Below, in pieces: positions 1 through 64,000 of a stretch of 64,000 nucleotides of DNA (position 1 is the stretch's first letter; the number at the start of each line of letters is the position of its first letter). This DNA is from Bacteroidota bacterium (GTDB taxonomy: Bacteria; Bacteroidota; Bacteroidia; Chitinophagales; Chitinophagaceae): the NCBI GenBank assembly GCA_026391435.1, contig JAPLEJ010000005.1, forward strand, positions 1-64,000, written 5' to 3'. Both the position numbers and the translations under genes were made by a program. The notes under the pieces were generated by a model. The model did no database searches. It was not told where the DNA came from and worked only from the letters and a program-made list of their open reading frames with translations.

Positions 1-102
1 ATCTGTCAGGAAGTTCCAAGTATGTTCCATGCGGAGCAATGACATATGATTAAATATCTAATTTTTACCCTAATTGAGCCAAAATCAAGATATGATGTTC
101 CC
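1..102. other. Left-edge segment without a recognisable gene
   Basis: All three forward frames are open at the left edge and close within about 50 bases (stops near 40, 46 and 49), so the C-terminus of a truncated forward gene may lie here, but the frame cannot be chosen. The stretch from 1 to 275 holds no gene start before 282. Apart from the repeat and hairpin listed separately, nothing else is visible in it. Confidence 0.3.
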
Positions 103-193
103 CCAAGTGCTGCAACTTTGGTGCGTTAGGGGAGCACAAAAGAAAAGCCTTGCATTTTGCAGGGCTTTTTTATTGGTTATTAGAGAGTTAGGT
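103..193 (+). repeat. Intergenic repeat copy A (divergent hairpin)
   Basis: First of three same-strand copies of a repeat with the 5' part CCAAGTG(C/T)TGCAA(C/G)TTTGGTG, then AGGGGAGCAC, then a terminator-like hairpin, ending in GTTAGG (187-192 here). This copy shares the 5' block and the terminal GTTAGG with copies B and C, but its hairpin has a different sequence. GTGCT (109-113) and AGCAC (133-137) can also pair. It lies just upstream of the DUF2442/DUF4160 pair. Confidence 0.75.
143..172 (+). terminator. Rho-independent terminator inside repeat A
   Basis: AAAAGCCTTGCA (143-154) pairs with TGCAGGGCTTTT (158-169) through one T-G wobble, leaving a 3-nt loop, and a T run follows. It would end transcription arriving from the left of the window, just before the DUF2442/DUF4160 promoter. 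Confidence 0.75.
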
Positions 194-270
194 GGTTAAA
201 GTATAGGGCTGTTTTAACCCATTTTAATATGTATTTATACGCTCACCCTTATTTGTCTATTTTTTCTTTG

Positions 271-278
271 TAAATTTG
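271..278 (+). promoter_or_regulatory. -7 element of the DUF2442/DUF4160 pair
   Basis: TAAATTTG matches the Bacteroidota -7 consensus TAnnTTTG and ends 3 nt before the ATG at 282. No TTTG stands at the usual -33 spacing (the nearest, 252-255, leaves 15 nt). If used, transcription would start at or very near the start codon. Confidence 0.45.
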
Positions 279-281
279 ATT

Positions 282-557
282 ATGAAAGTTCAAGAAGTTA
301 AATACATAGCTGATTATACCATAAGCATCAAGTTTGATGATGGTGTTTCTGGAACTATTCAATTAAACGATTTAGTTCAAAAGGGCATTTTCAAAGTGCT
401 TCAAGATATAAACCAATTCGCTAAGGTTTATACAAATGGTTATTCAATAGCCTGGTCCAATGAACTTGAAATTGATGCTACTAAAATTTATTCCGATTTA
501 ACTGGTAAAAATTTTGGAGAAATTCTCAGTCCAAAATTGACCCATGCCACAAATTAG
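282..557 (+). CDS. DUF2442 domain protein, partner of a DUF4160 protein
   Basis: A 91-residue protein that is nearly all DUF2442, a small alpha/beta domain often encoded next to DUF4160 proteins in toxin-antitoxin-like pairs. The N-terminus (VKYIADYTISIKFDDG) and the central LNDLVQKGIFKVL segment are typical of the family. ATG 282 is preferred over the upstream in-frame TTG at 276, because that TTG lies inside the -7 element. The 3' end overlaps the DUF4160 gene by 14 bp, so the two are translationally coupled. A regulatory or antitoxin-like role is inferred from the pairing. No biochemical activity can be read from the sequence. Confidence 0.85.
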   Translation: MKVQEVKYIADYTISIKFDDGVSGTIQLNDLVQKGIFKVLQDINQFAKVYTNGYSIAWSNELEIDATKIYSDLTGKNFGEILSPKLTHATN

Positions 558-804
558 TTATTTTCTTGGGGTTATTATTCGTATGTTTTATAGGGATCAC
601 AATCCTCCACATTTTCATGCAGTATATGCCGATTTTGAAGGTATCATTGATATTGAAAAAAATGAAATTATTGGTGGAGAACTTCCACCTAGAGTTTTAG
701 TATTAGTTAAAGAGTGGACAGCCCTTCATCAAAATGAATTAATGGATAACTGGGAGAGAGCAAGACAACAAGAAAGCCTTAAGGACATTGCTCCTTTAGT
801 TTAG
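544..804 (+). CDS. DUF4160 domain protein
   Basis: An 86-residue protein with the DUF4160 hallmark near its start: IRMFYRDHNPPHFHAVY, a histidine/proline-rich loop. The pattern RVLVLVKEWTALHQNELMDNWERA at the C-terminus is also typical. DUF4160 proteins commonly pair with DUF2442 proteins and are treated as a putative type II toxin-antitoxin module, though which partner is toxic is not settled. The start overlaps the DUF2442 stop region by 14 bp. Repeat copy B with its terminator follows directly. Confidence 0.85.
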   Translation: MPQISYFLGVIIRMFYRDHNPPHFHAVYADFEGIIDIEKNEIIGGELPPRVLVLVKEWTALHQNELMDNWERARQQESLKDIAPLV

Positions 805-814
805 TTATAAATTT

Positions 815-915
815 CCAAGTGTTGCAAGTTTGGTGCAAAAGGGGAGCACTATAAGACAAGTCCCGTCACGAGCAATCGAGACGGGACTTTTTCTTTGTCT
901 GTCAGTGAGTTAGGC
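815..915 (+). repeat. Intergenic repeat copy B
   Basis: Second copy of the island repeat: CCAAGTGTTGCAAG (815-828), TTTGGTG, AGGGGAGCAC, a GTCCCGTC hairpin, then GTTAGGC (909-915). By eye it is about 85-90% identical to copy C over roughly 90 bp, which is far higher than expected for ordinary intergenic DNA. It separates the DUF2442/DUF4160 pair from the next toxin-antitoxin pair. Confidence 0.85.
858..893 (+). terminator. Terminator hairpin in repeat B
   Basis: AAGTCCCGTC (858-867) pairs with GACGGGACTT (880-889). Inside, CGA/TCG extends the stem past an A-A mismatch and closes a GCAA (GNRA-type) loop. A T-rich tract follows. It lies just behind the DUF4160 gene, which it probably terminates. 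Confidence 0.8.
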
Positions 916-1014
916 TAGTTGCAACTGCGTATAAATACTTTAATTTCCATACATCTTACTTCCGATATTCATTTTCAATGAAATAGGTATAATATTTCGT
1001 TGAAGTTCCATTTT

Positions 1015-1026
1015 AAGTTAACTTTG
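1015..1026 (+). promoter_or_regulatory. -7 element overlapped by a palindrome, upstream of the RelE/HigB toxin gene
   Basis: TAACTTTG (1019-1026) matches TAnnTTTG, and an imperfect -33 element (TTTCG, 995-999) stands 19 nt upstream. The perfect palindrome AAGTTAACTT (1015-1024) covers the -7 element, and a second one with TTCATT/AATGAA arms lies at 968-982. The HTH antitoxin of this pair could bind either as an autorepressor, which is an inference from how HigA-type systems work. Confidence 0.45.
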
Positions 1027-1042
1027 TAAACTAGGGTGTCCA

Positions 1043-1411
1043 ATGAATCAAGTAAGAACACTGGTTTTTTATAAAAACTATTTTTATGATTTTTTTGATA
1101 AACAATCAGAGAAGGCAAAAGAAAAAATCGATTATGTTTTATTCTTACTAACTCATATTGAAAAAGTCCCCGAGAAATTTTTAAAAAATTTAGAAGGGCA
1201 AAAAGGGTTGTATGAAGTAAGAGTTGAACATGGCAATAATATTTTTAGAACATTCTGTTGTTTTGATAAAGGGAAAATTGTTGTTTTATTGAATGGTTAT
1301 CAAAAGAAAACACAAAAAACTTCCCATAAAGAAATAGAGATGGCGAATAAATTAATGAAGGAATATTTCAGTACTACTAAACAAAAAAGTAATGCCAAAG
1401 AAAGAAAATAA
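1043..1411 (+). CDS. RelE/HigB-type toxin (phage Gp49-like family)
   Basis: A 122-residue basic protein of the type II toxin family often annotated RelE/ParE/HigB or Gp49-like (PF05973). Diagnostic segments are FLKNLEGQKGLYEVRVEH, NIFRTFCCFDKGKIVVLLNGYQKKTQKT and the helix that follows. Members cleave mRNA on the ribosome. The gene overlaps the start of the HTH antitoxin gene by 20 bp, in the toxin-first order typical of HigBA. The C-terminal tail is lysine-rich. Confidence 0.88.
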   Translation: MNQVRTLVFYKNYFYDFFDKQSEKAKEKIDYVLFLLTHIEKVPEKFLKNLEGQKGLYEVRVEHGNNIFRTFCCFDKGKIVVLLNGYQKKTQKTSHKEIEMANKLMKEYFSTTKQKSNAKERK

Positions 1412-1694
1412 TATTACAAATTTTAATGAACATTTAACTGGACGTTATGGTGTAAAAGGTTCAGAGAGGAGAACTGAATTTGAAATTAAAGCAAAAGCCT
1501 TTCTCATTGGAGAGTTAATAAAGGAAGAAAGAAAAAATGCTAAAATGACGCAGGAACAATTGGCAGATAAAATTGGAGCCAAAAAAAGTTTTATATCTAG
1601 AATTGAAAATGGGAAAACAGATATTCAACTTTCTACTTTATACAGGTTGCTTGAATTTGGACTAGGTAAAACAGTGGAAGTTTCTGTTAACTAA
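1392..1694 (+). CDS. HigA-type HTH antitoxin
   Basis: A 100-residue protein with an N-terminal toxin-contact region and a C-terminal XRE/HTH_3 domain of about 55 residues: LIKEERKNAKMTQEQLADKIG, then KKSFISRIENGKTD as recognition helix. Such antitoxins neutralise the upstream RelE/HigB toxin and repress their own promoter. The start overlaps the toxin gene by 20 bp. The palindromes at 968-982 and 1015-1024 are candidate operators. Confidence 0.88.
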   Translation: MPKKENNITNFNEHLTGRYGVKGSERRTEFEIKAKAFLIGELIKEERKNAKMTQEQLADKIGAKKSFISRIENGKTDIQLSTLYRLLEFGLGKTVEVSVN

Positions 1695-1705
1695 TACTAC
1701 CTATA

Positions 1706-1732
1706 CTTGAGGTCGCAATTTGCGACTTCAAG
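1706..1732. terminator. Bidirectional hairpin between convergent toxin-antitoxin pairs
   Basis: CTTGAGGTCGCAA (1706-1718) pairs with TTGCGACTTCAAG (1720-1732) with a single G-T wobble. It lies between the stop codons of two convergent antitoxin genes. There is no long T run on the plus side, so it may act as a transcript-end or collision barrier rather than a classic terminator. Confidence 0.55.
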
Positions 1733-1738
1733 GTGCAA

Positions 1739-2095
1739 CTAGGACAATAACACCTCGGCTGGGATATTTAATTCTTGATGAAACAACTTAGCTAACTCCA
1801 GGGTCAATGGCTTCTTTTTGTTGAGTAAAGAAGATACATATCCTTTACTTCCCATTTTCCCAACAAGGTCCTTATTCTTCAATCCTAACTCATTCATCTT
1901 TACTTTAATAGCATCAATAGGATCTGGAAGTGGAATGGGATAGTTAGCATCTTCATATTGTTTAATTAATAGAAGTGCTACTTGCAGCTTTTCCCCTTGA
2001 GGGGTGTTTGATTTAACCTTATTATCAAACTGAACATCTACCCAATTAAGGTATTGCTCATACTGTTTTTTAGTCTTTATAATTTTCAATTCCAT
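1739..2095 (-). CDS. HigA-type antitoxin, HTH domain
   Basis: A 118-residue antitoxin. Residues 1-60 form the acidic, partly helical N-terminus seen in Bacteroidota HigA proteins; residues 63-115 are a helix-turn-helix (IKVKMNELGLKNKDLVGKMG, then KGYVSSLLNKKKPLT). It follows its toxin gene by 4 bp in the same minus-strand operon. It converges on the unrelated HigA gene at 1392-1694, so two HTH antitoxins lie tail to tail. Confidence 0.85.
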   Translation of the reverse strand: MELKIIKTKKQYEQYLNWVDVQFDNKVKSNTPQGEKLQVALLLIKQYEDANYPIPLPDPIDAIKVKMNELGLKNKDLVGKMGSKGYVSSLLNKKKPLTLELAKLFHQELNIPAEVLLS

Positions 2096-2099
2096 ATCC

Positions 2100-2408
2100 T
2101 TACTTTTTATATTGTATTGTTGTTACATCTATTTTATCATAGTCACTATGTGTTCCAAACCACTTGATCTGTATGGCTTTAAACTCAAACACCATTCTAA
2201 CTACTAATCTATATTGATTACCCATTATATTAAATACAACTCTATCATCACTCACTAAACTTACATTTCCATATACCTTTTTAAGCTCATTAAAACTTTT
2301 AAAATCTGATATTACTAGTTCATGATACCATTCAAATAAAGCAACCCTTGCCATAGGGTATTTTTTGGCATATGCTAGTAGCGTTCTTCGGGTGATAATA
2401 TTAAACAC
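2100..2408 (-). CDS. higB: HigB toxin (mRNA interferase family)
   Basis: A 102-residue HigB-family toxin: ITRRTLLAYAKKYPMARVALFEWYHEL at the start, NVSLVSDDRVVFNIMGNQYRLVV in the middle and KAIQIKWFGTHSDYDKID near the end. All three are family signatures; HigB cuts translated mRNA. The start codon is GTG at 2408-2406. It stands 4 nt after TATCTTTG (complement of 2413-2420), so the message may be nearly leaderless. The orientation is opposite to the two other pairs of the island. Confidence 0.9.
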   Translation of the reverse strand: MFNIITRRTLLAYAKKYPMARVALFEWYHELVISDFKSFNELKKVYGNVSLVSDDRVVFNIMGNQYRLVVRMVFEFKAIQIKWFGTHSDYDKIDVTTIQYKK

Positions 2409-2412
2409 AAGA

Positions 2413-2420
2413 CAAAGATA
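2413..2420 (-). promoter_or_regulatory. -7 element of the minus-strand higBA pair
   Basis: On the minus strand this reads TATCTTTG, an exact TAnnTTTG match, ending 4 nt before the GTG start codon of HigB. No clear -33 TTTG was found at the usual distance. Confidence 0.4.
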
Positions 2421-2469
2421 ATAAGTTTACTAATAGAAAACTTTCTAAATTCAATCTATTTTGAAAAAA

Positions 2470-2563
2470 CTGCAACTTTGGTGTGTAAGGGGAGCACTAC
2501 AAGACAAGTCCCTTCACGAGCAATCGAGACGGGACTTTTTCTTTGTCTATCAATCAGTTAGGG
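2470..2563 (+). repeat. Intergenic repeat copy C
   Basis: Third copy of the island repeat: CTGCAACTTTGGTG, AAGGGGAGCACTA, the hairpin, then CAGTTAGGG at the end (GTTAGG 2557-2562). It is nearly identical to copy B but lacks the CCAAGT block. It closes the toxin-antitoxin island; a well-formed housekeeping-type promoter begins 12 nt later. Confidence 0.85.
2506..2541 (+). terminator. Terminator hairpin in repeat C
   Basis: AAGTCCCTTC (2506-2515) pairs with GACGGGACTT (2528-2537) through one T-G wobble, with the same inner CGA/TCG extension and GCAA loop as copy B, then a T run. The compensable wobble suggests the hairpin is still functional. Confidence 0.75.
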
Positions 2564-2574
2564 TAGCTGTATCT

Positions 2575-2605
2575 TTTGTTTTTTTCTAAATTTTTTTTAA
2601 TTTTG
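2575..2605 (+). promoter_or_regulatory. Consensus promoter of the 2628-4076 operon
   Basis: TTTG (2575-2578), a 19-nt spacer, then TAATTTTG (2598-2605) is an exact match to the Bacteroidota sigma-ABfr consensus TTTG-N19-TAnnTTTG. It lies 22 nt before the ATG of the small membrane protein. Confidence 0.7.
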
Positions 2606-2627
2606 GTCTAAATCAAATAGACTCAAA

Positions 2628-2870
2628 ATGAACGCACCTTTCAGCAAGTACCTCTACATTGGATTTTTACTCTTAGGACTATTTCAAGCATTTTTTTCTA
2701 AAGATTATATGCAATCAGCAGCATCTCTGGGTATAGGATTAGCATTTGATCCTTTCAATCCAGAACAAAAGTGGAATGACAGACCGACTTGGCAAAAGGC
2801 AGTTATGATTATTCACCTTGCATTGGTCGCAGCAATGTTTGGTTTTGGCATAGGGTTAAATGACAAATAA
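2628..2870 (+). CDS. Small membrane protein of unknown function
   Basis: An 80-residue protein with two hydrophobic segments (about residues 8-24 and 59-76), separated by a loop containing FDPFNPEQKWNDRPTWQKA. Similar short two-helix proteins are widespread in Bacteroidota, with no assigned function known to me. It is the first gene behind a consensus promoter and lies 24 bp upstream of the DUF3179 gene, so the two are probably cotranscribed. Confidence 0.75.
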   Translation: MNAPFSKYLYIGFLLLGLFQAFFSKDYMQSAASLGIGLAFDPFNPEQKWNDRPTWQKAVMIIHLALVAAMFGFGIGLNDK

Positions 2871-2894
2871 ATGATTTATGTGTAATTTAGAAAC

Positions 2895-4076
2895 ATGAAA
2901 AAAACAATTCTGTATTTAGTGCTTGGCTTATTGATCGTTTTTGAATGCCTTAGGGTTTACTTAATTATGCCCATGCCAGGCAGTCAAAATTTAAATTCAA
3001 TTGACCTAGCTTTCTTTTTAGGTTCAAATAAACATATCATTCGCATTGCCGGTTTTTTATTACTTATAAATCCAATTATATATATTTTTAAAAATAGTTT
3101 AAAGAAACACATTATTTTATTTTCAATTTTTGGAATTATTTATTCGCTTATTTTTTATGTATTTACATTTAAGATGGAAGCAGACAAAATGTTTTATCAA
3201 CCTACCGTCGTCAGTTTTGCAAATATTTCAAGTAACAACATTCCAACTAATAAATTAATTATTGGAGTTGATATGGATGGAGTTACAAAAGCATATCCAA
3301 TTCAATTGATTGGCTATCATCATCAAGTAAGAGATACCATAAATAACAAACCTGTTATGGTGACCTATTGTACCGTGTGTCGAACCGGAAGAGTGTATTC
3401 ACCTATTGTTAATGGTAAAGTTGAAACTTTTAGGTTAGTTGGTATGGACCATTTTAATGCTATGTTTGAAGATGCAACTACAAAAAGTTGGTGGAGGCAA
3501 TCTAATGGCGAATGTATTGCTGGCGGATTAAAAGGGTATAAGCTTACCGAGATCAAATCTGAACAAGTAGCCTTAAATGTATGGGCAAGAAGTCATTCTA
3601 ATACTTTGGTCTTACAACCTGATGCTAAATTTAAAGAACAGTTTAAAGGGATGGATAATTATGACAAAGGGAACTCCAAAAGCAGTTTAACTAAAAGAGA
3701 CACTGCTTCATGGAATGATAAATCCTGGGTCATAGGAATTCAAAAAGGTTCCTTTTCTAAGGAATATGATTGGAATCAAATTGTAAAGCAAAGCATCATT
3801 CAAGATTCAATACCGAATCTTCCTCTGCTTATTTTATTAGAGCATGACAGTGCTTCCTTTCATACCTATAGTCGTAAATTGAATAATGAGACACTTCATT
3901 TTAGTAAAAATGGGGATTTAATAAAAGATATGAATACGGGTTCGCTATGGAATTATGATGGTGTATGTATAGAAGGAAAATTAAAGGGCACTGTTTTAGA
4001 AACAATTCCTAGTTACCAAGAATATTTACATTCATGGGAGTTTTTTCATCCCAAAGCGGTCCGTTACTTAAAGTGA
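2895..4076 (+). CDS. DUF3179 membrane-anchored protein
   Basis: A 393-residue protein with three hydrophobic N-terminal segments (about 4-22, 48-65, 72-92) and then a DUF3179 domain from about residue 105. Family signatures are GVTKAYPIQLIGYHHQVRD, VMVTYCTVCRTGRVY (a CxxC pair) and FNAMFEDATTKSWWRQ. The function of DUF3179 is not established; the paired cysteines could bind metal or undergo redox chemistry. The last 13 bp overlap the convergent DUF4153 gene, and no terminator is visible between them. Confidence 0.88.
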   Translation: MKKTILYLVLGLLIVFECLRVYLIMPMPGSQNLNSIDLAFFLGSNKHIIRIAGFLLLINPIIYIFKNSLKKHIILFSIFGIIYSLIFYVFTFKMEADKMFYQPTVVSFANISSNNIPTNKLIIGVDMDGVTKAYPIQLIGYHHQVRDTINNKPVMVTYCTVCRTGRVYSPIVNGKVETFRLVGMDHFNAMFEDATTKSWWRQSNGECIAGGLKGYKLTEIKSEQVALNVWARSHSNTLVLQPDAKFKEQFKGMDNYDKGNSKSSLTKRDTASWNDKSWVIGIQKGSFSKEYDWNQIVKQSIIQDSIPNLPLLILLEHDSASFHTYSRKLNNETLHFSKNGDLIKDMNTGSLWNYDGVCIEGKLKGTVLETIPSYQEYLHSWEFFHPKAVRYLK

Positions 4077-5308
4077 AATAGTATTGGGAATAAAAAGCAA
4101 ACTAATGCTGTCCATATTCCGTAAATAGGCAAAAATGTTGCGATACTTGATTCCACCCCTTCTACTCCAGCTTTACCTTTTGTGGACATCAATAGTTTAT
4201 ATGAGACCAATACAAGGTTTATAAATATTAATATGTTTCCTCCTAGTACTGCTATTCTGTTTGGTGTGATACCCCATTCCATAATTCGAAAACAAATTGC
4301 AGAAAGTGCAATACTATTCACAATGATGGTTAAAATGGATAGTCCAAATAATAACACCAAACTAAATTTGCTTTTAGAAGTTTTACTTATTTCAGCAACG
4401 GAAAATAATATTAATGCCAATACTCCAATTAATAGCACATTAAAAACCAAAAGTAAATTTCTGTCATTATAAGGGTATTTCCCTGTATAGATAACTGCAA
4501 TCAAGTAGATAAATAAATTTAAGAATACCAATGGTGTAAATATTTTTGCAATAATGGGTGATACCTTATTAATTAATTGCGGGTTGACTTGTATCAAATA
4601 AGTTGCAACAATAGGTATAGCAGGAATTCCCCATATTGCAATGTGTTGAACATAGAACTGTTCAATTTTAAGTCCTATAAGTTCAAATAAACCAAATGTG
4701 ATGACACTGAATAACATGCCTGATATATACATGATAACACACATAATAACTAAATCACCATTGAATTTTAAAAAATCAATTCGCTTTTGATAATCCTTTA
4801 AATGAGTTCCTAAAAATGCATAACCTAATAAGGACCATAAAAACAAGGGTAAGTGAATTAGGGCTAGTGTTATCGAATTGCTATTATTACTATCTGGTAA
4901 TAAATTTATATAGACTACTGATACTAGTATGGCTAAAGCTGGAAGTAGTATTTTTTTAAATTCTACTTTTTGTTTCCAAATAAAGTAACTACTTAAAAAA
5001 GGGAAAATAATAAAAGCGGCATTTCTTGAAAAAAATCGTTCAAAATTAATTCCTTTAATATTAGAAATATTAGTAATGAGACCAGCTAGTATCGCAATTA
5101 TAATAACAAACTGTATTTCCTTTCTATTGCCAAAGTATACTATTTCATTTTCATAATTGAGTCGTTCATTCCAATATTGCAACCCTATATGTTCCTTATG
5201 TTCGGGGTAAACTAAATTAAATTCCTTTTTAAAAATGGACTTGTTCCCTCTATATAATTTTTCAAGTTCATGAGGGTTATTTATATTATTGAGGATGTCA
5301 TTTCTCAT
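4064..5308 (-). CDS. DUF4153 polytopic membrane protein
   Basis: A 414-residue protein with about 75 polar N-terminal residues followed by nine to eleven transmembrane stretches (for example LLPALAILVSVVYINLLP and ALILFSVAEISKTSKSK). The overall layout matches the DUF4153 family, which has no known reaction. The 3' end overlaps the DUF3179 gene tail to tail by 13 bp. Confidence 0.75.
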   Translation of the reverse strand: MRNDILNNINNPHELEKLYRGNKSIFKKEFNLVYPEHKEHIGLQYWNERLNYENEIVYFGNRKEIQFVIIIAILAGLITNISNIKGINFERFFSRNAAFIIFPFLSSYFIWKQKVEFKKILLPALAILVSVVYINLLPDSNNSNSITLALIHLPLFLWSLLGYAFLGTHLKDYQKRIDFLKFNGDLVIMCVIMYISGMLFSVITFGLFELIGLKIEQFYVQHIAIWGIPAIPIVATYLIQVNPQLINKVSPIIAKIFTPLVFLNLFIYLIAVIYTGKYPYNDRNLLLVFNVLLIGVLALILFSVAEISKTSKSKFSLVLLFGLSILTIIVNSIALSAICFRIMEWGITPNRIAVLGGNILIFINLVLVSYKLLMSTKGKAGVEGVESSIATFLPIYGIWTALVCFLFPILFHFK

Positions 5309-5409
5309 GAGATATTTTTTATTAAAATTAAATTACTTATTCCATTTTATTTCAATTTATTTTTAATTACAAAATGGGAATCATAGTTTCTCTAAAACCT
5401 TTTTAAAAG

Positions 5410-5487
5410 ATGATATTAATCAGTTTATTGATAACGATCGCTTTACATATAATAGTGGGATATATCATTCATGAAATAGCCTTCTGA
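5410..5487 (+). CDS. Possible 25-residue hydrophobic small ORF
   Basis: ATG at 5410 opens a 25-codon frame ending TGA at 5485-5487. The peptide (MILISLLITIALHIIVGYII, then HEIAF) would be a single membrane helix. It lies in the 204-bp gap between the divergent DUF4153 and hydrolase genes. Hydrophobic short ORFs arise easily in AT-rich DNA, so this is only a candidate. Confidence 0.15.
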   Translation: MILISLLITIALHIIVGYIIHEIAF

Positions 5488-5512
5488 ATCAATATTTAAC
5501 TATATTTAGTCC

Positions 5513-6958
5513 ATGAAGAAAATAATGATTTCGCTTTTTGCCTCAGTACTTATTAATTTAAGTTATAGTCAATCTTTGAATACTGTATGGTCGGGTATTT
5601 TAAACGCCGGCGGACAAAAAATTGAATTAAGATTACATTTAATTCAAAATGAGGATAAAACATATTCATCTAATTGGGATGTGCCTATACAAAAAGCAAT
5701 TGGTATCGTTTCCTCTAAGACTGATTTAGTGAATAGCCAATTAAATATTGAAATCAAGGCCATCGCTGCTTCTTATTCTGGTAAAATGAACTCCGAAGCC
5801 AATAAAATTCAAGGTACTTGGACACAAGCTGGGCATGATTTTGAATTAAACATGGAGCCTTATTTAACTTCGAATCCAAGTATAATTGAATCTAAACCAC
5901 CAGCACCTAAGCCACAAACCCCTAAACCGCCCTTTAGCTATTTGTCAAAAGATATCATTTATGAAGGCGCCAAGACTAAGCTTACTTATGGTGCTACAAT
6001 TACCTATCCTTCCAATCCTTCCAAATTTCCATTGGTCATTTTAATTACAGGCAGCGGTAAACAGGATAGAGATGAAACAATTTTTAATCACAAGCCATTT
6101 GCTGTTATTGCCGATGATTTAACAAAAAAAGGATACGCAGTTTTAAGAGTAGACGATAGAGGTGCCGATAAATCTACTGGTAATTTTATAGAGAGCACCA
6201 CCGAAGATTTTGCACAAGATGTTGAGGAACACATCCGCTATGCTAAGACTTTGCCAATGATTGATACCAATAAGATTGGATTATGTGGTCATAGTGAAGG
6301 AGGGCTCATTGCCCCTTTAGTAGCCTCTCGTAATAAATCAGTTGCATTTATCATTTTAATGGCAGGTCCAGGTATTAAAATTACCGAACTCATGGCCTTG
6401 CAAAATGAAGCAGTGCTCAGGTCAGTAGGGGTAGGCCAAAATGAAATAGATTCCTATCTGCCTTTGTATAAGAATTTAATGAAGTTAGTAAGTCAATCTA
6501 CTGATCAAAAAATAGCCATTACAAAAGCAAAAGAATTAACCACACAATGGTTTAAGGCGACTAACAAAGATTATGTGATGGCAACAACTAACATGAGCAC
6601 CGAGGCGGATATTGATAAGTATGTGGGAGTAATGGTAAATCAGCTTTCTTCTAAATGGTGGAAATATTTTGCTAATTATGATCCACAACCTACTTTACAA
6701 AAATTAAAATGTCCTGTACTCGCCATCAATGGCGGAGCAGATATTCAAATCCTTGCTGATCAAAATTTAAAAGGTATCCAGTCCTCCCTATTAAAAGGAG
6801 GTAATAAAAAAGGAACTATCATGAAATTTGATGGATTAAATCATCTATTTCAAAAATGTACAAAGTGTTCCGTAAATGAATATGGCGAACTAGAAACCAC
6901 TATCGAGCCAGTGGTTCTTGACTATATGTCTAATTGGCTTAAAAATATTTTTCAATAA
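5513..6958 (+). CDS. Secreted alpha/beta hydrolase (dienelactone hydrolase/S9-like)
   Basis: A 481-residue protein with a signal peptide (ending near SYSQ), an N-terminal beta-rich segment, a proline-rich linker near residues 125-142, then an alpha/beta hydrolase. The nucleophile elbow is GHSEGG (Ser about 260); the acid is probably Asp in GGADIQ (about 408) and the base His in GLNHLF (about 443). ITGSGKQDRDE forms the oxyanion-side strand. Substrate is unknown, probably an ester or peptide. TATATTTA ends 4 nt before the ATG and may be its -7 element. Confidence 0.85.
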   Translation: MKKIMISLFASVLINLSYSQSLNTVWSGILNAGGQKIELRLHLIQNEDKTYSSNWDVPIQKAIGIVSSKTDLVNSQLNIEIKAIAASYSGKMNSEANKIQGTWTQAGHDFELNMEPYLTSNPSIIESKPPAPKPQTPKPPFSYLSKDIIYEGAKTKLTYGATITYPSNPSKFPLVILITGSGKQDRDETIFNHKPFAVIADDLTKKGYAVLRVDDRGADKSTGNFIESTTEDFAQDVEEHIRYAKTLPMIDTNKIGLCGHSEGGLIAPLVASRNKSVAFIILMAGPGIKITELMALQNEAVLRSVGVGQNEIDSYLPLYKNLMKLVSQSTDQKIAITKAKELTTQWFKATNKDYVMATTNMSTEADIDKYVGVMVNQLSSKWWKYFANYDPQPTLQKLKCPVLAINGGADIQILADQNLKGIQSSLLKGGNKKGTIMKFDGLNHLFQKCTKCSVNEYGELETTIEPVVLDYMSNWLKNIFQ

Positions 6959-6978
6959 ATACATTTTAAAAATCTAAC

Positions 6979-7329
6979 ATGAAAAAATTAACCTTAATCT
7001 TGTTGAGCTCCCTATTGTTTATTTGCTCATATGCACAAGACGGCACTAAGAAAAAACTTGTATTAGACAAAAGCAAACCAGTATATGAGCTTGATGCTTC
7101 TTGTGGTAACTGTATGTTTAAAATGAACGGAAAAGGTTGTGTATTAGCTGTAAAATACGAAGGCAAATCCTATTTTGTAGAGGGGACCGATATTGACGAT
7201 CATGGTGATGCGCATGATAAAGAAGGCTTTTGTAATGCCATCAAAAAAGCCAAAGTCCAAGGCTCGGTAGTAGGGGATAAATTTTTAGTGACTTATTTCG
7301 AATTGATAAAACCGAGTAATCCGAAGTAG
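6979..7329 (+). CDS. DUF6370-type cysteine-rich exported protein
   Basis: A 116-residue protein with a signal peptide (MKKLTLILLSSLLFICSYAQ) and a compact domain with CGNC (residues 42-45), a further cysteine in GKGCVLAVKY and another in EGFCNAIK, which fits the DUF6370 family. Acidic/histidine residues follow (DIDDHGDAHD). Four conserved cysteines suggest a disulfide or metal site. It precedes HYC_CC_PP and an HMA-TonB receptor, so a role in periplasmic metal handling is inferred from context. Confidence 0.75.
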   Translation: MKKLTLILLSSLLFICSYAQDGTKKKLVLDKSKPVYELDASCGNCMFKMNGKGCVLAVKYEGKSYFVEGTDIDDHGDAHDKEGFCNAIKKAKVQGSVVGDKFLVTYFELIKPSNPK

Positions 7330-7354
7330 TTGGCCTATTTTTTATATTTATACT

Positions 7355-7362
7355 TACCTTTG
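7355..7362 (+). promoter_or_regulatory. -7 element of the HYC_CC_PP gene
   Basis: TACCTTTG is an exact TAnnTTTG match and ends 6 nt before the ATG at 7369. TTG at 7330-7332 stands 22 nt upstream as a possible -33 element. The message would begin at or near the start codon. Confidence 0.5.
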
Positions 7363-7368
7363 TATTCA

Positions 7369-7773
7369 ATGAAACGTTTATTTTTATATATACTATCCTT
7401 TATTTTTATCATCACCTCATCTGGTGTCATGGTGAACATGCACTATTGCATGGGGAAAGTAGCTGGTTCAAGTATTTCATTAATAAATCACGTTTCATCT
7501 AAGTGCGACAAATGCGGGATGGAAAAAAGCAAAACCAAAGGAAAAGGTTGTTGCCATGATAGTAATAAGCTAGTTAAAAATACGATCGATCAAAAATTAG
7601 CAAACTCGTCTATTAAAATAGATAATCAATTTGTAAATTTATTTTCATTTGAAAATAATGAATTCAAAATAATTTCCTTTCCTCCATCTGATAGCATCAC
7701 TATTCGCTATCACGCACCGCCACTGTATTGCGGTGTCCCCAATTATATATCTCATTGTAGTTACCTTATTTAG
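7369..7773 (+). CDS. HYC_CC_PP family protein
   Basis: A 134-residue protein with a hydrophobic N-terminal anchor or signal and the three family marks in order: VNMHYCMGK, KGCCHDSNK and YHAPPLY. A CDKCGM pair adds further thiols. The family is commonly found beside copper/heavy-metal TonB receptors in Bacteroidota; its role is unproven. An upstream in-frame TTG (7330) exists, but the -7 element lies between it and ATG 7369, which favours the latter. Confidence 0.85.
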   Translation: MKRLFLYILSFIFIITSSGVMVNMHYCMGKVAGSSISLINHVSSKCDKCGMEKSKTKGKGCCHDSNKLVKNTIDQKLANSSIKIDNQFVNLFSFENNEFKIISFPPSDSITIRYHAPPLYCGVPNYISHCSYLI

Positions 7774-7792
7774 TTGCTCATTTTATTTTTCA

Positions 7793-7832
7793 CCCAATTA
7801 ATTGTCATTACAATTAATTGGGAGTTGTTTTT
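7793..7832 (+). terminator. Strong hairpin between HYC_CC_PP and the TonB receptor gene
   Basis: CCCAATTAATTGT (7793-7805) pairs perfectly with ACAATTAATTGGG (7810-7822) over a CATT loop, followed by GTTTTTT. This is a 13-bp intrinsic terminator, 20 bp past the HYC_CC_PP stop and 21 bp before the receptor ATG. Confidence 0.75.
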
Positions 7833-7852
7833 TATATTTTAAATAATAAAAA

Positions 7853-10411
7853 ATGAGTTTCAAATATATCGCGTTGCTTATAGGTTTACTTATAAGTTTA
7901 ATGTCAAATGCACAAGCAGTTTCTAAGTCTAATTTATCAGATACTTCATTTAAAGTGTTTGGTGCCTGTGAGCAATGTAAAAGTAGAATCGAGGAAGCAT
8001 TAATAATGAAAGGAATTAGCAAGGCCATTTGGGATGTAGATACTAAAATGGTCAGTATTCGGTATGATGCTACTAAAATTTCAATAGACAAAATCGAAAA
8101 TAAAATTGTAGAGGTAGGACATGATTTAATCCATAAAAAGGCTAAAACCATCATTTATAATGACTTGCCAGAATGCTGTCATTATAGGGAATTAGATTCT
8201 ACTATTTCACATTCAGATAATGTCATACCATCATCTACTATTAAAGGTGTGGTATTACAGGAAAATAATATGGGCAAATTTGAGCCTATGTCAAATGCGA
8301 GTGTATATTGGTCAGGCACTAACATTGGCGTCATTACAGATAGCTTTGGTGTGTTTTCACTTGTAAATGACAATACCAATACAAAGTTAATAATAAGCTA
8401 TGTTGGTTTTAAACCTGATACCATTACTGTAGATAATAGTAATCAACTTAAAGTAATACTCGCATCTAAAAATCAATTAAATGAGGTAACGGTATTCAGT
8501 AGACCCAATGGGACGTACATCCCTTTTTTAAATACCATCCGAACCCAAGTCATGACGGGTACCGAGTTACTAAAAGCGGCCTGTTGTAATTTAAGCGAGA
8601 GCTTTGAAACTAATCCCTCTGTGGATGTGTCCTACAATGATGCAGTAACCGGATCAAAGCAAATTCAGTTGTTAGGGTTAAGTGGTAATTATACCCAATT
8701 AACCATCGAAAATTTACCTGGCCCTAGGGGGCTCGCCACTTTATTAGGATTAAACTCGATAGCAGGTCCATGGATTGAAAGTATTCAGTTAACGAAAGGA
8801 GTAGGGTCTGTAGCTAATGGATTTGAAAGTATTGCTGGTCAAATTAATGTAGAATTAAAAAAACCTGAAACTGCCGAAAAATTATTAGCTAATGTTTATA
8901 TCAATGATTTTGGGAAAACAGATTTGAATTTAAATCTATCTCACAAACTAAATACAAAGTGGTCCACTGGTTTGTTGTTACACGACGATTTTTTAAATAA
9001 TAAACAACTTGATTTTAATAAGGATGGTTTTAGAGATATACCTACAGGTAACCAGTTAAGTATAGTGAATCGATATAAATATGATAATGCAAAAGGTTTT
9101 TTAACACAGTTTGGTTTTAAAATTTTAAATGATAAAAAAGTAGGAGGTCAAATTACATTTGATCCTGCTTATGATAAACTATCAACGCAACATTATGGCT
9201 TAGGAATTAATTCAGAACGTTATGAGTTATTTGGAAAGATTGGATATATTTTTCCTCAACAAAAATATAAAAGTATAGGCCTTCAATTAAATGCAGTGAA
9301 TCACGAACAAGATTCTTATTTCGGCCAAACGATTTATAATGCAAAGCAACAAAGCTTTTATGGTAATTTAATTTATCAATCAATTTTTAATTCAACGATA
9401 CATAAATATCGAACTGGTATTAGTTTTCAATATGATAAATACAATGAACTTTATAAAGTGAATGTTTATAATAGAAAAGAGATTGTCCCTGGTGCTTTTT
9501 TTGAATATACTTTTACCCCCAATGAAAAATGGGGTGCCGTTGTTGGTTTAAGAGCCGATCACAATAATATATTTGGTTCCTTTTTAACGCCACGCGTCAA
9601 TATAAGATATGAACCCATCAAAGGAACTGCTATAAGAATGAGCGCGGGTAGGGGCCAAAGAACTTCAAATATATTTGCCGAAAACAATAGTGTTTTAGTG
9701 AGCGCAAGGATGCTTGAAATAAATACAAATAATGCAGGGCTTGCATATGGGCTATCACCTGAAATTGCTTGGAATAAAGGTCTAAGCCTTGATCAGAAAT
9801 TTTTATTATTTGGCAATAATGCTACGATTGGGCTTGATTATTTCAGAAATGATTTTGTTAATCAAGTAGTAGTTGATATGGAAAATCCTCGCAAAGTGAC
9901 ATTTTCTAATTTAAAAGGCGCATCGTATTCCAATAGTTTTCAAGCTGAATTAAATATAATGCCCCTTAAAAAATTCGATATTAAAATTGCCTATAGGTAT
10001 TTTGATGTGATGCAAACTTATAATGGACAATTACTTGAACGACCTTATATCGCTAAGCATCGTGCATTTTTAAGCTTTGACTATGCTACACTCAATAACT
10101 GGAAATTTAATTATACCATTACATATAATGGAGCTAAAAGGATAAACAATACATCCGAAAATCCTATTGCTTATCAACTGGCCAATTATTCACCCAGTTA
10201 TATTTTAATGAATACGCAAATCACTAAAACATTTGGAGAGAATTTCCCAATGGATGTATATATAGGAGCTGAAAATTTATCCAATTATTTTCAATCAAAT
10301 CCAATAGTTGCTGCAACAGATCCATTTAGCCCTTATTTTGATGCTTCGATGATTTGGGGTCCAAGTTCCGGAAGGATGCTTTATTTTGGTTGGAGACTTA
10401 AAATAAAATAG
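7853..10411 (+). CDS. TonB-dependent receptor with N-terminal HMA metal-binding domain
   Basis: An 852-residue outer-membrane receptor with unusual N-terminal architecture. The order is: signal peptide to about residue 21; an HMA-like domain at about 32-100 whose metal site is CEQC (C39, C42); a carboxypeptidase-like regulatory domain at about 129-205; a plug beginning near 230 (AACCNLSESFETNPSVDVS, C244-C245); and a beta barrel to the final LKIK. The HMA domain normally binds Cu+ or Zn2+ in chaperones and P-type ATPases, and the twin-cysteine plug is typical of copper-associated receptors. The likely job is copper or other soft-metal import across the outer membrane; substrate is inferred. 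Neighbours DUF6370 and HYC_CC_PP support this. Confidence 0.9.
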   Translation: MSFKYIALLIGLLISLMSNAQAVSKSNLSDTSFKVFGACEQCKSRIEEALIMKGISKAIWDVDTKMVSIRYDATKISIDKIENKIVEVGHDLIHKKAKTIIYNDLPECCHYRELDSTISHSDNVIPSSTIKGVVLQENNMGKFEPMSNASVYWSGTNIGVITDSFGVFSLVNDNTNTKLIISYVGFKPDTITVDNSNQLKVILASKNQLNEVTVFSRPNGTYIPFLNTIRTQVMTGTELLKAACCNLSESFETNPSVDVSYNDAVTGSKQIQLLGLSGNYTQLTIENLPGPRGLATLLGLNSIAGPWIESIQLTKGVGSVANGFESIAGQINVELKKPETAEKLLANVYINDFGKTDLNLNLSHKLNTKWSTGLLLHDDFLNNKQLDFNKDGFRDIPTGNQLSIVNRYKYDNAKGFLTQFGFKILNDKKVGGQITFDPAYDKLSTQHYGLGINSERYELFGKIGYIFPQQKYKSIGLQLNAVNHEQDSYFGQTIYNAKQQSFYGNLIYQSIFNSTIHKYRTGISFQYDKYNELYKVNVYNRKEIVPGAFFEYTFTPNEKWGAVVGLRADHNNIFGSFLTPRVNIRYEPIKGTAIRMSAGRGQRTSNIFAENNSVLVSARMLEINTNNAGLAYGLSPEIAWNKGLSLDQKFLLFGNNATIGLDYFRNDFVNQVVVDMENPRKVTFSNLKGASYSNSFQAELNIMPLKKFDIKIAYRYFDVMQTYNGQLLERPYIAKHRAFLSFDYATLNNWKFNYTITYNGAKRINNTSENPIAYQLANYSPSYILMNTQITKTFGENFPMDVYIGAENLSNYFQSNPIVAATDPFSPYFDASMIWGPSSGRMLYFGWRLKIK

Positions 10412-10449
10412 TGGCTTAAAGTAATTTCCTTAACTAATCCCACTATTTT
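10405..10449 (+). terminator. Terminator after the TonB receptor
   Basis: AAAATAGTGG (10405-10414, including the stop codon) pairs perfectly with CCACTATTTT (10440-10449) across a 25-nt loop. The T-rich 3' arm continues to 10450. The large loop lowers confidence. Confidence 0.45.
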
Positions 10450-10456
10450 TACATTT

Positions 10457-11941
10457 ATGAAGTCAATAGCAGTGCTATTATTTTTATGCTGGTCCAATTT
10501 GATATTGGCCCAACCCCAATACAATTGGAATGATAAAGTACAGACTATTTACGAATCCATCACTTCCTTAAAAATTCCCGAGGCTCGAAATTTAATTGCA
10601 ATTGAAAAAACCAAAAATCCAGATAATTTAGTTTATCCAGTATTGGATAGTTACGCAGACTTATATCAACTTTTTTTCAATGAAAATAGTAACGATTATA
10701 AAATATTTTATCCGCAATTTGAAAAGCGAATAGATGTCCTAAAAAAGGGGCCAAAAAATTCTCCGTTTTATTTATACTCTCTAGGATTATTACATTTACA
10801 CAAAGCGATTGCAGCCATTCGGTTTGATCGTAATTTGGATGCAGCATTAGAGTTTAGGAAAGCCTATTTTAACTTTAAGGAAAACATACAATTATATCCT
10901 AAGTTCACTCCAAATAATTTATATTTTGGTGTATTAACTACTGTCATTGGTTCGGCTCCTGCTAATTATCAGTGGATGTTAAATTTTCTTGGTTTCAATG
11001 GCAACATTATTAAAGGAAATGAATTGGTCCTAAGTTATATAAATAGCAAAGATGAATTTTCTAAAATATGTTTAAATGAAGCTTTGCTTATTTATCCATA
11101 TTTGATTATGAATTTTGAAGGGGACACTAAAAAAACATTTGATTTTATTGAGCATACTAATTATGATTTTAAGAAAAATCATATTCATGCCTACATGGCA
11201 ACCAATTTATATTTAAATCATCAACAATCAACTAAAGCACTTGAAATTACCAACGGCTTAGAATTTTCATCTGCCTATCTAAATATTCCATTTTGGAATT
11301 ATGAAAAAGGGTTTGCCTATCTGAATCAAATGAAATTAGATTTGGCTCAAAAGGAGCTATTGGATTTTATAAAAAATTTTAAAGGCAATTTTTATATTAA
11401 AGATGCTTATGAAAAATTAAGTTGGATTGCTTATTTGCAAAATGATATGAAACAGGCAAATGAGTTTCGTAATGAAGTGATTATACATGGCTCGCAAATT
11501 ACCGATGCTGATAAGTTAGCCTACCAGAATGCAATTTCTGGGGTTTGGCCTAATATATTACTACTTAAAGCACGCATTTTAAGTGATGGGGGATATCAAA
11601 AGCAAGCACTCAGCTCATTATCAGATAAAACGACCTTAGACTTTCAGTCCCTAACGGATAAGGCCGAATTTTCCTATCGATTAGCCCGTATTTACGATCT
11701 TATGGGCGATGAAGCTCAAGCCATTAAGTATTATAAATCAACCTTAGTTAAAGGAGCCAATTTGCCAGCATATTTTGCTTCAAGGGCAGCACTTCAATTA
11801 GGTTTATTATACGAGAGTCATAAAAATTACAAAGATGCGTTAGATTATTACTCAATTTGTTTAGGAATGAAAAACCATGCTTTTAAAAATTCTATCGACC
11901 AAAAAGCAAAATCGGGAATGCTGCGTTGCAAAAACAAATAA
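10457..11941 (+). CDS. Secreted tetratricopeptide-repeat protein
   Basis: A 494-residue protein with a signal peptide ending near LILAQ and a helical-repeat body. The C-terminal third has recognisable TPR units (AEFSYRLARIYDLMGDEAQAIKYY; ASRAALQLGLLYESHKNYKDALDYY). The N-terminal part is a less regular helical region. TPR folds bind protein partners; no enzyme motif is visible. The 3' end is 1 bp from the convergent isoprenoid-synthase-like gene. Confidence 0.75.
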   Translation: MKSIAVLLFLCWSNLILAQPQYNWNDKVQTIYESITSLKIPEARNLIAIEKTKNPDNLVYPVLDSYADLYQLFFNENSNDYKIFYPQFEKRIDVLKKGPKNSPFYLYSLGLLHLHKAIAAIRFDRNLDAALEFRKAYFNFKENIQLYPKFTPNNLYFGVLTTVIGSAPANYQWMLNFLGFNGNIIKGNELVLSYINSKDEFSKICLNEALLIYPYLIMNFEGDTKKTFDFIEHTNYDFKKNHIHAYMATNLYLNHQQSTKALEITNGLEFSSAYLNIPFWNYEKGFAYLNQMKLDLAQKELLDFIKNFKGNFYIKDAYEKLSWIAYLQNDMKQANEFRNEVIIHGSQITDADKLAYQNAISGVWPNILLLKARILSDGGYQKQALSSLSDKTTLDFQSLTDKAEFSYRLARIYDLMGDEAQAIKYYKSTLVKGANLPAYFASRAALQLGLLYESHKNYKDALDYYSICLGMKNHAFKNSIDQKAKSGMLRCKNK

Positions 11942-11942
11942 T

Positions 11943-12926
11943 TTATTTTCCTAATTGATAACTGTATTTAAAAAGTTTAATTATATTTTTAAATTTCTCC
12001 ATATCAATAATTAAATCTTTTCTTTCGTAATCTTTAAATGGCAATAAGTGGTCATTGTCTCCTTGTAATTTTCTTAAATTTTCTAAAGCTAAATATCCAA
12101 AAGCTGGTATCATTGATAAAATAATACGCAATCTTGTTATTTTTAAATGAGCATAAGGTAACATCTCAATACTTTTTATAAATAATTTCAGTTGTTCATT
12201 ATACATTCGTTCTATATCAATAATTGTGTTTTGAGTATTTGCAAATGTTTGAATGCCTTCATGGGTATCCTTATAAATATCATATAAGTCATTGGTCATT
12301 TGGATCAAACCGCCTAAATGATACCAACATTGATCAATCATATCACTTGAAGGAGTTCCTAAGTAATGACGACACATGAGTAAGCTATAACCTCCTTTTC
12401 TTTTAGTGATAGAAAGTATAGTTGATTGTGGTATCTTCTCATTCACTTGTAGGGTGGAATCTATTTGAGCTTCTTGAATCTGGTTTAGAACATTCTGATA
12501 TTCCGATTTGTCATTCACACTATTTAATAGCTTCAAATGTGCATCCATTAAAACCGCTTCGTTAAATGTAGACGGTTTATATTTTTCAGGATACAAAAAC
12601 ATGTCATTTAGTATTTCCTTACTTACAATTTGATCATCCATCAAATCATCGTACAAGCTTGCCAATACAAAATAGGTTTTATTATTCTTCTTTTCCTTTT
12701 CATTAGAAAACCTACCCTCTAATTTTAGAAAACTATCATTAATGATCAGTTGTTGTAAGCTCTGAAATCTAATTATTTTCTTAAATGTACTATTTACAAA
12801 TTTTCCGTTAAATTTTACTTCAATACCTTTTAAGAATTGCACTCCCTTTTTTTGTGTTGAGTTCAGCCCGAATATCATACGGGATATAAATCCTAAAATA
12901 AAATAACAAAACTTTAATAAATACAT
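11943..12926 (-). CDS. Class I isoprenoid-synthase-like protein
   Basis: A 327-residue, mostly helical protein with the two metal-binding motifs of class I isoprenoid synthases. SLYDDLMDD at residues 90-98 corresponds to the aspartate-rich DDxxD motif, and NDLYDIYKD at 212-220 resembles the NDxxDxxxD second motif. The spacing of about 115 residues fits the trans-prenyltransferase/squalene-synthase/terpene-synthase fold. The rest is too divergent for me to name a product. It stands alone on the minus strand, without other isoprenoid genes in the window. No signal peptide is obvious, although residues 3-20 are hydrophobic and could anchor it to the membrane. Confidence 0.65.
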   Translation of the reverse strand: MYLLKFCYFILGFISRMIFGLNSTQKKGVQFLKGIEVKFNGKFVNSTFKKIIRFQSLQQLIINDSFLKLEGRFSNEKEKKNNKTYFVLASLYDDLMDDQIVSKEILNDMFLYPEKYKPSTFNEAVLMDAHLKLLNSVNDKSEYQNVLNQIQEAQIDSTLQVNEKIPQSTILSITKRKGGYSLLMCRHYLGTPSSDMIDQCWYHLGGLIQMTNDLYDIYKDTHEGIQTFANTQNTIIDIERMYNEQLKLFIKSIEMLPYAHLKITRLRIILSMIPAFGYLALENLRKLQGDNDHLLPFKDYERKDLIIDMEKFKNIIKLFKYSYQLGK

Positions 12927-13027
12927 AATTAACTAAATTTAGAATAAAAATTCGATTTAGTATTATTATTTTAAAATCTATTTATTTAAATATTTTCGCT
13001 ACTTTTAATAGCTTAAACAACTTACTT

Positions 13028-13948
13028 ATGAAGCGTTTTAAATATTTATTTTTTATTCCTTTCATGCTTATTATGATAGCAGTTCAAGGTCAATCTAAAA
13101 TGAAAGCCGATGCTACTAGCTTTAGTTTACAAATGGATTATTTAAGTAATTATATTTATAATGGGCGCGCTGATTCTATTAAAACGCCATATCAAACTAC
13201 TACAGCTTCGCTTCACTTAGCAAATGGTTTCTTTACTAATTTTAGTGCGAGTTATTTATTAACTCAAGGTGCACAACGTTTCGATTATTTTCAATTGGAT
13301 TTAGGGTATGAATATAAAATTGGTGAAAATATTTATGGAGATATTTATGGGACTAAATATTTTTATGCTGGGCAATCAAATTTATTAAATGGAAATATAT
13401 CTACTGATATTGGAGTAAGTTTAAATTATGATTTTAAAATTTTTCAATTAAATAGTATTACTGATGTTTTCTTTTCTGGGAAAACCGATTATCAATTTAC
13501 CCCTGGTATCGAAAAAACAATTTATTTAAAAAATAACAATACGTCAAGTATAAGTATCAATCCTTATTTATATGCTACTTTTAGTACCTTGAATTATTAT
13601 GAATCAAATGTTACTCGTCGATTAAATGGACCAAACGGACCCAAAGGGAATAAAGGAGTAAATACAAATGCGCCAATCATTCAAAATAATACCACATTAT
13701 TAGACAAGGGTATTAAATTACTTAATTTAGATTTTTCCATGCCCATCACCTATGAAAATAATCATTGGAGTTTAATTTTCTCACCAACTTATTCCAACCC
13801 TTTTAATAAAATTAGTACTATTACTACTAACACAGTAACACCTATTTCAGGTATTCCTACTTCCAATTCTTTTGATTCAACTCCTTATTCAGAATTACAT
13901 TTATCAAATCAATTTTTTTATCAACTCAGCCTTATTTATAAATTTTAA
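13028..13948 (+). CDS. Outer-membrane beta-barrel protein (TorF/porin-like)
   Basis: A 306-residue protein with a signal peptide (ends near VQGQS), a series of alternating amphipathic strands and a C-terminal phenylalanine (SLIYKF), all features of an outer-membrane barrel. The first strand region (LQMDYLSNYIYNGRADS) resembles the TorF putative-porin family, where this position reads SNYVFRG. Substrate is unknown. The gene ends 2 bp before the half-size MFS gene, so export and inner-membrane transport may be coupled. Confidence 0.65.
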   Translation: MKRFKYLFFIPFMLIMIAVQGQSKMKADATSFSLQMDYLSNYIYNGRADSIKTPYQTTTASLHLANGFFTNFSASYLLTQGAQRFDYFQLDLGYEYKIGENIYGDIYGTKYFYAGQSNLLNGNISTDIGVSLNYDFKIFQLNSITDVFFSGKTDYQFTPGIEKTIYLKNNNTSSISINPYLYATFSTLNYYESNVTRRLNGPNGPKGNKGVNTNAPIIQNNTTLLDKGIKLLNLDFSMPITYENNHWSLIFSPTYSNPFNKISTITTNTVTPISGIPTSNSFDSTPYSELHLSNQFFYQLSLIYKF

Positions 13949-13950
13949 AA

Positions 13951-14523
13951 ATGAATCTAACCAAAACCACAAAAATTTTATTAATCGCTTCAAGTTTATG
14001 GTATTTTGGAGAAGGCTTATTTGGACCACTGTTTGCAATATATGCCGAAAAGATAGGAGGGAATTTATTAGACATCACTTGGGCATGGGCGCTTTACTTA
14101 ATTAGTACAGGAATTTTTTATGTTATAGTTGGTAAATATGTTAACCAATCCAAATATAAAAAACATGTTATGATTTTTGGCTATGCTCTTAATGCATGCT
14201 TCACTTTTGGTTATATGTTTATTGAAAATGCAAATCAACTATTTATGTTACAAGTAGGATTAGGAATGGCAGAAGCCTTAAGTGCACCTATTTGGGATAC
14301 ATTATTTGCATCTAATATGGAAAACACTGAAAATACTTTTCATTGGAGCTTGGCAAGCGGCCATACTCATTTTGTATCAGGTATAGCCATTGCAATAGGC
14401 GGTCTCATTGCTAATTATGTTTCTTTTAACGCTTTATTTTTAACAATGGGAATCATACAAGTGATAGCTACACTTGTTCAAGCCAAGCTTTTATTTATCC
14501 CAAGTGAAAAAGGAGGACTATAA
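13951..14523 (+). CDS. Half-length MFS-type transporter (six helices)
   Basis: A 190-residue protein with about six transmembrane segments (for example ILLIASSLWYFGEGLFGPLF, LYLISTGIFYVIVG, LFMLQVGLGMAEALSAPIW). It resembles one half of a 12-helix MFS transporter. The 92 bp that follow cannot encode the missing half. It may act as a homodimer, or be a decayed gene, although its frame is intact. Only 2 bp separate it from the upstream barrel gene. Confidence 0.65.
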   Translation: MNLTKTTKILLIASSLWYFGEGLFGPLFAIYAEKIGGNLLDITWAWALYLISTGIFYVIVGKYVNQSKYKKHVMIFGYALNACFTFGYMFIENANQLFMLQVGLGMAEALSAPIWDTLFASNMENTENTFHWSLASGHTHFVSGIAIAIGGLIANYVSFNALFLTMGIIQVIATLVQAKLLFIPSEKGGL

Positions 14524-14615
14524 TTTCCTTAATTAGTTCTACTTCAAATGCATTTCTACTAATCCCTTCAAAAATGACGTACCTTTATGGCTATCAATAA
14601 TTAAATGATACCATT

Positions 14616-15806
14616 TTGAAGTTTATAGATTTAGGTTTGGATCCCCGTATTTTAGAAGGAATTGATGCCATGGGGTATGAAAATGCAACTGAAGTGCAAC
14701 AACAGGTGATGCTTCCAATTTTAGAAGGTAAAGACATCATTGCTGCTGCTCAAACTGGTACAGGTAAAACGGCCGCTTTTTTACTGCCTTTATTACATCG
14801 ACTTTTAACTTCGCCTCATCATGCAGGTGATATCAACGCAATGGTCATTGTCCCGACCCGTGAATTAGCCATTCAAATTGCTGAAAGTATTGAAGGGCTT
14901 TCCTATTTTACAGATGTGAGTTCCATTGCAGTATACGGCGGAGGAGATGGTAATTCATTTGTTACCGAAAAAAAAGCACTTACAAGTGGTGTAGATATTG
15001 TCGTATGTACACCTGGCCGTATGATTGCTCATTTAAATATGGGCTATGTTAAATTGAAAGGGCTTAAATATTTGGTTTTAGATGAGGCCGATCGAATGTT
15101 GGATATGGGATTTTCGGATGACCTATCTAAAATTTTTACTTTTTTACCAGCGGTTCGTCAAAACTTATTGTTTTCTGCCACCATGCCTTCGAAAATGAGG
15201 GTGCTCGCAAAAAAATTATTACATAATCCTGTTGAGATTAATATTGCTATCTCTAAACCCCCAGAACAAATCGTACAAAAAGCGTTTATTGTATACGAAG
15301 CACAGAAAGTTCCTATTATCATTGACATGTTGAGTTCAAAAAAATTTTCCAAAGTGATTGTTTTTTGTTCTAAAAAGCTAAACGTAAAACAGTTAACCGC
15401 TAAATTAAAAAGTGCAAACTTATTGGTTGCCGAAATACATTCTGATTTAGATCAAAAAAGTAGAGAACAATATTTACAAGATTTTAGAAATCAAAAAATA
15501 AATATTCTTGTTGCAACAGATGTTTTAAGCAGAGGTATTGATATTGATGATATCGATTTAGTCATTAATTATGATGTGCCTAATGATGGCGAGGATTATA
15601 TTCACCGTATTGGCAGAACCGCTCGTGCAGCTACTTCAGGAACTGCTTTTACTTTAGTGGATGAAAAAGAACAAGGCAAGTGCGCCGTGATCGAACAATT
15701 ACTTGGAGCTCCCATTTTAAAAGGCACTGTGCCTGCCGAATTTGGACCTACTCCTAATTATAATCCCAAATCGATTCCTCAAAAAGGTTTCAACAGACGC
15801 AGGTAA
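14616..15806 (+). CDS. DEAD-box RNA helicase
   Basis: A 396-residue helicase with all core motifs in order: a Q motif (ATEVQQQVM), AQTGTGKTAA (Walker A, about residues 46-54), PTRELA, TPGR, VLDEADRMLDMGF, FSATMP, and in the second RecA domain VFCSKK, ATDVLSRGIDID and HRIGRTAR. It unwinds structured RNA with ATP, probably in ribosome assembly or cold response. The short C-terminal tail ends in FNRRR. The start is TTG 14616, which gives the typical MKFIDLGLDP; the ATG at 14605 is in another frame that stops after four codons. TACCTTTA (14580-14587) may be its -7 element. Confidence 0.92.
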   Translation: MKFIDLGLDPRILEGIDAMGYENATEVQQQVMLPILEGKDIIAAAQTGTGKTAAFLLPLLHRLLTSPHHAGDINAMVIVPTRELAIQIAESIEGLSYFTDVSSIAVYGGGDGNSFVTEKKALTSGVDIVVCTPGRMIAHLNMGYVKLKGLKYLVLDEADRMLDMGFSDDLSKIFTFLPAVRQNLLFSATMPSKMRVLAKKLLHNPVEINIAISKPPEQIVQKAFIVYEAQKVPIIIDMLSSKKFSKVIVFCSKKLNVKQLTAKLKSANLLVAEIHSDLDQKSREQYLQDFRNQKINILVATDVLSRGIDIDDIDLVINYDVPNDGEDYIHRIGRTARAATSGTAFTLVDEKEQGKCAVIEQLLGAPILKGTVPAEFGPTPNYNPKSIPQKGFNRRR

Positions 15807-15851
15807 ATCTTTCCACTATTCCAATTTTGGATTACAATTGTAAAATGAATT

Positions 15852-16418
15852 ATGAAATCAACTATCTCTAGTAAGCTACAAGAAAGATGTCAAGGCCTTT
15901 GTGAATTATGTTCTACTGATAATGCAACAAGCGCTTATGCAGTTAGTCCTAAAAATAATGATGTGATTGAGAATGAAGTAGCCCTTTGTGATCAATGCTT
16001 GTCTGTTATCGAAGGTAAAGAGGCCGGTAATCACTGGCAATGTTTGGCGGGTAGTATTTGGAACGCAGAGCCTAGTGTACTTGCTTTAAGTTACCGTATT
16101 TTATTTAGCATTAAGGATAATGAGTGGGCTAATGAATTATTGACTTCGGTTGATTTTGATGAAACAGTCATTACTTGGGCTGTAAGTGCATTTCAAAAAG
16201 AGGCAGTGCATTTAGATAGCAATGGAACTGAACTCCAAAACGGAGATACCATCATTTTAACGCAAGGCTTAAATGTGAAAGGGGCTAATTTTATGGCGCC
16301 CAAAGGTACTATGGTCCGTAAAATTAGATTGGTACCTGATAACCCAGAACAAATTGAAGGTAAGGTTAATGAGCAAACCATTGTCATCTTAACAAAATTT
16401 GTAAAAAAATCTGCGTAG
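15852..16418 (+). CDS. yjdM: PhnA/YjdM domain protein
   Basis: A 188-residue protein with an N-terminal cysteine cluster (CQGLCELC and ALCDQC, a probable zinc ribbon) and a C-terminal PhnA domain (SNGTELQNGDTIILTQGLNV to TIVILTKFVKK). The family was named for alkylphosphonate use in Escherichia coli, but phosphonate chemistry is not proven for it. Here it is longer than the 110-residue Escherichia coli protein owing to a central insert. There are no phn genes nearby. It is followed by a GH29 gene, probably unlinked in function. Confidence 0.85.
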   Translation: MKSTISSKLQERCQGLCELCSTDNATSAYAVSPKNNDVIENEVALCDQCLSVIEGKEAGNHWQCLAGSIWNAEPSVLALSYRILFSIKDNEWANELLTSVDFDETVITWAVSAFQKEAVHLDSNGTELQNGDTIILTQGLNVKGANFMAPKGTMVRKIRLVPDNPEQIEGKVNEQTIVILTKFVKKSA

Positions 16419-16575
16419 TATTCGTGATCTATTTCACATCAATTTTTTTTAATTGTAATAATTGAATAGGTTAGGACCGAATCCTGATATAAAATATTAA
16501 TTTATTCCTATATTTACAATACGAGTTTGATCTATTGTACATTTTAAATATTTTATCTTTTCAATCTATAATTAA

Positions 16576-18003
16576 ATGAGAAAATTATTATTTTTTATTG
16601 CCATTTTTATTTCATTTTCACTTTTCGCACAGGAGCATAATGCAAGTTTAAAATACACAGTGCCCTCTGATAAATTAGTGCAAGCCAAAATTCAGGAGTG
16701 GCGTAAAATTAAATTTGGATTACTCATGCATTGGGGTACATATAGCCAATGGGGCGTAGTAGAAAGCTGGTCTCTATGCCCGGAAGATGAAGGCTGGACG
16801 CAACGAAAAGGTCCTTTTGCCAAAGATTGGTTTGGATATAAACAAGCCTATGAAAATTTACAAACTACTTTTAATCCAATTAAATTTAATCCTACCAAAT
16901 GGGCGCAAGCTGCGAAAAATGCGGGAATGAAATATGTAGTATTTACTACAAAACATCATGATGGCTTTTGCATGTTTGATACCAAGCAAACGGATTATAA
17001 AATTACTAGCGTAAAATCTCCTTTTTCTAAAAATGCAAAAGCAAATGTTACAAAGGAAGTTTTTAATGCTTTTAGAGCACAAGGTTTTATGACTGGTGCT
17101 TATTTTTCTAAACCAGATTGGAATACACCAGACTATTGGTGGAAATATTTTCCACCTAAGGATCGAAATGTTTCTTATGATCCCAAAAAGTATCCTGAGC
17201 GCTGGAACGCATTCAAAAAATTTACTTATAATCAAATCGAAGAATTAATGAGTGGTTATGGTAAAGTGGATATTTTATGGTTGGATGGCGGTTGGGTTCG
17301 CCCTTATAGTTCTATTGACACTTCGGTTGAATGGCAACGCACTATTACACATAATCAAGATATTGACATGGGAAATATTGCTGCAATGGCTAGAACACAC
17401 CAACCAGGTTTAATGGTAGTGGATCGTACCGTTCATGGCGAATTTGAAAATTATGTGACACCCGAACAACAAGTACCTGCCACTTATTTACCTTATCCTT
17501 GGGAAAGTTGTATGACATTAGGAAATTCCTGGTCATATGTTCCTAATGATCAATATAAATCATCTCGCAAAGTGATCCATTTGCTTACAGAAATCGTTTC
17601 AAAAAATGGAAATCTACTTTTAAATATTGGGCCAGGCCCTGATGGCGAATGGGATCCTAATGCTTATGCAAGATTAGAGCAAATTGGAAAGTGGATCAAT
17701 ATTAATGGTGAAGCCATATATGATGCTGATGCGGATCCTGCATTACCAGGGCAAGGTAAATGGGTGTTTACCAAAAAACAAGATTGCATATATGCAATTT
17801 ACCAACTTGCAGAAAAAGAAGCCATAGCCGAAACATACAGCTTAAATATAAAATTATACCATCCAATTAAGGAGGTTCAAATTTTAGGTATGGATCAAAA
17901 ATTAAATTATAAGCAAGAAAACAACAATCTCACCATTACTGCACCTTCCACAAAAATAAATGCCAATACCGAAGCTGTGGTATTTAAAATATCATTTAAA
18001 TAG
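16576..18003 (+). CDS. Alpha-L-fucosidase, GH29
   Basis: A 475-residue exported glycosidase: signal peptide (ends near LFAQ), then the GH29 catalytic barrel (FGLLMHWGTYSQWGVVESWS, FTTKHHDGFCMFDTKQT, YGKVDILWLDGGW) and a small C-terminal beta domain. The nucleophile should be Asp237 in WLDGGW, since GH29 enzymes are retaining. The protein likely removes fucose from glycans in the periplasm or at the surface. No partner SusCD pair is close. A strong terminator follows at 18033-18071. Confidence 0.88.
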   Translation: MRKLLFFIAIFISFSLFAQEHNASLKYTVPSDKLVQAKIQEWRKIKFGLLMHWGTYSQWGVVESWSLCPEDEGWTQRKGPFAKDWFGYKQAYENLQTTFNPIKFNPTKWAQAAKNAGMKYVVFTTKHHDGFCMFDTKQTDYKITSVKSPFSKNAKANVTKEVFNAFRAQGFMTGAYFSKPDWNTPDYWWKYFPPKDRNVSYDPKKYPERWNAFKKFTYNQIEELMSGYGKVDILWLDGGWVRPYSSIDTSVEWQRTITHNQDIDMGNIAAMARTHQPGLMVVDRTVHGEFENYVTPEQQVPATYLPYPWESCMTLGNSWSYVPNDQYKSSRKVIHLLTEIVSKNGNLLLNIGPGPDGEWDPNAYARLEQIGKWININGEAIYDADADPALPGQGKWVFTKKQDCIYAIYQLAEKEAIAETYSLNIKLYHPIKEVQILGMDQKLNYKQENNNLTITAPSTKINANTEAVVFKISFK

Positions 18004-18032
18004 CCGCAGCAATATTCATTTAAATTTTTTAT

Positions 18033-18071
18033 GATGCATATTAGTTTCAATACTAATATGCATCCTTTTTT
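18033..18071 (+). terminator. Terminator after the fucosidase gene
   Basis: GATGCATATTAGT (18033-18045) pairs perfectly with ACTAATATGCATC (18052-18064) over a 6-nt loop; CTTTTTT follows. A 13-bp stem with a T run is a textbook intrinsic terminator, and it insulates the arsR promoter. Confidence 0.85.
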
Positions 18072-18147
18072 ATACTGGATTCAGTATAATTCCTTAGTCA
18101 CTTGATCCGAAATCTTCATAAATGGAGGTTCAGCGAGTAGATAAACT

Positions 18148-18186
18148 TTTGTCAATTAAATAATTAATCGTAATTTTACGATTAAT
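18148..18186 (+). promoter_or_regulatory. arsR promoter overlapped by a 24-bp palindromic operator
   Basis: TTTG (18148-18151), a 19-nt spacer and TAATTTTA (18171-18178) form a promoter close to the TTTG-N19-TAnnTTTG consensus. A palindrome with perfect 11-bp arms covers 18163-18186: the left arm is ATTAATCGTAA, then a TT centre, then its exact reverse complement. It covers the whole -7 element and reaches the base before the ATG. ArsR dimers bind such inverted repeats and leave when As(III) binds. Confidence 0.8.
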
Positions 18187-18519
18187 ATGGGAACCACCAA
18201 AACAGCCGAATACACCTCAAAGGAATTAAGAATTGCTAAATACGCAAAAGCACTTTCACATCCTGCAAGAATTGCAATTTTAAATTTATTATTAAAAAAA
18301 CAATCCTGTATTTGCGGCGATATTGTTGACGACTTGCCTTTATCTCAATCTACCGTTTCGCAACATTTAAAGGAATTAAAGGAAGCAGGTTTGATAAAGG
18401 GAGATATTGATGGGGCTTCGGTTTGTTATTGTATTGACGTAAAGGAGTGGAATAAAGCAGTATTACAATTGAATGAATTATTTGAAAAAATGAACATAGC
18501 ACCAGTTAAATGCTGTTGA
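18187..18519 (+). CDS. arsR: ArsR-family arsenic-responsive repressor
   Basis: A 110-residue winged-helix protein with the ArsR core [14 protein letters not shown], then [30 protein letters not shown] as DNA-binding helices. C41 and C43 sit where type I ArsR proteins carry the CVCDLC metalloid site; a second pair (C80, C82) and a terminal pair (C109, C110) could supply the third ligand. It should repress its own operon until As(III) binds. It is followed 43 bp later by arsM. The message is probably leaderless. Confidence 0.93.
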
Positions 18520-18562
18520 TAAAAATATTTTAGAACATTTTTTAAAAATTAAAATTTTAAAT

Positions 18563-19408
18563 ATGCAAACCGAAGCGCAATTAAAAGAAATCGTAAAGAA
18601 AAAATACAGTGAAATTGCTTTACAGGATAAAGAAACAAATATGTCCTCTTGTTGTGGGGCTGGAGGCTGCTCCACTGAGATTTATAATATTATGTCAGAG
18701 GATTATACTGCCTTAAAAGGTTATAATGTCGATGCTGATTTGGGTCTTGGCTGTGGACTTCCAACTCAATTTGCTCAAATTAAAAAAGGGGATGTAGTGG
18801 TTGATTTAGGAAGTGGCGCAGGGAATGATTGTTTTATTGCCCGACATGAAACGGGTGAAACAGGCAAAGTGATTGGTATTGATTTTACACCAGCCATGAT
18901 TGAAAAAGCCAGGTCAAACGCCGAAGTGAGAGGTTTTAATAATGTCGAATTTAGACAAGGAGATATTGAGTCGATGCCTATTACTTCAAATGCTGCTGAT
19001 GTTATTGTAAGCAATTGTGTCCTGAATTTGGTTCCTAATAAGGACGCCGTTATTAAGGATATATACCGAGTATTAAAACCTGGCGGTCACTTTAGTATTT
19101 CAGATGTTGTTTTAGTGGGCGCTTTACCCGAAGGGTTAAGAAAAGATGCTGAAATGTATGCTGGCTGTGTTTCTGGAGCAATTCAAAAGGAAGTATATAT
19201 GGAATTAATACATGCGAATGGCTTTGAACAAATAACCATTCAAAAGGAAAAACCCATTATCATTCCAGATGACATTTTAATTAATTATTTAACACCTGAG
19301 CAACTTATTGCTTTTAAAAATGGGGATACTGGTATTTTTAGCGTTACGGTTTTTGCAAAAAAACCAACAAGTGAAAATAAGTGTGTTCCTGGGGGAGGCT
19401 GTTGCTAA
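18563..19408 (+). CDS. arsM: Arsenite S-adenosylmethionine methyltransferase
   Basis: A 281-residue ArsM. The SAM site is VVDLGSGAGND (residue 80 on) with GIDFTPAMI after it. The three As(III)-binding cysteines of the family are all present: C64 in GLGCG, C152 in SNCVLNL and C202 in AGCVSGA. A CCGAGGC cluster at 30-36 and CVPGGGCC at the end add cysteine-rich tails. It turns arsenite into methylated, often volatile, species. It lies between arsR and arsC. Confidence 0.95.
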   Translation: MQTEAQLKEIVKKKYSEIALQDKETNMSSCCGAGGCSTEIYNIMSEDYTALKGYNVDADLGLGCGLPTQFAQIKKGDVVVDLGSGAGNDCFIARHETGETGKVIGIDFTPAMIEKARSNAEVRGFNNVEFRQGDIESMPITSNAADVIVSNCVLNLVPNKDAVIKDIYRVLKPGGHFSISDVVLVGALPEGLRKDAEMYAGCVSGAIQKEVYMELIHANGFEQITIQKEKPIIIPDDILINYLTPEQLIAFKNGDTGIFSVTVFAKKPTSENKCVPGGGCC

Positions 19409-19425
19409 TTCAAAAATTAATTTTA

Positions 19426-19839
19426 ATGAAAAATATATTAGTATTATGTACAGGCAATAGTTGCCGTAGTCAAATGGCAGAAGGGTATTTAAACTTTTTT
19501 GCTAAAGGTAAAGCCAATGTATATAGTGCAGGTATTGAAACACATGGTGTAAATCCAAAAGCCATTGAAACCATGATGGAAGATGGGATTGATATTACAA
19601 ATCATACTTCCAACAATATATTAGAATATAAAGACATTGAATTTGATTACATTATTACAGTTTGTGATCATGCAAAGGAACGCTGCCCTTATTTCCCAAG
19701 TAAGGCTTTAAAATTTCACTATAATTTCCCAGATCCAGCTAAAGCAATGGGTTCACCAGAAGCAATAAAACAATCCTTTGCTTCTACAAGGGAATTGATA
19801 AAAAGATATTGCGAGGAATTTATTCAAACCCATTTCTAG
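19426..19839 (+). CDS. arsC: Thioredoxin-coupled arsenate reductase
   Basis: A 137-residue low-molecular-weight-phosphatase-fold reductase. The P-loop is CTGNSCRS (nucleophile C8, with CX5R), and the redox pair is in VCDHAKERCP, where six residues separate the two cysteines as in the Staphylococcus aureus type. It reduces As(V) to As(III), the substrate for ArsM. An upstream in-frame start at 19381 would overlap arsM; ATG 19426 gives the standard N-terminus and a 17-bp gap. Confidence 0.93.
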   Translation: MKNILVLCTGNSCRSQMAEGYLNFFAKGKANVYSAGIETHGVNPKAIETMMEDGIDITNHTSNNILEYKDIEFDYIITVCDHAKERCPYFPSKALKFHYNFPDPAKAMGSPEAIKQSFASTRELIKRYCEEFIQTHF

Positions 19840-19919
19840 TAATAGTTCACTTCATGTTTTATTAACATTAGGTCTTGCAAATATTTTGTAATTTAGGTTA
19901 TTGAAATAAACGACCAACT

Positions 19920-22328
19920 ATGAAAAAATCAATTTTACTCAGCATAACATTGTGCTTCACTTTATGGGTAAACGCACAAATTATTCCTGCACCTATAACC
20001 CTTCCTAATGGTTGGAAACTAAGCCCAGTAGGTACATCTTTTGGTTTAGGCGACTTGCCATTAAATATAGCGGTTAGCAAAACAGGCAATTGGATGGCAG
20101 TTACTAATAATGGGCATGGAGTACAAGCCATTCAATTAATAGAAACTACTTCAAATAAAGTAGTTGATTCCATTGTGATTGGTAGATCGTTTTATGGTTT
20201 ACAATTTTCATCAGACGAAAAATATTTATATGCATCTGGTGGTCATGATAATATGATCATAAGGTATGCTTTAAAAGAAAAACATTTATATAATAAAGAT
20301 ACTTTTAAATTAGGAGCGCCATGGCCCAATGCTATTGGGCCTTCTGGTATTGCACTTGATGAAAAGCGAAACTTATTATATGTTGTCACTAGAGAAGATA
20401 AACAACTTTATATCTTTGATTTAACGACTCGTAAAATTGTAAAAAAATTAGGTTTGGATGGGGAAGCGTATACATGTGTTTTAAGTCCAAACAATAATGA
20501 GCTCTATATTAGTTGTTGGGGATGTGATCAGCTAAATACACTTGATTTAACCACATTTAGATGGAAAAGTGCTATTAAAGTAGGGGATAATCCAAATGAA
20601 ATGGTGGTTTCACCCAACGGAAAATATTTATACTTATGTAATTCAAATGATAACAGCGTTTCCGTAATTAATCTAACGACACACCATGTCATTGAAACAT
20701 TAGATGCAGCACTTTATCCTAATTCACCAAGTGGCTCTACCACCAATAGTGTAAGTTTGGATTTTTTACATAAACGATTATATATAGCAAATGCAAATAA
20801 TAATTGCATCGCTGTTTTTGACGTGAGTAACCCAGGTCAAAGTGTAGGTAAAGGCTATATCCCAGTAGGATGGTATCCAACTTCGGTTAGAGTAGTGAAT
20901 AATAAATTATGGGTTGCGAATGGAAAAGGATTTACCTCAAAACCTAATGCATTTGGTCCATCTCCAGTTCGTCCAAGAGAAGAAGTGATTAGCCATGGCG
21001 CTTTATTTAAACCTGGGTCTGAAGTAGAATATATAGGTGATATTTTTAAAGGTACCATGAGTGTGATTACTTTGCCTACGGATAAAGTTTTAACCAATTA
21101 TACTAAAGCCGTTTATAAAAATGTTCCTTATTCAACAGCTAAAACCATTTTTGCTGATTCAACAGCACCTGGATTTCCTATTCCAATGAAGATGAATCAA
21201 AGTTCGCCCATTAAATATGTATTTTATGTGATTAAGGAAAATAGAACTTATGATCAAGTTTTATCAGATATACCAACGGGCAATGGCGATACCAGTTTAT
21301 TGTTATTTGGTAAAAATATAACGCCTAATCAGCATCATATTGCTGAATCATTTGTTTTGCTTGATAATTTTTATGTTGATGCAGAAGTGAGTGCAGATGG
21401 GCACAATTGGACAATGGGTGGTTATGCTACTGATTATTTAGAAAAAACATGGCCAAGTAGTTATAGTAGTAGGGGAGGGACTTATGGTGGCGAAGGAGAG
21501 CGAGAAATTGCGAATAATAAAAATGGATTTTTATGGAATCAGTGTAATAGATATGGAGTAAGTTATAGAACCTATGGAGAATTTGTTTCATCTAATAATC
21601 CTACGATTCCTATTCTGAAAAATCATTTTTGTGCCAAATATCCATCCTATGATTTAGGTATTACAGACGCTTATCGTTTTCAAGTATGGAAAAAAGATTT
21701 TGATTCCTTATTGGCTATCAATAAAGTCCCTCAATTTAATTCGGTTCGATTTGGTAACGATCATACAGAAGGCTTAAGATTAGGTAGGCCTACACCTTAT
21801 GCCCATGTTGCAGACAATGATTATGCAGTGGGTTTATTTATTGAAGCATTGTCAAAAAGTTCAATTTGGAATGAAACAGCTGTGTTTATTTTAGAAGATG
21901 ATGCGCAAAATGGCTCTGATCATGTGGATGCACACCGAAGTACAGCCTATGTGGCAGGTGGTTTTGTTAAAAGAAGTTTTGTTGATCATACTCCATATTC
22001 AACGACTTCTATGTTACGAACAATGGAGTTAATTTTAGGGATACCTCCTATGACGCAGTATGATGCTGCTGCAATGCCACTTTGGAGATCTTTTGATTCC
22101 ACCGCAAAGCCTTTTGTTTTTTCAGCTATTGCTCCAAAAATTAATACCAATACTCGAAATACGGCTCGTAATGAATGGCAACAAAAATCGGAGCAATTTA
22201 ATTTTGCTGTTGAAGATGCCGTCAATGACTTTGAGTTTAATAAAGTGTTATGGCATGGATTAAAAGGAAATGTACCTTACCCAGCACCACGCCGTGCTGC
22301 ATTTGTAACACCAACTGACAATGATTAA
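19920..22328 (+). CDS. Secreted YncE-type beta-propeller fused to a phosphoesterase
   Basis: An 802-residue exported protein. After the signal peptide, about residues 30-370 form a YncE-like propeller (repeated blades such as LSPNNNELYISCWGCDQ and VSPNGKYLYLCNSNDNSVS). From about 430 there is a phosphoesterase domain of the alkaline-phosphatase superfamily: VFYVIKENRTYDQVL with the metal-site residues, DNFYVDAEVSADGHNW, FILEDDAQNGSDHVDAHRS. The fusion is a known Bacteroidota architecture; the substrate is not. It overlaps the arginase gene by 8 bp. A weak Pho-box-like pair lies at 19850-19871. Confidence 0.88.
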   Translation: MKKSILLSITLCFTLWVNAQIIPAPITLPNGWKLSPVGTSFGLGDLPLNIAVSKTGNWMAVTNNGHGVQAIQLIETTSNKVVDSIVIGRSFYGLQFSSDEKYLYASGGHDNMIIRYALKEKHLYNKDTFKLGAPWPNAIGPSGIALDEKRNLLYVVTREDKQLYIFDLTTRKIVKKLGLDGEAYTCVLSPNNNELYISCWGCDQLNTLDLTTFRWKSAIKVGDNPNEMVVSPNGKYLYLCNSNDNSVSVINLTTHHVIETLDAALYPNSPSGSTTNSVSLDFLHKRLYIANANNNCIAVFDVSNPGQSVGKGYIPVGWYPTSVRVVNNKLWVANGKGFTSKPNAFGPSPVRPREEVISHGALFKPGSEVEYIGDIFKGTMSVITLPTDKVLTNYTKAVYKNVPYSTAKTIFADSTAPGFPIPMKMNQSSPIKYVFYVIKENRTYDQVLSDIPTGNGDTSLLLFGKNITPNQHHIAESFVLLDNFYVDAEVSADGHNWTMGGYATDYLEKTWPSSYSSRGGTYGGEGEREIANNKNGFLWNQCNRYGVSYRTYGEFVSSNNPTIPILKNHFCAKYPSYDLGITDAYRFQVWKKDFDSLLAINKVPQFNSVRFGNDHTEGLRLGRPTPYAHVADNDYAVGLFIEALSKSSIWNETAVFILEDDAQNGSDHVDAHRSTAYVAGGFVKRSFVDHTPYSTTSMLRTMELILGIPPMTQYDAAAMPLWRSFDSTAKPFVFSAIAPKINTNTRNTARNEWQQKSEQFNFAVEDAVNDFEFNKVLWHGLKGNVPYPAPRRAAFVTPTDND

Positions 22329-23271
22329 AATCATTAAGAATAGATCCGATATTGGCGCGGGTACCCGCGGCTCCGATATGGGTATTGATGCTATTGAAAT
22401 AGCTGCGATTAATCAGAATAATGATTTTTTTCATCGTCACTTATTTTTGGATGTGGCAACGCATAATGAATCCATCTATCAAAAAAATACAAATGATTTC
22501 GCTAAACGAATAGAGCAGGTAAAAGAACAATGTCAAAGAGTAGCTAACGCTGTAACAAGTACCATACATGAAGGATATTTTCCATTGGTATTATCTGGCG
22601 ATCACTCATCTGCATTAGGTACTATGAGCGGAATAAAAGCAGCTAACCCAGATAAAAGATTAGGCGTTATTTGGATAGACGCTCACGCCGACTTGCATTC
22701 TCCATTTACCTCTCCATCTGGTAATATTCATGGAATGCCACTCGCCGCAGCATTGAATATGGATCATATTGAATCCCAAATCAATGAACCCAGCAATGCG
22801 ACAATTTCTCAGTGGGATATTTTAAAAAACATTTCAATCCCAGGACCCAAAGTAGTTCCTTCTGATTTAATTTATTTTGGTTTGCGTGATTATGAATCTG
22901 CTGAAAAAAATATCATCGATCAATATCATATTCAATTTTATAAAGTTGAAGAGATGAGACAAAAGGGATTATTAGATTGTATACAAGAGGCTATTCAACA
23001 GTTAAATAGTTGTGATCAAATTTATATTTCTTTTGATGTTGACTCTATGGATTGTGACACCGTCTCCTATGGCACAGGTACGCCAGTTCCTGTAGGTTTT
23101 TCATCAGAGGAAATAACACAAATCATAGCGCAATTTTTACTAACGGAAAAAGTATGTTGTATTGAATTTGCTGAGATCAATCCACTATTAGATAATAAAG
23201 GAAATAAAATGGCCGAAACGGCCTTTCTGGTTTTAGATCAAATCGCGAACCGTTTAAATCTGTTTAATTAG
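22321..23271 (+). CDS. rocF: Arginase
   Basis: A 316-residue ureohydrolase. The binuclear manganese ligands are visible: H95 in GDHS, the DAHADLH cluster (D120, H122, D124) and FDVDSMD (residue 234 region). It hydrolyses arginine to ornithine and urea. The NIHGMPLAA and SYGTGTPVPVGFS loops match true arginase rather than agmatinase. The ATG lies within the last 8 bp of the phosphoesterase gene, so translation is coupled, an odd partnership. Confidence 0.92.
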   Translation: MIKIIKNRSDIGAGTRGSDMGIDAIEIAAINQNNDFFHRHLFLDVATHNESIYQKNTNDFAKRIEQVKEQCQRVANAVTSTIHEGYFPLVLSGDHSSALGTMSGIKAANPDKRLGVIWIDAHADLHSPFTSPSGNIHGMPLAAALNMDHIESQINEPSNATISQWDILKNISIPGPKVVPSDLIYFGLRDYESAEKNIIDQYHIQFYKVEEMRQKGLLDCIQEAIQQLNSCDQIYISFDVDSMDCDTVSYGTGTPVPVGFSSEEITQIIAQFLLTEKVCCIEFAEINPLLDNKGNKMAETAFLVLDQIANRLNLFN

Positions 23272-23348
23272 TCTTTACTTATCTTTCACAAAATGTATAC
23301 AAGTAAAATAGGTTAAACAAAGTAGGCCTATCAATTTTATTTTAATTA

Positions 23349-23382
23349 TTTGTTTAATATTGAGCCCAATGCTTTATTTTTA
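23349..23382 (+). promoter_or_regulatory. Candidate promoter of the CDGSH gene
   Basis: TTTG (23349-23352), 22 nt, then TATTTTTA (23375-23382), one base from TAnnTTTG, 17 nt before the ATG at 23400. Spacing is at the long edge of the usual range. Confidence 0.35.
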
Positions 23383-23399
23383 GGGCCTAAAAAATATAT

Positions 23400-23624
23400 A
23401 TGTCAACTAAAATTACCATTAACAATAATGGCTCTTTAAAAGTAGAAGGAGATTTCACCTTAGTAGATCGTGCTGGAAATACTTACGATGTTGCAGGACG
23501 TGAAGTAATAGGGCTTTGTCGTTGCGGATTAAGTAAAAACAAGCCTTTTTGTGATGGCGCCCACAATGGAAATTTTGAGCATGAAGCGACAGCTTTTGCG
23601 CTTCCTCCAAAGAAAATATCATAA
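23400..23624 (+). CDS. CDGSH iron-sulfur protein
   Basis: A 74-residue protein with one CDGSH [2Fe-2S] site: CRCGLSKNKPFCDGAH, ligands C40, C42, C51 and H55. It is the single-motif, soluble bacterial type that resembles mitoNEET; such proteins transfer clusters or electrons. It is probably first in an operon with the DinB-like gene 29 bp downstream. Confidence 0.92.
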   Translation: MSTKITINNNGSLKVEGDFTLVDRAGNTYDVAGREVIGLCRCGLSKNKPFCDGAHNGNFEHEATAFALPPKKIS

Positions 23625-23653
23625 ACACATTGATCCTTTGAAATGGCTATAAG

Positions 23654-24115
23654 ATGAATAAATTATCCTCTGTTCTTGATCAATTAGAATCAAAAATTTC
23701 CCGGTATGCCGAAATCAATCCAATGGTTTCGGAAGCTACTGTGGGTTGGCATATAGAACATAGCTTACTAGTAATTATTCAAATTATAGAAGCCATGAAA
23801 AATACTGATCCTAGTTTATATCAATGGCGCTTTAATAAGAAAAGGACAATTGTTTTTTTCTTAAAAAGCTTTCCAAGAGGCCGTGCTAAAGCACCTGCAT
23901 CCGTTTTGCCTTCTTCAAATATTACTCCAAATTCATTAATTGAAAGCTTCGCAAAAGCCAGAGAAAGTATAAAATCATTAGATGCCATGGCACCCAATCA
24001 CTATTTTACACATCCCTTTTTTGGGCAGTTAAATATTAAGCCTAGTCGTACATTTTTTGCGATCCATACCAACCATCATCTTAAAATCATTAATGATATT
24101 ATCGTTAAGGATTAA
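23654..24115 (+). CDS. DinB-like/DUF1569-like protein
   Basis: A 153-residue helical protein with the histidine pattern of the DinB superfamily: GWHIEHS near residue 33 and FAIHTNHHLKII near 137-147. These histidines form a metal site in the fold. Members include thiol-dependent transferases, but here no substrate can be deduced. It follows the CDGSH gene by 29 bp. Confidence 0.7.
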   Translation: MNKLSSVLDQLESKISRYAEINPMVSEATVGWHIEHSLLVIIQIIEAMKNTDPSLYQWRFNKKRTIVFFLKSFPRGRAKAPASVLPSSNITPNSLIESFAKARESIKSLDAMAPNHYFTHPFFGQLNIKPSRTFFAIHTNHHLKIINDIIVKD

Positions 24116-24171
24116 TAATCTTATCTGTTGCATTAACAATTTCGGTACATTTAAGTATCAAATTATTTGTT

Positions 24172-25011
24172 ATGACTACTTCTAAAATGGCACCCGATTC
24201 TCGTAGAAAATTTATTAAAAACATCTCGCTTGCTTCCGCTTTATTACTTACTGGTAAATGGACAACTTTAAGTGCTGCAGAAGTATTGGCTTATCGTGAT
24301 AAAGTGAAGCTAAGATTTGTCGTAGCCTCTGATGCGCATTATGGTCAGCCAGGTACCCCATATGAACAAATGATGGATACCATAACACAACAAATAAATT
24401 TGTTTCATCAACAAAGCCCTTTGGATTTTTGCGTAATGAATGGAGATCTCATTCACAATGAAAAATCATTCATGCCATTAGTGAAATCTAAATTAGATAT
24501 TTTAACCATGCCGCTCTATGTTACTAGGGGTAATCATGATATGGTTTCGGATGCGTATTGGAATGAAATATGGGGTATGCCTTTAAATCATGATGTTGTA
24601 GTAAAAGACAATGCGATATTATTAGGAGATACTTCCAATGAAAAGGGGTTGTATGTTTCACCCAATTTAGATTGGTTATCTAATAAATTAGAGCAACACA
24701 AAAATAAAAAGCATTGTTTTATTTTTTTACATATTCCTCAAGCCAAATGGACAGCCAATGGAATTGATACCCCTGCTGTATTTGAGATCATTAAAAAATA
24801 TCCGAATGTAAAGGCAGTTTTTCATGGACATGAACATGATCAAGATGGCGTGAAGATGGTTGAAAAAGTACCTTTTCTGTTTGATGCACATATTGGAGGA
24901 AACTGGGGTACGCCTTACAAAGGATTTAGAGTAGTGGAGCTAATGAAGGATAATACGATGATTACATATATGATGAACCCTACTGATAAGATGAAGGAAC
25001 TTAGTTTGTAA
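24172..25011 (+). CDS. Exported calcineurin-type metallophosphoesterase
   Basis: A 279-residue phosphoesterase with a twin-arginine-like signal (SRRKFIKN followed by a hydrophobic stretch ending at LSAAE). The metal motifs are in order: ASDAHYG, NGDLIHN, RGNHDM, FLHIPQ and FHGHEHDQ. It probably folds with its metals in the cytoplasm and is then Tat-exported to act on periplasmic phosphoesters. The 3' end overlaps the convergent VF530 gene by 11 bp. Confidence 0.85.
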   Translation: MTTSKMAPDSRRKFIKNISLASALLLTGKWTTLSAAEVLAYRDKVKLRFVVASDAHYGQPGTPYEQMMDTITQQINLFHQQSPLDFCVMNGDLIHNEKSFMPLVKSKLDILTMPLYVTRGNHDMVSDAYWNEIWGMPLNHDVVVKDNAILLGDTSNEKGLYVSPNLDWLSNKLEQHKNKKHCFIFLHIPQAKWTANGIDTPAVFEIIKKYPNVKAVFHGHEHDQDGVKMVEKVPFLFDAHIGGNWGTPYKGFRVVELMKDNTMITYMMNPTDKMKELSL

Positions 25012-25225
25012 TCATTCTAATATATAATTCTTCCACTTTTGTTCTTGCCCAAGGCGTTTTTCGCAAAAATTTCAAACTTGATTGAATACTTGGATTGCTA
25101 TTAAAGCAATTAATAGGGATATGCTGTCCTAATACTTCCCAGCCAAAATAGGCTACAAGTTCAGTAACTATAAATTCGAGGGTTTTTCCGTGTAAAGGGT
25201 CATTGGACGCTTGTTGCATATGCAA
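25001..25225 (-). CDS. VF530 family small DNA-binding-like protein
   Basis: A 74-residue protein matching VF530 (DUF2132): NDPLHGKTLEFIVTELV, FGWEVLGQHIPINCF and LKFLRKTPWARTKVEELYI. The fold resembles small DNA-binding proteins, but no function is proven. It overlaps the phosphoesterase gene at its 3' end, and its start is only 19 bp from the divergent pseudouridine synthase gene, so the two promoters must overlap. Confidence 0.88.
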   Translation of the reverse strand: MHMQQASNDPLHGKTLEFIVTELVAYFGWEVLGQHIPINCFNSNPSIQSSLKFLRKTPWARTKVEELYIRMITN

Positions 25226-25244
25226 TATTAAGTAATTTGCCGCT

Positions 25245-25835
25245 ATGCAAGCACACCGCTATTTTGTTTTAAATAAGCCCATTCATATGGTGTCGCAATT
25301 TGTAAGCTGTCATACGGTAAAATTATTATGTGATCTAGATTTTGCATTTCCCCCTGGCACCCATGCTATAGGTCGATTAGACCAAAATTCGGAAGGCTTA
25401 TTATTACTTACCACCAATAAAAAAATCACAAAGTTATTGTTTCAGTCTGTGATACCGCATAAACGAACATATCTAGTCCAAGTTCAAAATAAAGTAAATC
25501 CCGAAACCCTTGTTCAATTAGCCAAGGGCATTGCTATAAGTGCTCCTAATGGAAACAGTTTCATTACAACGCCTTGTGAAGTCATTCAAGTGGATAAACC
25601 TTCCTATCTATGGGAGGCAGCCGATTTTTTACATGAAAATGTACAAAACAGCTGGCTGCAAATTACCTTAACAGAAGGTAAATTTCATCAGGTTCGAAAA
25701 ATGGTTGCCGCTGTAAATCATAAGTGCATTCGGCTTATTAGAACTGCCATAGAGGATATCAGTATAGTCAATTTGCCTCCAGGATCCGTGCTTGAAATGA
25801 AGGAGGATGACTTTTTCTCCATGTTACATTTATAA
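25245..25835 (+). CDS. Pseudouridine synthase, RsuA/RluE family
   Basis: A 196-residue enzyme lacking the S4 domain, which places it with the short RluE-type proteins. HAIGRLDQNSEGLLLLT carries the catalytic Asp; TYLVQVQNKVNPE and EGKFHQVRKMVAAVNH are the other conserved blocks. It isomerises a uridine in rRNA; which one cannot be told from sequence alone. Confidence 0.88.
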   Translation: MQAHRYFVLNKPIHMVSQFVSCHTVKLLCDLDFAFPPGTHAIGRLDQNSEGLLLLTTNKKITKLLFQSVIPHKRTYLVQVQNKVNPETLVQLAKGIAISAPNGNSFITTPCEVIQVDKPSYLWEAADFLHENVQNSWLQITLTEGKFHQVRKMVAAVNHKCIRLIRTAIEDISIVNLPPGSVLEMKEDDFFSMLHL

Positions 25836-25932
25836 CTTTAATTAAGAAAAAATTTTAATTTTTTAAGTCGGTAATTTTATTCAATTATTATTGAAAAAAT
25901 ATTCATAAATTACTTTAACAATTCAGATTTAT

Positions 25933-27030
25933 ATGAAAAATATTAAACAATATTTATTTTCAATTTCATTAGCCCTATTAAGTATTACTCATATAGCTTT
26001 TGGACAAAGTATTGATTATAAGAAAGCTGCTGATGCCATTAACTTATTGGCGGATAGTAATAAATTTAGTGGTGTTATATTGATAGCAGAAAAAGGGGAA
26101 GTCAAATTTAAAAAGGCAGCGGGGTTTATAAATTATGCAGAACAAAAAAAATTAACGACTACGAGTATTTTTGAATTAGCCTCTGTAAGTAAGCAATTCA
26201 CTGCAATGACTATTATGATGTTAAAGGAAAAGGGATTGTTGAATTACGACGATTTGGTAGAAAAGTACATCTCCATTCCTTATAAAGGCATTACCATCAG
26301 ACAATTGCTTACCCATACTAGCGGCCTCCCTGATTATCAGGCAATGATGGATGCGCATTGGGATAAATCAAAAATAGCAGGCAATGAAGACATCATCAGT
26401 TATTTAAATAGTTACGCCCCTCCTAAATTATTTGAACCTGGTACCCAATATTTATATAGCAATACCGGTTATGTGCTATTGGCTAGTATCACCGAAAAAG
26501 TAAGTGGTCGCGATTTTGTTGAATTTTGTACGACCGAAATTTTCCATAAAATAAAAATGAGAAGTACTGCTATCAGAACATTGGGTGAAAAAGCAGCTAT
26601 CGCTAACTTCGCATTAGGTCACGTATTTGTGCCTGAAAGAAATGCTTACATAAGAGCAGATTCTTTTCCTTCCTCTAATTATACGATATGGTTGGGTAAT
26701 CGAAAAGGTCCGGGTCGTATTAGTTCAACGGTGGATGATTTATTAAAGTGGGATCAGGCTTTATATACCAATAAATTAATTAGCCAAACTACTTTAGCAG
26801 CTGCCTTTACACCCATGCCATTAAGCAATGGAACTATTTCCAATTATGGATTTGGTTGGGAGCTAAGACCAAAAGAAAACATCGTTTGGCATAATGGAGA
26901 TAACCCAGGCTATAAAACAATAATTATTCGTTTTCTAGACAATAGAGCCACTTTAATAATATTATGCAATAATGCGTCAGAAGATTTTGAAAATTTTACA
27001 GCCAATCTTAAAAAAATTATTCTAAATTAG
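25933..27030 (+). CDS. Secreted serine hydrolase, beta-lactamase (class C) fold
   Basis: A 365-residue protein with a signal peptide (ends near AFGQ) and the penicillin-recognising enzyme motifs: SVSK (S84, K87), YSN (175-177) and HNG in IVWHNGDNPG. It may be an esterase, D-aminopeptidase or peptidoglycan-active enzyme; true beta-lactamase activity cannot be assumed. A perfect terminator follows. A second, unlinked family member is at 34355-35614. Confidence 0.88.
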   Translation: MKNIKQYLFSISLALLSITHIAFGQSIDYKKAADAINLLADSNKFSGVILIAEKGEVKFKKAAGFINYAEQKKLTTTSIFELASVSKQFTAMTIMMLKEKGLLNYDDLVEKYISIPYKGITIRQLLTHTSGLPDYQAMMDAHWDKSKIAGNEDIISYLNSYAPPKLFEPGTQYLYSNTGYVLLASITEKVSGRDFVEFCTTEIFHKIKMRSTAIRTLGEKAAIANFALGHVFVPERNAYIRADSFPSSNYTIWLGNRKGPGRISSTVDDLLKWDQALYTNKLISQTTLAAAFTPMPLSNGTISNYGFGWELRPKENIVWHNGDNPGYKTIIIRFLDNRATLIILCNNASEDFENFTANLKKIILN

Positions 27031-27050
27031 AAATCTCTTATTAAGTATTA

Positions 27051-27086
27051 AAAAAGCCTTCCTCTTTTTACAGAAGAAGGCTTTTT
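27051..27086. terminator. Terminator shared by convergent genes
   Basis: AAAAAGCCTTC (27051-27061) pairs perfectly with GAAGGCTTTTT (27076-27086). With A and T tracts on both flanks it can work in both directions, for the serine hydrolase gene and for the CocE-like gene that ends at 27160. Confidence 0.85.
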
Positions 27087-27159
27087 AGTTTACTACAATT
27101 AACTTAATTTAAATTTCCAAGTACATTTATATAATTAAAACATATCTAGCAAATTCATT

Positions 27160-29031
27160 TTATTTTTTTAATACGGGTAGCTGAATCACAGAAGCATCAT
27201 GATATATTCGAATGGTAGCTTTTTTGAAATCGCTATCCTTGGCTTCGTAAATGTTCATGAATTGTTGCGGATTCCTATCTACCAAAGGGAACCAGCTACT
27301 TTGAATTTGTATCATCATGCGATGACCTTTTTTGAAAGTATGTGCAATATCGGGTAAGGTAAACTTAACCGCAGTTGGTTTATTAGGTACAAATGCTTCT
27401 GGCTTCTCAAAACTATTTCTATACTTGCCTCTAATAATTTCCCCTCTTACTAATTGCTGATATCCACTCATTAAATAATCTTTTTTATTAGTTTCATATT
27501 CAAAATTATCCGGGTACACATCAATTAACTTCACTACAAAATCGGCATCGGTACCTGACATGGCGACCATTAAATCAGCCACGACAGGACCTCCTAATGT
27601 AAGGTCTTCGGTTAATACAGGCGTTTTATATACTAGCACATCAGTTCTTCTTGAAGTAAATTTCTGATCATCATCCATGTATTCTCTGTAATGTCTAGCT
27701 GGCTTGCTTTTCATCATATAGTTATCAGAAATATAAGGAACTGGTTTAGCCGGATCGCTAATATATTCTTCATAACCAGATACAGTAGTGGCTTTGTTGC
27801 CTGCTTTTAGAGTCCCATGATCACTTAATAGATAAGCTTGCATTTTCATATCCGCGACTGGCCAGCTTGGCAATTGCCTCCATTCATTACTTCCAGAAAA
27901 AAAGATATTGGCTTCTTTAATTTGATCAATACTTCCTTTATTTTTTAAATAATAATTAAAGAAGGGGAGTTCTATATTTTTGCCATACCATTCGCTGGTA
28001 TTACTTCCCCATTGTACATTACCTAATTGAGTTCCATCATTACTTGCCCATTGCCCATGGTACCAAGGTCCCATGACCAATTTATTATTATTCTTCGCTT
28101 TGGCTTCAATGGCTTTGTATAAATTCCATGCACCAAAACAATCTTCAGCATCATATAAGCCACCTACAATAAGCGTAGCAATAGATGGGTTAATATCTTC
28201 TACATGTTTTCTTGTATTTCTATCTTGCCAAAACGCATCATAATTAGGATGTGCCATTAAATCTTTCCAGAATTGAATACTATCACCCATTAATTTTGTA
28301 AAATTAGCAATGGCGCCAGTTTTTAAATAAAAATCAAAGTTGTCGGGGTTGGTGAAATTAAATCCTGTTGGTCCAACAGTGGTAGGCTTTGGTCTTGGCT
28401 TTCCAAATCCGGAGTAAAATGCAAAACCATCTGCTAGCATAAAAGCGCCATTGTGATGAAAATCGTCACCAATAAACCATTCAGTAACGGGCGCTTGTGG
28501 GCTGACCGCTTTTAATGCAGGATGGTTACTCAAAGCAGCTAATGTAGCATAGAAGCCAGGATAGGATATTCCATACACACCAACATTACCATTATTATTG
28601 TTTACATTTTTAACCATCCAATCAATCGCATCATAAGTGTCTGATGCTTCATCAATTTGCCCTTCTTTTTTATTAGGAATATAAGGTCTTACATCCTCAT
28701 AACTTCCCTCGCTCATCCAACGACCACGCACATCCTGTATAATGAGTATGTAATTTTCGTTTAAGAAATACTTTCTTGGAGAATTCCAATAACTTTTAAA
28801 AATATTTTTACCATAAGGCGCACATGAATAGGGTGTTCTTTCTAAAAGAATAGGATGCTTTTCAGTGTTATCTTTCGGAGCGTAAATGGTAGTAAATAAT
28901 TTAGTACCATCACGCATGGGTATCATCGTTTCAGTTTTGGTATAGTTATTGACAAACCAAGCAGAATCGATTAATTGTGCAAATGATAAAAAAGGAACAA
29001 ACGCAAGAAGTATAAAAGAATACTTTTTCAT
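27160..29031 (-). CDS. CocE/NonD hydrolase (X-Pro dipeptidyl-peptidase S15)
   Basis: A 623-residue exported alpha/beta hydrolase with signal peptide (ends at SFAQ), catalytic nucleophile Ser156 in GISYPG, and a C-terminal jelly-roll domain (about 410-623). Asp in GGLYDAED and His in GPWYHGQW complete the likely triad. Relatives cleave acyl esters or X-Pro peptides; substrate is unknown. It is followed by ppx 35 bp upstream on the same strand, but is probably independent. Confidence 0.88.
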   Translation of the reverse strand: MKKYSFILLAFVPFLSFAQLIDSAWFVNNYTKTETMIPMRDGTKLFTTIYAPKDNTEKHPILLERTPYSCAPYGKNIFKSYWNSPRKYFLNENYILIIQDVRGRWMSEGSYEDVRPYIPNKKEGQIDEASDTYDAIDWMVKNVNNNNGNVGVYGISYPGFYATLAALSNHPALKAVSPQAPVTEWFIGDDFHHNGAFMLADGFAFYSGFGKPRPKPTTVGPTGFNFTNPDNFDFYLKTGAIANFTKLMGDSIQFWKDLMAHPNYDAFWQDRNTRKHVEDINPSIATLIVGGLYDAEDCFGAWNLYKAIEAKAKNNNKLVMGPWYHGQWASNDGTQLGNVQWGSNTSEWYGKNIELPFFNYYLKNKGSIDQIKEANIFFSGSNEWRQLPSWPVADMKMQAYLLSDHGTLKAGNKATTVSGYEEYISDPAKPVPYISDNYMMKSKPARHYREYMDDDQKFTSRRTDVLVYKTPVLTEDLTLGGPVVADLMVAMSGTDADFVVKLIDVYPDNFEYETNKKDYLMSGYQQLVRGEIIRGKYRNSFEKPEAFVPNKPTAVKFTLPDIAHTFKKGHRMMIQIQSSWFPLVDRNPQQFMNIYEAKDSDFKKATIRIYHDASVIQLPVLKK

Positions 29032-29066
29032 GAAATGTATATTTAGTTAACCTAAATATACAAAGA

Positions 29067-29945
29067 TTAAGATTCAATCATATCATATAAATGATGAATG
29101 AGCCCATCGGCTAGCCCAATCTTGGGCACATGAATTTCTGTGATATCAGACCATTTACAAATTGCATTGTAAATACTGAGGGCAGGCACAATCACCTCGG
29201 CTCTATCTTCCTTTATGGTGTATTTACGCATTCTCTCATCAATCGATAGAGGCTCCATTTCCTTATAAATATCTTTCATATTGTCATAGGTCATAGATTT
29301 GCCCGACTTAGATCCGCTTAATGAGAATAATTTATTAATATTTCCGCCTGAACCTATCCCTATTATATTACCATATTTTTTGGATAGTTCTTTTAAGGTT
29401 TCTTTCATTTCATCCCATGTTTCATCCTTCACTTTTTTTGTTAGAATGCGAACAGTTCCAATATTGAATGATTTTTGTAGAACCACATTTGATTTATGGT
29501 ATAATGTAAGCTCTGTACTTCCGCCTCCTACATCAATATATAAGTAGCTTTTATCCTTATCAAGTAATTCAGCAATATGATTTTCATAAATAATTTCAGC
29601 CTCTAGCTCACCTGTAATCACTTCAATTTCAATACTGGTTTCTGATTTGATTTCTTTAATGACTTCCTTTGCATTTTCTGCATCCCTCATTGCACTTGTA
29701 GCACAGGCCATGTAATGATCTACTTCGTATACTTTCATTAAGTTACTGAATGCCTTAATGGTATTTATTAACATCTTCTTTTTTTGACTACCAATGACTC
29801 CTTTTTCGAATACATCAAAACCTAAGCGAACTGGAATTCTTAAAAGATTTAATTTATTAAATTCTACTTCTTTCCCTTTTTTAACTACTTCACATATGAG
29901 TAATCTAACCGCGTTACTTCCAATATCTATAGCTGCGAGTATCAA
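29067..29945 (-). CDS. ppx: Exopolyphosphatase/GppA family phosphatase
   Basis: A 292-residue protein of the actin-like ATPase fold: AAIDIGSNAVRLL at the start, ACATSAMRDAENAKE, YIDVGGGSTELTLY, and IGSGGNINKL. It is the short form with only the two core domains (Escherichia coli Ppx is about 510 residues). It hydrolyses polyphosphate or pppGpp. It follows ppk1 by 6 bp, so polyphosphate synthesis and breakdown share one operon. Confidence 0.92.
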   Translation of the reverse strand: MILAAIDIGSNAVRLLICEVVKKGKEVEFNKLNLLRIPVRLGFDVFEKGVIGSQKKKMLINTIKAFSNLMKVYEVDHYMACATSAMRDAENAKEVIKEIKSETSIEIEVITGELEAEIIYENHIAELLDKDKSYLYIDVGGGSTELTLYHKSNVVLQKSFNIGTVRILTKKVKDETWDEMKETLKELSKKYGNIIGIGSGGNINKLFSLSGSKSGKSMTYDNMKDIYKEMEPLSIDERMRKYTIKEDRAEVIVPALSIYNAICKWSDITEIHVPKIGLADGLIHHLYDMIES

Positions 29946-29951
29946 TTTGTT

Positions 29952-32015
29952 TTATTTTTTTCCAAGTAAAAATTGGTAAGTTTCTACTTGTGATTTGCAA
30001 TGCTTTTTCCCAATGGAAGATACATAATTATTGTTTAAATCTCCGTTCAAAATTCTAGCTTTTTGATTATCCTTTAATTGAATATTTATTATTTCAATTA
30101 GTTCCTTTTTTAATTGAATATCTAATATAGGGGTAGCAACCTCAATTCTGTGATCTAAATTTCGTACCATCCAGTCAGCACTTGAAATATATACTTTTTC
30201 GTTCCCTTTATTGTGAAATACCATCACCCTAGCATGTTCAAGGTATTGATCTACTATACTTATTGCATTTAGCTTATCATTCAACTTGTCGGTCCCTTTT
30301 TTTAAAGTAAGTATACCTCTAATAATTAAATGCACTTCAACTCCTGCTTTAATTGCCTTATATAAATGATCTATTAGCAAATGGTCACTTATTGAATTTG
30401 ACTTAATAATAATTTTTGCAATTTTTCCTTGTTTTGCAAATTTGATTTCGTTATTAATTAATTGTATAATAGAATTCCTCATGTTAATAGGGGATATTAA
30501 CAAATTACTTGTTTTGCCTATAGGTTTATCACCTAATTGCCAGCTTTCCAAATAGGCAAATACCTTATTCAATTCTATCAATAGGGGCCTTGACGCAGTC
30601 AATAAACAATGATCAGCGTATATTTTTGCTGTTTGCTCATTTAAATTCCCAGTACTAATAAATCCATACTGAATTAATTTTTTTTCTTGCCTTTTTTGAA
30701 TAACACAAATTTTTGCATGCACTTTTACATTGGGTATGCCTACTAAAACTTTGATACCTTCCTCCTCCATCATTGTTTTCCATTCAAGATTGGCTTCTTC
30801 ATCAAACCTTGCTTTTAATTCTAAAAATACAGTTACATTTTTACCATTTCGTGCTGCATTAATTAAGGCATTGATGACTTTTGAATTACTAGCTAAACGG
30901 TAAGCAGTAATTTTAATTGATACCACATCATCATCCATAGCTGCCTCTCTTAACATATCAATCACGGGGTCAAAACTATGATATGGGAAATGTAATAAAA
31001 TATCTTTTTGTAATATTACTTCGGATACTTGGAATTTTTTTCTGAATGCAGGATGTGAAAATGGTTTCGGTCTTTCTTGTTTTTCAATAAGTACATCTGG
31101 GAAATCCATGAAATGTCTAAAGTTGTGAATTTGTCCTCCTGGAATAATACTACTTTTTCTGCTGAGGTGTAATTTTTGAATTAAAAATTCGAGTAATTCC
31201 GAATTCATATCCTTGTCGTATACAAATCTTACTGGCTTTCCTTTTCTTCTGTTTTTAATTCCTTTTGAAATTTTATCTACAAAATTCAAACCCACTTCTT
31301 GATCTAAGTCAATTTCGGCATCTTTGGTAATTTTAAATACATGTGCATCAAATTTGTTAAACTTAAAATGCGAAAAAATAATAGGCAAGTTAAACTTTAC
31401 AATATCTTCTAATAAAATAATGGATTTAGTGCCAGGACTCGAAGGCAGAATGACAAAGCGGCCAATCGATTTTGAGGGTATTTCAATTAAGGAGAACTTT
31501 TCATGATAAGCATCCTGTTTATTTCTCATTACAATTGCTAAATACAAACTTTTATCTCTTAAATAGGGAAGTTCGGGTAAGTTTTCAATCATTAAGGGTA
31601 TAATATAAGGTCGCACTACATTATCAAAATAGTCCCTTACGAATTCCTTTTGTTCAGTATTTAATTTTCTTTCATTTATAATTAAAACCTTACGCTTAAT
31701 TAATTCCTTATTGATATTTGTCCAAATACGTGCAAATTCACTTTGTTGCTTTAATACCACTCTTTGTATTTCGTCTAAAATTAATTGCGGAGAATCAATA
31801 ACATCGATATTCGTACTCTTCTTTTTATCTATAAATTCGACCATCCTTTTTAAGGTAGCTACTCTAACTCTAAAAAATTCGTCTAGGTTACTTGAGAATA
31901 TTCCCAAAAAACGAATTCTGTCCTTTAAATTTACATTCTTATCATTTGCCTCTTGTAATACTCTAGCATTAAAACTGAGCCAGCTAATATCTCTAGGTAT
32001 AAATTCGTGTTTCAT
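29952..32015 (-). CDS. ppk1: Polyphosphate kinase 1
   Basis: A 687-residue PPK1 with N-terminal (RDISWLSFNARVLQEA), middle and two C-terminal domains. The phosphohistidine is probably His about 432 in VKVHAKICVI; a second conserved block is SSADWMVRNLDHRIEV, and FHYPYxSFD-type FPYHSFDPV is also present. It makes polyphosphate from ATP. On the minus strand TAAATTTG (complement of 32032-32039) is a -7 element. The divergent intergenic region carries a weak 11-bp repeat resembling the array at 45782-45825. Confidence 0.95.
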   Translation of the reverse strand: MKHEFIPRDISWLSFNARVLQEANDKNVNLKDRIRFLGIFSSNLDEFFRVRVATLKRMVEFIDKKKSTNIDVIDSPQLILDEIQRVVLKQQSEFARIWTNINKELIKRKVLIINERKLNTEQKEFVRDYFDNVVRPYIIPLMIENLPELPYLRDKSLYLAIVMRNKQDAYHEKFSLIEIPSKSIGRFVILPSSPGTKSIILLEDIVKFNLPIIFSHFKFNKFDAHVFKITKDAEIDLDQEVGLNFVDKISKGIKNRRKGKPVRFVYDKDMNSELLEFLIQKLHLSRKSSIIPGGQIHNFRHFMDFPDVLIEKQERPKPFSHPAFRKKFQVSEVILQKDILLHFPYHSFDPVIDMLREAAMDDDVVSIKITAYRLASNSKVINALINAARNGKNVTVFLELKARFDEEANLEWKTMMEEEGIKVLVGIPNVKVHAKICVIQKRQEKKLIQYGFISTGNLNEQTAKIYADHCLLTASRPLLIELNKVFAYLESWQLGDKPIGKTSNLLISPINMRNSIIQLINNEIKFAKQGKIAKIIIKSNSISDHLLIDHLYKAIKAGVEVHLIIRGILTLKKGTDKLNDKLNAISIVDQYLEHARVMVFHNKGNEKVYISSADWMVRNLDHRIEVATPILDIQLKKELIEIINIQLKDNQKARILNGDLNNNYVSSIGKKHCKSQVETYQFLLGKK

Positions 32016-32147
32016 AATCAGTATTGTTATACAAATTTACTTAAACTAAGATTAAGTAATATTCTGTTCATAATTTATTAATATTAAAGTAACAGTGGGG
32101 ACATGTTGAAGTTACCTACAACAGCGTTCTTTATGTAAATTATACCT

Positions 32148-32990
32148 ATGGACAAAAGACCAATGGAGATTTGTATAGTAAGTGACCTTCATTTAGGCAC
32201 TTTTGGATGCCAGGCCAAGGAAATACTACAATATTTAAAAAGTATTAAGCCTAAAACACTAATACTAAATGGAGATATTATAGATATCTGGCAGTTTAAT
32301 AAGCGCTATTTCCCAGCCAGCCATATGGCGGTGATCAAGCAAATTTTTAGTATGGCGAGTAAGGATACAAAAGTGATTTACATAACAGGTAATCATGACG
32401 AAGCTTTACGAAAATATGCAGATTTTGAAATGGGTAATATTCAATTAACCGATAAAATTGTTTTTGAAATCAACGGTGAAAAAAATTGGGTATTCCATGG
32501 TGATGTATTTGATAGAACAACCAAAGGCAGTGCTAAATTTTTAGCTAAACTAGGAGGCTATGGGTATGATTTATTAATTGTTATTAATAGTGTATTGAAT
32601 TGGGCAAGGAAATTGTTAGGAAAAGAAAAGATGAGTTTTAGCAAAAGCGTCAAAAATGGAGTTAAAAAAGCGGTGTCCTGGATCAATAACTTTGAACAAA
32701 CTGCTGCAGAATTAGCTATTGAAAATGGGTATCAGTATGTTATTTGTGGTCATATTCATCAACCACAGCAAAGACTTGTCACTACCGATAAAGGTAGTGT
32801 CACTTATTTAAATAGTGGCGATTGGATTGAAAATTTAACTTCATTGGAATATTATAATAATGCATGGAGTTTATATCATTATGATCCAAAACAATTTATA
32901 CAGGAGGCAGGGACTTCAAATAAAATTATCAATTTAAGAGAAGAACTTACGGTGATTACTAAAGAGGTTGCCTTTCAAGTATCAATGTAA
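32148..32990 (+). CDS. LpxH-like UDP-2,3-diacylglucosamine diphosphatase-family phosphoesterase
   Basis: A 280-residue calcineurin-fold enzyme: SDLHLGTFG, NGDIIDIWQ, TGNHDE, HGDVFD, and CGHIHQP are its metal motifs. The long insertion (LNWARKLLGKEKMSFSKSVK) is seen in the LpxH/UDP-diacylglucosamine family of Bacteroidota. Its stop codon overlaps the start of the glycosyltransferase gene (TAATG), so both probably act in one pathway of envelope lipid or glycolipid metabolism. Confidence 0.82.
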   Translation: MDKRPMEICIVSDLHLGTFGCQAKEILQYLKSIKPKTLILNGDIIDIWQFNKRYFPASHMAVIKQIFSMASKDTKVIYITGNHDEALRKYADFEMGNIQLTDKIVFEINGEKNWVFHGDVFDRTTKGSAKFLAKLGGYGYDLLIVINSVLNWARKLLGKEKMSFSKSVKNGVKKAVSWINNFEQTAAELAIENGYQYVICGHIHQPQQRLVTTDKGSVTYLNSGDWIENLTSLEYYNNAWSLYHYDPKQFIQEAGTSNKIINLREELTVITKEVAFQVSM

Positions 32991-33979
32991 TGAAAATATT
33001 TTATGCCATACAAGGAACTGGGAATGGCCATTTAAGTAGGGCGGAACAATTATATCCCTATCTAAAAAAATATGGGGATGTTGACTTTTTTTTAAGCGGT
33101 TCAAACACACAGTTAAATACCAATCTTCCTATTAAGTATAAAAGTCATGGTATTAGTCTGCATTACAAAAATACGGGCGGCATGGATTATGCTAAAATAG
33201 CAAAATCCATATCATTTAATTTATATAAGGATGCTAAACGTCTTCCGATTGATCATTATGATTTAGTCATTAACGACTTTGAATTTATCACTTCACTTGC
33301 TTGCTCCATTAAAAACAAAAAAAGCATACAATTTGGACATCAAGCGAGTTTCCAAAGTAAACTTACGCCTAGGTCTAAATCTATTAACCCAATTGGAAAA
33401 TTAGTACTTGAAAATTTTGTAAAAAGTACTTCTTTTATAGGCTTACATTTTGAATCCTACGATCAAAATATTTATAATCCTATTATCAAAGAAGATATTA
33501 TAACGGCTAATAAAATCAATGACGGCCATATCACTGTTTATTTACCTCAATATACTGACGAATTAATAACACCATTTTTACATCAGCAACCCAAATTTCA
33601 TTTCGAAGTGTTTACAAAACAAGTAACTCAAATTACGAATTCAAAAAATATTACTTTCTTCCCTATTAATAGCGCCTCTTTTACAAATAGTTTAATTAGG
33701 TGTTATGGTATTATGACTGCTGGCGGTTTTGAAACCCCAGCGGAAGCCATGTATTTAAATAAGAAAGTATTAAGTATCCCTATCTTAAATCATTTTGAAC
33801 AAGAATGTAATGCCGAAGCTTTAAAAAAGATGGGAATATTAGTTTTAAAAAAATTAGATGATACTTTTCATAATCATTTCAAAAATTGGATTGATCATGA
33901 TACACCCAAATCCTTAACATTAACTCATTCGACTAAAGATATTGTAGATATTTTAATGCAAAATGAAATTGCACAATAA
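32990..33979 (+). CDS. GT-B-like glycosyltransferase family protein
   Basis: A 329-residue protein with the N-terminal signature GTGNGHLSRAEQL and a C-terminal nucleotide-sugar region (IMTAGGFETPAEAMYLNKKVLSIPILNHFEQECNAEAL), as in MurG-like transferases. It belongs to the group found beside LpxH-like phosphatases in Bacteroidota. Acceptor and donor are unknown. Start ATG overlaps the previous stop by one base. Confidence 0.8.
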   Translation: MKIFYAIQGTGNGHLSRAEQLYPYLKKYGDVDFFLSGSNTQLNTNLPIKYKSHGISLHYKNTGGMDYAKIAKSISFNLYKDAKRLPIDHYDLVINDFEFITSLACSIKNKKSIQFGHQASFQSKLTPRSKSINPIGKLVLENFVKSTSFIGLHFESYDQNIYNPIIKEDIITANKINDGHITVYLPQYTDELITPFLHQQPKFHFEVFTKQVTQITNSKNITFFPINSASFTNSLIRCYGIMTAGGFETPAEAMYLNKKVLSIPILNHFEQECNAEALKKMGILVLKKLDDTFHNHFKNWIDHDTPKSLTLTHSTKDIVDILMQNEIAQ

Positions 33980-34007
33980 ACAACTTTTATAATTTAATAT
34001 TTTAAAC

Positions 34008-34352
34008 ATGTATCTAATACAAAATCAAAACAAAGAAACAGTTGCGTATATTGAAAATATGATGATTTTAGACCATCAACATGAACATGTGATTGGTATT
34101 TTAATTGGAGATTGTTTTTTTGGTCGTAACAAGAAAGTAGTTGGTAAAATATTTAATCAAACTGCATACCTACTAAATGGTGAATTAGTAGGTAAAATAG
34201 AATTAAATAAAGAGTATAAAAGTTCAAGTATTAAAAAAAGTTTAATGCTTGAAGCCTGGGATATACTTATGAGTATTTCCGAACATACAGCTGCATGGAT
34301 TGAAGTAACCAAAAAGTGGAGCAAAATTTCATTTGCTAAACATTTGGAATAA
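34008..34352 (+). CDS. 4-fold beta-flower-like protein with 16-residue repeats
   Basis: A 114-residue protein whose first 64 residues contain four beta-hairpin repeats with an exact 16-residue period: V12-AYI, V28-IGI, V44-VGKI and L60-VGKI, each followed by a polar turn. This is the pattern of the 4-fold beta-flower domain. The C-terminal 45 residues are helical and unrecognised. No function known. It lies 28 bp behind the glycosyltransferase. Confidence 0.65.
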   Translation: MYLIQNQNKETVAYIENMMILDHQHEHVIGILIGDCFFGRNKKVVGKIFNQTAYLLNGELVGKIELNKEYKSSSIKKSLMLEAWDILMSISEHTAAWIEVTKKWSKISFAKHLE

Positions 34353-34354
34353 AC

Positions 34355-35614
34355 TTAATTCAGCATACTACCATAGATCATTCTTTCAATTATACCTGTG
34401 ATTTCCCCATGTGAATTGGGATTTTGTTGTGTCATGATAAGCACTACCATTTTGTCTTTTGGATCAGCCCAATAAGTGGTACCGTAATAACCTCCCCATG
34501 AAAAGGAACCCTTATTTCTTAAATTTAGGTTGGCAGATTTTTCAGAGGTGATTGAAAATCCTAAACTAAAATCATCTCTATCATTCTGAGGGCTTACCAT
34601 GATGGCAGCTGTTCTAGGCGCAATGATTTGTTTTCCGTTGTATTTTCCCCCATTCATAATCATTTGTAAAAAAATTGCATAATCATATGCAGTGGAAGAT
34701 AATCCCGCACCACCTGAAAAATAAGTTTTAGGTATAATAGGGTAATTAGGGTTGATATTTCTGAAAGTAGGCGACCATTCAATGATTTGATGTGCGTCAT
34801 TTTCGGTATACACAGTTGGCATTCGATTTGCTTTTGCAGTAGGAACATTAAAATAAGTGTCTTTCATCCCTAATGGATCAAAAATATTTTTTTGACAATA
34901 AGCTTCTAATGATAAACCGCTAATCACTTCTACTATACATCCTAATAAGTCGGAATTTAATCCGTAAGTAAATTTTTCTCCTGGTTGATGTAACAAAGGT
35001 AGACCACCTAACACTTTCATTCGATCTAGTAAACTTGCATTAAAATCACCCAAGCCTGATGGAATACCAGCTTTGGTATAAATGGCGCCCATATTTGGTG
35101 TACCAATATCCGTATAATCAATACCTGATGTATGTGTTAATAAATCACGAATGGTGACTTCTCTTTTAGCAGGTATGGTTGTGTAACTGCTGTCTTTAGA
35201 ATTAAAATCTTTTAATACTTTAGGATTTTTAAAGCTAGTGATGATAGATGATACTTTTTGGTCTAACCCAATTTTTCCTTGTTCGAATAGTTGCATGATT
35301 GCTAAGCTAGTTATCGCTTTTGTTTGACTCATGATGCGATAAATTGGATTCGAAGGCATTGGTTTTTTACTCGCTTCATTTATATATCCGAATCCTTTAT
35401 GGTAAACTACTTGATTGTCTTTTACTATTATTACTGTTGAACCATTTAACCAATGGTTACTTATATATTTATTTACGAGTGTGTCAATTTGTGCAAGCTT
35501 GCCGTAATCAAACTTGTTACTTTTTACAGTTTCAAAAGAAAGTACTTGACTATAGCTAGTATTTGAAAATACAAAAGCTAATGTTAGGACAATTGCGGTT
35601 ATTTTTATTTTCAT
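34355..35614 (-). CDS. Secreted serine hydrolase, beta-lactamase family
   Basis: A 419-residue exported protein starting MKIKITAIVL, with signal ending near YSQ. Catalytic SQTK is at residues 96-99; YGLN takes the place of the YxN motif. The HxG-type site is less clear: SWGGYYGTTYW is present. The ORF can be extended 19 codons upstream, into the next gene, but ATG 35614 gives a proper signal peptide. It is the second such hydrolase in the window. It lies 20 bp behind the dehydratase gene. Confidence 0.85.
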   Translation of the reverse strand: MKIKITAIVLTLAFVFSNTSYSQVLSFETVKSNKFDYGKLAQIDTLVNKYISNHWLNGSTVIIVKDNQVVYHKGFGYINEASKKPMPSNPIYRIMSQTKAITSLAIMQLFEQGKIGLDQKVSSIITSFKNPKVLKDFNSKDSSYTTIPAKREVTIRDLLTHTSGIDYTDIGTPNMGAIYTKAGIPSGLGDFNASLLDRMKVLGGLPLLHQPGEKFTYGLNSDLLGCIVEVISGLSLEAYCQKNIFDPLGMKDTYFNVPTAKANRMPTVYTENDAHQIIEWSPTFRNINPNYPIIPKTYFSGGAGLSSTAYDYAIFLQMIMNGGKYNGKQIIAPRTAAIMVSPQNDRDDFSLGFSITSEKSANLNLRNKGSFSWGGYYGTTYWADPKDKMVVLIMTQQNPNSHGEITGIIERMIYGSMLN

Positions 35615-35633
35615 AAATCTAATTTTAAAATTT

Positions 35634-36602
35634 TTATTTTGTTTCAGTATTTGCTGGGAACCATGTTCCAAATTTAGTTAAATCTACATTGCCACCTGAT
35701 AAAATGATGCCCACTTTTTTACCTTTAAATAAGGAATCATTGCGCATGGCTGCGGCAAAAGGTACTACACAGCTGGGCTCCACAATAATTTTCATGCGCT
35801 CATATACTAGTCTTAAGGCCGCTATAATTTCCTCTTCTGATACTAATAATATATCTGTTACTAGCTCTTTAATGATGCCTAATGTTTGTTCACTTAAAGT
35901 AGTCATTAAGCCATCCGCAATGGTATCTATGAAAGGGGCCTTTTCAACTTTACCTGATCGAATACTAAGTATGGCATCTGCTGCGCCTTCGGGCTCTCCA
36001 CCATATACTTTTAAACTTGGTTTAAAATACGATGCTCCTAAACAGGTTCCAGAAAGTAATCCACCACCACCCACTGGGGTAATGACCACATCTAAATCAG
36101 GCACATCTTCCAAAAATTCTTTAACACAAGTAGCTTGTCCAGTGATGACACGATAGTCATCATAGGGATGTATAAATTCAGCACCAGTTTCTGATACTAC
36201 TTTATTTAAGGCGGTTTCACGCGCTGCTTGATTGGCTTCGCAAATAATGACTGTAGCGCCATAACCTCTAACAGCATCTACTTTAACTTGTGGCGAAGAT
36301 TTAGGCATGACAATATATGCTTTGATACCTAATGTTTTGGCTGCATAGGCTAGTGCTTGTGCATGGTTGCCTGATGAATGTGTTGCGATGCCATTTTTTA
36401 ATTGATCTGCACTTAAACTTAATGCAGCATTCATACCCCCTCTAATTTTAAATGCCCCAATTTTTTGAAAATTCTCACATTTAAAATAAAATTGAATGCC
36501 TGTCATTTCATTGATGCTCTGGTTGGTCATCACAGGCGTATGGTGTATATAGGGTTGAATGCGTTCCTGCGCTTTTTCAATATCTTCTTTTTGAATGCTC
36601 AT
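35634..36602 (-). CDS. PLP-dependent threonine/serine dehydratase
   Basis: A 322-residue fold-type II PLP enzyme: Schiff-base Lys52 in GAFKIRGG, SSGNHAQALA for the cofactor ring/phosphate region and PVGGGGLLSG as the glycine loop. There is no C-terminal ACT domain, so it is the short, catabolic (TdcB-like) or serine-racemase/hydroxyaspartate-lyase type. It deaminates threonine or serine to the 2-oxoacid; the precise substrate is uncertain. Confidence 0.88.
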   Translation of the reverse strand: MSIQKEDIEKAQERIQPYIHHTPVMTNQSINEMTGIQFYFKCENFQKIGAFKIRGGMNAALSLSADQLKNGIATHSSGNHAQALAYAAKTLGIKAYIVMPKSSPQVKVDAVRGYGATVIICEANQAARETALNKVVSETGAEFIHPYDDYRVITGQATCVKEFLEDVPDLDVVITPVGGGGLLSGTCLGASYFKPSLKVYGGEPEGAADAILSIRSGKVEKAPFIDTIADGLMTTLSEQTLGIIKELVTDILLVSEEEIIAALRLVYERMKIIVEPSCVVPFAAAMRNDSLFKGKKVGIILSGGNVDLTKFGTWFPANTETK

Positions 36603-36755
36603 AAACTTAATTTTAAATGATCCAATGGATTATTTCCAAGTATGAATTTAATGAATAATTAACCAATTTTACATTCATTACTACTATTATTAAGCTCCAT
36701 TTTTTTTATTCTAGTAGTTTATTTATATTTAGTATCTATAGTAAAATAAACAGTT

Positions 36756-37598
36756 ATGTCAAACGCTTCATTATCACTACAACAAATTGCGAGCTTTCAT
36801 AAAGACGGGTATCTTATTGTCAAAAATTTTATAAGTAAACAAGCTGTTGAAAAGCTTTATACTACAGCCACAGCTGATTATTCAATGGAAACGAATTCCA
36901 TTAATGTAACCGATCAAACGGGTAAAAATTCAAAATTATCATTATGGTTTACCCCAGGCAATGATGTATTTGGATACATGACCCGCAGTGAAAAAATGGT
37001 GAATAGTGTTGCCGCCTTGTTGGATAGTGATGCACCTGTTTGTCACTTTCATTCTAAACTCATGCAAAAGGAACCAAAAGTAGGGGGAGCTTGGGAATGG
37101 CATCAAGATTATGGATATTGGTATAAAAATCAATTTATGTTTCCTGATCAATTGTTAAGTGTGATGGTGGCATTAACGCCAGCTAATCAACAAAATGGTT
37201 GTTTGCAAGTGATTAAAGGTTCTCATAAATTAGGTCGTATTAATCATGGCTTTGCTGGCGAGCAAGTAGGGGCAGATATGGTGATGGTTGAAAATGCACT
37301 TAAATCAATGGATTTGGTTTATGTTGAAATAGAACCTGGGGATGCTTTATTTTTTCATAGTAATATTTTACATCGATCCGAAGCCAATCTATCTGAAAAC
37401 GCAAGATGGTCTATTATATCTTGCTATTCCTCCCAATCTAATTTAGCCTATAATGAAACATCTACTTCATGGCAAACTCCGATCGAAGTAGTTGCTGATG
37501 ATGCCATAACTAATTGGGAATCAACTAGTTTATCCCATGCTGATTTCCTAAAAAAAGAGAATGACCCTGCTTTAAAGTCCACTGGATGGGAAAAGTAG
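36756..37598 (+). CDS. Phytanoyl-CoA dioxygenase (PhyH) family oxygenase
   Basis: A 280-residue Fe(II)/2-oxoglutarate oxygenase. The metal triad is H116, D118 (WEWHQDYG) and H206 in ILHRSEAN; R208 region binds 2-oxoglutarate. Bacterial PhyH proteins hydroxylate varied small molecules and this substrate is unknown. A terminator-like hairpin follows at 37599-37645, setting it apart from the xylose genes. Confidence 0.85.
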   Translation: MSNASLSLQQIASFHKDGYLIVKNFISKQAVEKLYTTATADYSMETNSINVTDQTGKNSKLSLWFTPGNDVFGYMTRSEKMVNSVAALLDSDAPVCHFHSKLMQKEPKVGGAWEWHQDYGYWYKNQFMFPDQLLSVMVALTPANQQNGCLQVIKGSHKLGRINHGFAGEQVGADMVMVENALKSMDLVYVEIEPGDALFFHSNILHRSEANLSENARWSIISCYSSQSNLAYNETSTSWQTPIEVVADDAITNWESTSLSHADFLKKENDPALKSTGWEK

Positions 37599-37645
37599 AA
37601 AAGCAATGAACACCTTTAATATAAACACTAGGGGTGCTTGCTTTT
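37599..37645 (+). terminator. Terminator between PhyH and xylB
   Basis: AAAAGCAA (37599-37606) pairs with TTGCTTTT (37638-37645), and CACC (37611-37614) with GGTG (37633-37636), leaving a bulge. T-rich DNA follows. Its presence argues against translation of xylB from in-frame codons upstream of 37707. Confidence 0.5.
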
Positions 37646-37706
37646 ATTTCTTATTTTTAATGACAACATTACCTTTTTTAAAAAGGATAAACATGTTCAA
37701 ATTGTT

Positions 37707-39182
37707 ATGTATTTATTAGGAATTGATATTGGCACATCTTCAATTAAAGTATCGGTGGTAGAGGCAAACAGTACTAAATGTATTGCGTCTGCACAATATC
37801 CTGATAATGAATCGGCCATCACTTCTTTGCAAATTGGATGGGCCGAGCAATCTCCTGAAATGTGGTGGGAGCATATTCAAAAAGCCATTTTAAAATTACA
37901 TGCTACAAAAAAATATGAAGCTTCTGATATTAGTGCAATTGGTATTTCTTATCAAATGCATGGTTTAGTATTAGTAGATAAAAATCAACAAGTCCTTCGA
38001 GATAGTATTATATGGTGCGATAGTAGGGCAGTTGAAATAGGAGAAGCTGCTTTTAATCAAATAGGCCATGAAAAATGCTTATCGCATTTATTAAATTCTC
38101 CTGGAAATTTTACTGCTTCAAAATTAGCTTGGGTAAAGAAAAACGAACCTGCTATTTATGAAAAAATTGCACATGTGATGTTGCCTGGCGATTTTATATC
38201 TATGAAATTAACCGGTACCATAACCACCAGCATTTCGGCTTTATCGGAAGGTATTTTTTGGGATTTTAAAAACAACGAACTATCCAAGGACATCATAAAT
38301 CATTATGGATTAAATCCATCTATGCTGCCTAGTATCCAACCTGTATTCAGCGATCATGGGCATTTACTTTCAAACATGGCAAGCGCACTTCAATTAAATG
38401 AAGGTATCCCTATCACTTATAAAGCAGGCGATCAACCTAATAATGCTTTATCATTAAATGTTTTGGAACCAGGCGAAGTAGCAGCCACAGCAGGCACTTC
38501 AGGCGTTATATATGGTGTGACAGACAGCATTACTTATGATCCACAATCAAGGGTGAATACTTTTGCGCATGTAAACCATACCGACAATTTAAATAGATTA
38601 GGCATATTGCTTTGTATTAATGGTACTGGCATTTTAAATAGTTGGGTAAAAAAAATGGCAGCCTCTCAAATGGATTATGTTCAAATGAATACAGCCGCAG
38701 CGGGCATCAATGCAGGAAGCGATGGTTTACAAATCATGCCTTTTGGAAATGGAGCAGAGCGTATTTTTAATAATAAAATAATTGGCGCACAATTTATTAA
38801 TATAGATTTTAATAAACACAGTCAAGCACATATTTTTAGAGCAGCACAGGAAGGGATCGCTTTTACATTTAGATATGGTATTGATGTTATGCGTGAAAAC
38901 GGGATGTCTCCAAGTATTATCCGTGCTGGATTTTCTAATATGTTTTTGAGTGATGTATTTACCGATGCTTTTGTAAATGCAACAAATGTGCCTGTTGCCT
39001 TATATCATACAGATGGAAGTGTAGGTGCAGCCATAGGCGCAGGAATTGGTTCGGGCGCATATAAAAATGCCAATGAAGCTTTTAGTAATTTTAAACCTAT
39101 TAAAGTAGTGGAACCCACTAGGGAAAAGCTATTTAATGAACTATATTTGAATTGGAAAAATGCATTAGAAAAATATTTGTAA
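37707..39182 (+). CDS. xylB: Xylulokinase
   Basis: A 491-residue FGGY kinase that starts at YLLGIDIGTSSIKVSVV. Substrate and ATP motifs follow: SYQMHGLVLVD, IIWCDSRA, YKAGDQPNNALSLN and GFSNMFLSDVFTDAF. It phosphorylates D-xylulose on O5. ATG 37707 is chosen because upstream extension crosses a terminator and adds a non-homologous leader. TACCTTTT (37670-37677) may be the -7 element. It is first in an operon with xylA. Confidence 0.93.
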   Translation: MYLLGIDIGTSSIKVSVVEANSTKCIASAQYPDNESAITSLQIGWAEQSPEMWWEHIQKAILKLHATKKYEASDISAIGISYQMHGLVLVDKNQQVLRDSIIWCDSRAVEIGEAAFNQIGHEKCLSHLLNSPGNFTASKLAWVKKNEPAIYEKIAHVMLPGDFISMKLTGTITTSISALSEGIFWDFKNNELSKDIINHYGLNPSMLPSIQPVFSDHGHLLSNMASALQLNEGIPITYKAGDQPNNALSLNVLEPGEVAATAGTSGVIYGVTDSITYDPQSRVNTFAHVNHTDNLNRLGILLCINGTGILNSWVKKMAASQMDYVQMNTAAAGINAGSDGLQIMPFGNGAERIFNNKIIGAQFINIDFNKHSQAHIFRAAQEGIAFTFRYGIDVMRENGMSPSIIRAGFSNMFLSDVFTDAFVNATNVPVALYHTDGSVGAAIGAGIGSGAYKNANEAFSNFKPIKVVEPTREKLFNELYLNWKNALEKYL

Positions 39183-39202
39183 TTCGTTTAAAAAAGTAAA
39201 TT

Positions 39203-40531
39203 ATGTCAGTAGTATTAGGAGAAAAAGAATTTTTCAAAGGAATTGAAAAAATTACATTCGAAGGACAAGGTAGCGATAACCCTTTAGCATATCGTTGGTA
39301 TGATGAAACCAAAGTAGTAGCAGGTAAGCCTATGAAAGAATGGCTTCGATTTGCAGTTGCTTATTGGCATAGTTTTGTTGGAAATGGAAGTGATCCATTT
39401 GGCGAACCTACTTTAATATATCCTTGGAATAATAATGCTGACGCGGTAGGGCGCGCAAAGGATAAAGCAGATGCTGCTTTTGAATTCATAACAAAATTGG
39501 GCTTGCCTTATTATTGTTTTCATGATGTGGATGTGGTCGATTTTACAAACGATGTTCATGACAATGAAAAACGATTACAAGCTTTAACTTCTTACTTAAA
39601 AGCAAAGCAAGATGCAAGCGGAGTTAAATTATTATGGGGCACTGCGAATGTTTTTAGTAACAAAAGATATATGAATGGGGCGTCTACCAATCCTGATTTT
39701 CATGTGCTCGCACACGCTGCAACGCAAGTAAAGGGGGCATTAGATGCTACAATAGCATTGGGTGGAGAAAATTATGTTTTTTGGGGAGGTCGTGAAGGAT
39801 ATATGTCTTTGTTGAATACCAATATGAAAAGAGAAAAGGATCATTTGGCGAAATTTTTACATACTGCTAAAGACTATGCTCGAAAAAATGGTTTTAAAGG
39901 AACTTTCTTTATTGAACCTAAGCCTTGTGAACCCACTAAACATCAGTATGACTATGATTGCGAAACGGTTATTGGATTTTTGCGTCAGTACGATTTATTG
40001 AATGATTTTAAATTAAATATAGAGGTGAATCATGCAACACTTGCTGGCCATACTTTTCAACATGAATTACAAGTAGCAGTGGATGCTGGGATGTTGGGCA
40101 GTATGGATGCCAATCGTGGTGATTATCAAAATGGCTGGGATACGGATCAATTTCCAACCAATCTTAATGAGTTGGTTGAATCTATGTTGATCATTATTGA
40201 GGCAGGTGGTTTTCAGGGAGGTGGAATTAATTTTGACGCAAAAAGACGCCGTAATTCAACGGATGCTGCCGATTTATTTCATGCGCACATTGGTGGCATT
40301 GATGCTTTTGCTCGTTCTTTAATTACTGCAGATGCTATTTTACAAAAATCAGACTATAAAAAAATTCGTTCAAACAGGTATGCTTCCTTTGATGCAGGAA
40401 AGGGTAAAGATTTTGAACAAGGAAAATTAACCCTTGAAGATTTAAGAAATTTTGCAATTGAGAATGGAGAACCTAAAACCACTAGTGGTCAACAAGAATA
40501 TTTGGAGAACATTATTAATCGATTTATTTAG
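39203..40531 (+). CDS. xylA: Xylose isomerase
   Basis: A 442-residue xylose isomerase with [44 protein letters not shown], and [15 protein letters not shown]; these carry the catalytic His and the metal-binding Glu/Asp residues. It converts D-xylose to D-xylulose, the substrate of XylB. It follows xylB by 20 bp. There is no xylose porter or regulator in the window. Confidence 0.96.
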
Positions 40532-40534
40532 TTC

Positions 40535-41845
40535 ATGCAAACTGCCAATAAAAAATTAGGTTTATGGACAACCACTTCCTTGGTATTAGGAAATATGATT
40601 GGAGCGGGTGTGTTTTTAATGCCTGCCACACTCGCTTCTATTGGCGGCATTAGTTTGATTGGATGGATTTGTGCTGCATTTGGAGCATTTTTATTAGCAA
40701 AAGTATTTGCTAATTTAAGTAGGCTATTGCCTGAAGCCGAAGGTGGTCCTTATGCCTATTCGCAAAAAGGGCTGGGTGATTTCGCAGGCTTTTTAGTAGC
40801 CTGGGGTTATCTAGTTTCAGTTTGGTTTACGAATGCAGCGATTGCTGTTTCCTTTATAAGTGCCATGAGTACTTTTATTCCAATATTGGCCACCAATCCC
40901 TTAATCGCAGTGATTGCAGGGTTGGCTACTATTTGGATTTTAACTTGGGTGAATTCTTTAGGTATTTTAACTTCTGGAAAATTACAATTGGTCACTACCA
41001 TTTTAAAAGTAGTTCCATTGGTGCTCATTGGGATTGGCGGATTATTTTTTATTCATTGGAATAATTTTTTACCCTTTAATGTTTCTGGCACTTCTACTTT
41101 TTCTGCGATCACACAAGCCACAACTTTAGCTTTCTTTGCTTTTTTAGGAGTGGAATGTGCCACCATACCTTCGGGTAGCGTTAAAGATTCGGCTAATACA
41201 GTTGCAAGAGCAACTATGATTGGGACGCTGTTAGCTACATTTGTTTATATTATTAGTACGGTGAGTGTGATGGGTATGATTCCAATTTCAAAATTGCAAC
41301 ATTCACTCACCCCTTTTGCAGACGCAGCTGAAATTATCTATGGTAGTTCAGCAAAATATTGGGTAAGTGCCGGTATTGCCATTGCTGCATTTGGCGCTCT
41401 GAATGGTTATATTTTAATTCAAGGACAATTACCATATGCCATTGCTAAGGATAAATTATTCCCAAAAGTATTTATGAAATTAAATGCAAATGGGGTACCT
41501 GCTTTTGGCTTAGCCATTTCAAGTGTTTTTGTTTCGTTGTTTATGTGTATGAATTATACAAAGGGATTGGTTGACCAGTTTAAATTTTTAATTTTATTAA
41601 GCACTTTATCCGCGTTGATACCCTATTTATTTTCAACAGCAGCTTATATGATCATTCGACTCAAACATCAATTTAATTCTAAATTGGTTCTTTATTCTGC
41701 AATATCTTTAGCTGCTTTATCTTTTTTATTTTTTATGTGGATGGTTTATGGCACTGGACAAGAAACCGTTTTTTGGGGCTTTTTGTTAACCATCTCCTCT
41801 GTCCCCATTTATGTTTGGGCAGTTTGGAAAAGAGATAAATCTTAA
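40535..41845 (+). CDS. APC-family amino-acid permease
   Basis: A 436-residue transporter with about 12 membrane helices. TTSLVLGNMIGAGVFLMPATLAS is the signature first helix of APC transporters; overall it looks like the AdiC/YjeH basic amino-acid antiporters. It starts 3 bp after xylA and is therefore in the xylose operon, although the protein is a likely amino-acid carrier and its next neighbour is an arginine-type hydrolase. Arginine or a related guanidino compound is a reasonable guess for the substrate. Confidence 0.85.
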   Translation: MQTANKKLGLWTTTSLVLGNMIGAGVFLMPATLASIGGISLIGWICAAFGAFLLAKVFANLSRLLPEAEGGPYAYSQKGLGDFAGFLVAWGYLVSVWFTNAAIAVSFISAMSTFIPILATNPLIAVIAGLATIWILTWVNSLGILTSGKLQLVTTILKVVPLVLIGIGGLFFIHWNNFLPFNVSGTSTFSAITQATTLAFFAFLGVECATIPSGSVKDSANTVARATMIGTLLATFVYIISTVSVMGMIPISKLQHSLTPFADAAEIIYGSSAKYWVSAGIAIAAFGALNGYILIQGQLPYAIAKDKLFPKVFMKLNANGVPAFGLAISSVFVSLFMCMNYTKGLVDQFKFLILLSTLSALIPYLFSTAAYMIIRLKHQFNSKLVLYSAISLAALSFLFFMWMVYGTGQETVFWGFLLTISSVPIYVWAVWKRDKS

Positions 41846-41890
41846 TACAAATACTCAACTTCCATCTATAATTATAAACTTCATTAGTAA

Positions 41891-42766
41891 ATGAGTCACT
41901 TATCCCATTCTGAATCAGGAAAATTAAAATCTTTATTTATAAAAAAAGCGGCGGCTGCTTTTATTGATGATGCGCATATTGAAAAGCATTGGTCTAATTT
42001 AAATTATCTTGACAAGCCTATTATACATAACGCCCTTGCAGAATATGAATCATTTGAAAAGATATTGCAAGAACATGGAGCTCAAATATTATATTTTCCA
42101 GAAGATAGTTCAGTGAATATGGATTCTATTTATTGTCGTGATGCATCAATTGCTACAAGTAAAGGGATGATTATATGCAGGATGGGAAAAGAGGGTCGAA
42201 AAGAGGAACCTGCCGCACAACAAAAAGCCTTTGAAGCAAATGGTATTCCAGTATTGGGTGTCATTGTTGCACCTGGCACCATTGAAGGTGGTGATGTTGC
42301 CTGGTTAGATGCAAACACTTTAGCGGTTGGACATACTTATAGAACCAATGAGGAAGGTATTAGACAAGTGACCGCATTATTACAACCATTGGGAGTCAAT
42401 GTGATCACTGTACCAATGCCACATTACCGAGGTCCTTCGGATGTATTTCATTTAATGTCAGTATTAAGTCCAGTTGCCGATAATATAGCAGTGGTATATT
42501 CTCCATTGATTCCTATTGTTTTTAGAAATGAATTATTAGTGCGTGGATTTGAATTGGTCGAAGTACCGGAAGAAGAATTTGATAGTATGGGTTGTAATGT
42601 ATTGGCATTAGCGCCTCGAACTTGCCTCATGGTAAAAGGGAATCCTATTACTAAATCAAGACTTGAAGCAGCTGGCTGCAAAGTAATTGAATATGAAGGT
42701 GCTGATATTAGTGTAAAAGGCGGCGGTGGGCCTACTTGTTTAACAAGACCCATCACAAGAGGTTGA
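41891..42766 (+). CDS. Dimethylarginine dimethylaminohydrolase (DDAH)-like guanidine hydrolase
   Basis: A 291-residue pentein-fold enzyme. The catalytic set is visible: R83-D84 in CRDAS, E132 in EGGD, H187 in DVFHLMS and nucleophile C283 in GGGPTCLTRP. Relatives hydrolyse methylated arginines or arginine to citrulline. It is downstream of the APC permease by 45 bp, which suggests uptake and hydrolysis of a guanidino compound; specificity is not known. Confidence 0.85.
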   Translation: MSHLSHSESGKLKSLFIKKAAAAFIDDAHIEKHWSNLNYLDKPIIHNALAEYESFEKILQEHGAQILYFPEDSSVNMDSIYCRDASIATSKGMIICRMGKEGRKEEPAAQQKAFEANGIPVLGVIVAPGTIEGGDVAWLDANTLAVGHTYRTNEEGIRQVTALLQPLGVNVITVPMPHYRGPSDVFHLMSVLSPVADNIAVVYSPLIPIVFRNELLVRGFELVEVPEEEFDSMGCNVLALAPRTCLMVKGNPITKSRLEAAGCKVIEYEGADISVKGGGGPTCLTRPITRG

Positions 42767-42776
42767 TAATGCAAGC

Positions 42777-43331
42777 TTAAGCTTGCCAATCCCACAATAC
42801 AATATCCCAGCCAGTCCCCACTTGCTCAATCACGCCAATGGTTTCAAATCCAATTTTTTGATGTCGATGAATAGATCTTTTATTGGCTTGTGAAATATCA
42901 GTTACTAAATATTTATAATTTTTTGCGTGTAAATTTTTATAAAATTCATACATCTTAGCGACCCATCCTTGTCCTCTATGGCTTTTACCTACACATACTT
43001 GACCCACTAAAATATAGTTTTCGTTTTTCAAAAGGGAGCCTTTGTATTCAGTAGCATCTAAAGTATCAAATAAATGATCTAATTCAGGGTGCTCCCCTAA
43101 TACTTCCTTATTTGTTACAATAGTATAGCCCACTACTTCTTCTCCTTCTTTAACTATAATAGAGGGATATACATTATGCATTAATTGAAGTAAGGATAAA
43201 TCATATTCTGAAGTCACAAACCCTTCTTTCATTGCTTCTACTTCCCCAATCAGTTTTCTTAAGTTATCAGTTTGTAATTGTTTTAAACCTATTAATTCTT
43301 TTTCTGTTTCTACTAATTTTAAAACCGCCAT
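42777..43331 (-). CDS. GNAT acetyltransferase
   Basis: A 184-residue GNAT protein. The acetyl-CoA loop is VGKSHRGQGWVAKMYEF (Q/RxxGxG/A type), then a strand and helix ending at KRSIHRHQKIGFE. Residues 1-70 are helical and variable. The acceptor is unknown. It is convergent with the DDAH gene (10-bp gap) and 11 bp downstream of the ClC gene, probably in one operon with it. Confidence 0.82.
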   Translation of the reverse strand: MAVLKLVETEKELIGLKQLQTDNLRKLIGEVEAMKEGFVTSEYDLSLLQLMHNVYPSIIVKEGEEVVGYTIVTNKEVLGEHPELDHLFDTLDATEYKGSLLKNENYILVGQVCVGKSHRGQGWVAKMYEFYKNLHAKNYKYLVTDISQANKRSIHRHQKIGFETIGVIEQVGTGWDIVLWDWQA

Positions 43332-43342
43332 AACGAGCTCAA

Positions 43343-44605
43343 TTAAATTTTAAAAATATTTTTTACTGATTCATGCAGTTGATACTTTAAATTTTGTTTC
43401 ATGGGGGAGGCATAAATTCCCGTCATGCCAGAAGTAAAATAGGCCATGATACATGCGAGTCCTATAAAAATCCCACTTGATAATCCAAATAATTCTATTC
43501 CTAATACGATAGAAGCAATGATACAATTGGTGGCACCTGCAAATACAGCAACAAAGCCCATTCCGGCTAGTAAAGCCATTGGTAGCGGGATAAACCAAAT
43601 TAAAATATTTCCTAAAGTGGCACCAATAAAAAATAGAGGCGTCACTTCGCCACCTTTAAAACCAGCGCTTAAAGTAAAGCTGGTTATGATTATTTTAATA
43701 ATAAAATCAAAATTACCTGCTGGCGATATAAATGCATTTGATATCGAAGGAATGCCAAGTCCAATATATTGAGTAGAATTAAATAAAACAATAAACAGGG
43801 CAATAAAAACACCGCCGATAAATGGGCGCAATGGAGCAAATTTTACTTTAGAAAATAAGATTTCAAATAATTTACCAAGATATATAAAGACAAAAGCTGC
43901 TAAACCAAAAATAAGTCCTGCAACCATTGTCCAAGCTAAATTAGTAAATGAAATAGATGGGATGGTTGTAATGGAATAAATAGTATGTTTCACTTGCCAT
44001 GCCAAACAAATATAATGAGCGCAATAAGCAGTGTAAATACTAAGAAGTAAATCTGCTTGTTTTATCTTTTTTAAAGACATTATTTCTAAAGCAAATATAG
44101 CGCCTGCTATTGGCGTTCCAAAGACAGCAGCGAATCCAGCACTAATGCCCATAATTAAAATCGTCTTTCTTTCTGTGGTATTTAATTTAAATAGGCGCGT
44201 TAATTGATCAGCGATAGCCCCGCCCATTTGTACTGCAGTTCCTTCTCTACCCGCAGAACCACCACCAACATGCGTTAGCAGGGTGCTAAAAAAAACAAGG
44301 GGCACCATGATGAAAGGAATAGGTTTCGAATCGCTTCCACTTTCAACATTTTGATGTGTTTCTATAATTAAATTATTCCCTTTTTTACTTTCCTCGCCAT
44401 GATAGTAGTAAGCCAATCCAATGGCCAAACCAATAAAGGGTAAAAAATTTACAATCCAAATATGGTCGCTACGCCATAGCGTGACACGGTCTAATGAAAT
44501 TAAAAACAGGGCAGTGGCGGATCCTACAATTCCACCCACAATAATGCAAATTAATATCCATTTTACAAGAGATGAAAAAAGGGTATTTAATTTACTTACT
44601 TGCAT
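43343..44605 (-). CDS. ClC-type chloride channel/antiporter
   Basis: A 420-residue ClC protein with ten or more membrane helices. GGGSAGREGTAVQMGG is the GxGxPE/GREG selectivity region and GFKGGEVTPLFFIGATLGN another conserved part. The gating glutamate lies in GREG. No CBS domains follow the membrane part. Its start overlaps the 3' end of the CBU_0592-like gene by 14 bp. Confidence 0.9.
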   Translation of the reverse strand: MQVSKLNTLFSSLVKWILICIIVGGIVGSATALFLISLDRVTLWRSDHIWIVNFLPFIGLAIGLAYYYHGEESKKGNNLIIETHQNVESGSDSKPIPFIMVPLVFFSTLLTHVGGGSAGREGTAVQMGGAIADQLTRLFKLNTTERKTILIMGISAGFAAVFGTPIAGAIFALEIMSLKKIKQADLLLSIYTAYCAHYICLAWQVKHTIYSITTIPSISFTNLAWTMVAGLIFGLAAFVFIYLGKLFEILFSKVKFAPLRPFIGGVFIALFIVLFNSTQYIGLGIPSISNAFISPAGNFDFIIKIIITSFTLSAGFKGGEVTPLFFIGATLGNILIWFIPLPMALLAGMGFVAVFAGATNCIIASIVLGIELFGLSSGIFIGLACIMAYFTSGMTGIYASPMKQNLKYQLHESVKNIFKI

Positions 44606-44843
44606 TTTTATTCTCTTTTTTACTTATCATCACAATGGCAATAATCACCCATATTATATTAACTAACATCGAGGGGTAAGCCTGATGATAATAAGTATTT
44701 ACAACAAAAAATAATCCACCTATAATATTGGCAAGAACATAGACCTTACTAGATGCAGGCAATTTGCCGGTTATGTTGAGTGCATAAGAACCCACAATTA
44801 ACACAGAGGCAATCCAGCCCATCACTTCTATTAGTATACTCAT
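44592..44843 (-). CDS. CBU_0592-like small membrane protein
   Basis: An 83-residue protein with three hydrophobic segments (about 5-22, 32-48, 57-74), most like the CBU_0592 membrane-protein family. It overlaps the downstream ClC gene by 14 bp, so the two are translated together. No function known. Confidence 0.65.
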   Translation of the reverse strand: MSILIEVMGWIASVLIVGSYALNITGKLPASSKVYVLANIIGGLFFVVNTYYHQAYPSMLVNIIWVIIAIVMISKKENKNASK

Positions 44844-44935
44844 GTAATAAAATTAGGTTAAATAGCATAAAAGGGTCATCAAATGATGTTTAAACTTTAA
44901 GCAAAATCCAAAATATTGACTAATTTTATTCTCGT

Positions 44936-45568
44936 ATGGAAAAATCTTACAATCAACTCTTAGAAAATAATAGAAAATGGGTCGCAGATCAATTGTCTTT
45001 GGATCCCACTTATTTTCAAAAATTAGCCAACAGTCAACACCCAGAATATTTATGGATTGGTTGTTCGGACAGTAGGGTACCCGCTAATCAAATTACCGGC
45101 ACTTTACCAGGTGATATTTTCGTGCATCGTAATATTGCCAATATGGTGATTCATAGCGATATGAATATGTTAAGTGTATTATCCTATGCAGTTGAAGTAC
45201 TGAAAGTGAAACATATTATTGTTTGCGGACACTATGGTTGTGGAGGTGTTTTGGCCGCGATGGAAAACAAACAATTCGGTTTAATTGACAATTGGCTCAG
45301 ACATATCAAAGATGTATACCGTTTACATTTTAAAGAGTTAGATGCATTAAAAGACACCAAGTTAAGAGCAGATAGATTGGTGGAACTCAATGTGATTGAA
45401 CAAGTACAAGATTTAGGAAAAACTTCGATCGTTCAAAATGCCTGGAAAAGAGAACAACCATTGCATCTTCATGGTTGGGTATACGATGTGAAAGATGGCC
45501 TTATTAAGGACTTAGGTGTTAATTTTAAGGGAACCAATGATTTACACAGCGTTTTTCATTTGGATTAA
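44936..45568 (+). CDS. can: Beta-class carbonic anhydrase
   Basis: A 210-residue enzyme with zinc ligands C43 ([10 protein letters not shown]), H99 and C102 (CGHYGCGG); D45 and R47 form the catalytic dyad. It interconverts CO2 and bicarbonate in the cytoplasm. TAATTTTA (44921-44928) ends 7 nt before ATG and could give a near-leaderless message. Confidence 0.95.
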
Positions 45569-45781
45569 CCCAAAATAGAATAAGGCTTTATATTTTCACT
45601 TATCATCAAATTAAGCCAACAAATCAGGTTACATGTTCTGATAGAGATGTTGCATTATAAATTTTTGTAATACTATTTTAATAAGATTTTTCATTATTGT
45701 TATTTTTAAAGTGAATTATTTTTTCTTAGTCCCTTAAGCATTTGATTTTCAATAAAATAAATAATTTAGAAATAAATCAAA

Positions 45782-45838
45782 GTTAATATTATGTTCATAT
45801 TGAGTTAACATTTGGGTAACATTAGAGTCTAATATTTG
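45782..45838 (+). promoter_or_regulatory. Four tandem 11-bp units (candidate Pho-box array) and -7-like element
   Basis: Four adjacent 11-mers read GTTAATATTAT (45782-45792), GTTCATATTGA (45793-45803), GTTAACATTTG (45804-45814) and GGTAACATTAG (45815-45825). The last two give TAACATT-N4-TAACATT. PhoB-type response regulators bind 7-bp direct repeats with 4-bp spacers, i.e. an 11-bp period. Four bases later comes TAATATTTG (45830-45838), close to the -7 consensus. The array would replace the -33 element. PhoB as the factor is an inference. Confidence 0.6.
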
Positions 45839-45857
45839 CGGTATAAATAATTACATC

Positions 45858-48620
45858 GTGAAAAGGTTACTACTCTTAATTTGTTTTATTGTTACTGCAT
45901 TCATAGCAAACGCCCAAAAAGCTAAATTATCTGGTAAAGTTACAAGTGCCAGAAATGAATCTTTAATTGGTGTTACTATTACTTTAAAATCAGACAGAAG
46001 CCAAGTCACTAAAACAGATGTTGAAGGAAGATATAGTTTCAATATTGATGTCAATAAAAAGTATAGTGTTGCTTTATCCTATGTTGGATTTAAGGCGAAA
46101 ACTATTGAAAATATTAATGCTACTCAGTCAGGCGAAGAAGTTACTTTGGATATCTTATTAGAAGAGTCAGGAGCAAAATTAGCTGATGTAACAGTGAGTG
46201 CCAATAGATCGAGCAATAAAGGCGCTACCGATAACGCTTTAATTTCATATCAAAAAAATACCAATACAGTTGCTTCAGTTATTTCAGCAGAATCTATAAG
46301 ACGTAGCCCAGATAGAAACACAGCTGAAATTTTAAAAAGAACAACTGGTACTTCAATTCAAGAAGGAAAGTATATTATAGTTAGAGGTTTAGCAGATAGA
46401 TATAATCAAGCTATGTTAAATGGTATTTTATTAACAAGTACTGAGCCTGATCGTAAAACATTTTCTTTTGATTTATTCCCGGCTCAAATCATTGATAATA
46501 TCATTATTAACAAAGCATTTGTACCAGAATTGCCAGGAGAGTGGGCGGGTGGTTTAATTCAAGTAAACACAAAAGACATCCCTACTAAAAACTTTTTGAA
46601 CATACAAATAGCAACTACTTATAATACTCAATCCACTGGAAAAGATTTCTTCAAAGACAAAGGTGGTAAAACTGATTGGTATGGTATAGATGATGGAACA
46701 AGATCCTTGCCAACAGGTTATACCACTAAGTCTAATTTTGATACCTCTAATATTGCGTTTAAAACTTCGTTAGGAAAAACGATGTCAAACCATTGGGTGC
46801 CTGTTAAATCTGTGGCATCTCCGAACTATTCATTTCAATTGAATGGTGGTTTTGCAAGTACTTTATGGGGCAAGAAAATTGGCGGCATGATTGGTATTAA
46901 TTTTGCCGAAAATCAAAAAATTCAAGATAATTTAAATCAGCAAAATACTTTAGAGGCAAATAAATTTTCTACAATCTATAAGTATGATGATAAAAAATAC
47001 ATCACTGATATTAATATGGGAGCCATTGCCGGTTTCTCTATTTACTTGAATCCATTAAACAAGATCAGCTATAAGGCCATTGTAAACGTAAAATCTAATA
47101 ATTCCTTTACTCAAAGATATGGTAATGAGTATTCAAGAGGTGATTTGATGAAAGGGAATGAATTTACTTTTGCTCAAAACACTTTTTTTACTAATCAATT
47201 AAATGGAGAACATAGCTTAAATAGTAAGTTAAAATTAAATTGGTATGGCGCATTTAATGTTTTAGATAGCTATAGTCCAGATCAAAGAAGGTTATTATAT
47301 ACAAAAAGTGCTACAGGTTCTGATCCATATGTGCTGAATATTTCAAACTCTTTGTCGCAACAATCAGGAAGCCGTATTTTTCAAAGCTTAAATGATTATA
47401 TATATACAGGTGGTGGTGATTTAACTTATAAGTTAAAACAAAGCACCATTAAAGCTGGTTATCTTATTCAGGTAAAGGATCGTATTTATGACGCTGCTTT
47501 GTTTGCTAATTTCTTACCTAGAGACAACCCAGCTTTAAGAGCTTTACCAGCTGATGTGGTATTTGCACCTGAAAATTTTGGTAATGGCACAGACAATATG
47601 TTTGGTTTTGATGCCATCAAAGGACGTAATTTCAGATACATGGCAAACACCATTTTAAATGCGGGTTATTTGCAATTTGACAATAAAGTTTCAGAAAAAA
47701 TAAGAATGGTATGGGGTTTACGTGTTGAAAATTTTGATCAATTAGTAGGTAGTGTGAAAGTGTGGGATCCAAGACATACTTATTCTAAAGTAACAGACTA
47801 TTTACCTGGTGTAAATACCACTATAAAATTAAATCAAAATAGTAATTTAAGAATTACTGCTTCACAAACAGTGATTCGTCCAGAATTAAGAGAGTTGTCT
47901 TTTTTAAACATATTCGATTTTGAATTAAACGCATCTGTTCAAGGTAATCCTAGTTTAAAACGTACAAAAATTACAAATACAGATATTAGATACGAATTAT
48001 ATCCTGGATCTGGAGAAGTTTTTACAGCAGGTGTTTTTTATAAAAATTTCGAAAATGCAATTGAACAAATTTTTAGTGAAGGTTCTGGAGGTGCAAGTAC
48101 TTTCTCCTACCAAAATGCAAAAAATGCGATTACATATGGTATAGAATTAGAAGCTAGAAAAAAATTAAACAAATTCTTTACTTTCCAAGCAAACGCATCT
48201 TTGATCAATAGTAAAATTAAAGATGAGAATTTGAAATTGGAGCGCCAATTACAAGGACAGTCCCCTTATTTAGTAAACGTTGGATTGTTATACGATGTGG
48301 TTGATAAAGGGTTTAATGCTACTTTATTATTTAACCAAATTGGAGAGCGTATTTATTTAGTGGGTGATATGCAAGCGGGTTCAGCTTCTCCAGATATTTA
48401 TGAAGCGCCACGTTCTTTAGTTGATTTCCAAATGAGTAAAAAAATAATGAAAAATAAAGCAGAAATTAAATTCACTGCGTCAGATATATTAAATCAAGAA
48501 CAAATTTTTTATCAAAATTTAAATGCGAATACTCCTAAATACGAAAAAGGTGTTGACGTAATTCGTTTCTCTAGAAAATTCGGAACCTCTTTCGGAATTT
48601 CCTTTAACTATTCACTATAA
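45858..48620 (+). CDS. TonB-dependent receptor (substrate unknown)
   Basis: A 920-residue outer-membrane receptor: signal peptide to about residue 20 (IANAQ), a carboxypeptidase-like regulatory domain at about 23-110, a plug (VASVISAESIRRSPDRNTAEILKR; YIIVRGLADRYNQAMLNG) and a barrel ending in FGISFNYSL. The start codon is GTG. The 11-bp repeat array just upstream and the lipoprotein just downstream hint at starvation-controlled uptake, possibly of a phosphorus compound; that is an inference. Confidence 0.93.
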   Translation: MKRLLLLICFIVTAFIANAQKAKLSGKVTSARNESLIGVTITLKSDRSQVTKTDVEGRYSFNIDVNKKYSVALSYVGFKAKTIENINATQSGEEVTLDILLEESGAKLADVTVSANRSSNKGATDNALISYQKNTNTVASVISAESIRRSPDRNTAEILKRTTGTSIQEGKYIIVRGLADRYNQAMLNGILLTSTEPDRKTFSFDLFPAQIIDNIIINKAFVPELPGEWAGGLIQVNTKDIPTKNFLNIQIATTYNTQSTGKDFFKDKGGKTDWYGIDDGTRSLPTGYTTKSNFDTSNIAFKTSLGKTMSNHWVPVKSVASPNYSFQLNGGFASTLWGKKIGGMIGINFAENQKIQDNLNQQNTLEANKFSTIYKYDDKKYITDINMGAIAGFSIYLNPLNKISYKAIVNVKSNNSFTQRYGNEYSRGDLMKGNEFTFAQNTFFTNQLNGEHSLNSKLKLNWYGAFNVLDSYSPDQRRLLYTKSATGSDPYVLNISNSLSQQSGSRIFQSLNDYIYTGGGDLTYKLKQSTIKAGYLIQVKDRIYDAALFANFLPRDNPALRALPADVVFAPENFGNGTDNMFGFDAIKGRNFRYMANTILNAGYLQFDNKVSEKIRMVWGLRVENFDQLVGSVKVWDPRHTYSKVTDYLPGVNTTIKLNQNSNLRITASQTVIRPELRELSFLNIFDFELNASVQGNPSLKRTKITNTDIRYELYPGSGEVFTAGVFYKNFENAIEQIFSEGSGGASTFSYQNAKNAITYGIELEARKKLNKFFTFQANASLINSKIKDENLKLERQLQGQSPYLVNVGLLYDVVDKGFNATLLFNQIGERIYLVGDMQAGSASPDIYEAPRSLVDFQMSKKIMKNKAEIKFTASDILNQEQIFYQNLNANTPKYEKGVDVIRFSRKFGTSFGISFNYSL

Positions 48621-48663
48621 CACATAACAAATACATTAAAAATTTTTTTAAATACAAAAAACA

Positions 48664-50172
48664 ATGAAACAGCTATTAATTTTATCATTCGCTTTTTTAG
48701 CCATTACAGGTTGTAGAAAGATCGAAACCGATGGAGAAAAAGAAATCGTAATCGTAAACCAACCAGTGATTCCTTCCGGACCTACTGCAAATACAGTTAC
48801 ATTATCAGGAAGAATCACAAAGGATACTACTTTGTATGCTAAGGATTTTAACTATTTACAAGGCTTGGTGTATATCACTAAAGGCGTAACATTAACCGTT
48901 CAGGAAGGTGCTACAGTAAAAGGTAAATATTCTGGATCAGATGTATCTGCTTTAATTATTTGTAGAGGAGCTAAATTAATAGCAAAAGGAACTGTTGATA
49001 AACCTATTGTATTTACTTCTGCTTCTGCAAATCCACAATCAGGTGACTGGGGTGGTATTGTATTATGTGGTACGGCGCCAATTAATACCAGCTTTACAGT
49101 AAATGGTAGTGCTGTTACAGGTTTATACCAAGTAGAGGGTGGAGTAGATAATGCGAATGGTGATGGTTTAGCAGGAGCTGGAGACGCAGCTTTTCCTACA
49201 GTAAACCCAGCAGATAATTCAGGAATCTTACAATATCTTAGAATTGAATATGCAGGATATGCTTACCAACCTGATAAAGAAATTAATAGTTTAACCATGG
49301 CTGCTGTAGGTAGTGGAACTACTATCGATCACATAGAAACAGCATTTGGTAAAGATGATAGTTTTGAGTGGTTTGGTGGTACAGTGAACTGTAAGTACTT
49401 AATTGCTTATAAAGGTCAAGATGATGATTTTGATACAGATAATGGATATAGTGGTTATGTGCAATTTGGAATTGGCATTCGCGATTCTTTAATTGCGGAC
49501 ATTTCTAAATCTGAAGCTTTTGAATCTGATAACAATGCCACAGGAACTACTGCAACTCCTAAAACTACTGCTGTATTCTCAAATATGACTGTAGTAGGGC
49601 CAAGAGCAACTTTGTCTAATATTGGAAATAGCTTGTTTTTAGCTGGCGCTCAAATTAGAAGAAACTCTGGTATCTCTATTCAAAACTCTATTTTCATGGG
49701 TTGGCCTACTGGTTTATTAATTGATGCTGGTTTAGGTTCTCCTACCGATTTAAATATTGCAGATAGCACAACCATTCGTTTTAAAAATAATACGTTCGCG
49801 GGTAATACTGTAAATGTGAAATATACAAAAAGTACTTCTGCTCCTACTGGTGCTGATGATGCAACTATGTTGGCATGGGTTTCGAATCCAGGATATGGCA
49901 ATGCGATTACTACTAACGCAGTAGATGCAAAGTTGATTCAACCATTCAATTATACTATGTTTGATCCTACACCTTATGCTGGTACTGCAGCTCCTGCTAC
50001 AGCCAACTTAACATTAGGTGTTGCTGGGAACTTCAACTATGCAAGTAATGGTAGTTTTACAGATTCTAAATTACAAGATGCATTTATTAAAAAAGTTGCT
50101 TTTAGAGGCGCGATTGGTTTAAATGGTGAAGATGCAACATGGTGGAAAGGTTGGGCTAGATTTAATTACTAG
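48664..50172 (+). CDS. Parallel beta-helix-like surface lipoprotein
   Basis: A 502-residue lipoprotein with a lipobox (FLAITGC, Cys at residue 17) and a repetitive beta-rich body (VYITKGVTLTVQEGATVKG, LIICRGAKLIAKGTVDKPIVF, GDWGGIVLCGTA), which suggests a right-handed parallel beta-helix or similar. No catalytic residues stand out. It follows the receptor by 43 bp and precedes a strong terminator, so the two form one unit in which it may capture ligand at the cell surface. Confidence 0.8.
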   Translation: MKQLLILSFAFLAITGCRKIETDGEKEIVIVNQPVIPSGPTANTVTLSGRITKDTTLYAKDFNYLQGLVYITKGVTLTVQEGATVKGKYSGSDVSALIICRGAKLIAKGTVDKPIVFTSASANPQSGDWGGIVLCGTAPINTSFTVNGSAVTGLYQVEGGVDNANGDGLAGAGDAAFPTVNPADNSGILQYLRIEYAGYAYQPDKEINSLTMAAVGSGTTIDHIETAFGKDDSFEWFGGTVNCKYLIAYKGQDDDFDTDNGYSGYVQFGIGIRDSLIADISKSEAFESDNNATGTTATPKTTAVFSNMTVVGPRATLSNIGNSLFLAGAQIRRNSGISIQNSIFMGWPTGLLIDAGLGSPTDLNIADSTTIRFKNNTFAGNTVNVKYTKSTSAPTGADDATMLAWVSNPGYGNAITTNAVDAKLIQPFNYTMFDPTPYAGTAAPATANLTLGVAGNFNYASNGSFTDSKLQDAFIKKVAFRGAIGLNGEDATWWKGWARFNY

Positions 50173-50193
50173 AATATAGTTTGACAATATATA

Positions 50194-50226
50194 AAGGCTG
50201 GCTTCGAAAGAAGCCAGCCTTTTTTT
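50194..50226 (+). terminator. Terminator of the TonB receptor-lipoprotein operon
   Basis: AAGGCTGGCTTC (50194-50205) pairs perfectly with GAAGCCAGCCTT (50210-50221), closing a GAAA tetraloop, and a T run follows. This is the strongest terminator in the window. Confidence 0.93.
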
Positions 50227-50333
50227 ATGCGTTGGATTTTACCTGGATGCTTAATAATTTATTCATATTCCATTAACAATTTAGCAATATTTATTTATGA
50301 CATTTATGTTAATCACCCTTTGTATTGTTTAAT

Positions 50334-50783
50334 ATGACTAAGTCATTTCATTTTAATATTCGAAAAGCACGGTTGAATGATGTAATGCATTATCAAGAAG
50401 TGGTTAGTTTGCATTTAAATAAAACATGGAATGTAATGGATTTTGATGAATTTTATAAGCAAAAATTAAAGAGTAAGGAGTATTCTTTTTTAATAATGGA
50501 GGATGAAGAAAAAAAAGTAGCAGGGGGTGTTATACTGCAGGATCGACATACATTTTTAGATAAATTTTCTTTTTTAGAAATACAGACGTTTTTTGTCGCA
50601 CCCAAGTATCGAAAATTAAACGCTGCTGACTTTTTATATGAAGCTATTGTTGCAACAGCTGTTGACAAAAAGGTTTTCAAAATACAGGTTGGATGTTATA
50701 TCAATTCAACGCTCAATCAAAATTTTTATACAAAACGTGGATTTAAAGTACACAAAAAATTGTATACGAAGGATTTGTATTAA
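50334..50783 (+). CDS. GNAT acetyltransferase
   Basis: A 149-residue GNAT domain: KVAGGVILQDRH, LEIQTFFVAPKYRKLNAADFLYEAIV (acetyl-CoA-binding loop) and the C-terminal NQNFYTKRGFKVHKKLY. ATG 50334 is preferred to an in-frame TTG three codons upstream. Acceptor unknown. The gene converges on ald. Confidence 0.78.
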   Translation: MTKSFHFNIRKARLNDVMHYQEVVSLHLNKTWNVMDFDEFYKQKLKSKEYSFLIMEDEEKKVAGGVILQDRHTFLDKFSFLEIQTFFVAPKYRKLNAADFLYEAIVATAVDKKVFKIQVGCYINSTLNQNFYTKRGFKVHKKLYTKDLY

Positions 50784-50827
50784 AATTGACAATAATGAAT
50801 TAAATCATTATTGTAGCCTTAATTTAA

Positions 50828-51913
50828 TTATCCGTTATAAGCATCTGCAACGCCCTTGTGTAAAATTTTTCCTGCTTTAATATTTAAACCTTTTGCTAAA
50901 GCTGCATTTTCAACACATGCTTTTTCCCATCCTTTATTTGCAATCGCAATGGCATAAGGCAAAGTGGCTTGCGTTAAAGCGCGTGTAGAAGTTTGTGGAA
51001 CGGCACCTGGCATATTAGCGACACAATAGTGTAAAATATTTTGTTCCATATAAACTGGATTTTCATGTGTGGTTGGTTTACATGTTTCAATACAACCTCC
51101 TTGATCCACTGCAACATCAACTACAACAGTACCTGCTTCCATCATTGCTAAATCTGTTTTCTTAATTAAATGCGGCGCTTTAGCACCATGTAATAAAACA
51201 GCACCTATCACTAAATCTACTGTAGGTAACTTTTCTTGTATGGCCATTAAAGTAGAATACTGTGTCACCACATTGGCTGGCATCACATCTGATAAATATC
51301 TTAATCTTGTTAAATTAGTATCCATGATGGTGACATTGGCACCTAAACCTGCAGCCATTTTTGCTGCTTGTGTTCCTACGATACCACCACCAATAATTAA
51401 TACTTCTGCTGGTTTTACACCCGGCACACCACCTAATAATTTTCCTTTTCCTCCAAATGGTTTTCCTAAATAATAGGCGCCTACATTGACTGCCATTCTT
51501 CCTGCTACTTCCGACATAGGAACAAGTAACGGCAATGATCCATCAGGTAATTCAACGGTTTCGTAAGCAATACATACTGCCAAGGATTTCATCATCGCTT
51601 CCGTTAATTCCTTAGACGCTGCAAAATGGAAATAAGTAAATAAAATTTGACCTGCTTTTATAAATGGAAATTCAACCGCTAAAGGTTCTTTTACTTTGAT
51701 AATCATTTCTGCTATTTCGTATACTTCTTTAGCAGTCGTTAATATGGATGCTCCCGCTTTGATATAAGCTTCGTCAGAAAATCCAGAGCCTACCCCTGCT
51801 TTTGTTTCAACATACAGGGTGTGACCTTGTCTTGTTAAAGTATCTACGCCTTCGGGTGTTAAGCCTACTCTATATTCTTGTACCTTGATTTCTTTTGGAA
51901 CTCCTATGATCAT
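50828..51913 (-). CDS. ald: Alanine dehydrogenase
   Basis: A 361-residue NAD-dependent enzyme: IGVPKEIKVQEYRVGLTPEG, IKVKEPLAVE (catalytic Lys region), the Rossmann segment IIGGGIVGTQAAKMAAGLGANVT and the conserved VANMPGAVPQTSTRALTQATLPY near the C-terminus. It interconverts L-alanine and pyruvate plus ammonia. The divergent Lrp/AsnC gene 157 bp away is its likely regulator. Confidence 0.96.
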   Translation of the reverse strand: MIIGVPKEIKVQEYRVGLTPEGVDTLTRQGHTLYVETKAGVGSGFSDEAYIKAGASILTTAKEVYEIAEMIIKVKEPLAVEFPFIKAGQILFTYFHFAASKELTEAMMKSLAVCIAYETVELPDGSLPLLVPMSEVAGRMAVNVGAYYLGKPFGGKGKLLGGVPGVKPAEVLIIGGGIVGTQAAKMAAGLGANVTIMDTNLTRLRYLSDVMPANVVTQYSTLMAIQEKLPTVDLVIGAVLLHGAKAPHLIKKTDLAMMEAGTVVVDVAVDQGGCIETCKPTTHENPVYMEQNILHYCVANMPGAVPQTSTRALTQATLPYAIAIANKGWEKACVENAALAKGLNIKAGKILHKGVADAYNG

Positions 51914-52070
51914 TTTATTTGTTTTTTATTTCTGTACAAAGATCATATAAAAGAAAATATTTGTTATATAATAGATTTAATCAGTAAAAATTATTGTTTA
52001 ATTGGTTAAATAACAAAAAATGACGTTCTTTATACTAGAATTCTAAGTAAAAACAGAAATTATTTCTCCT

Positions 52071-52529
52071 ATGGCACTTGACCCCATTGATCAATCTATT
52101 TTAAAAATCCTTCAAAAGGATGCTTTGGCAAAGCTAAAAGATATAAGTGCGGCTATTAATTTGTCCTTAAGCCCCACACATGATCGAATTAAAAGGTTGG
52201 AAGCAGAAGGCTATATTTTAAATTATGTCACTTTGCTTGATCGTAAAAAATTAGACCTTGGTTTGGTGGTCCATTGTCAAGTGACATTAGACAAACAAAC
52301 AAGATCTCATTTTTCTGAATTTGAAAAAACGATTGCACAATTTCCTGAAATTATTTCTTGCAGTTTGGTGTCAGGTAGTTTTGATTATTATTTGAAATTA
52401 GTCACCAAGGATGTAGAGAGCTATAATAAATTTTATCAAGAACAACTAGCAGTACTTCCCATGATTGCCCATATTAATAGTTTGTTTGTCATGGATGAAA
52501 TTAAAACCACGACCGAACTCCCACTTTAA
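52071..52529 (+). CDS. Lrp/AsnC-family regulator
   Basis: A 152-residue protein: N-terminal HTH (DPIDQSILKILQKDALAKLKDIS; SLSPTHDRIKRLEAEGYI) followed by the RAM ligand-binding domain (CQVTLDKQT..., then VSGSFDYYLKLVTKD). Divergent orientation from ald is the classic layout of an alanine-sensing Lrp regulator. The 157-bp spacer should hold its sites. PaiB follows by 9 bp. Confidence 0.93.
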   Translation: MALDPIDQSILKILQKDALAKLKDISAAINLSLSPTHDRIKRLEAEGYILNYVTLLDRKKLDLGLVVHCQVTLDKQTRSHFSEFEKTIAQFPEIISCSLVSGSFDYYLKLVTKDVESYNKFYQEQLAVLPMIAHINSLFVMDEIKTTTELPL

Positions 52530-52538
52530 AAATATAGT

Positions 52539-53147
52539 ATGTATCATATTCCACATTTTAAAGCCAAAGACCATCAAGAAGTCATCCACTTTATGCAGGC
52601 CCATCCATTTGTCACCATTTGTGGTGTAGATGAAGCTGGTTTCCCAGTAGCCACTCAAATTCCTATCTTGCTAGATATTGAAAATGATAAAATAGTTATT
52701 TTAGGACATATCATGCGAAAGCAAGCACATACCAATGCCTTTGAAATAAATAAAAAAGTGCTTGTTCTATTTTCGGGTCCCTCTACTTTTGTTAGCGCTA
52801 ATTGGTATACTGATAAAGCCCAAGCTAGTACTTGGAATTACCAAGCGGTACAAGCGAAAGGAGAGATCGTACTAAAAGATAAAGATCACTTATATCGTTT
52901 ACTAGAGCGGCTTACATTATATTTTGAAAAGGATGTGGATGCACCTACGCAAGTAAAAAATTTATCTCCTGAATACATGGAACAAAATATGAAAGCCATT
53001 GTTTCTTTTGAAATTGTTATTGACGACTTGCAACATGTTTTTAAGTTGAGTCAAAATAGAGACGAAGCTTCTAAACAAAATATTCAGTCTGAATTAAACA
53101 AAGGCAATGCAGCTTGTCAACATATGGCAGCTGCAATGAAAAAATAA
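52539..53147 (+). CDS. FMN-binding PaiB-like protein
   Basis: A 202-residue protein of the FMN-binding negative transcriptional regulator family: MYHIPHFKAKDHQEVIHFMQAHPF, LGHIMRKQAH, FSGPSTFVSANWY and QVKNLSPEYMEQNMKAIVSFEI are hallmarks. The fold is a split-barrel flavoprotein. In Bacillus PaiB represses protease and sporulation genes; here its partner could be the adjacent Lrp regulator, with which it is cotranscribed. Confidence 0.9.
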   Translation: MYHIPHFKAKDHQEVIHFMQAHPFVTICGVDEAGFPVATQIPILLDIENDKIVILGHIMRKQAHTNAFEINKKVLVLFSGPSTFVSANWYTDKAQASTWNYQAVQAKGEIVLKDKDHLYRLLERLTLYFEKDVDAPTQVKNLSPEYMEQNMKAIVSFEIVIDDLQHVFKLSQNRDEASKQNIQSELNKGNAACQHMAAAMKK

Positions 53148-53174
53148 TTTAATCATTAAGTATATATAATTAAA

Positions 53175-53798
53175 ATGGCCCGTATAAAAAATTTAATCTT
53201 TGACTTAGGCAATGTTTTATATGATATTGATTTTAAAAAAATGAATAACGCATTTACTTCAATAGGTATCGAAAATATAGAGCAACATTTTACTTTAAAT
53301 AAATCCAACCCCCTTTTTTTAGATTTGGAAATGGGTTTTGTTAATGAATCTGAATTTTGTGATGGGTTCAGGTTGTTGGCTAATTTAGCTTTGTCTAATG
53401 AGCAAATTATATTTGCTTGGAATGCTTTGTTGGTGGGTTTTAGAAAAAAAAGTATCGCATGGGTACAAGAGAACCAAGATCGTTTTAATATTTTTTTATA
53501 TTCCAATACCAATCAAATTCATTATGATCATTTTATTCCTGAGTTTGAAAAAGAAGTGGCTGATTATCCATTTGAGACCTTATTTAAAAAACCGTATTAC
53601 TCTCATGAAATGGGTATGCGAAAACCCGATCCCTCGTCATTTACTTATATATTAGATCAGGAAGGTTTGTTGGCAAACGAAACCCTATTTATTGACGATA
53701 ATGAACCCAATATTATTGCTGCTGCAGGGGTAGGGATTAAAGTACTGCATCTAAAGGAAGGAATGTATCTAGAAAATGAGATGGAAGCCTATTTATAA
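53175..53798 (+). CDS. HAD-superfamily phosphatase
   Basis: A 207-residue HAD hydrolase. Motif I is NLIFDLGNVLYDID (nucleophile D10), motif II FLYSNTNQ, motif III MRKPDPSSF (Lys) and motif IV LFIDDNEPN. The cap is the small four-helix type, as in YihX-like phosphatases of sugar phosphates. It is convergent with the DUF4834 gene (3-bp gap). Confidence 0.9.
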   Translation: MARIKNLIFDLGNVLYDIDFKKMNNAFTSIGIENIEQHFTLNKSNPLFLDLEMGFVNESEFCDGFRLLANLALSNEQIIFAWNALLVGFRKKSIAWVQENQDRFNIFLYSNTNQIHYDHFIPEFEKEVADYPFETLFKKPYYSHEMGMRKPDPSSFTYILDQEGLLANETLFIDDNEPNIIAAAGVGIKVLHLKEGMYLENEMEAYL

Positions 53799-53801
53799 AG
53801 G

Positions 53802-54050
53802 TTATTTCTTCTTAACTTCCTCAAATTCAATGTATTCTGCTTCAACTGGAGGTCCATCCGCCTTTTGGGTATGAGGGGCATTTTGATTAAACTTGGCATT
53901 GGCTGCAGCCTGTCTGTTGGCTTCGGCCGCCTTGGCTTGTTCCATATTTTGACGCATGGTATTCACTCCATTACTCACAGGAACTACCACATTAAATATC
54001 AATTTGTACAGGAAGTACACCATTATACCGTAAAATATCAACTTACTCAT
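53802..54050 (-). CDS. DUF4834 family membrane-anchored protein
   Basis: An 82-residue protein: one transmembrane helix at about 3-23 (LIFYGIMVYFLYKLIFNVVVP), a charged helical region, and an acidic tail (VEAEYIEFEEVKKK). It fits DUF4834, a small Bacteroidota family with no known function. ATG 54050 is chosen because a longer in-frame extension crosses the rimP promoter. It is divergent from rimP. Confidence 0.75.
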   Translation of the reverse strand: MSKLIFYGIMVYFLYKLIFNVVVPVSNGVNTMRQNMEQAKAAEANRQAAANAKFNQNAPHTQKADGPPVEAEYIEFEEVKKK

Positions 54051-54078
54051 AGTGCAAAAATAAGGGCTCCGACAATAA

Positions 54079-54112
54079 TTTTGGGATATTTCATCCTCTT
54101 TTATTACCTTTG
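54079..54112 (+). promoter_or_regulatory. Promoter of the rimP-nusA-infB operon
   Basis: TTTTG (54079-54083), 21 nt, then TACCTTTG (54105-54112), an exact TAnnTTTG element. It would start a leader of about 50 nt before rimP that contains the hairpin at 54132-54155. Confidence 0.7.
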
Positions 54113-54131
54113 GTCTAGTATAAAAGCTATC

Positions 54132-54164
54132 GAAGGGAACGAAATCGTTCCCTTCTTCTTTTTT
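54132..54164 (+). terminator. Leader attenuator-like hairpin before rimP
   Basis: GAAGGGAACG (54132-54141) pairs perfectly with CGTTCCCTTC (54146-54155) over an AAAT loop, then TTCTTTTTT (54156-54164), and the rimP ATG follows at 54169. An intrinsic terminator between promoter and first gene of an operon encoding NusA suggests attenuation or NusA-dependent autoregulation; the mechanism is inferred. Confidence 0.7.
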
Positions 54165-54168
54165 AAGT

Positions 54169-54639
54169 ATGGAACCAAGTGTATTAATAGATAAGGTAAA
54201 AGCAGTCATCGACCCTTTTTTAGAAGAGGATCAAAGCTATTTTTGCGTTCAGATAAAAATCAAACCAACTAATAATATTAAAGTGTTTTTAGATGGGGAC
54301 AAAGGGTTGCCTATTGAGCGATGTACTTTTTTTAATCGAAAATTGTACAAAGCCATCGAAGAAGAAGCCTGGTTTCCCGAAGGTGATTTTTCATTAGAAG
54401 TATCGTCGCCTGGTGTAGACGAACCTTTAATATTGAATCGTCAATATCAAAAAAACATAGGTCGTAAAGTGATGGTTACTTTAAATGATGCAAGTGAAAA
54501 AATAGGTCAACTCATGACAGTTTCGGAAACTGAAATTGTATTAGAGTGGACTGAAGGAAAAGGTAAAAAAGCAATCCAACAACAATTGCTGATCCCATTT
54601 GAGAATATTAAATCAACTATAGTTCAAGTTCAATTTTAA
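54169..54639 (+). CDS. rimP: Ribosome maturation factor RimP
   Basis: A 156-residue RimP: N-terminal KH-like domain (FCVQIKIKPTNNIKVFLDGDKGLPIERCTFFNRKL) with EVSSPGVDEPL as the signature, and a C-terminal SH3-like domain. It aids 30S assembly. It is the first gene of the rimP-nusA-infB operon, as in most bacteria. Confidence 0.94.
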   Translation: MEPSVLIDKVKAVIDPFLEEDQSYFCVQIKIKPTNNIKVFLDGDKGLPIERCTFFNRKLYKAIEEEAWFPEGDFSLEVSSPGVDEPLILNRQYQKNIGRKVMVTLNDASEKIGQLMTVSETEIVLEWTEGKGKKAIQQQLLIPFENIKSTIVQVQF

Positions 54640-54677
54640 CAAATCATCAAGCGCAAAGCTTGAAAAAAAATTATGTT

Positions 54678-55928
54678 ATGGCAAGTATAAATTTGATCGA
54701 AGCATTTCAGGAGTTTAAAGACGCTGAAAATATTGATCGCCCAACGATGATGAAAGTGGTAGAAGATGTTTTTAAAACTTTGATCAGAAAAAAGTATGGT
54801 AGTGACGAAAACTTTGATGTTATCGTGAATGCCGAAAAAGGAGATTTGGAAATAATTCGTCGTCGTCAAATCCGACCCGATGATGATGTTGACAATCCTT
54901 TAGAGGAAGTACCTTATTCATACGCAATCAAGATAGAGCCTGACTTTGAGATAGGTGAAGATTTATATGAAGAGGTAGATATTTTAGACTTTGGTCGTAG
55001 GGCCATATTAGCAGCTAAACAAACTTTAGCTTCTCGTATTAATGACCTTAAGAAAAATGTTTTAGTAAAAAAATATTCCGATCGCATTGGCGATATTATT
55101 AATGCTGAAATTTATCAGGTTTGGAAAAAAGAAGTTTTATTACTAGATGAAGAAGGTAATGAATTGATTCTTCCAAAAACAGAACAAATTCCTCAAGACT
55201 TTTTTAAGAAAGGAGAAAATATTCGTGCTGTAGTAGCAAGAGTGGATATGAAAAATAATTCACCTGTTATTATATTATCAAGAACAAGTCCTTTATTCTT
55301 AGCTAAATTATTAGAAATTGAAGTGCCTGAAATATTTGATGGTTTAATTACCATTAAAAAAATTGTGCGTGAACCAGGTGAGCGTGCTAAAGTTGCTGTT
55401 GAATCTTTTGACGATCGTATTGATCCAGTAGGTGCTTGTGTGGGAATGAAAGGAAGTCGTATCCATGGTATTGTAAGAGAATTAAAAAATGAAAATATTG
55501 ATGTCATTAATTTTACAACTAATACTCAATTACTAATTCAACGTTCATTAACACCTGCTAAAATTAGCTATATGAATATTGACACCGAAACAAAGCGTGT
55601 CGAAGTTTATTTGCCAGCTGATCAGGTTTCTTTAGCCATTGGCCGTCGTGGGGTGAATATTAAATTAGCTGCTGAATTAACAGGCTTTGAATTAGATGTT
55701 TATCGTGAAGACGAGGAAATCGTTGATGAATTTGATATTGATTTAGATGAATTTAGCGATGAAATTGAAACTTGGATCATTGATGAATTCAAGCGTGTGG
55801 GTTGTGATACTGCTCGCAGCGTTATCAAGCTAAGTGCCGATGAACTAGAAAGAAGAACCGATTTAGAAAAAGAGACCATCGCGGATGTGCGTCGAATTTT
55901 ACAAGAAGAGTTTGATAAAGGTGAATAA
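54678..55928 (+). CDS. nusA: Transcription factor NusA
   Basis: A 416-residue NusA: N-terminal RNA polymerase-binding domain (NLIEAFQEFKDAENIDRPTMM), S1 domain (about 130-200), two KH domains (PGERAKVAVESFDDRIDPVGACVGMKG; VYLPADQVSLAIGRRGVNIKLA), and a short acidic C-terminus with one helix-hairpin-helix-like unit. ATG 54678 (MASINLIEAF) matches the family N-terminus; an in-frame TTG six codons upstream is unlikely. It controls pausing, termination and antitermination. Confidence 0.94.
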   Translation: MASINLIEAFQEFKDAENIDRPTMMKVVEDVFKTLIRKKYGSDENFDVIVNAEKGDLEIIRRRQIRPDDDVDNPLEEVPYSYAIKIEPDFEIGEDLYEEVDILDFGRRAILAAKQTLASRINDLKKNVLVKKYSDRIGDIINAEIYQVWKKEVLLLDEEGNELILPKTEQIPQDFFKKGENIRAVVARVDMKNNSPVIILSRTSPLFLAKLLEIEVPEIFDGLITIKKIVREPGERAKVAVESFDDRIDPVGACVGMKGSRIHGIVRELKNENIDVINFTTNTQLLIQRSLTPAKISYMNIDTETKRVEVYLPADQVSLAIGRRGVNIKLAAELTGFELDVYREDEEIVDEFDIDLDEFSDEIETWIIDEFKRVGCDTARSVIKLSADELERRTDLEKETIADVRRILQEEFDKGE

Positions 55929-55996
55929 CCTTGATTTTTGAAAGTATATTTGTATTAGGTTACTCGTTCCCATAAAAAGGGACAAAAAACAATAGA

Positions 55997-58843
55997 ATGT
56001 CAGAATTGAAATTACCAAGATTGTTAGCAGCTGCTAAGGAGTTCAACATCGGTCAAGATACCTTGATTGAGTTCCTAGCTAAGAAAGGTTTCCCCAAGGA
56101 CGACCTTAAGCCAGCGGCTAAATTAACGGAGGATCAGTATTACGCTTTACAAGCTGAATTCCAGGGCGACAAAGTGGCCAGGGATAAAGCAGATCATGTG
56201 GAATTGCCTAAAAATGCAATCACTGATAAAGCTAAAAAGCCAGAGGAAGCCGTTGCCAAAAAAGCACCTGAAGCTCAAGAAGCCGAAGTGCCTAAGGCAA
56301 AAGAAACTAAAGTAGCTGCCGATAAAAAAGCAAGTAAAGCTGAAAAGACAATTGAAGAAGTTCCTGCTGAACAAGTAACTACCAATATCAAAGTACCTGA
56401 AGTGGAAACACCAAAGGTCATCAACAAGATTGATTTATCTCAAATTGATTCCTCTACTCGACCTAAAAAAGCAACCAAAAAAGCAGATGCTCCCAAAGAG
56501 CCAGAAGCCAAGCCAGCCGAAAAAGCACCAGCTGCTAAATCGGCATCCAAAAAATCAGCTCCAGTCGATCATTCTATTGCGCCCGAAAATGTGCATGGTA
56601 AAATTGAAAATATTAGGGCTGACAAATTAGAAGGTCCAAAAGTGATGGGTAAAATTGATTTACCTGTCAATAGCGATACAAGGCCAAAACCAATGAGCCA
56701 GGAGGAAAAGCGAGTTCGTAAACGCATTCCTACTCCAACAGGTCGTCCTCCACAACAAGGCGGTGCGCAAGGTGGAGGCAATCGTCCAGGGGGCGGAGCC
56801 CAAGGTGGAAACAGACCAGGTGGTAATAAACCAGGTGGTGGATACCAAGGACAAGGGGGCAATAGACCAGGTGGTAACAGACCAGGTGGCAATCGAAATG
56901 CACCACAAACACCCGAACAAAAAGAAATTGGTCAAAAAGCCATTCAAGATAAGATCAAAGAAACACAGGCTAAATTATCAGGCCAAGGAGGTCGCGGTAA
57001 AAGTTTGAAATCTAAATATCGTCGTGCTAAAAGAGAAGAAGCTGCAGAGAATGAGCAAAGTGAAGTAAGAGATAATAAATTACAAGTAACTGAATTTGTA
57101 ACTGTAAGTGAGTTGTCAAGTTTAATGGATGTCAGTTTTGCTGATATCATTAGCAAGTGTATGAATTTGGGTATCATGGTTTCTATTAACCAAAGATTAG
57201 ATGCGGAAGTCATTGAATTAGTAGCAAGCGAATTTGCTTTTGAAGTAGAATTTGTTGGACTAGAAGATGTAGAAGAAATGGATGAAGAAGAAGAAGCAGA
57301 AGATTTAGCCAACTTAGTGGAACGTCCTCCTATTGTTACCATTATGGGTCACGTAGATCACGGTAAAACTTCTTTATTGGATTATATACGTAATGCCAAT
57401 GTTGTAGCAGGTGAAGCAGGAGGTATTACACAACATATTGGGGCATACGAGGTAACCTTGCCAAATGGCAAAGCCATTACTTTCTTAGATACACCGGGTC
57501 ACGAAGCGTTTACAGCGATGCGTGCAAGAGGTGCTAAAGTAACTGATATCGCCATCATTGTAGTAGCAGCGGATGATGCTGTAATGCCTCAAACAAAAGA
57601 GGCTATTTCGCATGCGCAAGCTGCGAGTGTTCCAATGATATTTGCAGTCAACAAAATTGATAAGGACGGCGCGAATCCACAAAAAATATACGAGCAACTT
57701 TCTCAAATGAATATTTTAGTAGAAGCTTGGGGTGGTAAATTCCAAAACCAAGAGTTGTCTGCTAAGCAAGGATTGAATGTAGATACCTTATTAGAAAAAG
57801 TTATTTTAGAATCTGATTTATTAGATTTAAAAGCCAACCCTAATAGAGAAGGTACAGGAACCATCATTGAAGCCTCTTTAGATAAAGGGCGTGGTTATGT
57901 CGCCACTATTTTAGTACAAAACGGAACTTTAAAACAAGGTGATTTAATTTTATCTGGACAATATTATGGTCGTGTAAAAGCGATGTTTAATGAGCGTAAT
58001 CAACGTATTGATTCAGCACCTCCTTCTACACCAGTGGTGATATTAGGATTGAATGGAGCACCACAAGCGGGTGAGAAATTCAAAGTATTTGAAGATGAGT
58101 CTGAAGCAAAAGAATTAGCTACTAAACGCGCTCAATTATTAAGAGAGCAAGGTTTAAGAACTAGAAAACATATTACATTAGATGAAATTGGTCGTCGTTT
58201 GGCCTTAGGTAATTTCAAGGAATTGAATATTATTATCAAAGGGGATGTGGATGGATCAGTTGAAGCCTTGAGTGACTCATTACAAAAATTATCTACCGAA
58301 GAAATTGCTGTAAGAGTTGTATTAAAAGGGGTAGGACAAATTTCTGAATCAGATGTATTGTTATCTGCTGCGTCGGATGCCATCATTATTGGATTTAATG
58401 TTCGACCTAGTATGCAAGCAAACAAATTAGCTGAAACAGAAGGGGTGGAAATTAAATTATATTCCATTATCTATAACGCCATTGATGAAATTAAGAGTGC
58501 AATGGAAGGTATGTTAGAACCTAAGATTCAGGAAAAAATTACTGCGAATGTTGAAGTAAGAGAAGTATACAAATTTGATAAAGCAACAGTTGCAGGATGT
58601 TTTGTATTGGATGGCAAATTGAGTAGAAATAGTAAAATACGTATTATCCGTGATGGTATTGTGGAATACCCTAAAGGGGAAGGTCAAGCCGCAGAATTGG
58701 GAAGTTTGAAGCGATTCAAAGACGATGCCAAGGAAGTGGTTTCCAATATGGAATGTGGTTTAACGATTAAAAACTTTATTGACTTGAAGGTGGGGGATAT
58801 CGTGGAAGCATTTGAAGAAGAGGAAGTAAAGCGTACTTTATAA
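55997..58843 (+). CDS. infB: Translation initiation factor IF-2
   Basis: A 948-residue IF-2. Residues 1-60 form the N-terminal helical domain; about 70-250 is a long lysine/glutamate/alanine-rich linker; about 254-303 holds a glycine-rich tract with four NRPGG units and one NKPGG. The GTPase domain has GHVDHGKTS near residue 451, DTPGHEAF and NKIDK. IF-2 domains II, III and C1/C2 follow. It positions initiator tRNA on the ribosome. A TATATTTG at 55945-55952 may be an internal promoter. Confidence 0.96.
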
Positions 58844-58911
58844 AATAATTAAGATTTGATGCTTGGAAAAATCAACCTAGTATCTGACCTTTAAACATTA
58901 ATTTAATTTCG

Positions 58912-60303
58912 ATGAAAATAGTTAGCATTGTTTTTCCCATTCTTTTTTTATCCTTATCCGTTCAAACGAATGCGCAGGTTAAAAAAGTATTAGCAGATAA
59001 AATTGTGGGAACGGTAGGTGATAAATATATTTTAAAATCCGACATTGACAATTCCCTTCTTGACATGAAGAGACAAGCGCAAGGTCAGGAAAATGTAGTA
59101 CTCCCTAGTAGCTGTCAAATAGTAGAGCAACAATTAATGAGAAAAGCATTGGTGCTGCAAGCTGAGAAGGATTCTATTTTAGTAACAGAAGAAGAGGTAG
59201 AGAGTGCTATTGATAGCAAAATCAGAAATTTTCTTCAACAATTTGGTTCTAAAGAAGTGCTAGAAGAGGTAGCAGGTCGCAGCATTTTTCAATTAAAGGA
59301 GGACTTTAGAACAATGATTAAGGAGCAAAAATTGGCCGAGGAAATGCAGAAAAAGGTGGTCGATAAAATTAAAATCACACCCTTTGAAGTGAGGGCCTTT
59401 TATAATAAAATTCCATCAGATAGTTTGCCTTTGTATGAAAGTGAAGTGAATATGGCAGAAATCATTATGCATCCTAAAGCCAATCGTGATATTGAAGAAT
59501 ATGTCATTAAACAATTATCAGATTATCGAAGACAAGTTGAAGCTGGCCTTAATAAATTTGATCAATTAGTAAAGTTGTATTCTGAAGATCCAAGCGCAAA
59601 AGAAAACCTTGGACAATTCCATTTGAATAGAAATGAAAAAACTTGGGATCCTGCTTTTATGGCGGGCGCTTTTCGTTTAAAAGAAGGACAAATTTCAGCA
59701 CCTATTAAGTCTAAATTTGGATATCATATTATACAGCTTATTTCTCGTTCAGGGGATGATGCCGTGGTGAAGCACATTTTACGTATGCCGCCCATTACCA
59801 AAGACGAAATTAATGAAGCAAAACATTTCTTAGATAGTGTAAGAAAAGAAATTATTGCCAATAGAATGACTTTTGGGGAAGCAGTTAATAAATTTAGTGA
59901 TGATGAGAGTAGTAAGTTTAGCGGTGGCGCTATTTCTGGTTCAGACGGGTCCTCCTATGTTAATATTGACCAATTAGATAAGGACATGGTCATTCTACTA
60001 CAAACTTTAAAACCAGGTGATGTTTCTGAACCACAGATAACAACAGATGATCGTGGCAGACAAACTGTTAGATTGGTCTATTTTAGAGAACGAACTACAC
60101 CACATAAAGAAAATTTAAGAGAAGATTACAACCGTGTTTCACAGCGTGCTTTGGATGAAAAAAAGCAAAAGCAAATAGAAGTATGGTTTAAAGAACATAT
60201 CCCTAATTATTACATTTTTGTAGATACTGAATATCATGCTTGCCCTGAATTAATCAATTGGAGCAAAGCAGCTGATGCCATTCTTACTGAAAAAGTGTAT
60301 TAA
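58912..60303 (+). CDS. surA: SurA-like periplasmic peptidyl-prolyl isomerase
   Basis: A 463-residue exported protein: signal peptide (ends near TNAQ), a SurA N-terminal helical domain (about 28-170) and two parvulin domains (about 178-285, with FGYHIIQLI as typical core, and 288-395). It chaperones outer-membrane proteins. Unlike Escherichia coli SurA, the C-terminal helical part is extended and includes a cysteine. It is followed by the purF-like gene 11 bp later. Confidence 0.88.
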   Translation: MKIVSIVFPILFLSLSVQTNAQVKKVLADKIVGTVGDKYILKSDIDNSLLDMKRQAQGQENVVLPSSCQIVEQQLMRKALVLQAEKDSILVTEEEVESAIDSKIRNFLQQFGSKEVLEEVAGRSIFQLKEDFRTMIKEQKLAEEMQKKVVDKIKITPFEVRAFYNKIPSDSLPLYESEVNMAEIIMHPKANRDIEEYVIKQLSDYRRQVEAGLNKFDQLVKLYSEDPSAKENLGQFHLNRNEKTWDPAFMAGAFRLKEGQISAPIKSKFGYHIIQLISRSGDDAVVKHILRMPPITKDEINEAKHFLDSVRKEIIANRMTFGEAVNKFSDDESSKFSGGAISGSDGSSYVNIDQLDKDMVILLQTLKPGDVSEPQITTDDRGRQTVRLVYFRERTTPHKENLREDYNRVSQRALDEKKQKQIEVWFKEHIPNYYIFVDTEYHACPELINWSKAADAILTEKVY

Positions 60304-60314
60304 TTTTATCCGTC

Positions 60315-62162
60315 ATGAGTGATGAAATCAAACATGAATGTGGGCTAGCTTACATTCGACTTAGAAAGCCTCTTTCTTATTATCTTCAAAAAAGAGGATC
60401 GGTCACCTACGGCTTAAATAAGCTGTATTTGTTGATGGAAAAGCAACATAATCGTGGACAGGATGGGGCGGGGTTGGCTACTTTAAAATTAAATATTGAG
60501 CCAGGAAATCCTTTTTTATATCGACTTCGTAGTAACGCGCAACAGCCCATTGCAGATTTATTTTATAAAATAGGGCTAGAAATTCAAGAGTTAGAAAAAT
60601 TCCAACCAGATATTACCAAGCACCCTGGATTGATGAAAGGGCATTTGCCATTTATGGGTGAAATACTTTTAGGTCATTTAAGATATGGCACACAAGGAAA
60701 AAACAATATTGAATTTTGTCATCCTTTCATCAAAAGAAATTTAGTCCCTGGAAAAAATTTGGCCTTAGCGGGTAATTTTAATTTAGTCAACACAGATGAA
60801 TTATATCAACATATAAAATTAGAGCCAGGTACATTTGAAAAAGAAAGTGACTTAGCTGCCATGATGGAAGTGATTCATCATTTTTTAGAAAAAGAAGAAC
60901 AGCTCAACCCTAATGAGCCTAACATAGTGAATGTATTAAAAAATGCAGTTCCTTTATTTGATGGAGGTTTTACAGTAGGGGGTTTATTGGGCAATGGATA
61001 TAGTTTTATAATGAGAGATGCGCATGGCATTAGACCTGCTTATTATTATATTGATGACGAAGTAATTGTTGCTGCAAGTGAACGCGCTGCCATTAGAACT
61101 ACTTTTAATGTTGCTGAAAATGAAGTCTTGGAACTCATGCCTGGTATGGCTTTGGTGGTAGATGATCATGGAAAATATTCAGTTGAACAGATTATTCCTG
61201 CAAAGGAAAGAAGAGCATGCTCTTTTGAACGCATCTATTTCTCGAGAGGGAGTGATGAAAAAATCTATCGTGAAAGAATTGCATTGGGGAATCATTTAAG
61301 CGTTCGCGTATTAGATCGAATAGAAAAAGATTTAAAAAATACTATATTTTCTTATATCCCCAATACCGCCGAAGTGGCCTTTTACGGTTTGATAAAAGGC
61401 ATGGAGGAGTATTTAAATAAAATAAAAGTAGAACGCATTTTAAGTTGGGGAAATGATGTAGATCCGGAGAAGTTGGAAGCCATGGTCAATCGAAAAATCA
61501 GACAAGAAAAAATTGCAATTAAGGATGTTAAATTAAGAACATTTATTACTGAGGATGCTAATCGTAATGAAATGGTTCAGCATGTGTATGATATCACTTA
61601 TGGCACCGTCCGAAAAGATGAAGATACATTAGTGGTGATAGATGATAGTATTGTGCGCGGCACGACTTTAAAGGAAAGTATCATTCGAATGTTATCAAGA
61701 TTATCTCCTAAAAAAATTATTGTTGTATCCTCGGCGCCACAAATTAGGTATCCTGATTGTTACGGCATTGACATGAGTAAAATGGGTGATTTTATTGCAT
61801 TTAGAGCCGTGATTGCTTTGCTGAATGAAAAGGGAATGGTGAGTGTGATTGACGATGTTTTACATAAGATTAAAGAACTTGAAACACAGGGAGCCTTACA
61901 CACTGAAAATGTGGTTCGTCAATTATATAAACCATTTACTCCCGAGGAAATATCAGATAAGATTGCTCAATTAATAACGCCAGACAATATTACAATTCCA
62001 GTAGAAGTAATTTATCAAACCATTGAGGATTTACATGAGTGTTGTCCTACCAATACAGGCGATTGGTATTTTACAGGAAACTATCCTACGCCAGGTGGTA
62101 ATAAAGTTTGTAACAAAGCTTTTGTGAACTTTATGGAAGGTAAAAATGTAAGAGGTTATTAA
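60315..62162 (+). CDS. purF: Amidophosphoribosyltransferase (PurF), long form
   Basis: A 615-residue enzyme. The Ntn-glutaminase domain has its candidate nucleophile Cys9 after an 8-residue propeptide-like leader (MSDEIKHEC) and KQHNRGQDGAGLA, FILGHLRYGTQG-like and GNFNLVN motifs. The PRTase domain has VVIDDSIVRGTT near residue 439. The usual PurF is about 470-500 residues; this is the long Bacteroidota version with inserts. It makes phosphoribosylamine, the first step of purine synthesis, unless this long paralogue has diverged. Confidence 0.88.
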   Translation: MSDEIKHECGLAYIRLRKPLSYYLQKRGSVTYGLNKLYLLMEKQHNRGQDGAGLATLKLNIEPGNPFLYRLRSNAQQPIADLFYKIGLEIQELEKFQPDITKHPGLMKGHLPFMGEILLGHLRYGTQGKNNIEFCHPFIKRNLVPGKNLALAGNFNLVNTDELYQHIKLEPGTFEKESDLAAMMEVIHHFLEKEEQLNPNEPNIVNVLKNAVPLFDGGFTVGGLLGNGYSFIMRDAHGIRPAYYYIDDEVIVAASERAAIRTTFNVAENEVLELMPGMALVVDDHGKYSVEQIIPAKERRACSFERIYFSRGSDEKIYRERIALGNHLSVRVLDRIEKDLKNTIFSYIPNTAEVAFYGLIKGMEEYLNKIKVERILSWGNDVDPEKLEAMVNRKIRQEKIAIKDVKLRTFITEDANRNEMVQHVYDITYGTVRKDEDTLVVIDDSIVRGTTLKESIIRMLSRLSPKKIIVVSSAPQIRYPDCYGIDMSKMGDFIAFRAVIALLNEKGMVSVIDDVLHKIKELETQGALHTENVVRQLYKPFTPEEISDKIAQLITPDNITIPVEVIYQTIEDLHECCPTNTGDWYFTGNYPTPGGNKVCNKAFVNFMEGKNVRGY

Positions 62163-62168
62163 TAACCC

Positions 62169-63233
62169 TTATACGCGATAGCAAATAGCATTAATATTCA
62201 TGCCTGCTCCTACAGAAGCGAAAATAACAATATCACCTTTGTTCAATTGATGTTCCTTATATTTTCCTCTTTTTACTAAGTCGTATAAAGTGGGGATAGT
62301 GGCTACTGAACTATTTCCCAAATCATGAATGCTCATTGGCATTATATTTTCTGGAATGGTTCTAATATCATACAACTTAAATAAAGCCTTAATGAATCCT
62401 TCATCCATTTTTTCATTGGCTTGGTGCAAAAAGAATTTTTTTACATCATGAATATCAATGCCTGCTTTTTCAATACATTCTTTCATGGCCAAAGGCACAT
62501 TTTTAATGGCGTATTCATATACTTTTCGACCCTTCATTTTAATATAACGCGTCGCTTCCTCTCCCTCTGGATGATAAGACTTACCTAAGTACAAAAAATA
62601 AGTTTCATCCACGCAATGACTTTGAACACTGGAAGCTAAAATGCCACTTGTGCTTGTGGTATCGCCTTCAACGATACATGCTCCAGCACCATCACTAAAA
62701 ATCATACTATCTCTATCATGGCTATCTACGACTCTGCTTAAAATTTCGGCACCAATGACCAAGCATCGTTTAGCCATACCTGATTTAATAAAAGAATCTG
62801 CCTGTATTACTCCTTGAATCCAACCGGGGCAACCAAATAAAATATCATAAGCCACACAGTTCGGGTTTTTAATACCCAATTGATGTTTTACCCTTGAAGC
62901 AATTGCAGGAATGGTATCTGTTTGAATTGTTCCGGGCAATACATTACCAAAATTATGGGCTACAATGATTTGATCAATGGTTTCAGGATCTATACCCGCA
63001 TCTTCAATTGCCATTTGTGCAGCTTTGGTTGCCATCTCCGAAGTATTCATATTTTCTTCGGCATACCTTCGCTCATAGATACCCGTTATGTCCTTAAACT
63101 TTTCAAATATTTCGGCATTAGGTGTTTTAATCAATTCGCCATCCTCTCCATAAAAGGTATGATCTTCAAAAGATTGATTGGTTTTAATAATGCTAGGAAT
63201 ATAACTTCCTGTTCCGCTTATGATGGTTGCCAT
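62169..63233 (-). CDS. Ketoacyl-ACP synthase III-like enzyme
   Basis: A 354-residue thiolase-fold enzyme with the KAS III triad: C135 in DILFGCPGW, His in FFLHQANEKM and Asn in LGNSSVATIP. It condenses an acyl-CoA or acyl-ACP with malonyl-ACP. Extra residues near the N-terminus (YGEDGELIKTPNAEIF) set it apart from the canonical FabH. Whether it primes fatty-acid synthesis or makes another lipid is unclear. It is convergent with purF (6-bp gap). Confidence 0.85.
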   Translation of the reverse strand: MATIISGTGSYIPSIIKTNQSFEDHTFYGEDGELIKTPNAEIFEKFKDITGIYERRYAEENMNTSEMATKAAQMAIEDAGIDPETIDQIIVAHNFGNVLPGTIQTDTIPAIASRVKHQLGIKNPNCVAYDILFGCPGWIQGVIQADSFIKSGMAKRCLVIGAEILSRVVDSHDRDSMIFSDGAGACIVEGDTTSTSGILASSVQSHCVDETYFLYLGKSYHPEGEEATRYIKMKGRKVYEYAIKNVPLAMKECIEKAGIDIHDVKKFFLHQANEKMDEGFIKALFKLYDIRTIPENIMPMSIHDLGNSSVATIPTLYDLVKRGKYKEHQLNKGDIVIFASVGAGMNINAICYRV

Positions 63234-63292
63234 TTAGAGGGGCTTTAGTAAGCAATGTTTGTGTAAAGCTAAGGTAAGCTTAATATATAATG

Positions 63293-64000
63293 TTAAATGT
63301 ATTTATCGCCTTTATGTCGTTTCACTTCTGCCACATATTCTTTGATAGACTGTTCTTTTTCTTTACTACAAATGAGTAATACATCTTTGGTATCCACTAT
63401 AATAAAATCATCTAAACCTTGGACTACTACTAGTTTATCCTTAGGTGCATTTATCATACACTTGGTAGCATCAATCACAATTACATTGTCTGAAGCAACT
63501 GCATTGCCAAAATAATCTTTTTCAATATTTTCATAAGCACTATTCCATGTACCTAAATCACTCCATCCAAAACTAGATGGGATAACAAATACATTATCCG
63601 CCTTTTCCATAATAGCAATGTCAATTGAAATATTCGTACACTGCGGATATATTTTTTGAATTGCTTTTGCTTCATCTGGCGTGTTGAAGAATTGTTTTTG
63701 CTGATCAAACAATTCATACATTTCTGGTTGGTTGATTTCAAAAGCAGTTAATATGGTAGATACTTTCCAAGCAAAAATACCTGCGTTCCATAAAAAATCG
63801 CCACTTGCTAAAAAAGAGGCTGCAATTTCTAAATCAGGTTTTTCGGTAAATGTTTTTACTTTATAAATACCCTTGGCTACTTCGAGGCCTTCGTATTGAA
63901 TATAACCATATCCCGTATTGGGATGCGTAGGCTTGATACCTAGGGTAGCTAAGGCTTTTATATTCGCAACAAAGTCAAGTGCTTGTAGCGTAATTTTTTG
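63293..64000 (-). CDS. manC: Mannose-1-phosphate guanylyltransferase, truncated by the window edge
   Basis: The reading frame runs unbroken from the stop at 63293 off the right edge (236 codons here). It shows GMP-family motifs: ATLGIKPTHPNTGYGYI, FTEKPDLEIA, SGDFLWNAGIFAWK and FGWSDLGTWNS. The N-terminal nucleotide-binding part lies outside the window. It makes GDP-mannose from mannose 1-phosphate and GTP, a precursor for surface polysaccharides. A short ORF starting at an internal ATG (63721) is not a separate gene. Confidence 0.88.
   Translation of the reverse strand, partial: QKITLQALDFVANIKALATLGIKPTHPNTGYGYIQYEGLEVAKGIYKVKTFTEKPDLEIAASFLASGDFLWNAGIFAWKVSTILTAFEINQPEMYELFDQQKQFFNTPDEAKAIQKIYPQCTNISIDIAIMEKADNVFVIPSSFGWSDLGTWNSAYENIEKDYFGNAVASDNVIVIDATKCMINAPKDKLVVVQGLDDFIIVDTKDVLLICSKEKEQSIKEYVAEVKRHKGDKYI

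Follow-up and report, generated by a model that had tools for sequence, protein, structure and literature searches.

Four tandem 11-bp repeats upstream of a TonB-dependent receptor gene very probably serve as a binding site for a phosphate-starvation regulator

The stretch of DNA under study ("the window") comprises 64,000 nt of contig JAPLEJ010000005.1 from a member of the genus Sediminibacterium (Chitinophagaceae; assembly GCA_026391435.1), and its relevant features are listed in Table 1. A gene for a TonB-dependent receptor is followed by a lipoprotein gene, and upstream of the receptor lie four tandem units, GTTAATATTAT, GTTCATATTGA, GTTAACATTTG and GGTAACATTAG, in exact 11-bp phase. A 4-nt spacer, AGTC, separates the array from a -7-like element, TAATATTTGC, so that the array ends 9 nt before TTTG. 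The Bacteroidota -7 consensus is TAnnTTTG; the element in the window, TA-n3-TTTG, is one base longer. A sequence-only reading of the window had described four phased repeats in front of a TonB receptor, ending 4 nt before a -7-like element, and both features are indeed present.

Table 1. Coordinates of the features of the window that are discussed in the text.
Feature	Coordinates	Strand	Basis and remarks
Ppx/GppA-family gene, after ppk1	29067-29945		
Polyphosphate kinase Ppk1	29952-32015	-	Divergent from PlcP-like gene; array-bearing intergenic region common to both
Second, weaker four-unit array	32055-32098	+	AGTAATATTCT GTTCATAATTT ATTAATATTAA AGTAACAGTGG; between ppk1 and PlcP-like gene
PlcP-like metallophosphoesterase	32148-32990	+	PF12850/PF00149; starts a probable lipid-remodelling operon
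Glycosyltransferase adjoining PlcP-like gene	32990-33979	+	PF13528
Four tandem 11-bp units, putative Pho-box array	45782-45825	+	Repeat search, simulations, footprint
-7-like element	45830-45839	+	TTTG at 45835-45838; read from sequence
TonB-dependent receptor, 920 aa, GTG start	45858-48620	+	CarboxypepD_reg, Plug, OMP_b-brl_3
Lipoprotein, 502 aa	48664-50172	+	No Pfam or NCBIfam match
Third, weakest array	50250-50293	+	Matrix; before GNAT acetyltransferase gene (50325-50783)

The array had also been called the strongest regulatory array in the window. In a search of the 64-kb window for four-copy repeats with periods of 8 to 14, it came out on top with a score of 44, compared to 39 for the next independent repeat. 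The maxima in 200 simulated windows (first-order Markov) averaged 33.9 and did not exceed 40, so that none reached 44. A matrix was trained on the arrays of 16 relatives, with the window left out, and was used for the key scores in this work. With this matrix, the array scored 48.0, followed by arrays at 32055 (22.1) and 50250 (15.9), while the next independent place in the window scored 3.6 and the peak in 25 simulated windows was 8.9.

Relatives of the lipoprotein were present in 41 of 60 genomes, including that of the window itself, and 20 loci around such relatives were taken for promoter comparison. A receptor orthologue was found by tblastn at 18 of these (L061-L078) and none at L079, while that at L080 was distant (35% identity). 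Loci L070 and L074 were left out, since the contig end cuts the promoter. The 16 loci that remained, with a clear receptor orthologue and a promoter that could be read, all had the array, which started 65 to 99 nt upstream of the start codon used. At L080, which lies outside the genus, there was at most a weak array (four-unit score 6.3, using a matrix that included the window's own array). Among the 13 closest loci, window included, the mean column conservation of the array was 0.87, with 23 of 44 columns invariant, and that of the 14 nt on its 3' side was 0.88 (9/14 invariant), while the 60 nt on its 5' side had drifted to 0.52, with no invariant column. The part of the -7 region kept in relatives is mainly TTTG(C). 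In more distant relatives, the units are mostly GGTAACATT-like, and when the relatives' arrays were pooled, the unit read G[G/T]TAA[C/T]ATTNN. Not all arrays have four units: L075 has six, and about six tandem units are found in L096 and L109 as well.

For arrays located with a matrix that included the window's own array, a script gave a distance to TTTG or TTTA of 9 nt in 16 of 17 cases; the 17th, L076, was overrun by the script and has the same 9 nt by reading. Such a fixed distance would fit a direct contact between a bound regulator, PhoB, and RNA polymerase. We considered the possibility that the array is a chance repetition without function, as might arise in a window that is 66% A+T. 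The failure of the simulations to reach its score, its conservation next to drifting upstream sequence and its fixed spacing make this exceedingly improbable.

The window thus holds direct repeats with the period of about 11 bp that is typical of a Pho box, at a constant distance from the core promoter, and the four units would leave room for two PhoB dimers. The canonical CTGTCAT unit is not matched by the array, which has the pooled unit instead. The box is therefore claimed here as a Bacteroidota-type variant and not as the proteobacterial box.

The second array in the window lies in the intergenic region of ppk1 and a PlcP-like gene. Thirty genus loci with the PlcP-like gene were fetched, six of which were dropped when the gene was missed by the start-codon rule, and the rest were scored with the matrix made without the window. 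A four-unit array was present in all 24 scored promoters, that of the window included, with a lowest score of 11.0 and a median of 22.75. The corresponding scores of 157 control upstream regions had a median of -23.9 and a 95th percentile of -8.2, and four of them reached 11.0. The four top controls, as identified with the matrix that included the window, were an internal start of the boxed receptor, the GNAT gene and two ppk1 starts, the latter because ppk1 shares the plcP intergenic region; these four are probably true sites. Published work describes the combination of PlcP and a glycosyltransferase as a lipid-remodelling unit and, for marine bacteria, putative Pho boxes (PMC4796936). Judging from its family and its neighbour, the gene in the window is probably a true PlcP in a lipid-remodelling operon, which would probably be under Pho control via the array at 32055; polyphosphate synthesis may perhaps be controlled via the same array. 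The third array had a counterpart only at L061 and at none of 11 other loci, when 350 nt after the lipoprotein gene were searched with the matrix that included the window's array.

The same box was found in other Bacteroidota. In the best 80 named loci among the lipoprotein matches listed, 75 scanned positions scored at least 15, compared to none in base-shuffled copies (matrix including the window's array). With the matrix made without the window, a score of at least 15 at receptor-promoter distance was found in 23 of the 67 loci of this set that could be anchored, compared to 2 of 289 random stretches; the array was missing at this threshold from the other 44, and the remaining 13 of the 80 were too near a contig end to be scored. 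Leaving out four loci from the genus itself, two of which were training loci, the count was 19 of 63. The receptor promoter of L147 (Sediminibacterium ginsengisoli DSM 22335) scored 20.2 with this matrix. A same-type array (score 25.6) was also seen at the receptor promoter of L207, an Ignavibacteriaceae MAG, in which the lipoprotein homologue lies within a 960-aa protein.

Several of these loci place the array among phosphate genes. At L159, the lipoprotein gene is followed by an array, pstS, two permease genes, an ABC ATPase gene and phoU, with genes for a PhoR-like kinase and a PhoB-like regulator on the other strand, all of confirmed family. At L172 (Pontibacter populi), the genes divergent from the receptor are phoU, pst genes and one for Porin_O_P, the last with an array in its promoter; the porin, PstS and PhoU families are confirmed, and the remaining names were assigned by reading. 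At L222, the lipoprotein is followed by an array, one further gene, pst genes as identified by reading, and phoU, which is confirmed; the order at L146 (Ferruginibacter) is PiT (confirmed), DUF47 (by reading), array, Porin_O_P (confirmed), array, receptor and lipoprotein. A regulator-kinase pair is divergent from the receptor at the Chryseobacterium loci L161 and L163. The names PhoB and PhoR at L159 and L163 are those of the best or near-best NCBIfam matches, which fall under the curated cut-offs.

A DUF47 (PF01865) gene, the pitR of a pitR-pitA pair, was found in 51 of 61 genomes of the genus. That of the window's genome, confirmed by Pfam, is followed by a PiT transporter gene (by reading) and preceded by a two-unit box, GGTAACAATTTGGTAATATACC. 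The best-scoring 30 of 54 such matches were taken, which left out most of the phoB-linked copies described below; one locus (L141) was dropped, and the rest were scored with the matrix made without the window. The two-unit scores of these 29 loci, which are related and do not represent 29 independent cases, ranged from 8.9 to 26.5 (median 16.5). Twenty-five were above the 95th percentile of the 157 control upstream regions (9.8), and the other four, related to each other, fell just under it. In all 29, the distance from the box to the start of TTTG or TTTA is exactly 31 nt, which places the box 22 bp, or two helical turns, further from this element than in the receptor promoters. Regulation at pit may be of either sign: S. 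meliloti represses orfA-pit when starved of Pi (PMC3131613), while for a putative phosphate permease of B. fragilis a value of -52.2 is given in the same column as strongly negative values for the pst genes (PMC3547664), which we read as a lowered level in the phoB mutant.

A three-unit pattern matched 43 times, in 28 of the 61 genus genomes, compared to four matches for the reversed pattern. One or two matches per genome were read, with names assigned from open reading frames and a second, separate match in G070 left out. In all 28 genomes, the match that was read stands before a TonB-receptor, porin or lipoprotein gene (one cut by a contig end). The match precedes the receptor family described here in 22 of them, again with one cut by a contig end; in the other six it precedes Oar-like TonB receptors (three), another TonB receptor (one) or a distant homologue of the lipoprotein directly (one), or has a porin-like gene on one side and DUF47 on the other (G009). 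In the window's own genome, the array at 45782 is the only match at this stringency. Two loose two-unit scans of the same genome gave 81 and 18 matches, compared to 83 and 35, respectively, for the reversed pattern; there was thus no enrichment, the counts as such are uninformative, and several matches fall inside genes. By reading, those among the 18 that precede genes include the array at 45782 (three overlapping matches), DUF47-PiT (C49:25015) and the PlcP-like operon (C40:32056).

Also among these 18 are candidate boxes before an Oar-like TonB receptor (C12:29064, with TTTGC 31 nt downstream by reading), before another TonB receptor (C37:817) and, as two units, before a 103-aa open reading frame (C31:65446, with 9 nt to TTTG by reading). 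A two-unit box with one mismatch (C37:24209) is intergenic and precedes two open reading frames, the second of which resembles a phosphodiesterase/alkaline phosphatase by eye.

Matches near phosphate genes, which the sequence-only reading had expected of a Pho box, were thus found before DUF47-PiT in the window's genome and genus and before pstS and porin genes elsewhere. Together with the PlcP-like operon and the clusters of pstS or phosphate-selective porin genes that also contain phoU, this gene context supports the Pho-box reading.

No SusD-type lipoprotein (PF07980/PF14322) lies beside the receptor, and the lipoprotein that does had no Pfam match at E ≤ 0.001. Its AlphaFold model (mean pLDDT 86) has many short β-strands, and its matches in the PDB were mostly β-helix proteins, but weak (best E 5.5e-4, TM 0.16); only one of 365 matches had E ≤ 0.001, and no function was obtained from them. 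A parallel is found in Flavobacterium johnsoniae, where Fjoh_0543-0546 encode PhoR, PhoB, a TonB-dependent receptor and a lipoprotein denoted FII, and PlcP is Fjoh_4577; upon Pi depletion, Fjoh_0545 and Fjoh_0546, both in the PhoBR cluster, had fold changes of 8.02 and 9.91 (PMC8115612). The receptors have the same domains (PF07715/PF13715/PF14905) and are followed by a lipoprotein of β-helix class (IPR011050 in F. johnsoniae), and both Fjoh_4577 and the PlcP-like protein of the window are of PF12850. The two pairs agree in domains, gene order and fold class. The F. johnsoniae arrangement of regulator and kinase beside receptor and lipoprotein recurs at the Chryseobacterium loci L161 and L163, whereas in the window's genome the receptor pair lies apart from phoB-phoR. 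The passages of the F. johnsoniae account drawn on here give no sequence for a Pho box. By analogy with the induction of its F. johnsoniae counterpart, the pair most likely serves phosphorus scavenging at the outer membrane; that its substrate is a phosphorus compound is a guess.

Uptake of iron or vitamins is the role of many TonB receptors that have been characterised, and the array could in principle be a box for a different starvation, such as that for iron, with a TonB receptor downstream by chance. The other boxed genes, however, are phosphate genes, and the matching F. johnsoniae pair responded to Pi; the same study describes tight repression of the phosphorus-responsive loci of unknown function when N or Fe was limiting (PMC8115612). 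We therefore regard an iron-type box as very unlikely.

The genome of the window has three OmpR-family regulators. One of them (L081, on contig C30) has the domains PF00072 and PF00486 and shares 60% identity with the regulator at L159 (the pst-phoU locus), compared to 32% and 28% for the other two; the histidine kinase adjacent to it is 57% identical to the L159 kinase. The genome thus contains a PhoB orthologue with an adjoining kinase. A close PhoB orthologue was found in 59 of the 61 genus genomes, using a cut set on the match list and counting one fragment, and in neither G080 (83% complete) nor G082 (64% complete). OmpR-family regulators generally bind 10-11-bp direct repeats, and the array might be bound by another of the three, either the RprY-like one (L083) or that at L082, in response to a different stress, its phosphate neighbourhood being coincidental. 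In keeping with this, no box with a score of at least 17 was seen at phoB-phoR itself in ten operon loci. On the other hand, the box is found repeatedly before DUF47-PiT, pstS, porin and PlcP-like genes, and some of the same clusters contain phoB-phoR-like genes, which makes another regulator unlikely. A chance repeat, an iron box and another OmpR-family regulator were accordingly rejected on the basis of simulations, conservation and phosphate-gene context.

We consider it highly probable that the array is a Bacteroidota-type Pho box through which PhoB activates the receptor and lipoprotein genes at low Pi, in a regulon that includes pitR-pitA and the PlcP-like operon. During phosphate starvation, the PhoR kinase would phosphorylate PhoB, the L081 regulator, which would then sit on the four repeats as a pair of dimers in tandem, where a -33 element would otherwise be. 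From this position, with 9 nt between the array and TTTG, PhoB would recruit RNA polymerase, leading to transcription of the receptor and lipoprotein, a module for phosphorus scavenging at the outer membrane of the same kind as Fjoh_0545/0546. The regulon would also comprise pitR(DUF47)-pitA, the PlcP-like/glycosyltransferase operon, with ppk1 divergent from it, and probably more TonB receptors.

The sequence-only reading had also expected matches at pst and phoU, which was true of other Bacteroidota and failed in the genus itself, where PhoU and, at its cut-off, PstC were not detected. PhoU (PF01895) was found in none of the 61 genus genomes, although the same search found it in 13 of 14 control genomes. 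PstC (TIGR02138), the one Pst component searched for across the genus, was over the cut-off in none of the 61, with weak matches below it in five. Classical Pst-PhoU sensing, which would entail both proteins, was thus not found across the genus. The window's assembly is 84% complete, so that absence there is weak evidence alone; the genus-wide result is stronger. The Na/Pi family PF02690 was over the cut-off in 13 of the 61 genomes, that of the window not among them.

Of the 50 genomes that have both genes, 18 have phoB in the same orientation as DUF47 and 1.2 to 1.9 kb upstream of it. The order phoB, phoR, DUF47, PiT, galE-like was seen in all ten of the 18 that were read (L276-L285, with L276 confirmed by Pfam), and no box with a score of at least 17 was found around phoB-phoR at any of the ten (matrix including the window's array). 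In the window's genome, the galE-like gene follows phoB-phoR directly and DUF47-PiT is located elsewhere with its own box, as if pitR-pitA had been lifted out of the operon. In S. aureus, PitR has been reported to restrain PhoPR, and its loss to raise PhoPR-dependent expression (PMC13170248). A PF01865 protein is paired with PitA in both cases, but in Sediminibacterium no PhoU-like family other than DUF47 was found, and the 18 genomes noted above have phoB a short way upstream of it. One reading, to which we give an even chance as a whole, is that the Sediminibacterium Pho regulon operates without Pst and PhoU, with PhoR reading phosphate via PitR-PitA alone. The ancestral order would be phoB-phoR-pitR-pitA-galE, from which pitR-pitA would have left in members of the window's type, and the separated pair, with its own box, would close a feedback loop. 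With the box 22 bp further upstream than in the receptor promoters, the sign of this loop may differ from theirs.

The array can be compared with boxes described in other bacteria. The Bacillus-type PhoP box consists of TT[A/C/T]ACA repeats; it appears to share with the present box a TTAACA core every 11 bp, but occurs in Gram-positive promoters. The classical Pho box is made up of two CTGTCAT repeats with a 4-nt spacer (PMC3131613) and shares the 11-bp direct-repeat period, the phosphate genes downstream and an OmpR-family regulator; it differs in its unit, and the arrays described here have up to six units and a fixed spacing to the TTTG -7 element. A search of titles, abstracts and passages in the open-access literature, which leaves most subscription journals outside, found no definition of a Bacteroidota Pho box. 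The nearest is the core TTTAACA obtained by DAP-seq for PhoP of Riemerella anatipestifer (PMC9603813), a phosphate-type regulator of the same phylum that resembles the present case by type and core motif; the passages of that account drawn on here contain no 11-bp array at a fixed -7 spacing.

Units of G[G/T]TAA[C/T]ATTNN placed 9 nt before TTTG thus provide a usable definition of a Bacteroidota Pho box, which could let phosphate regulons be read from genomes across the phylum. The finding ties an uncharacterised family of TonB receptors and lipoproteins to phosphorus starvation. If PhoR senses phosphate in Sediminibacterium, then it does so without PhoU and, judging by PstC, without Pst, and the genus would thus allow the Staphylococcus model of PitR to be examined in the absence of both.
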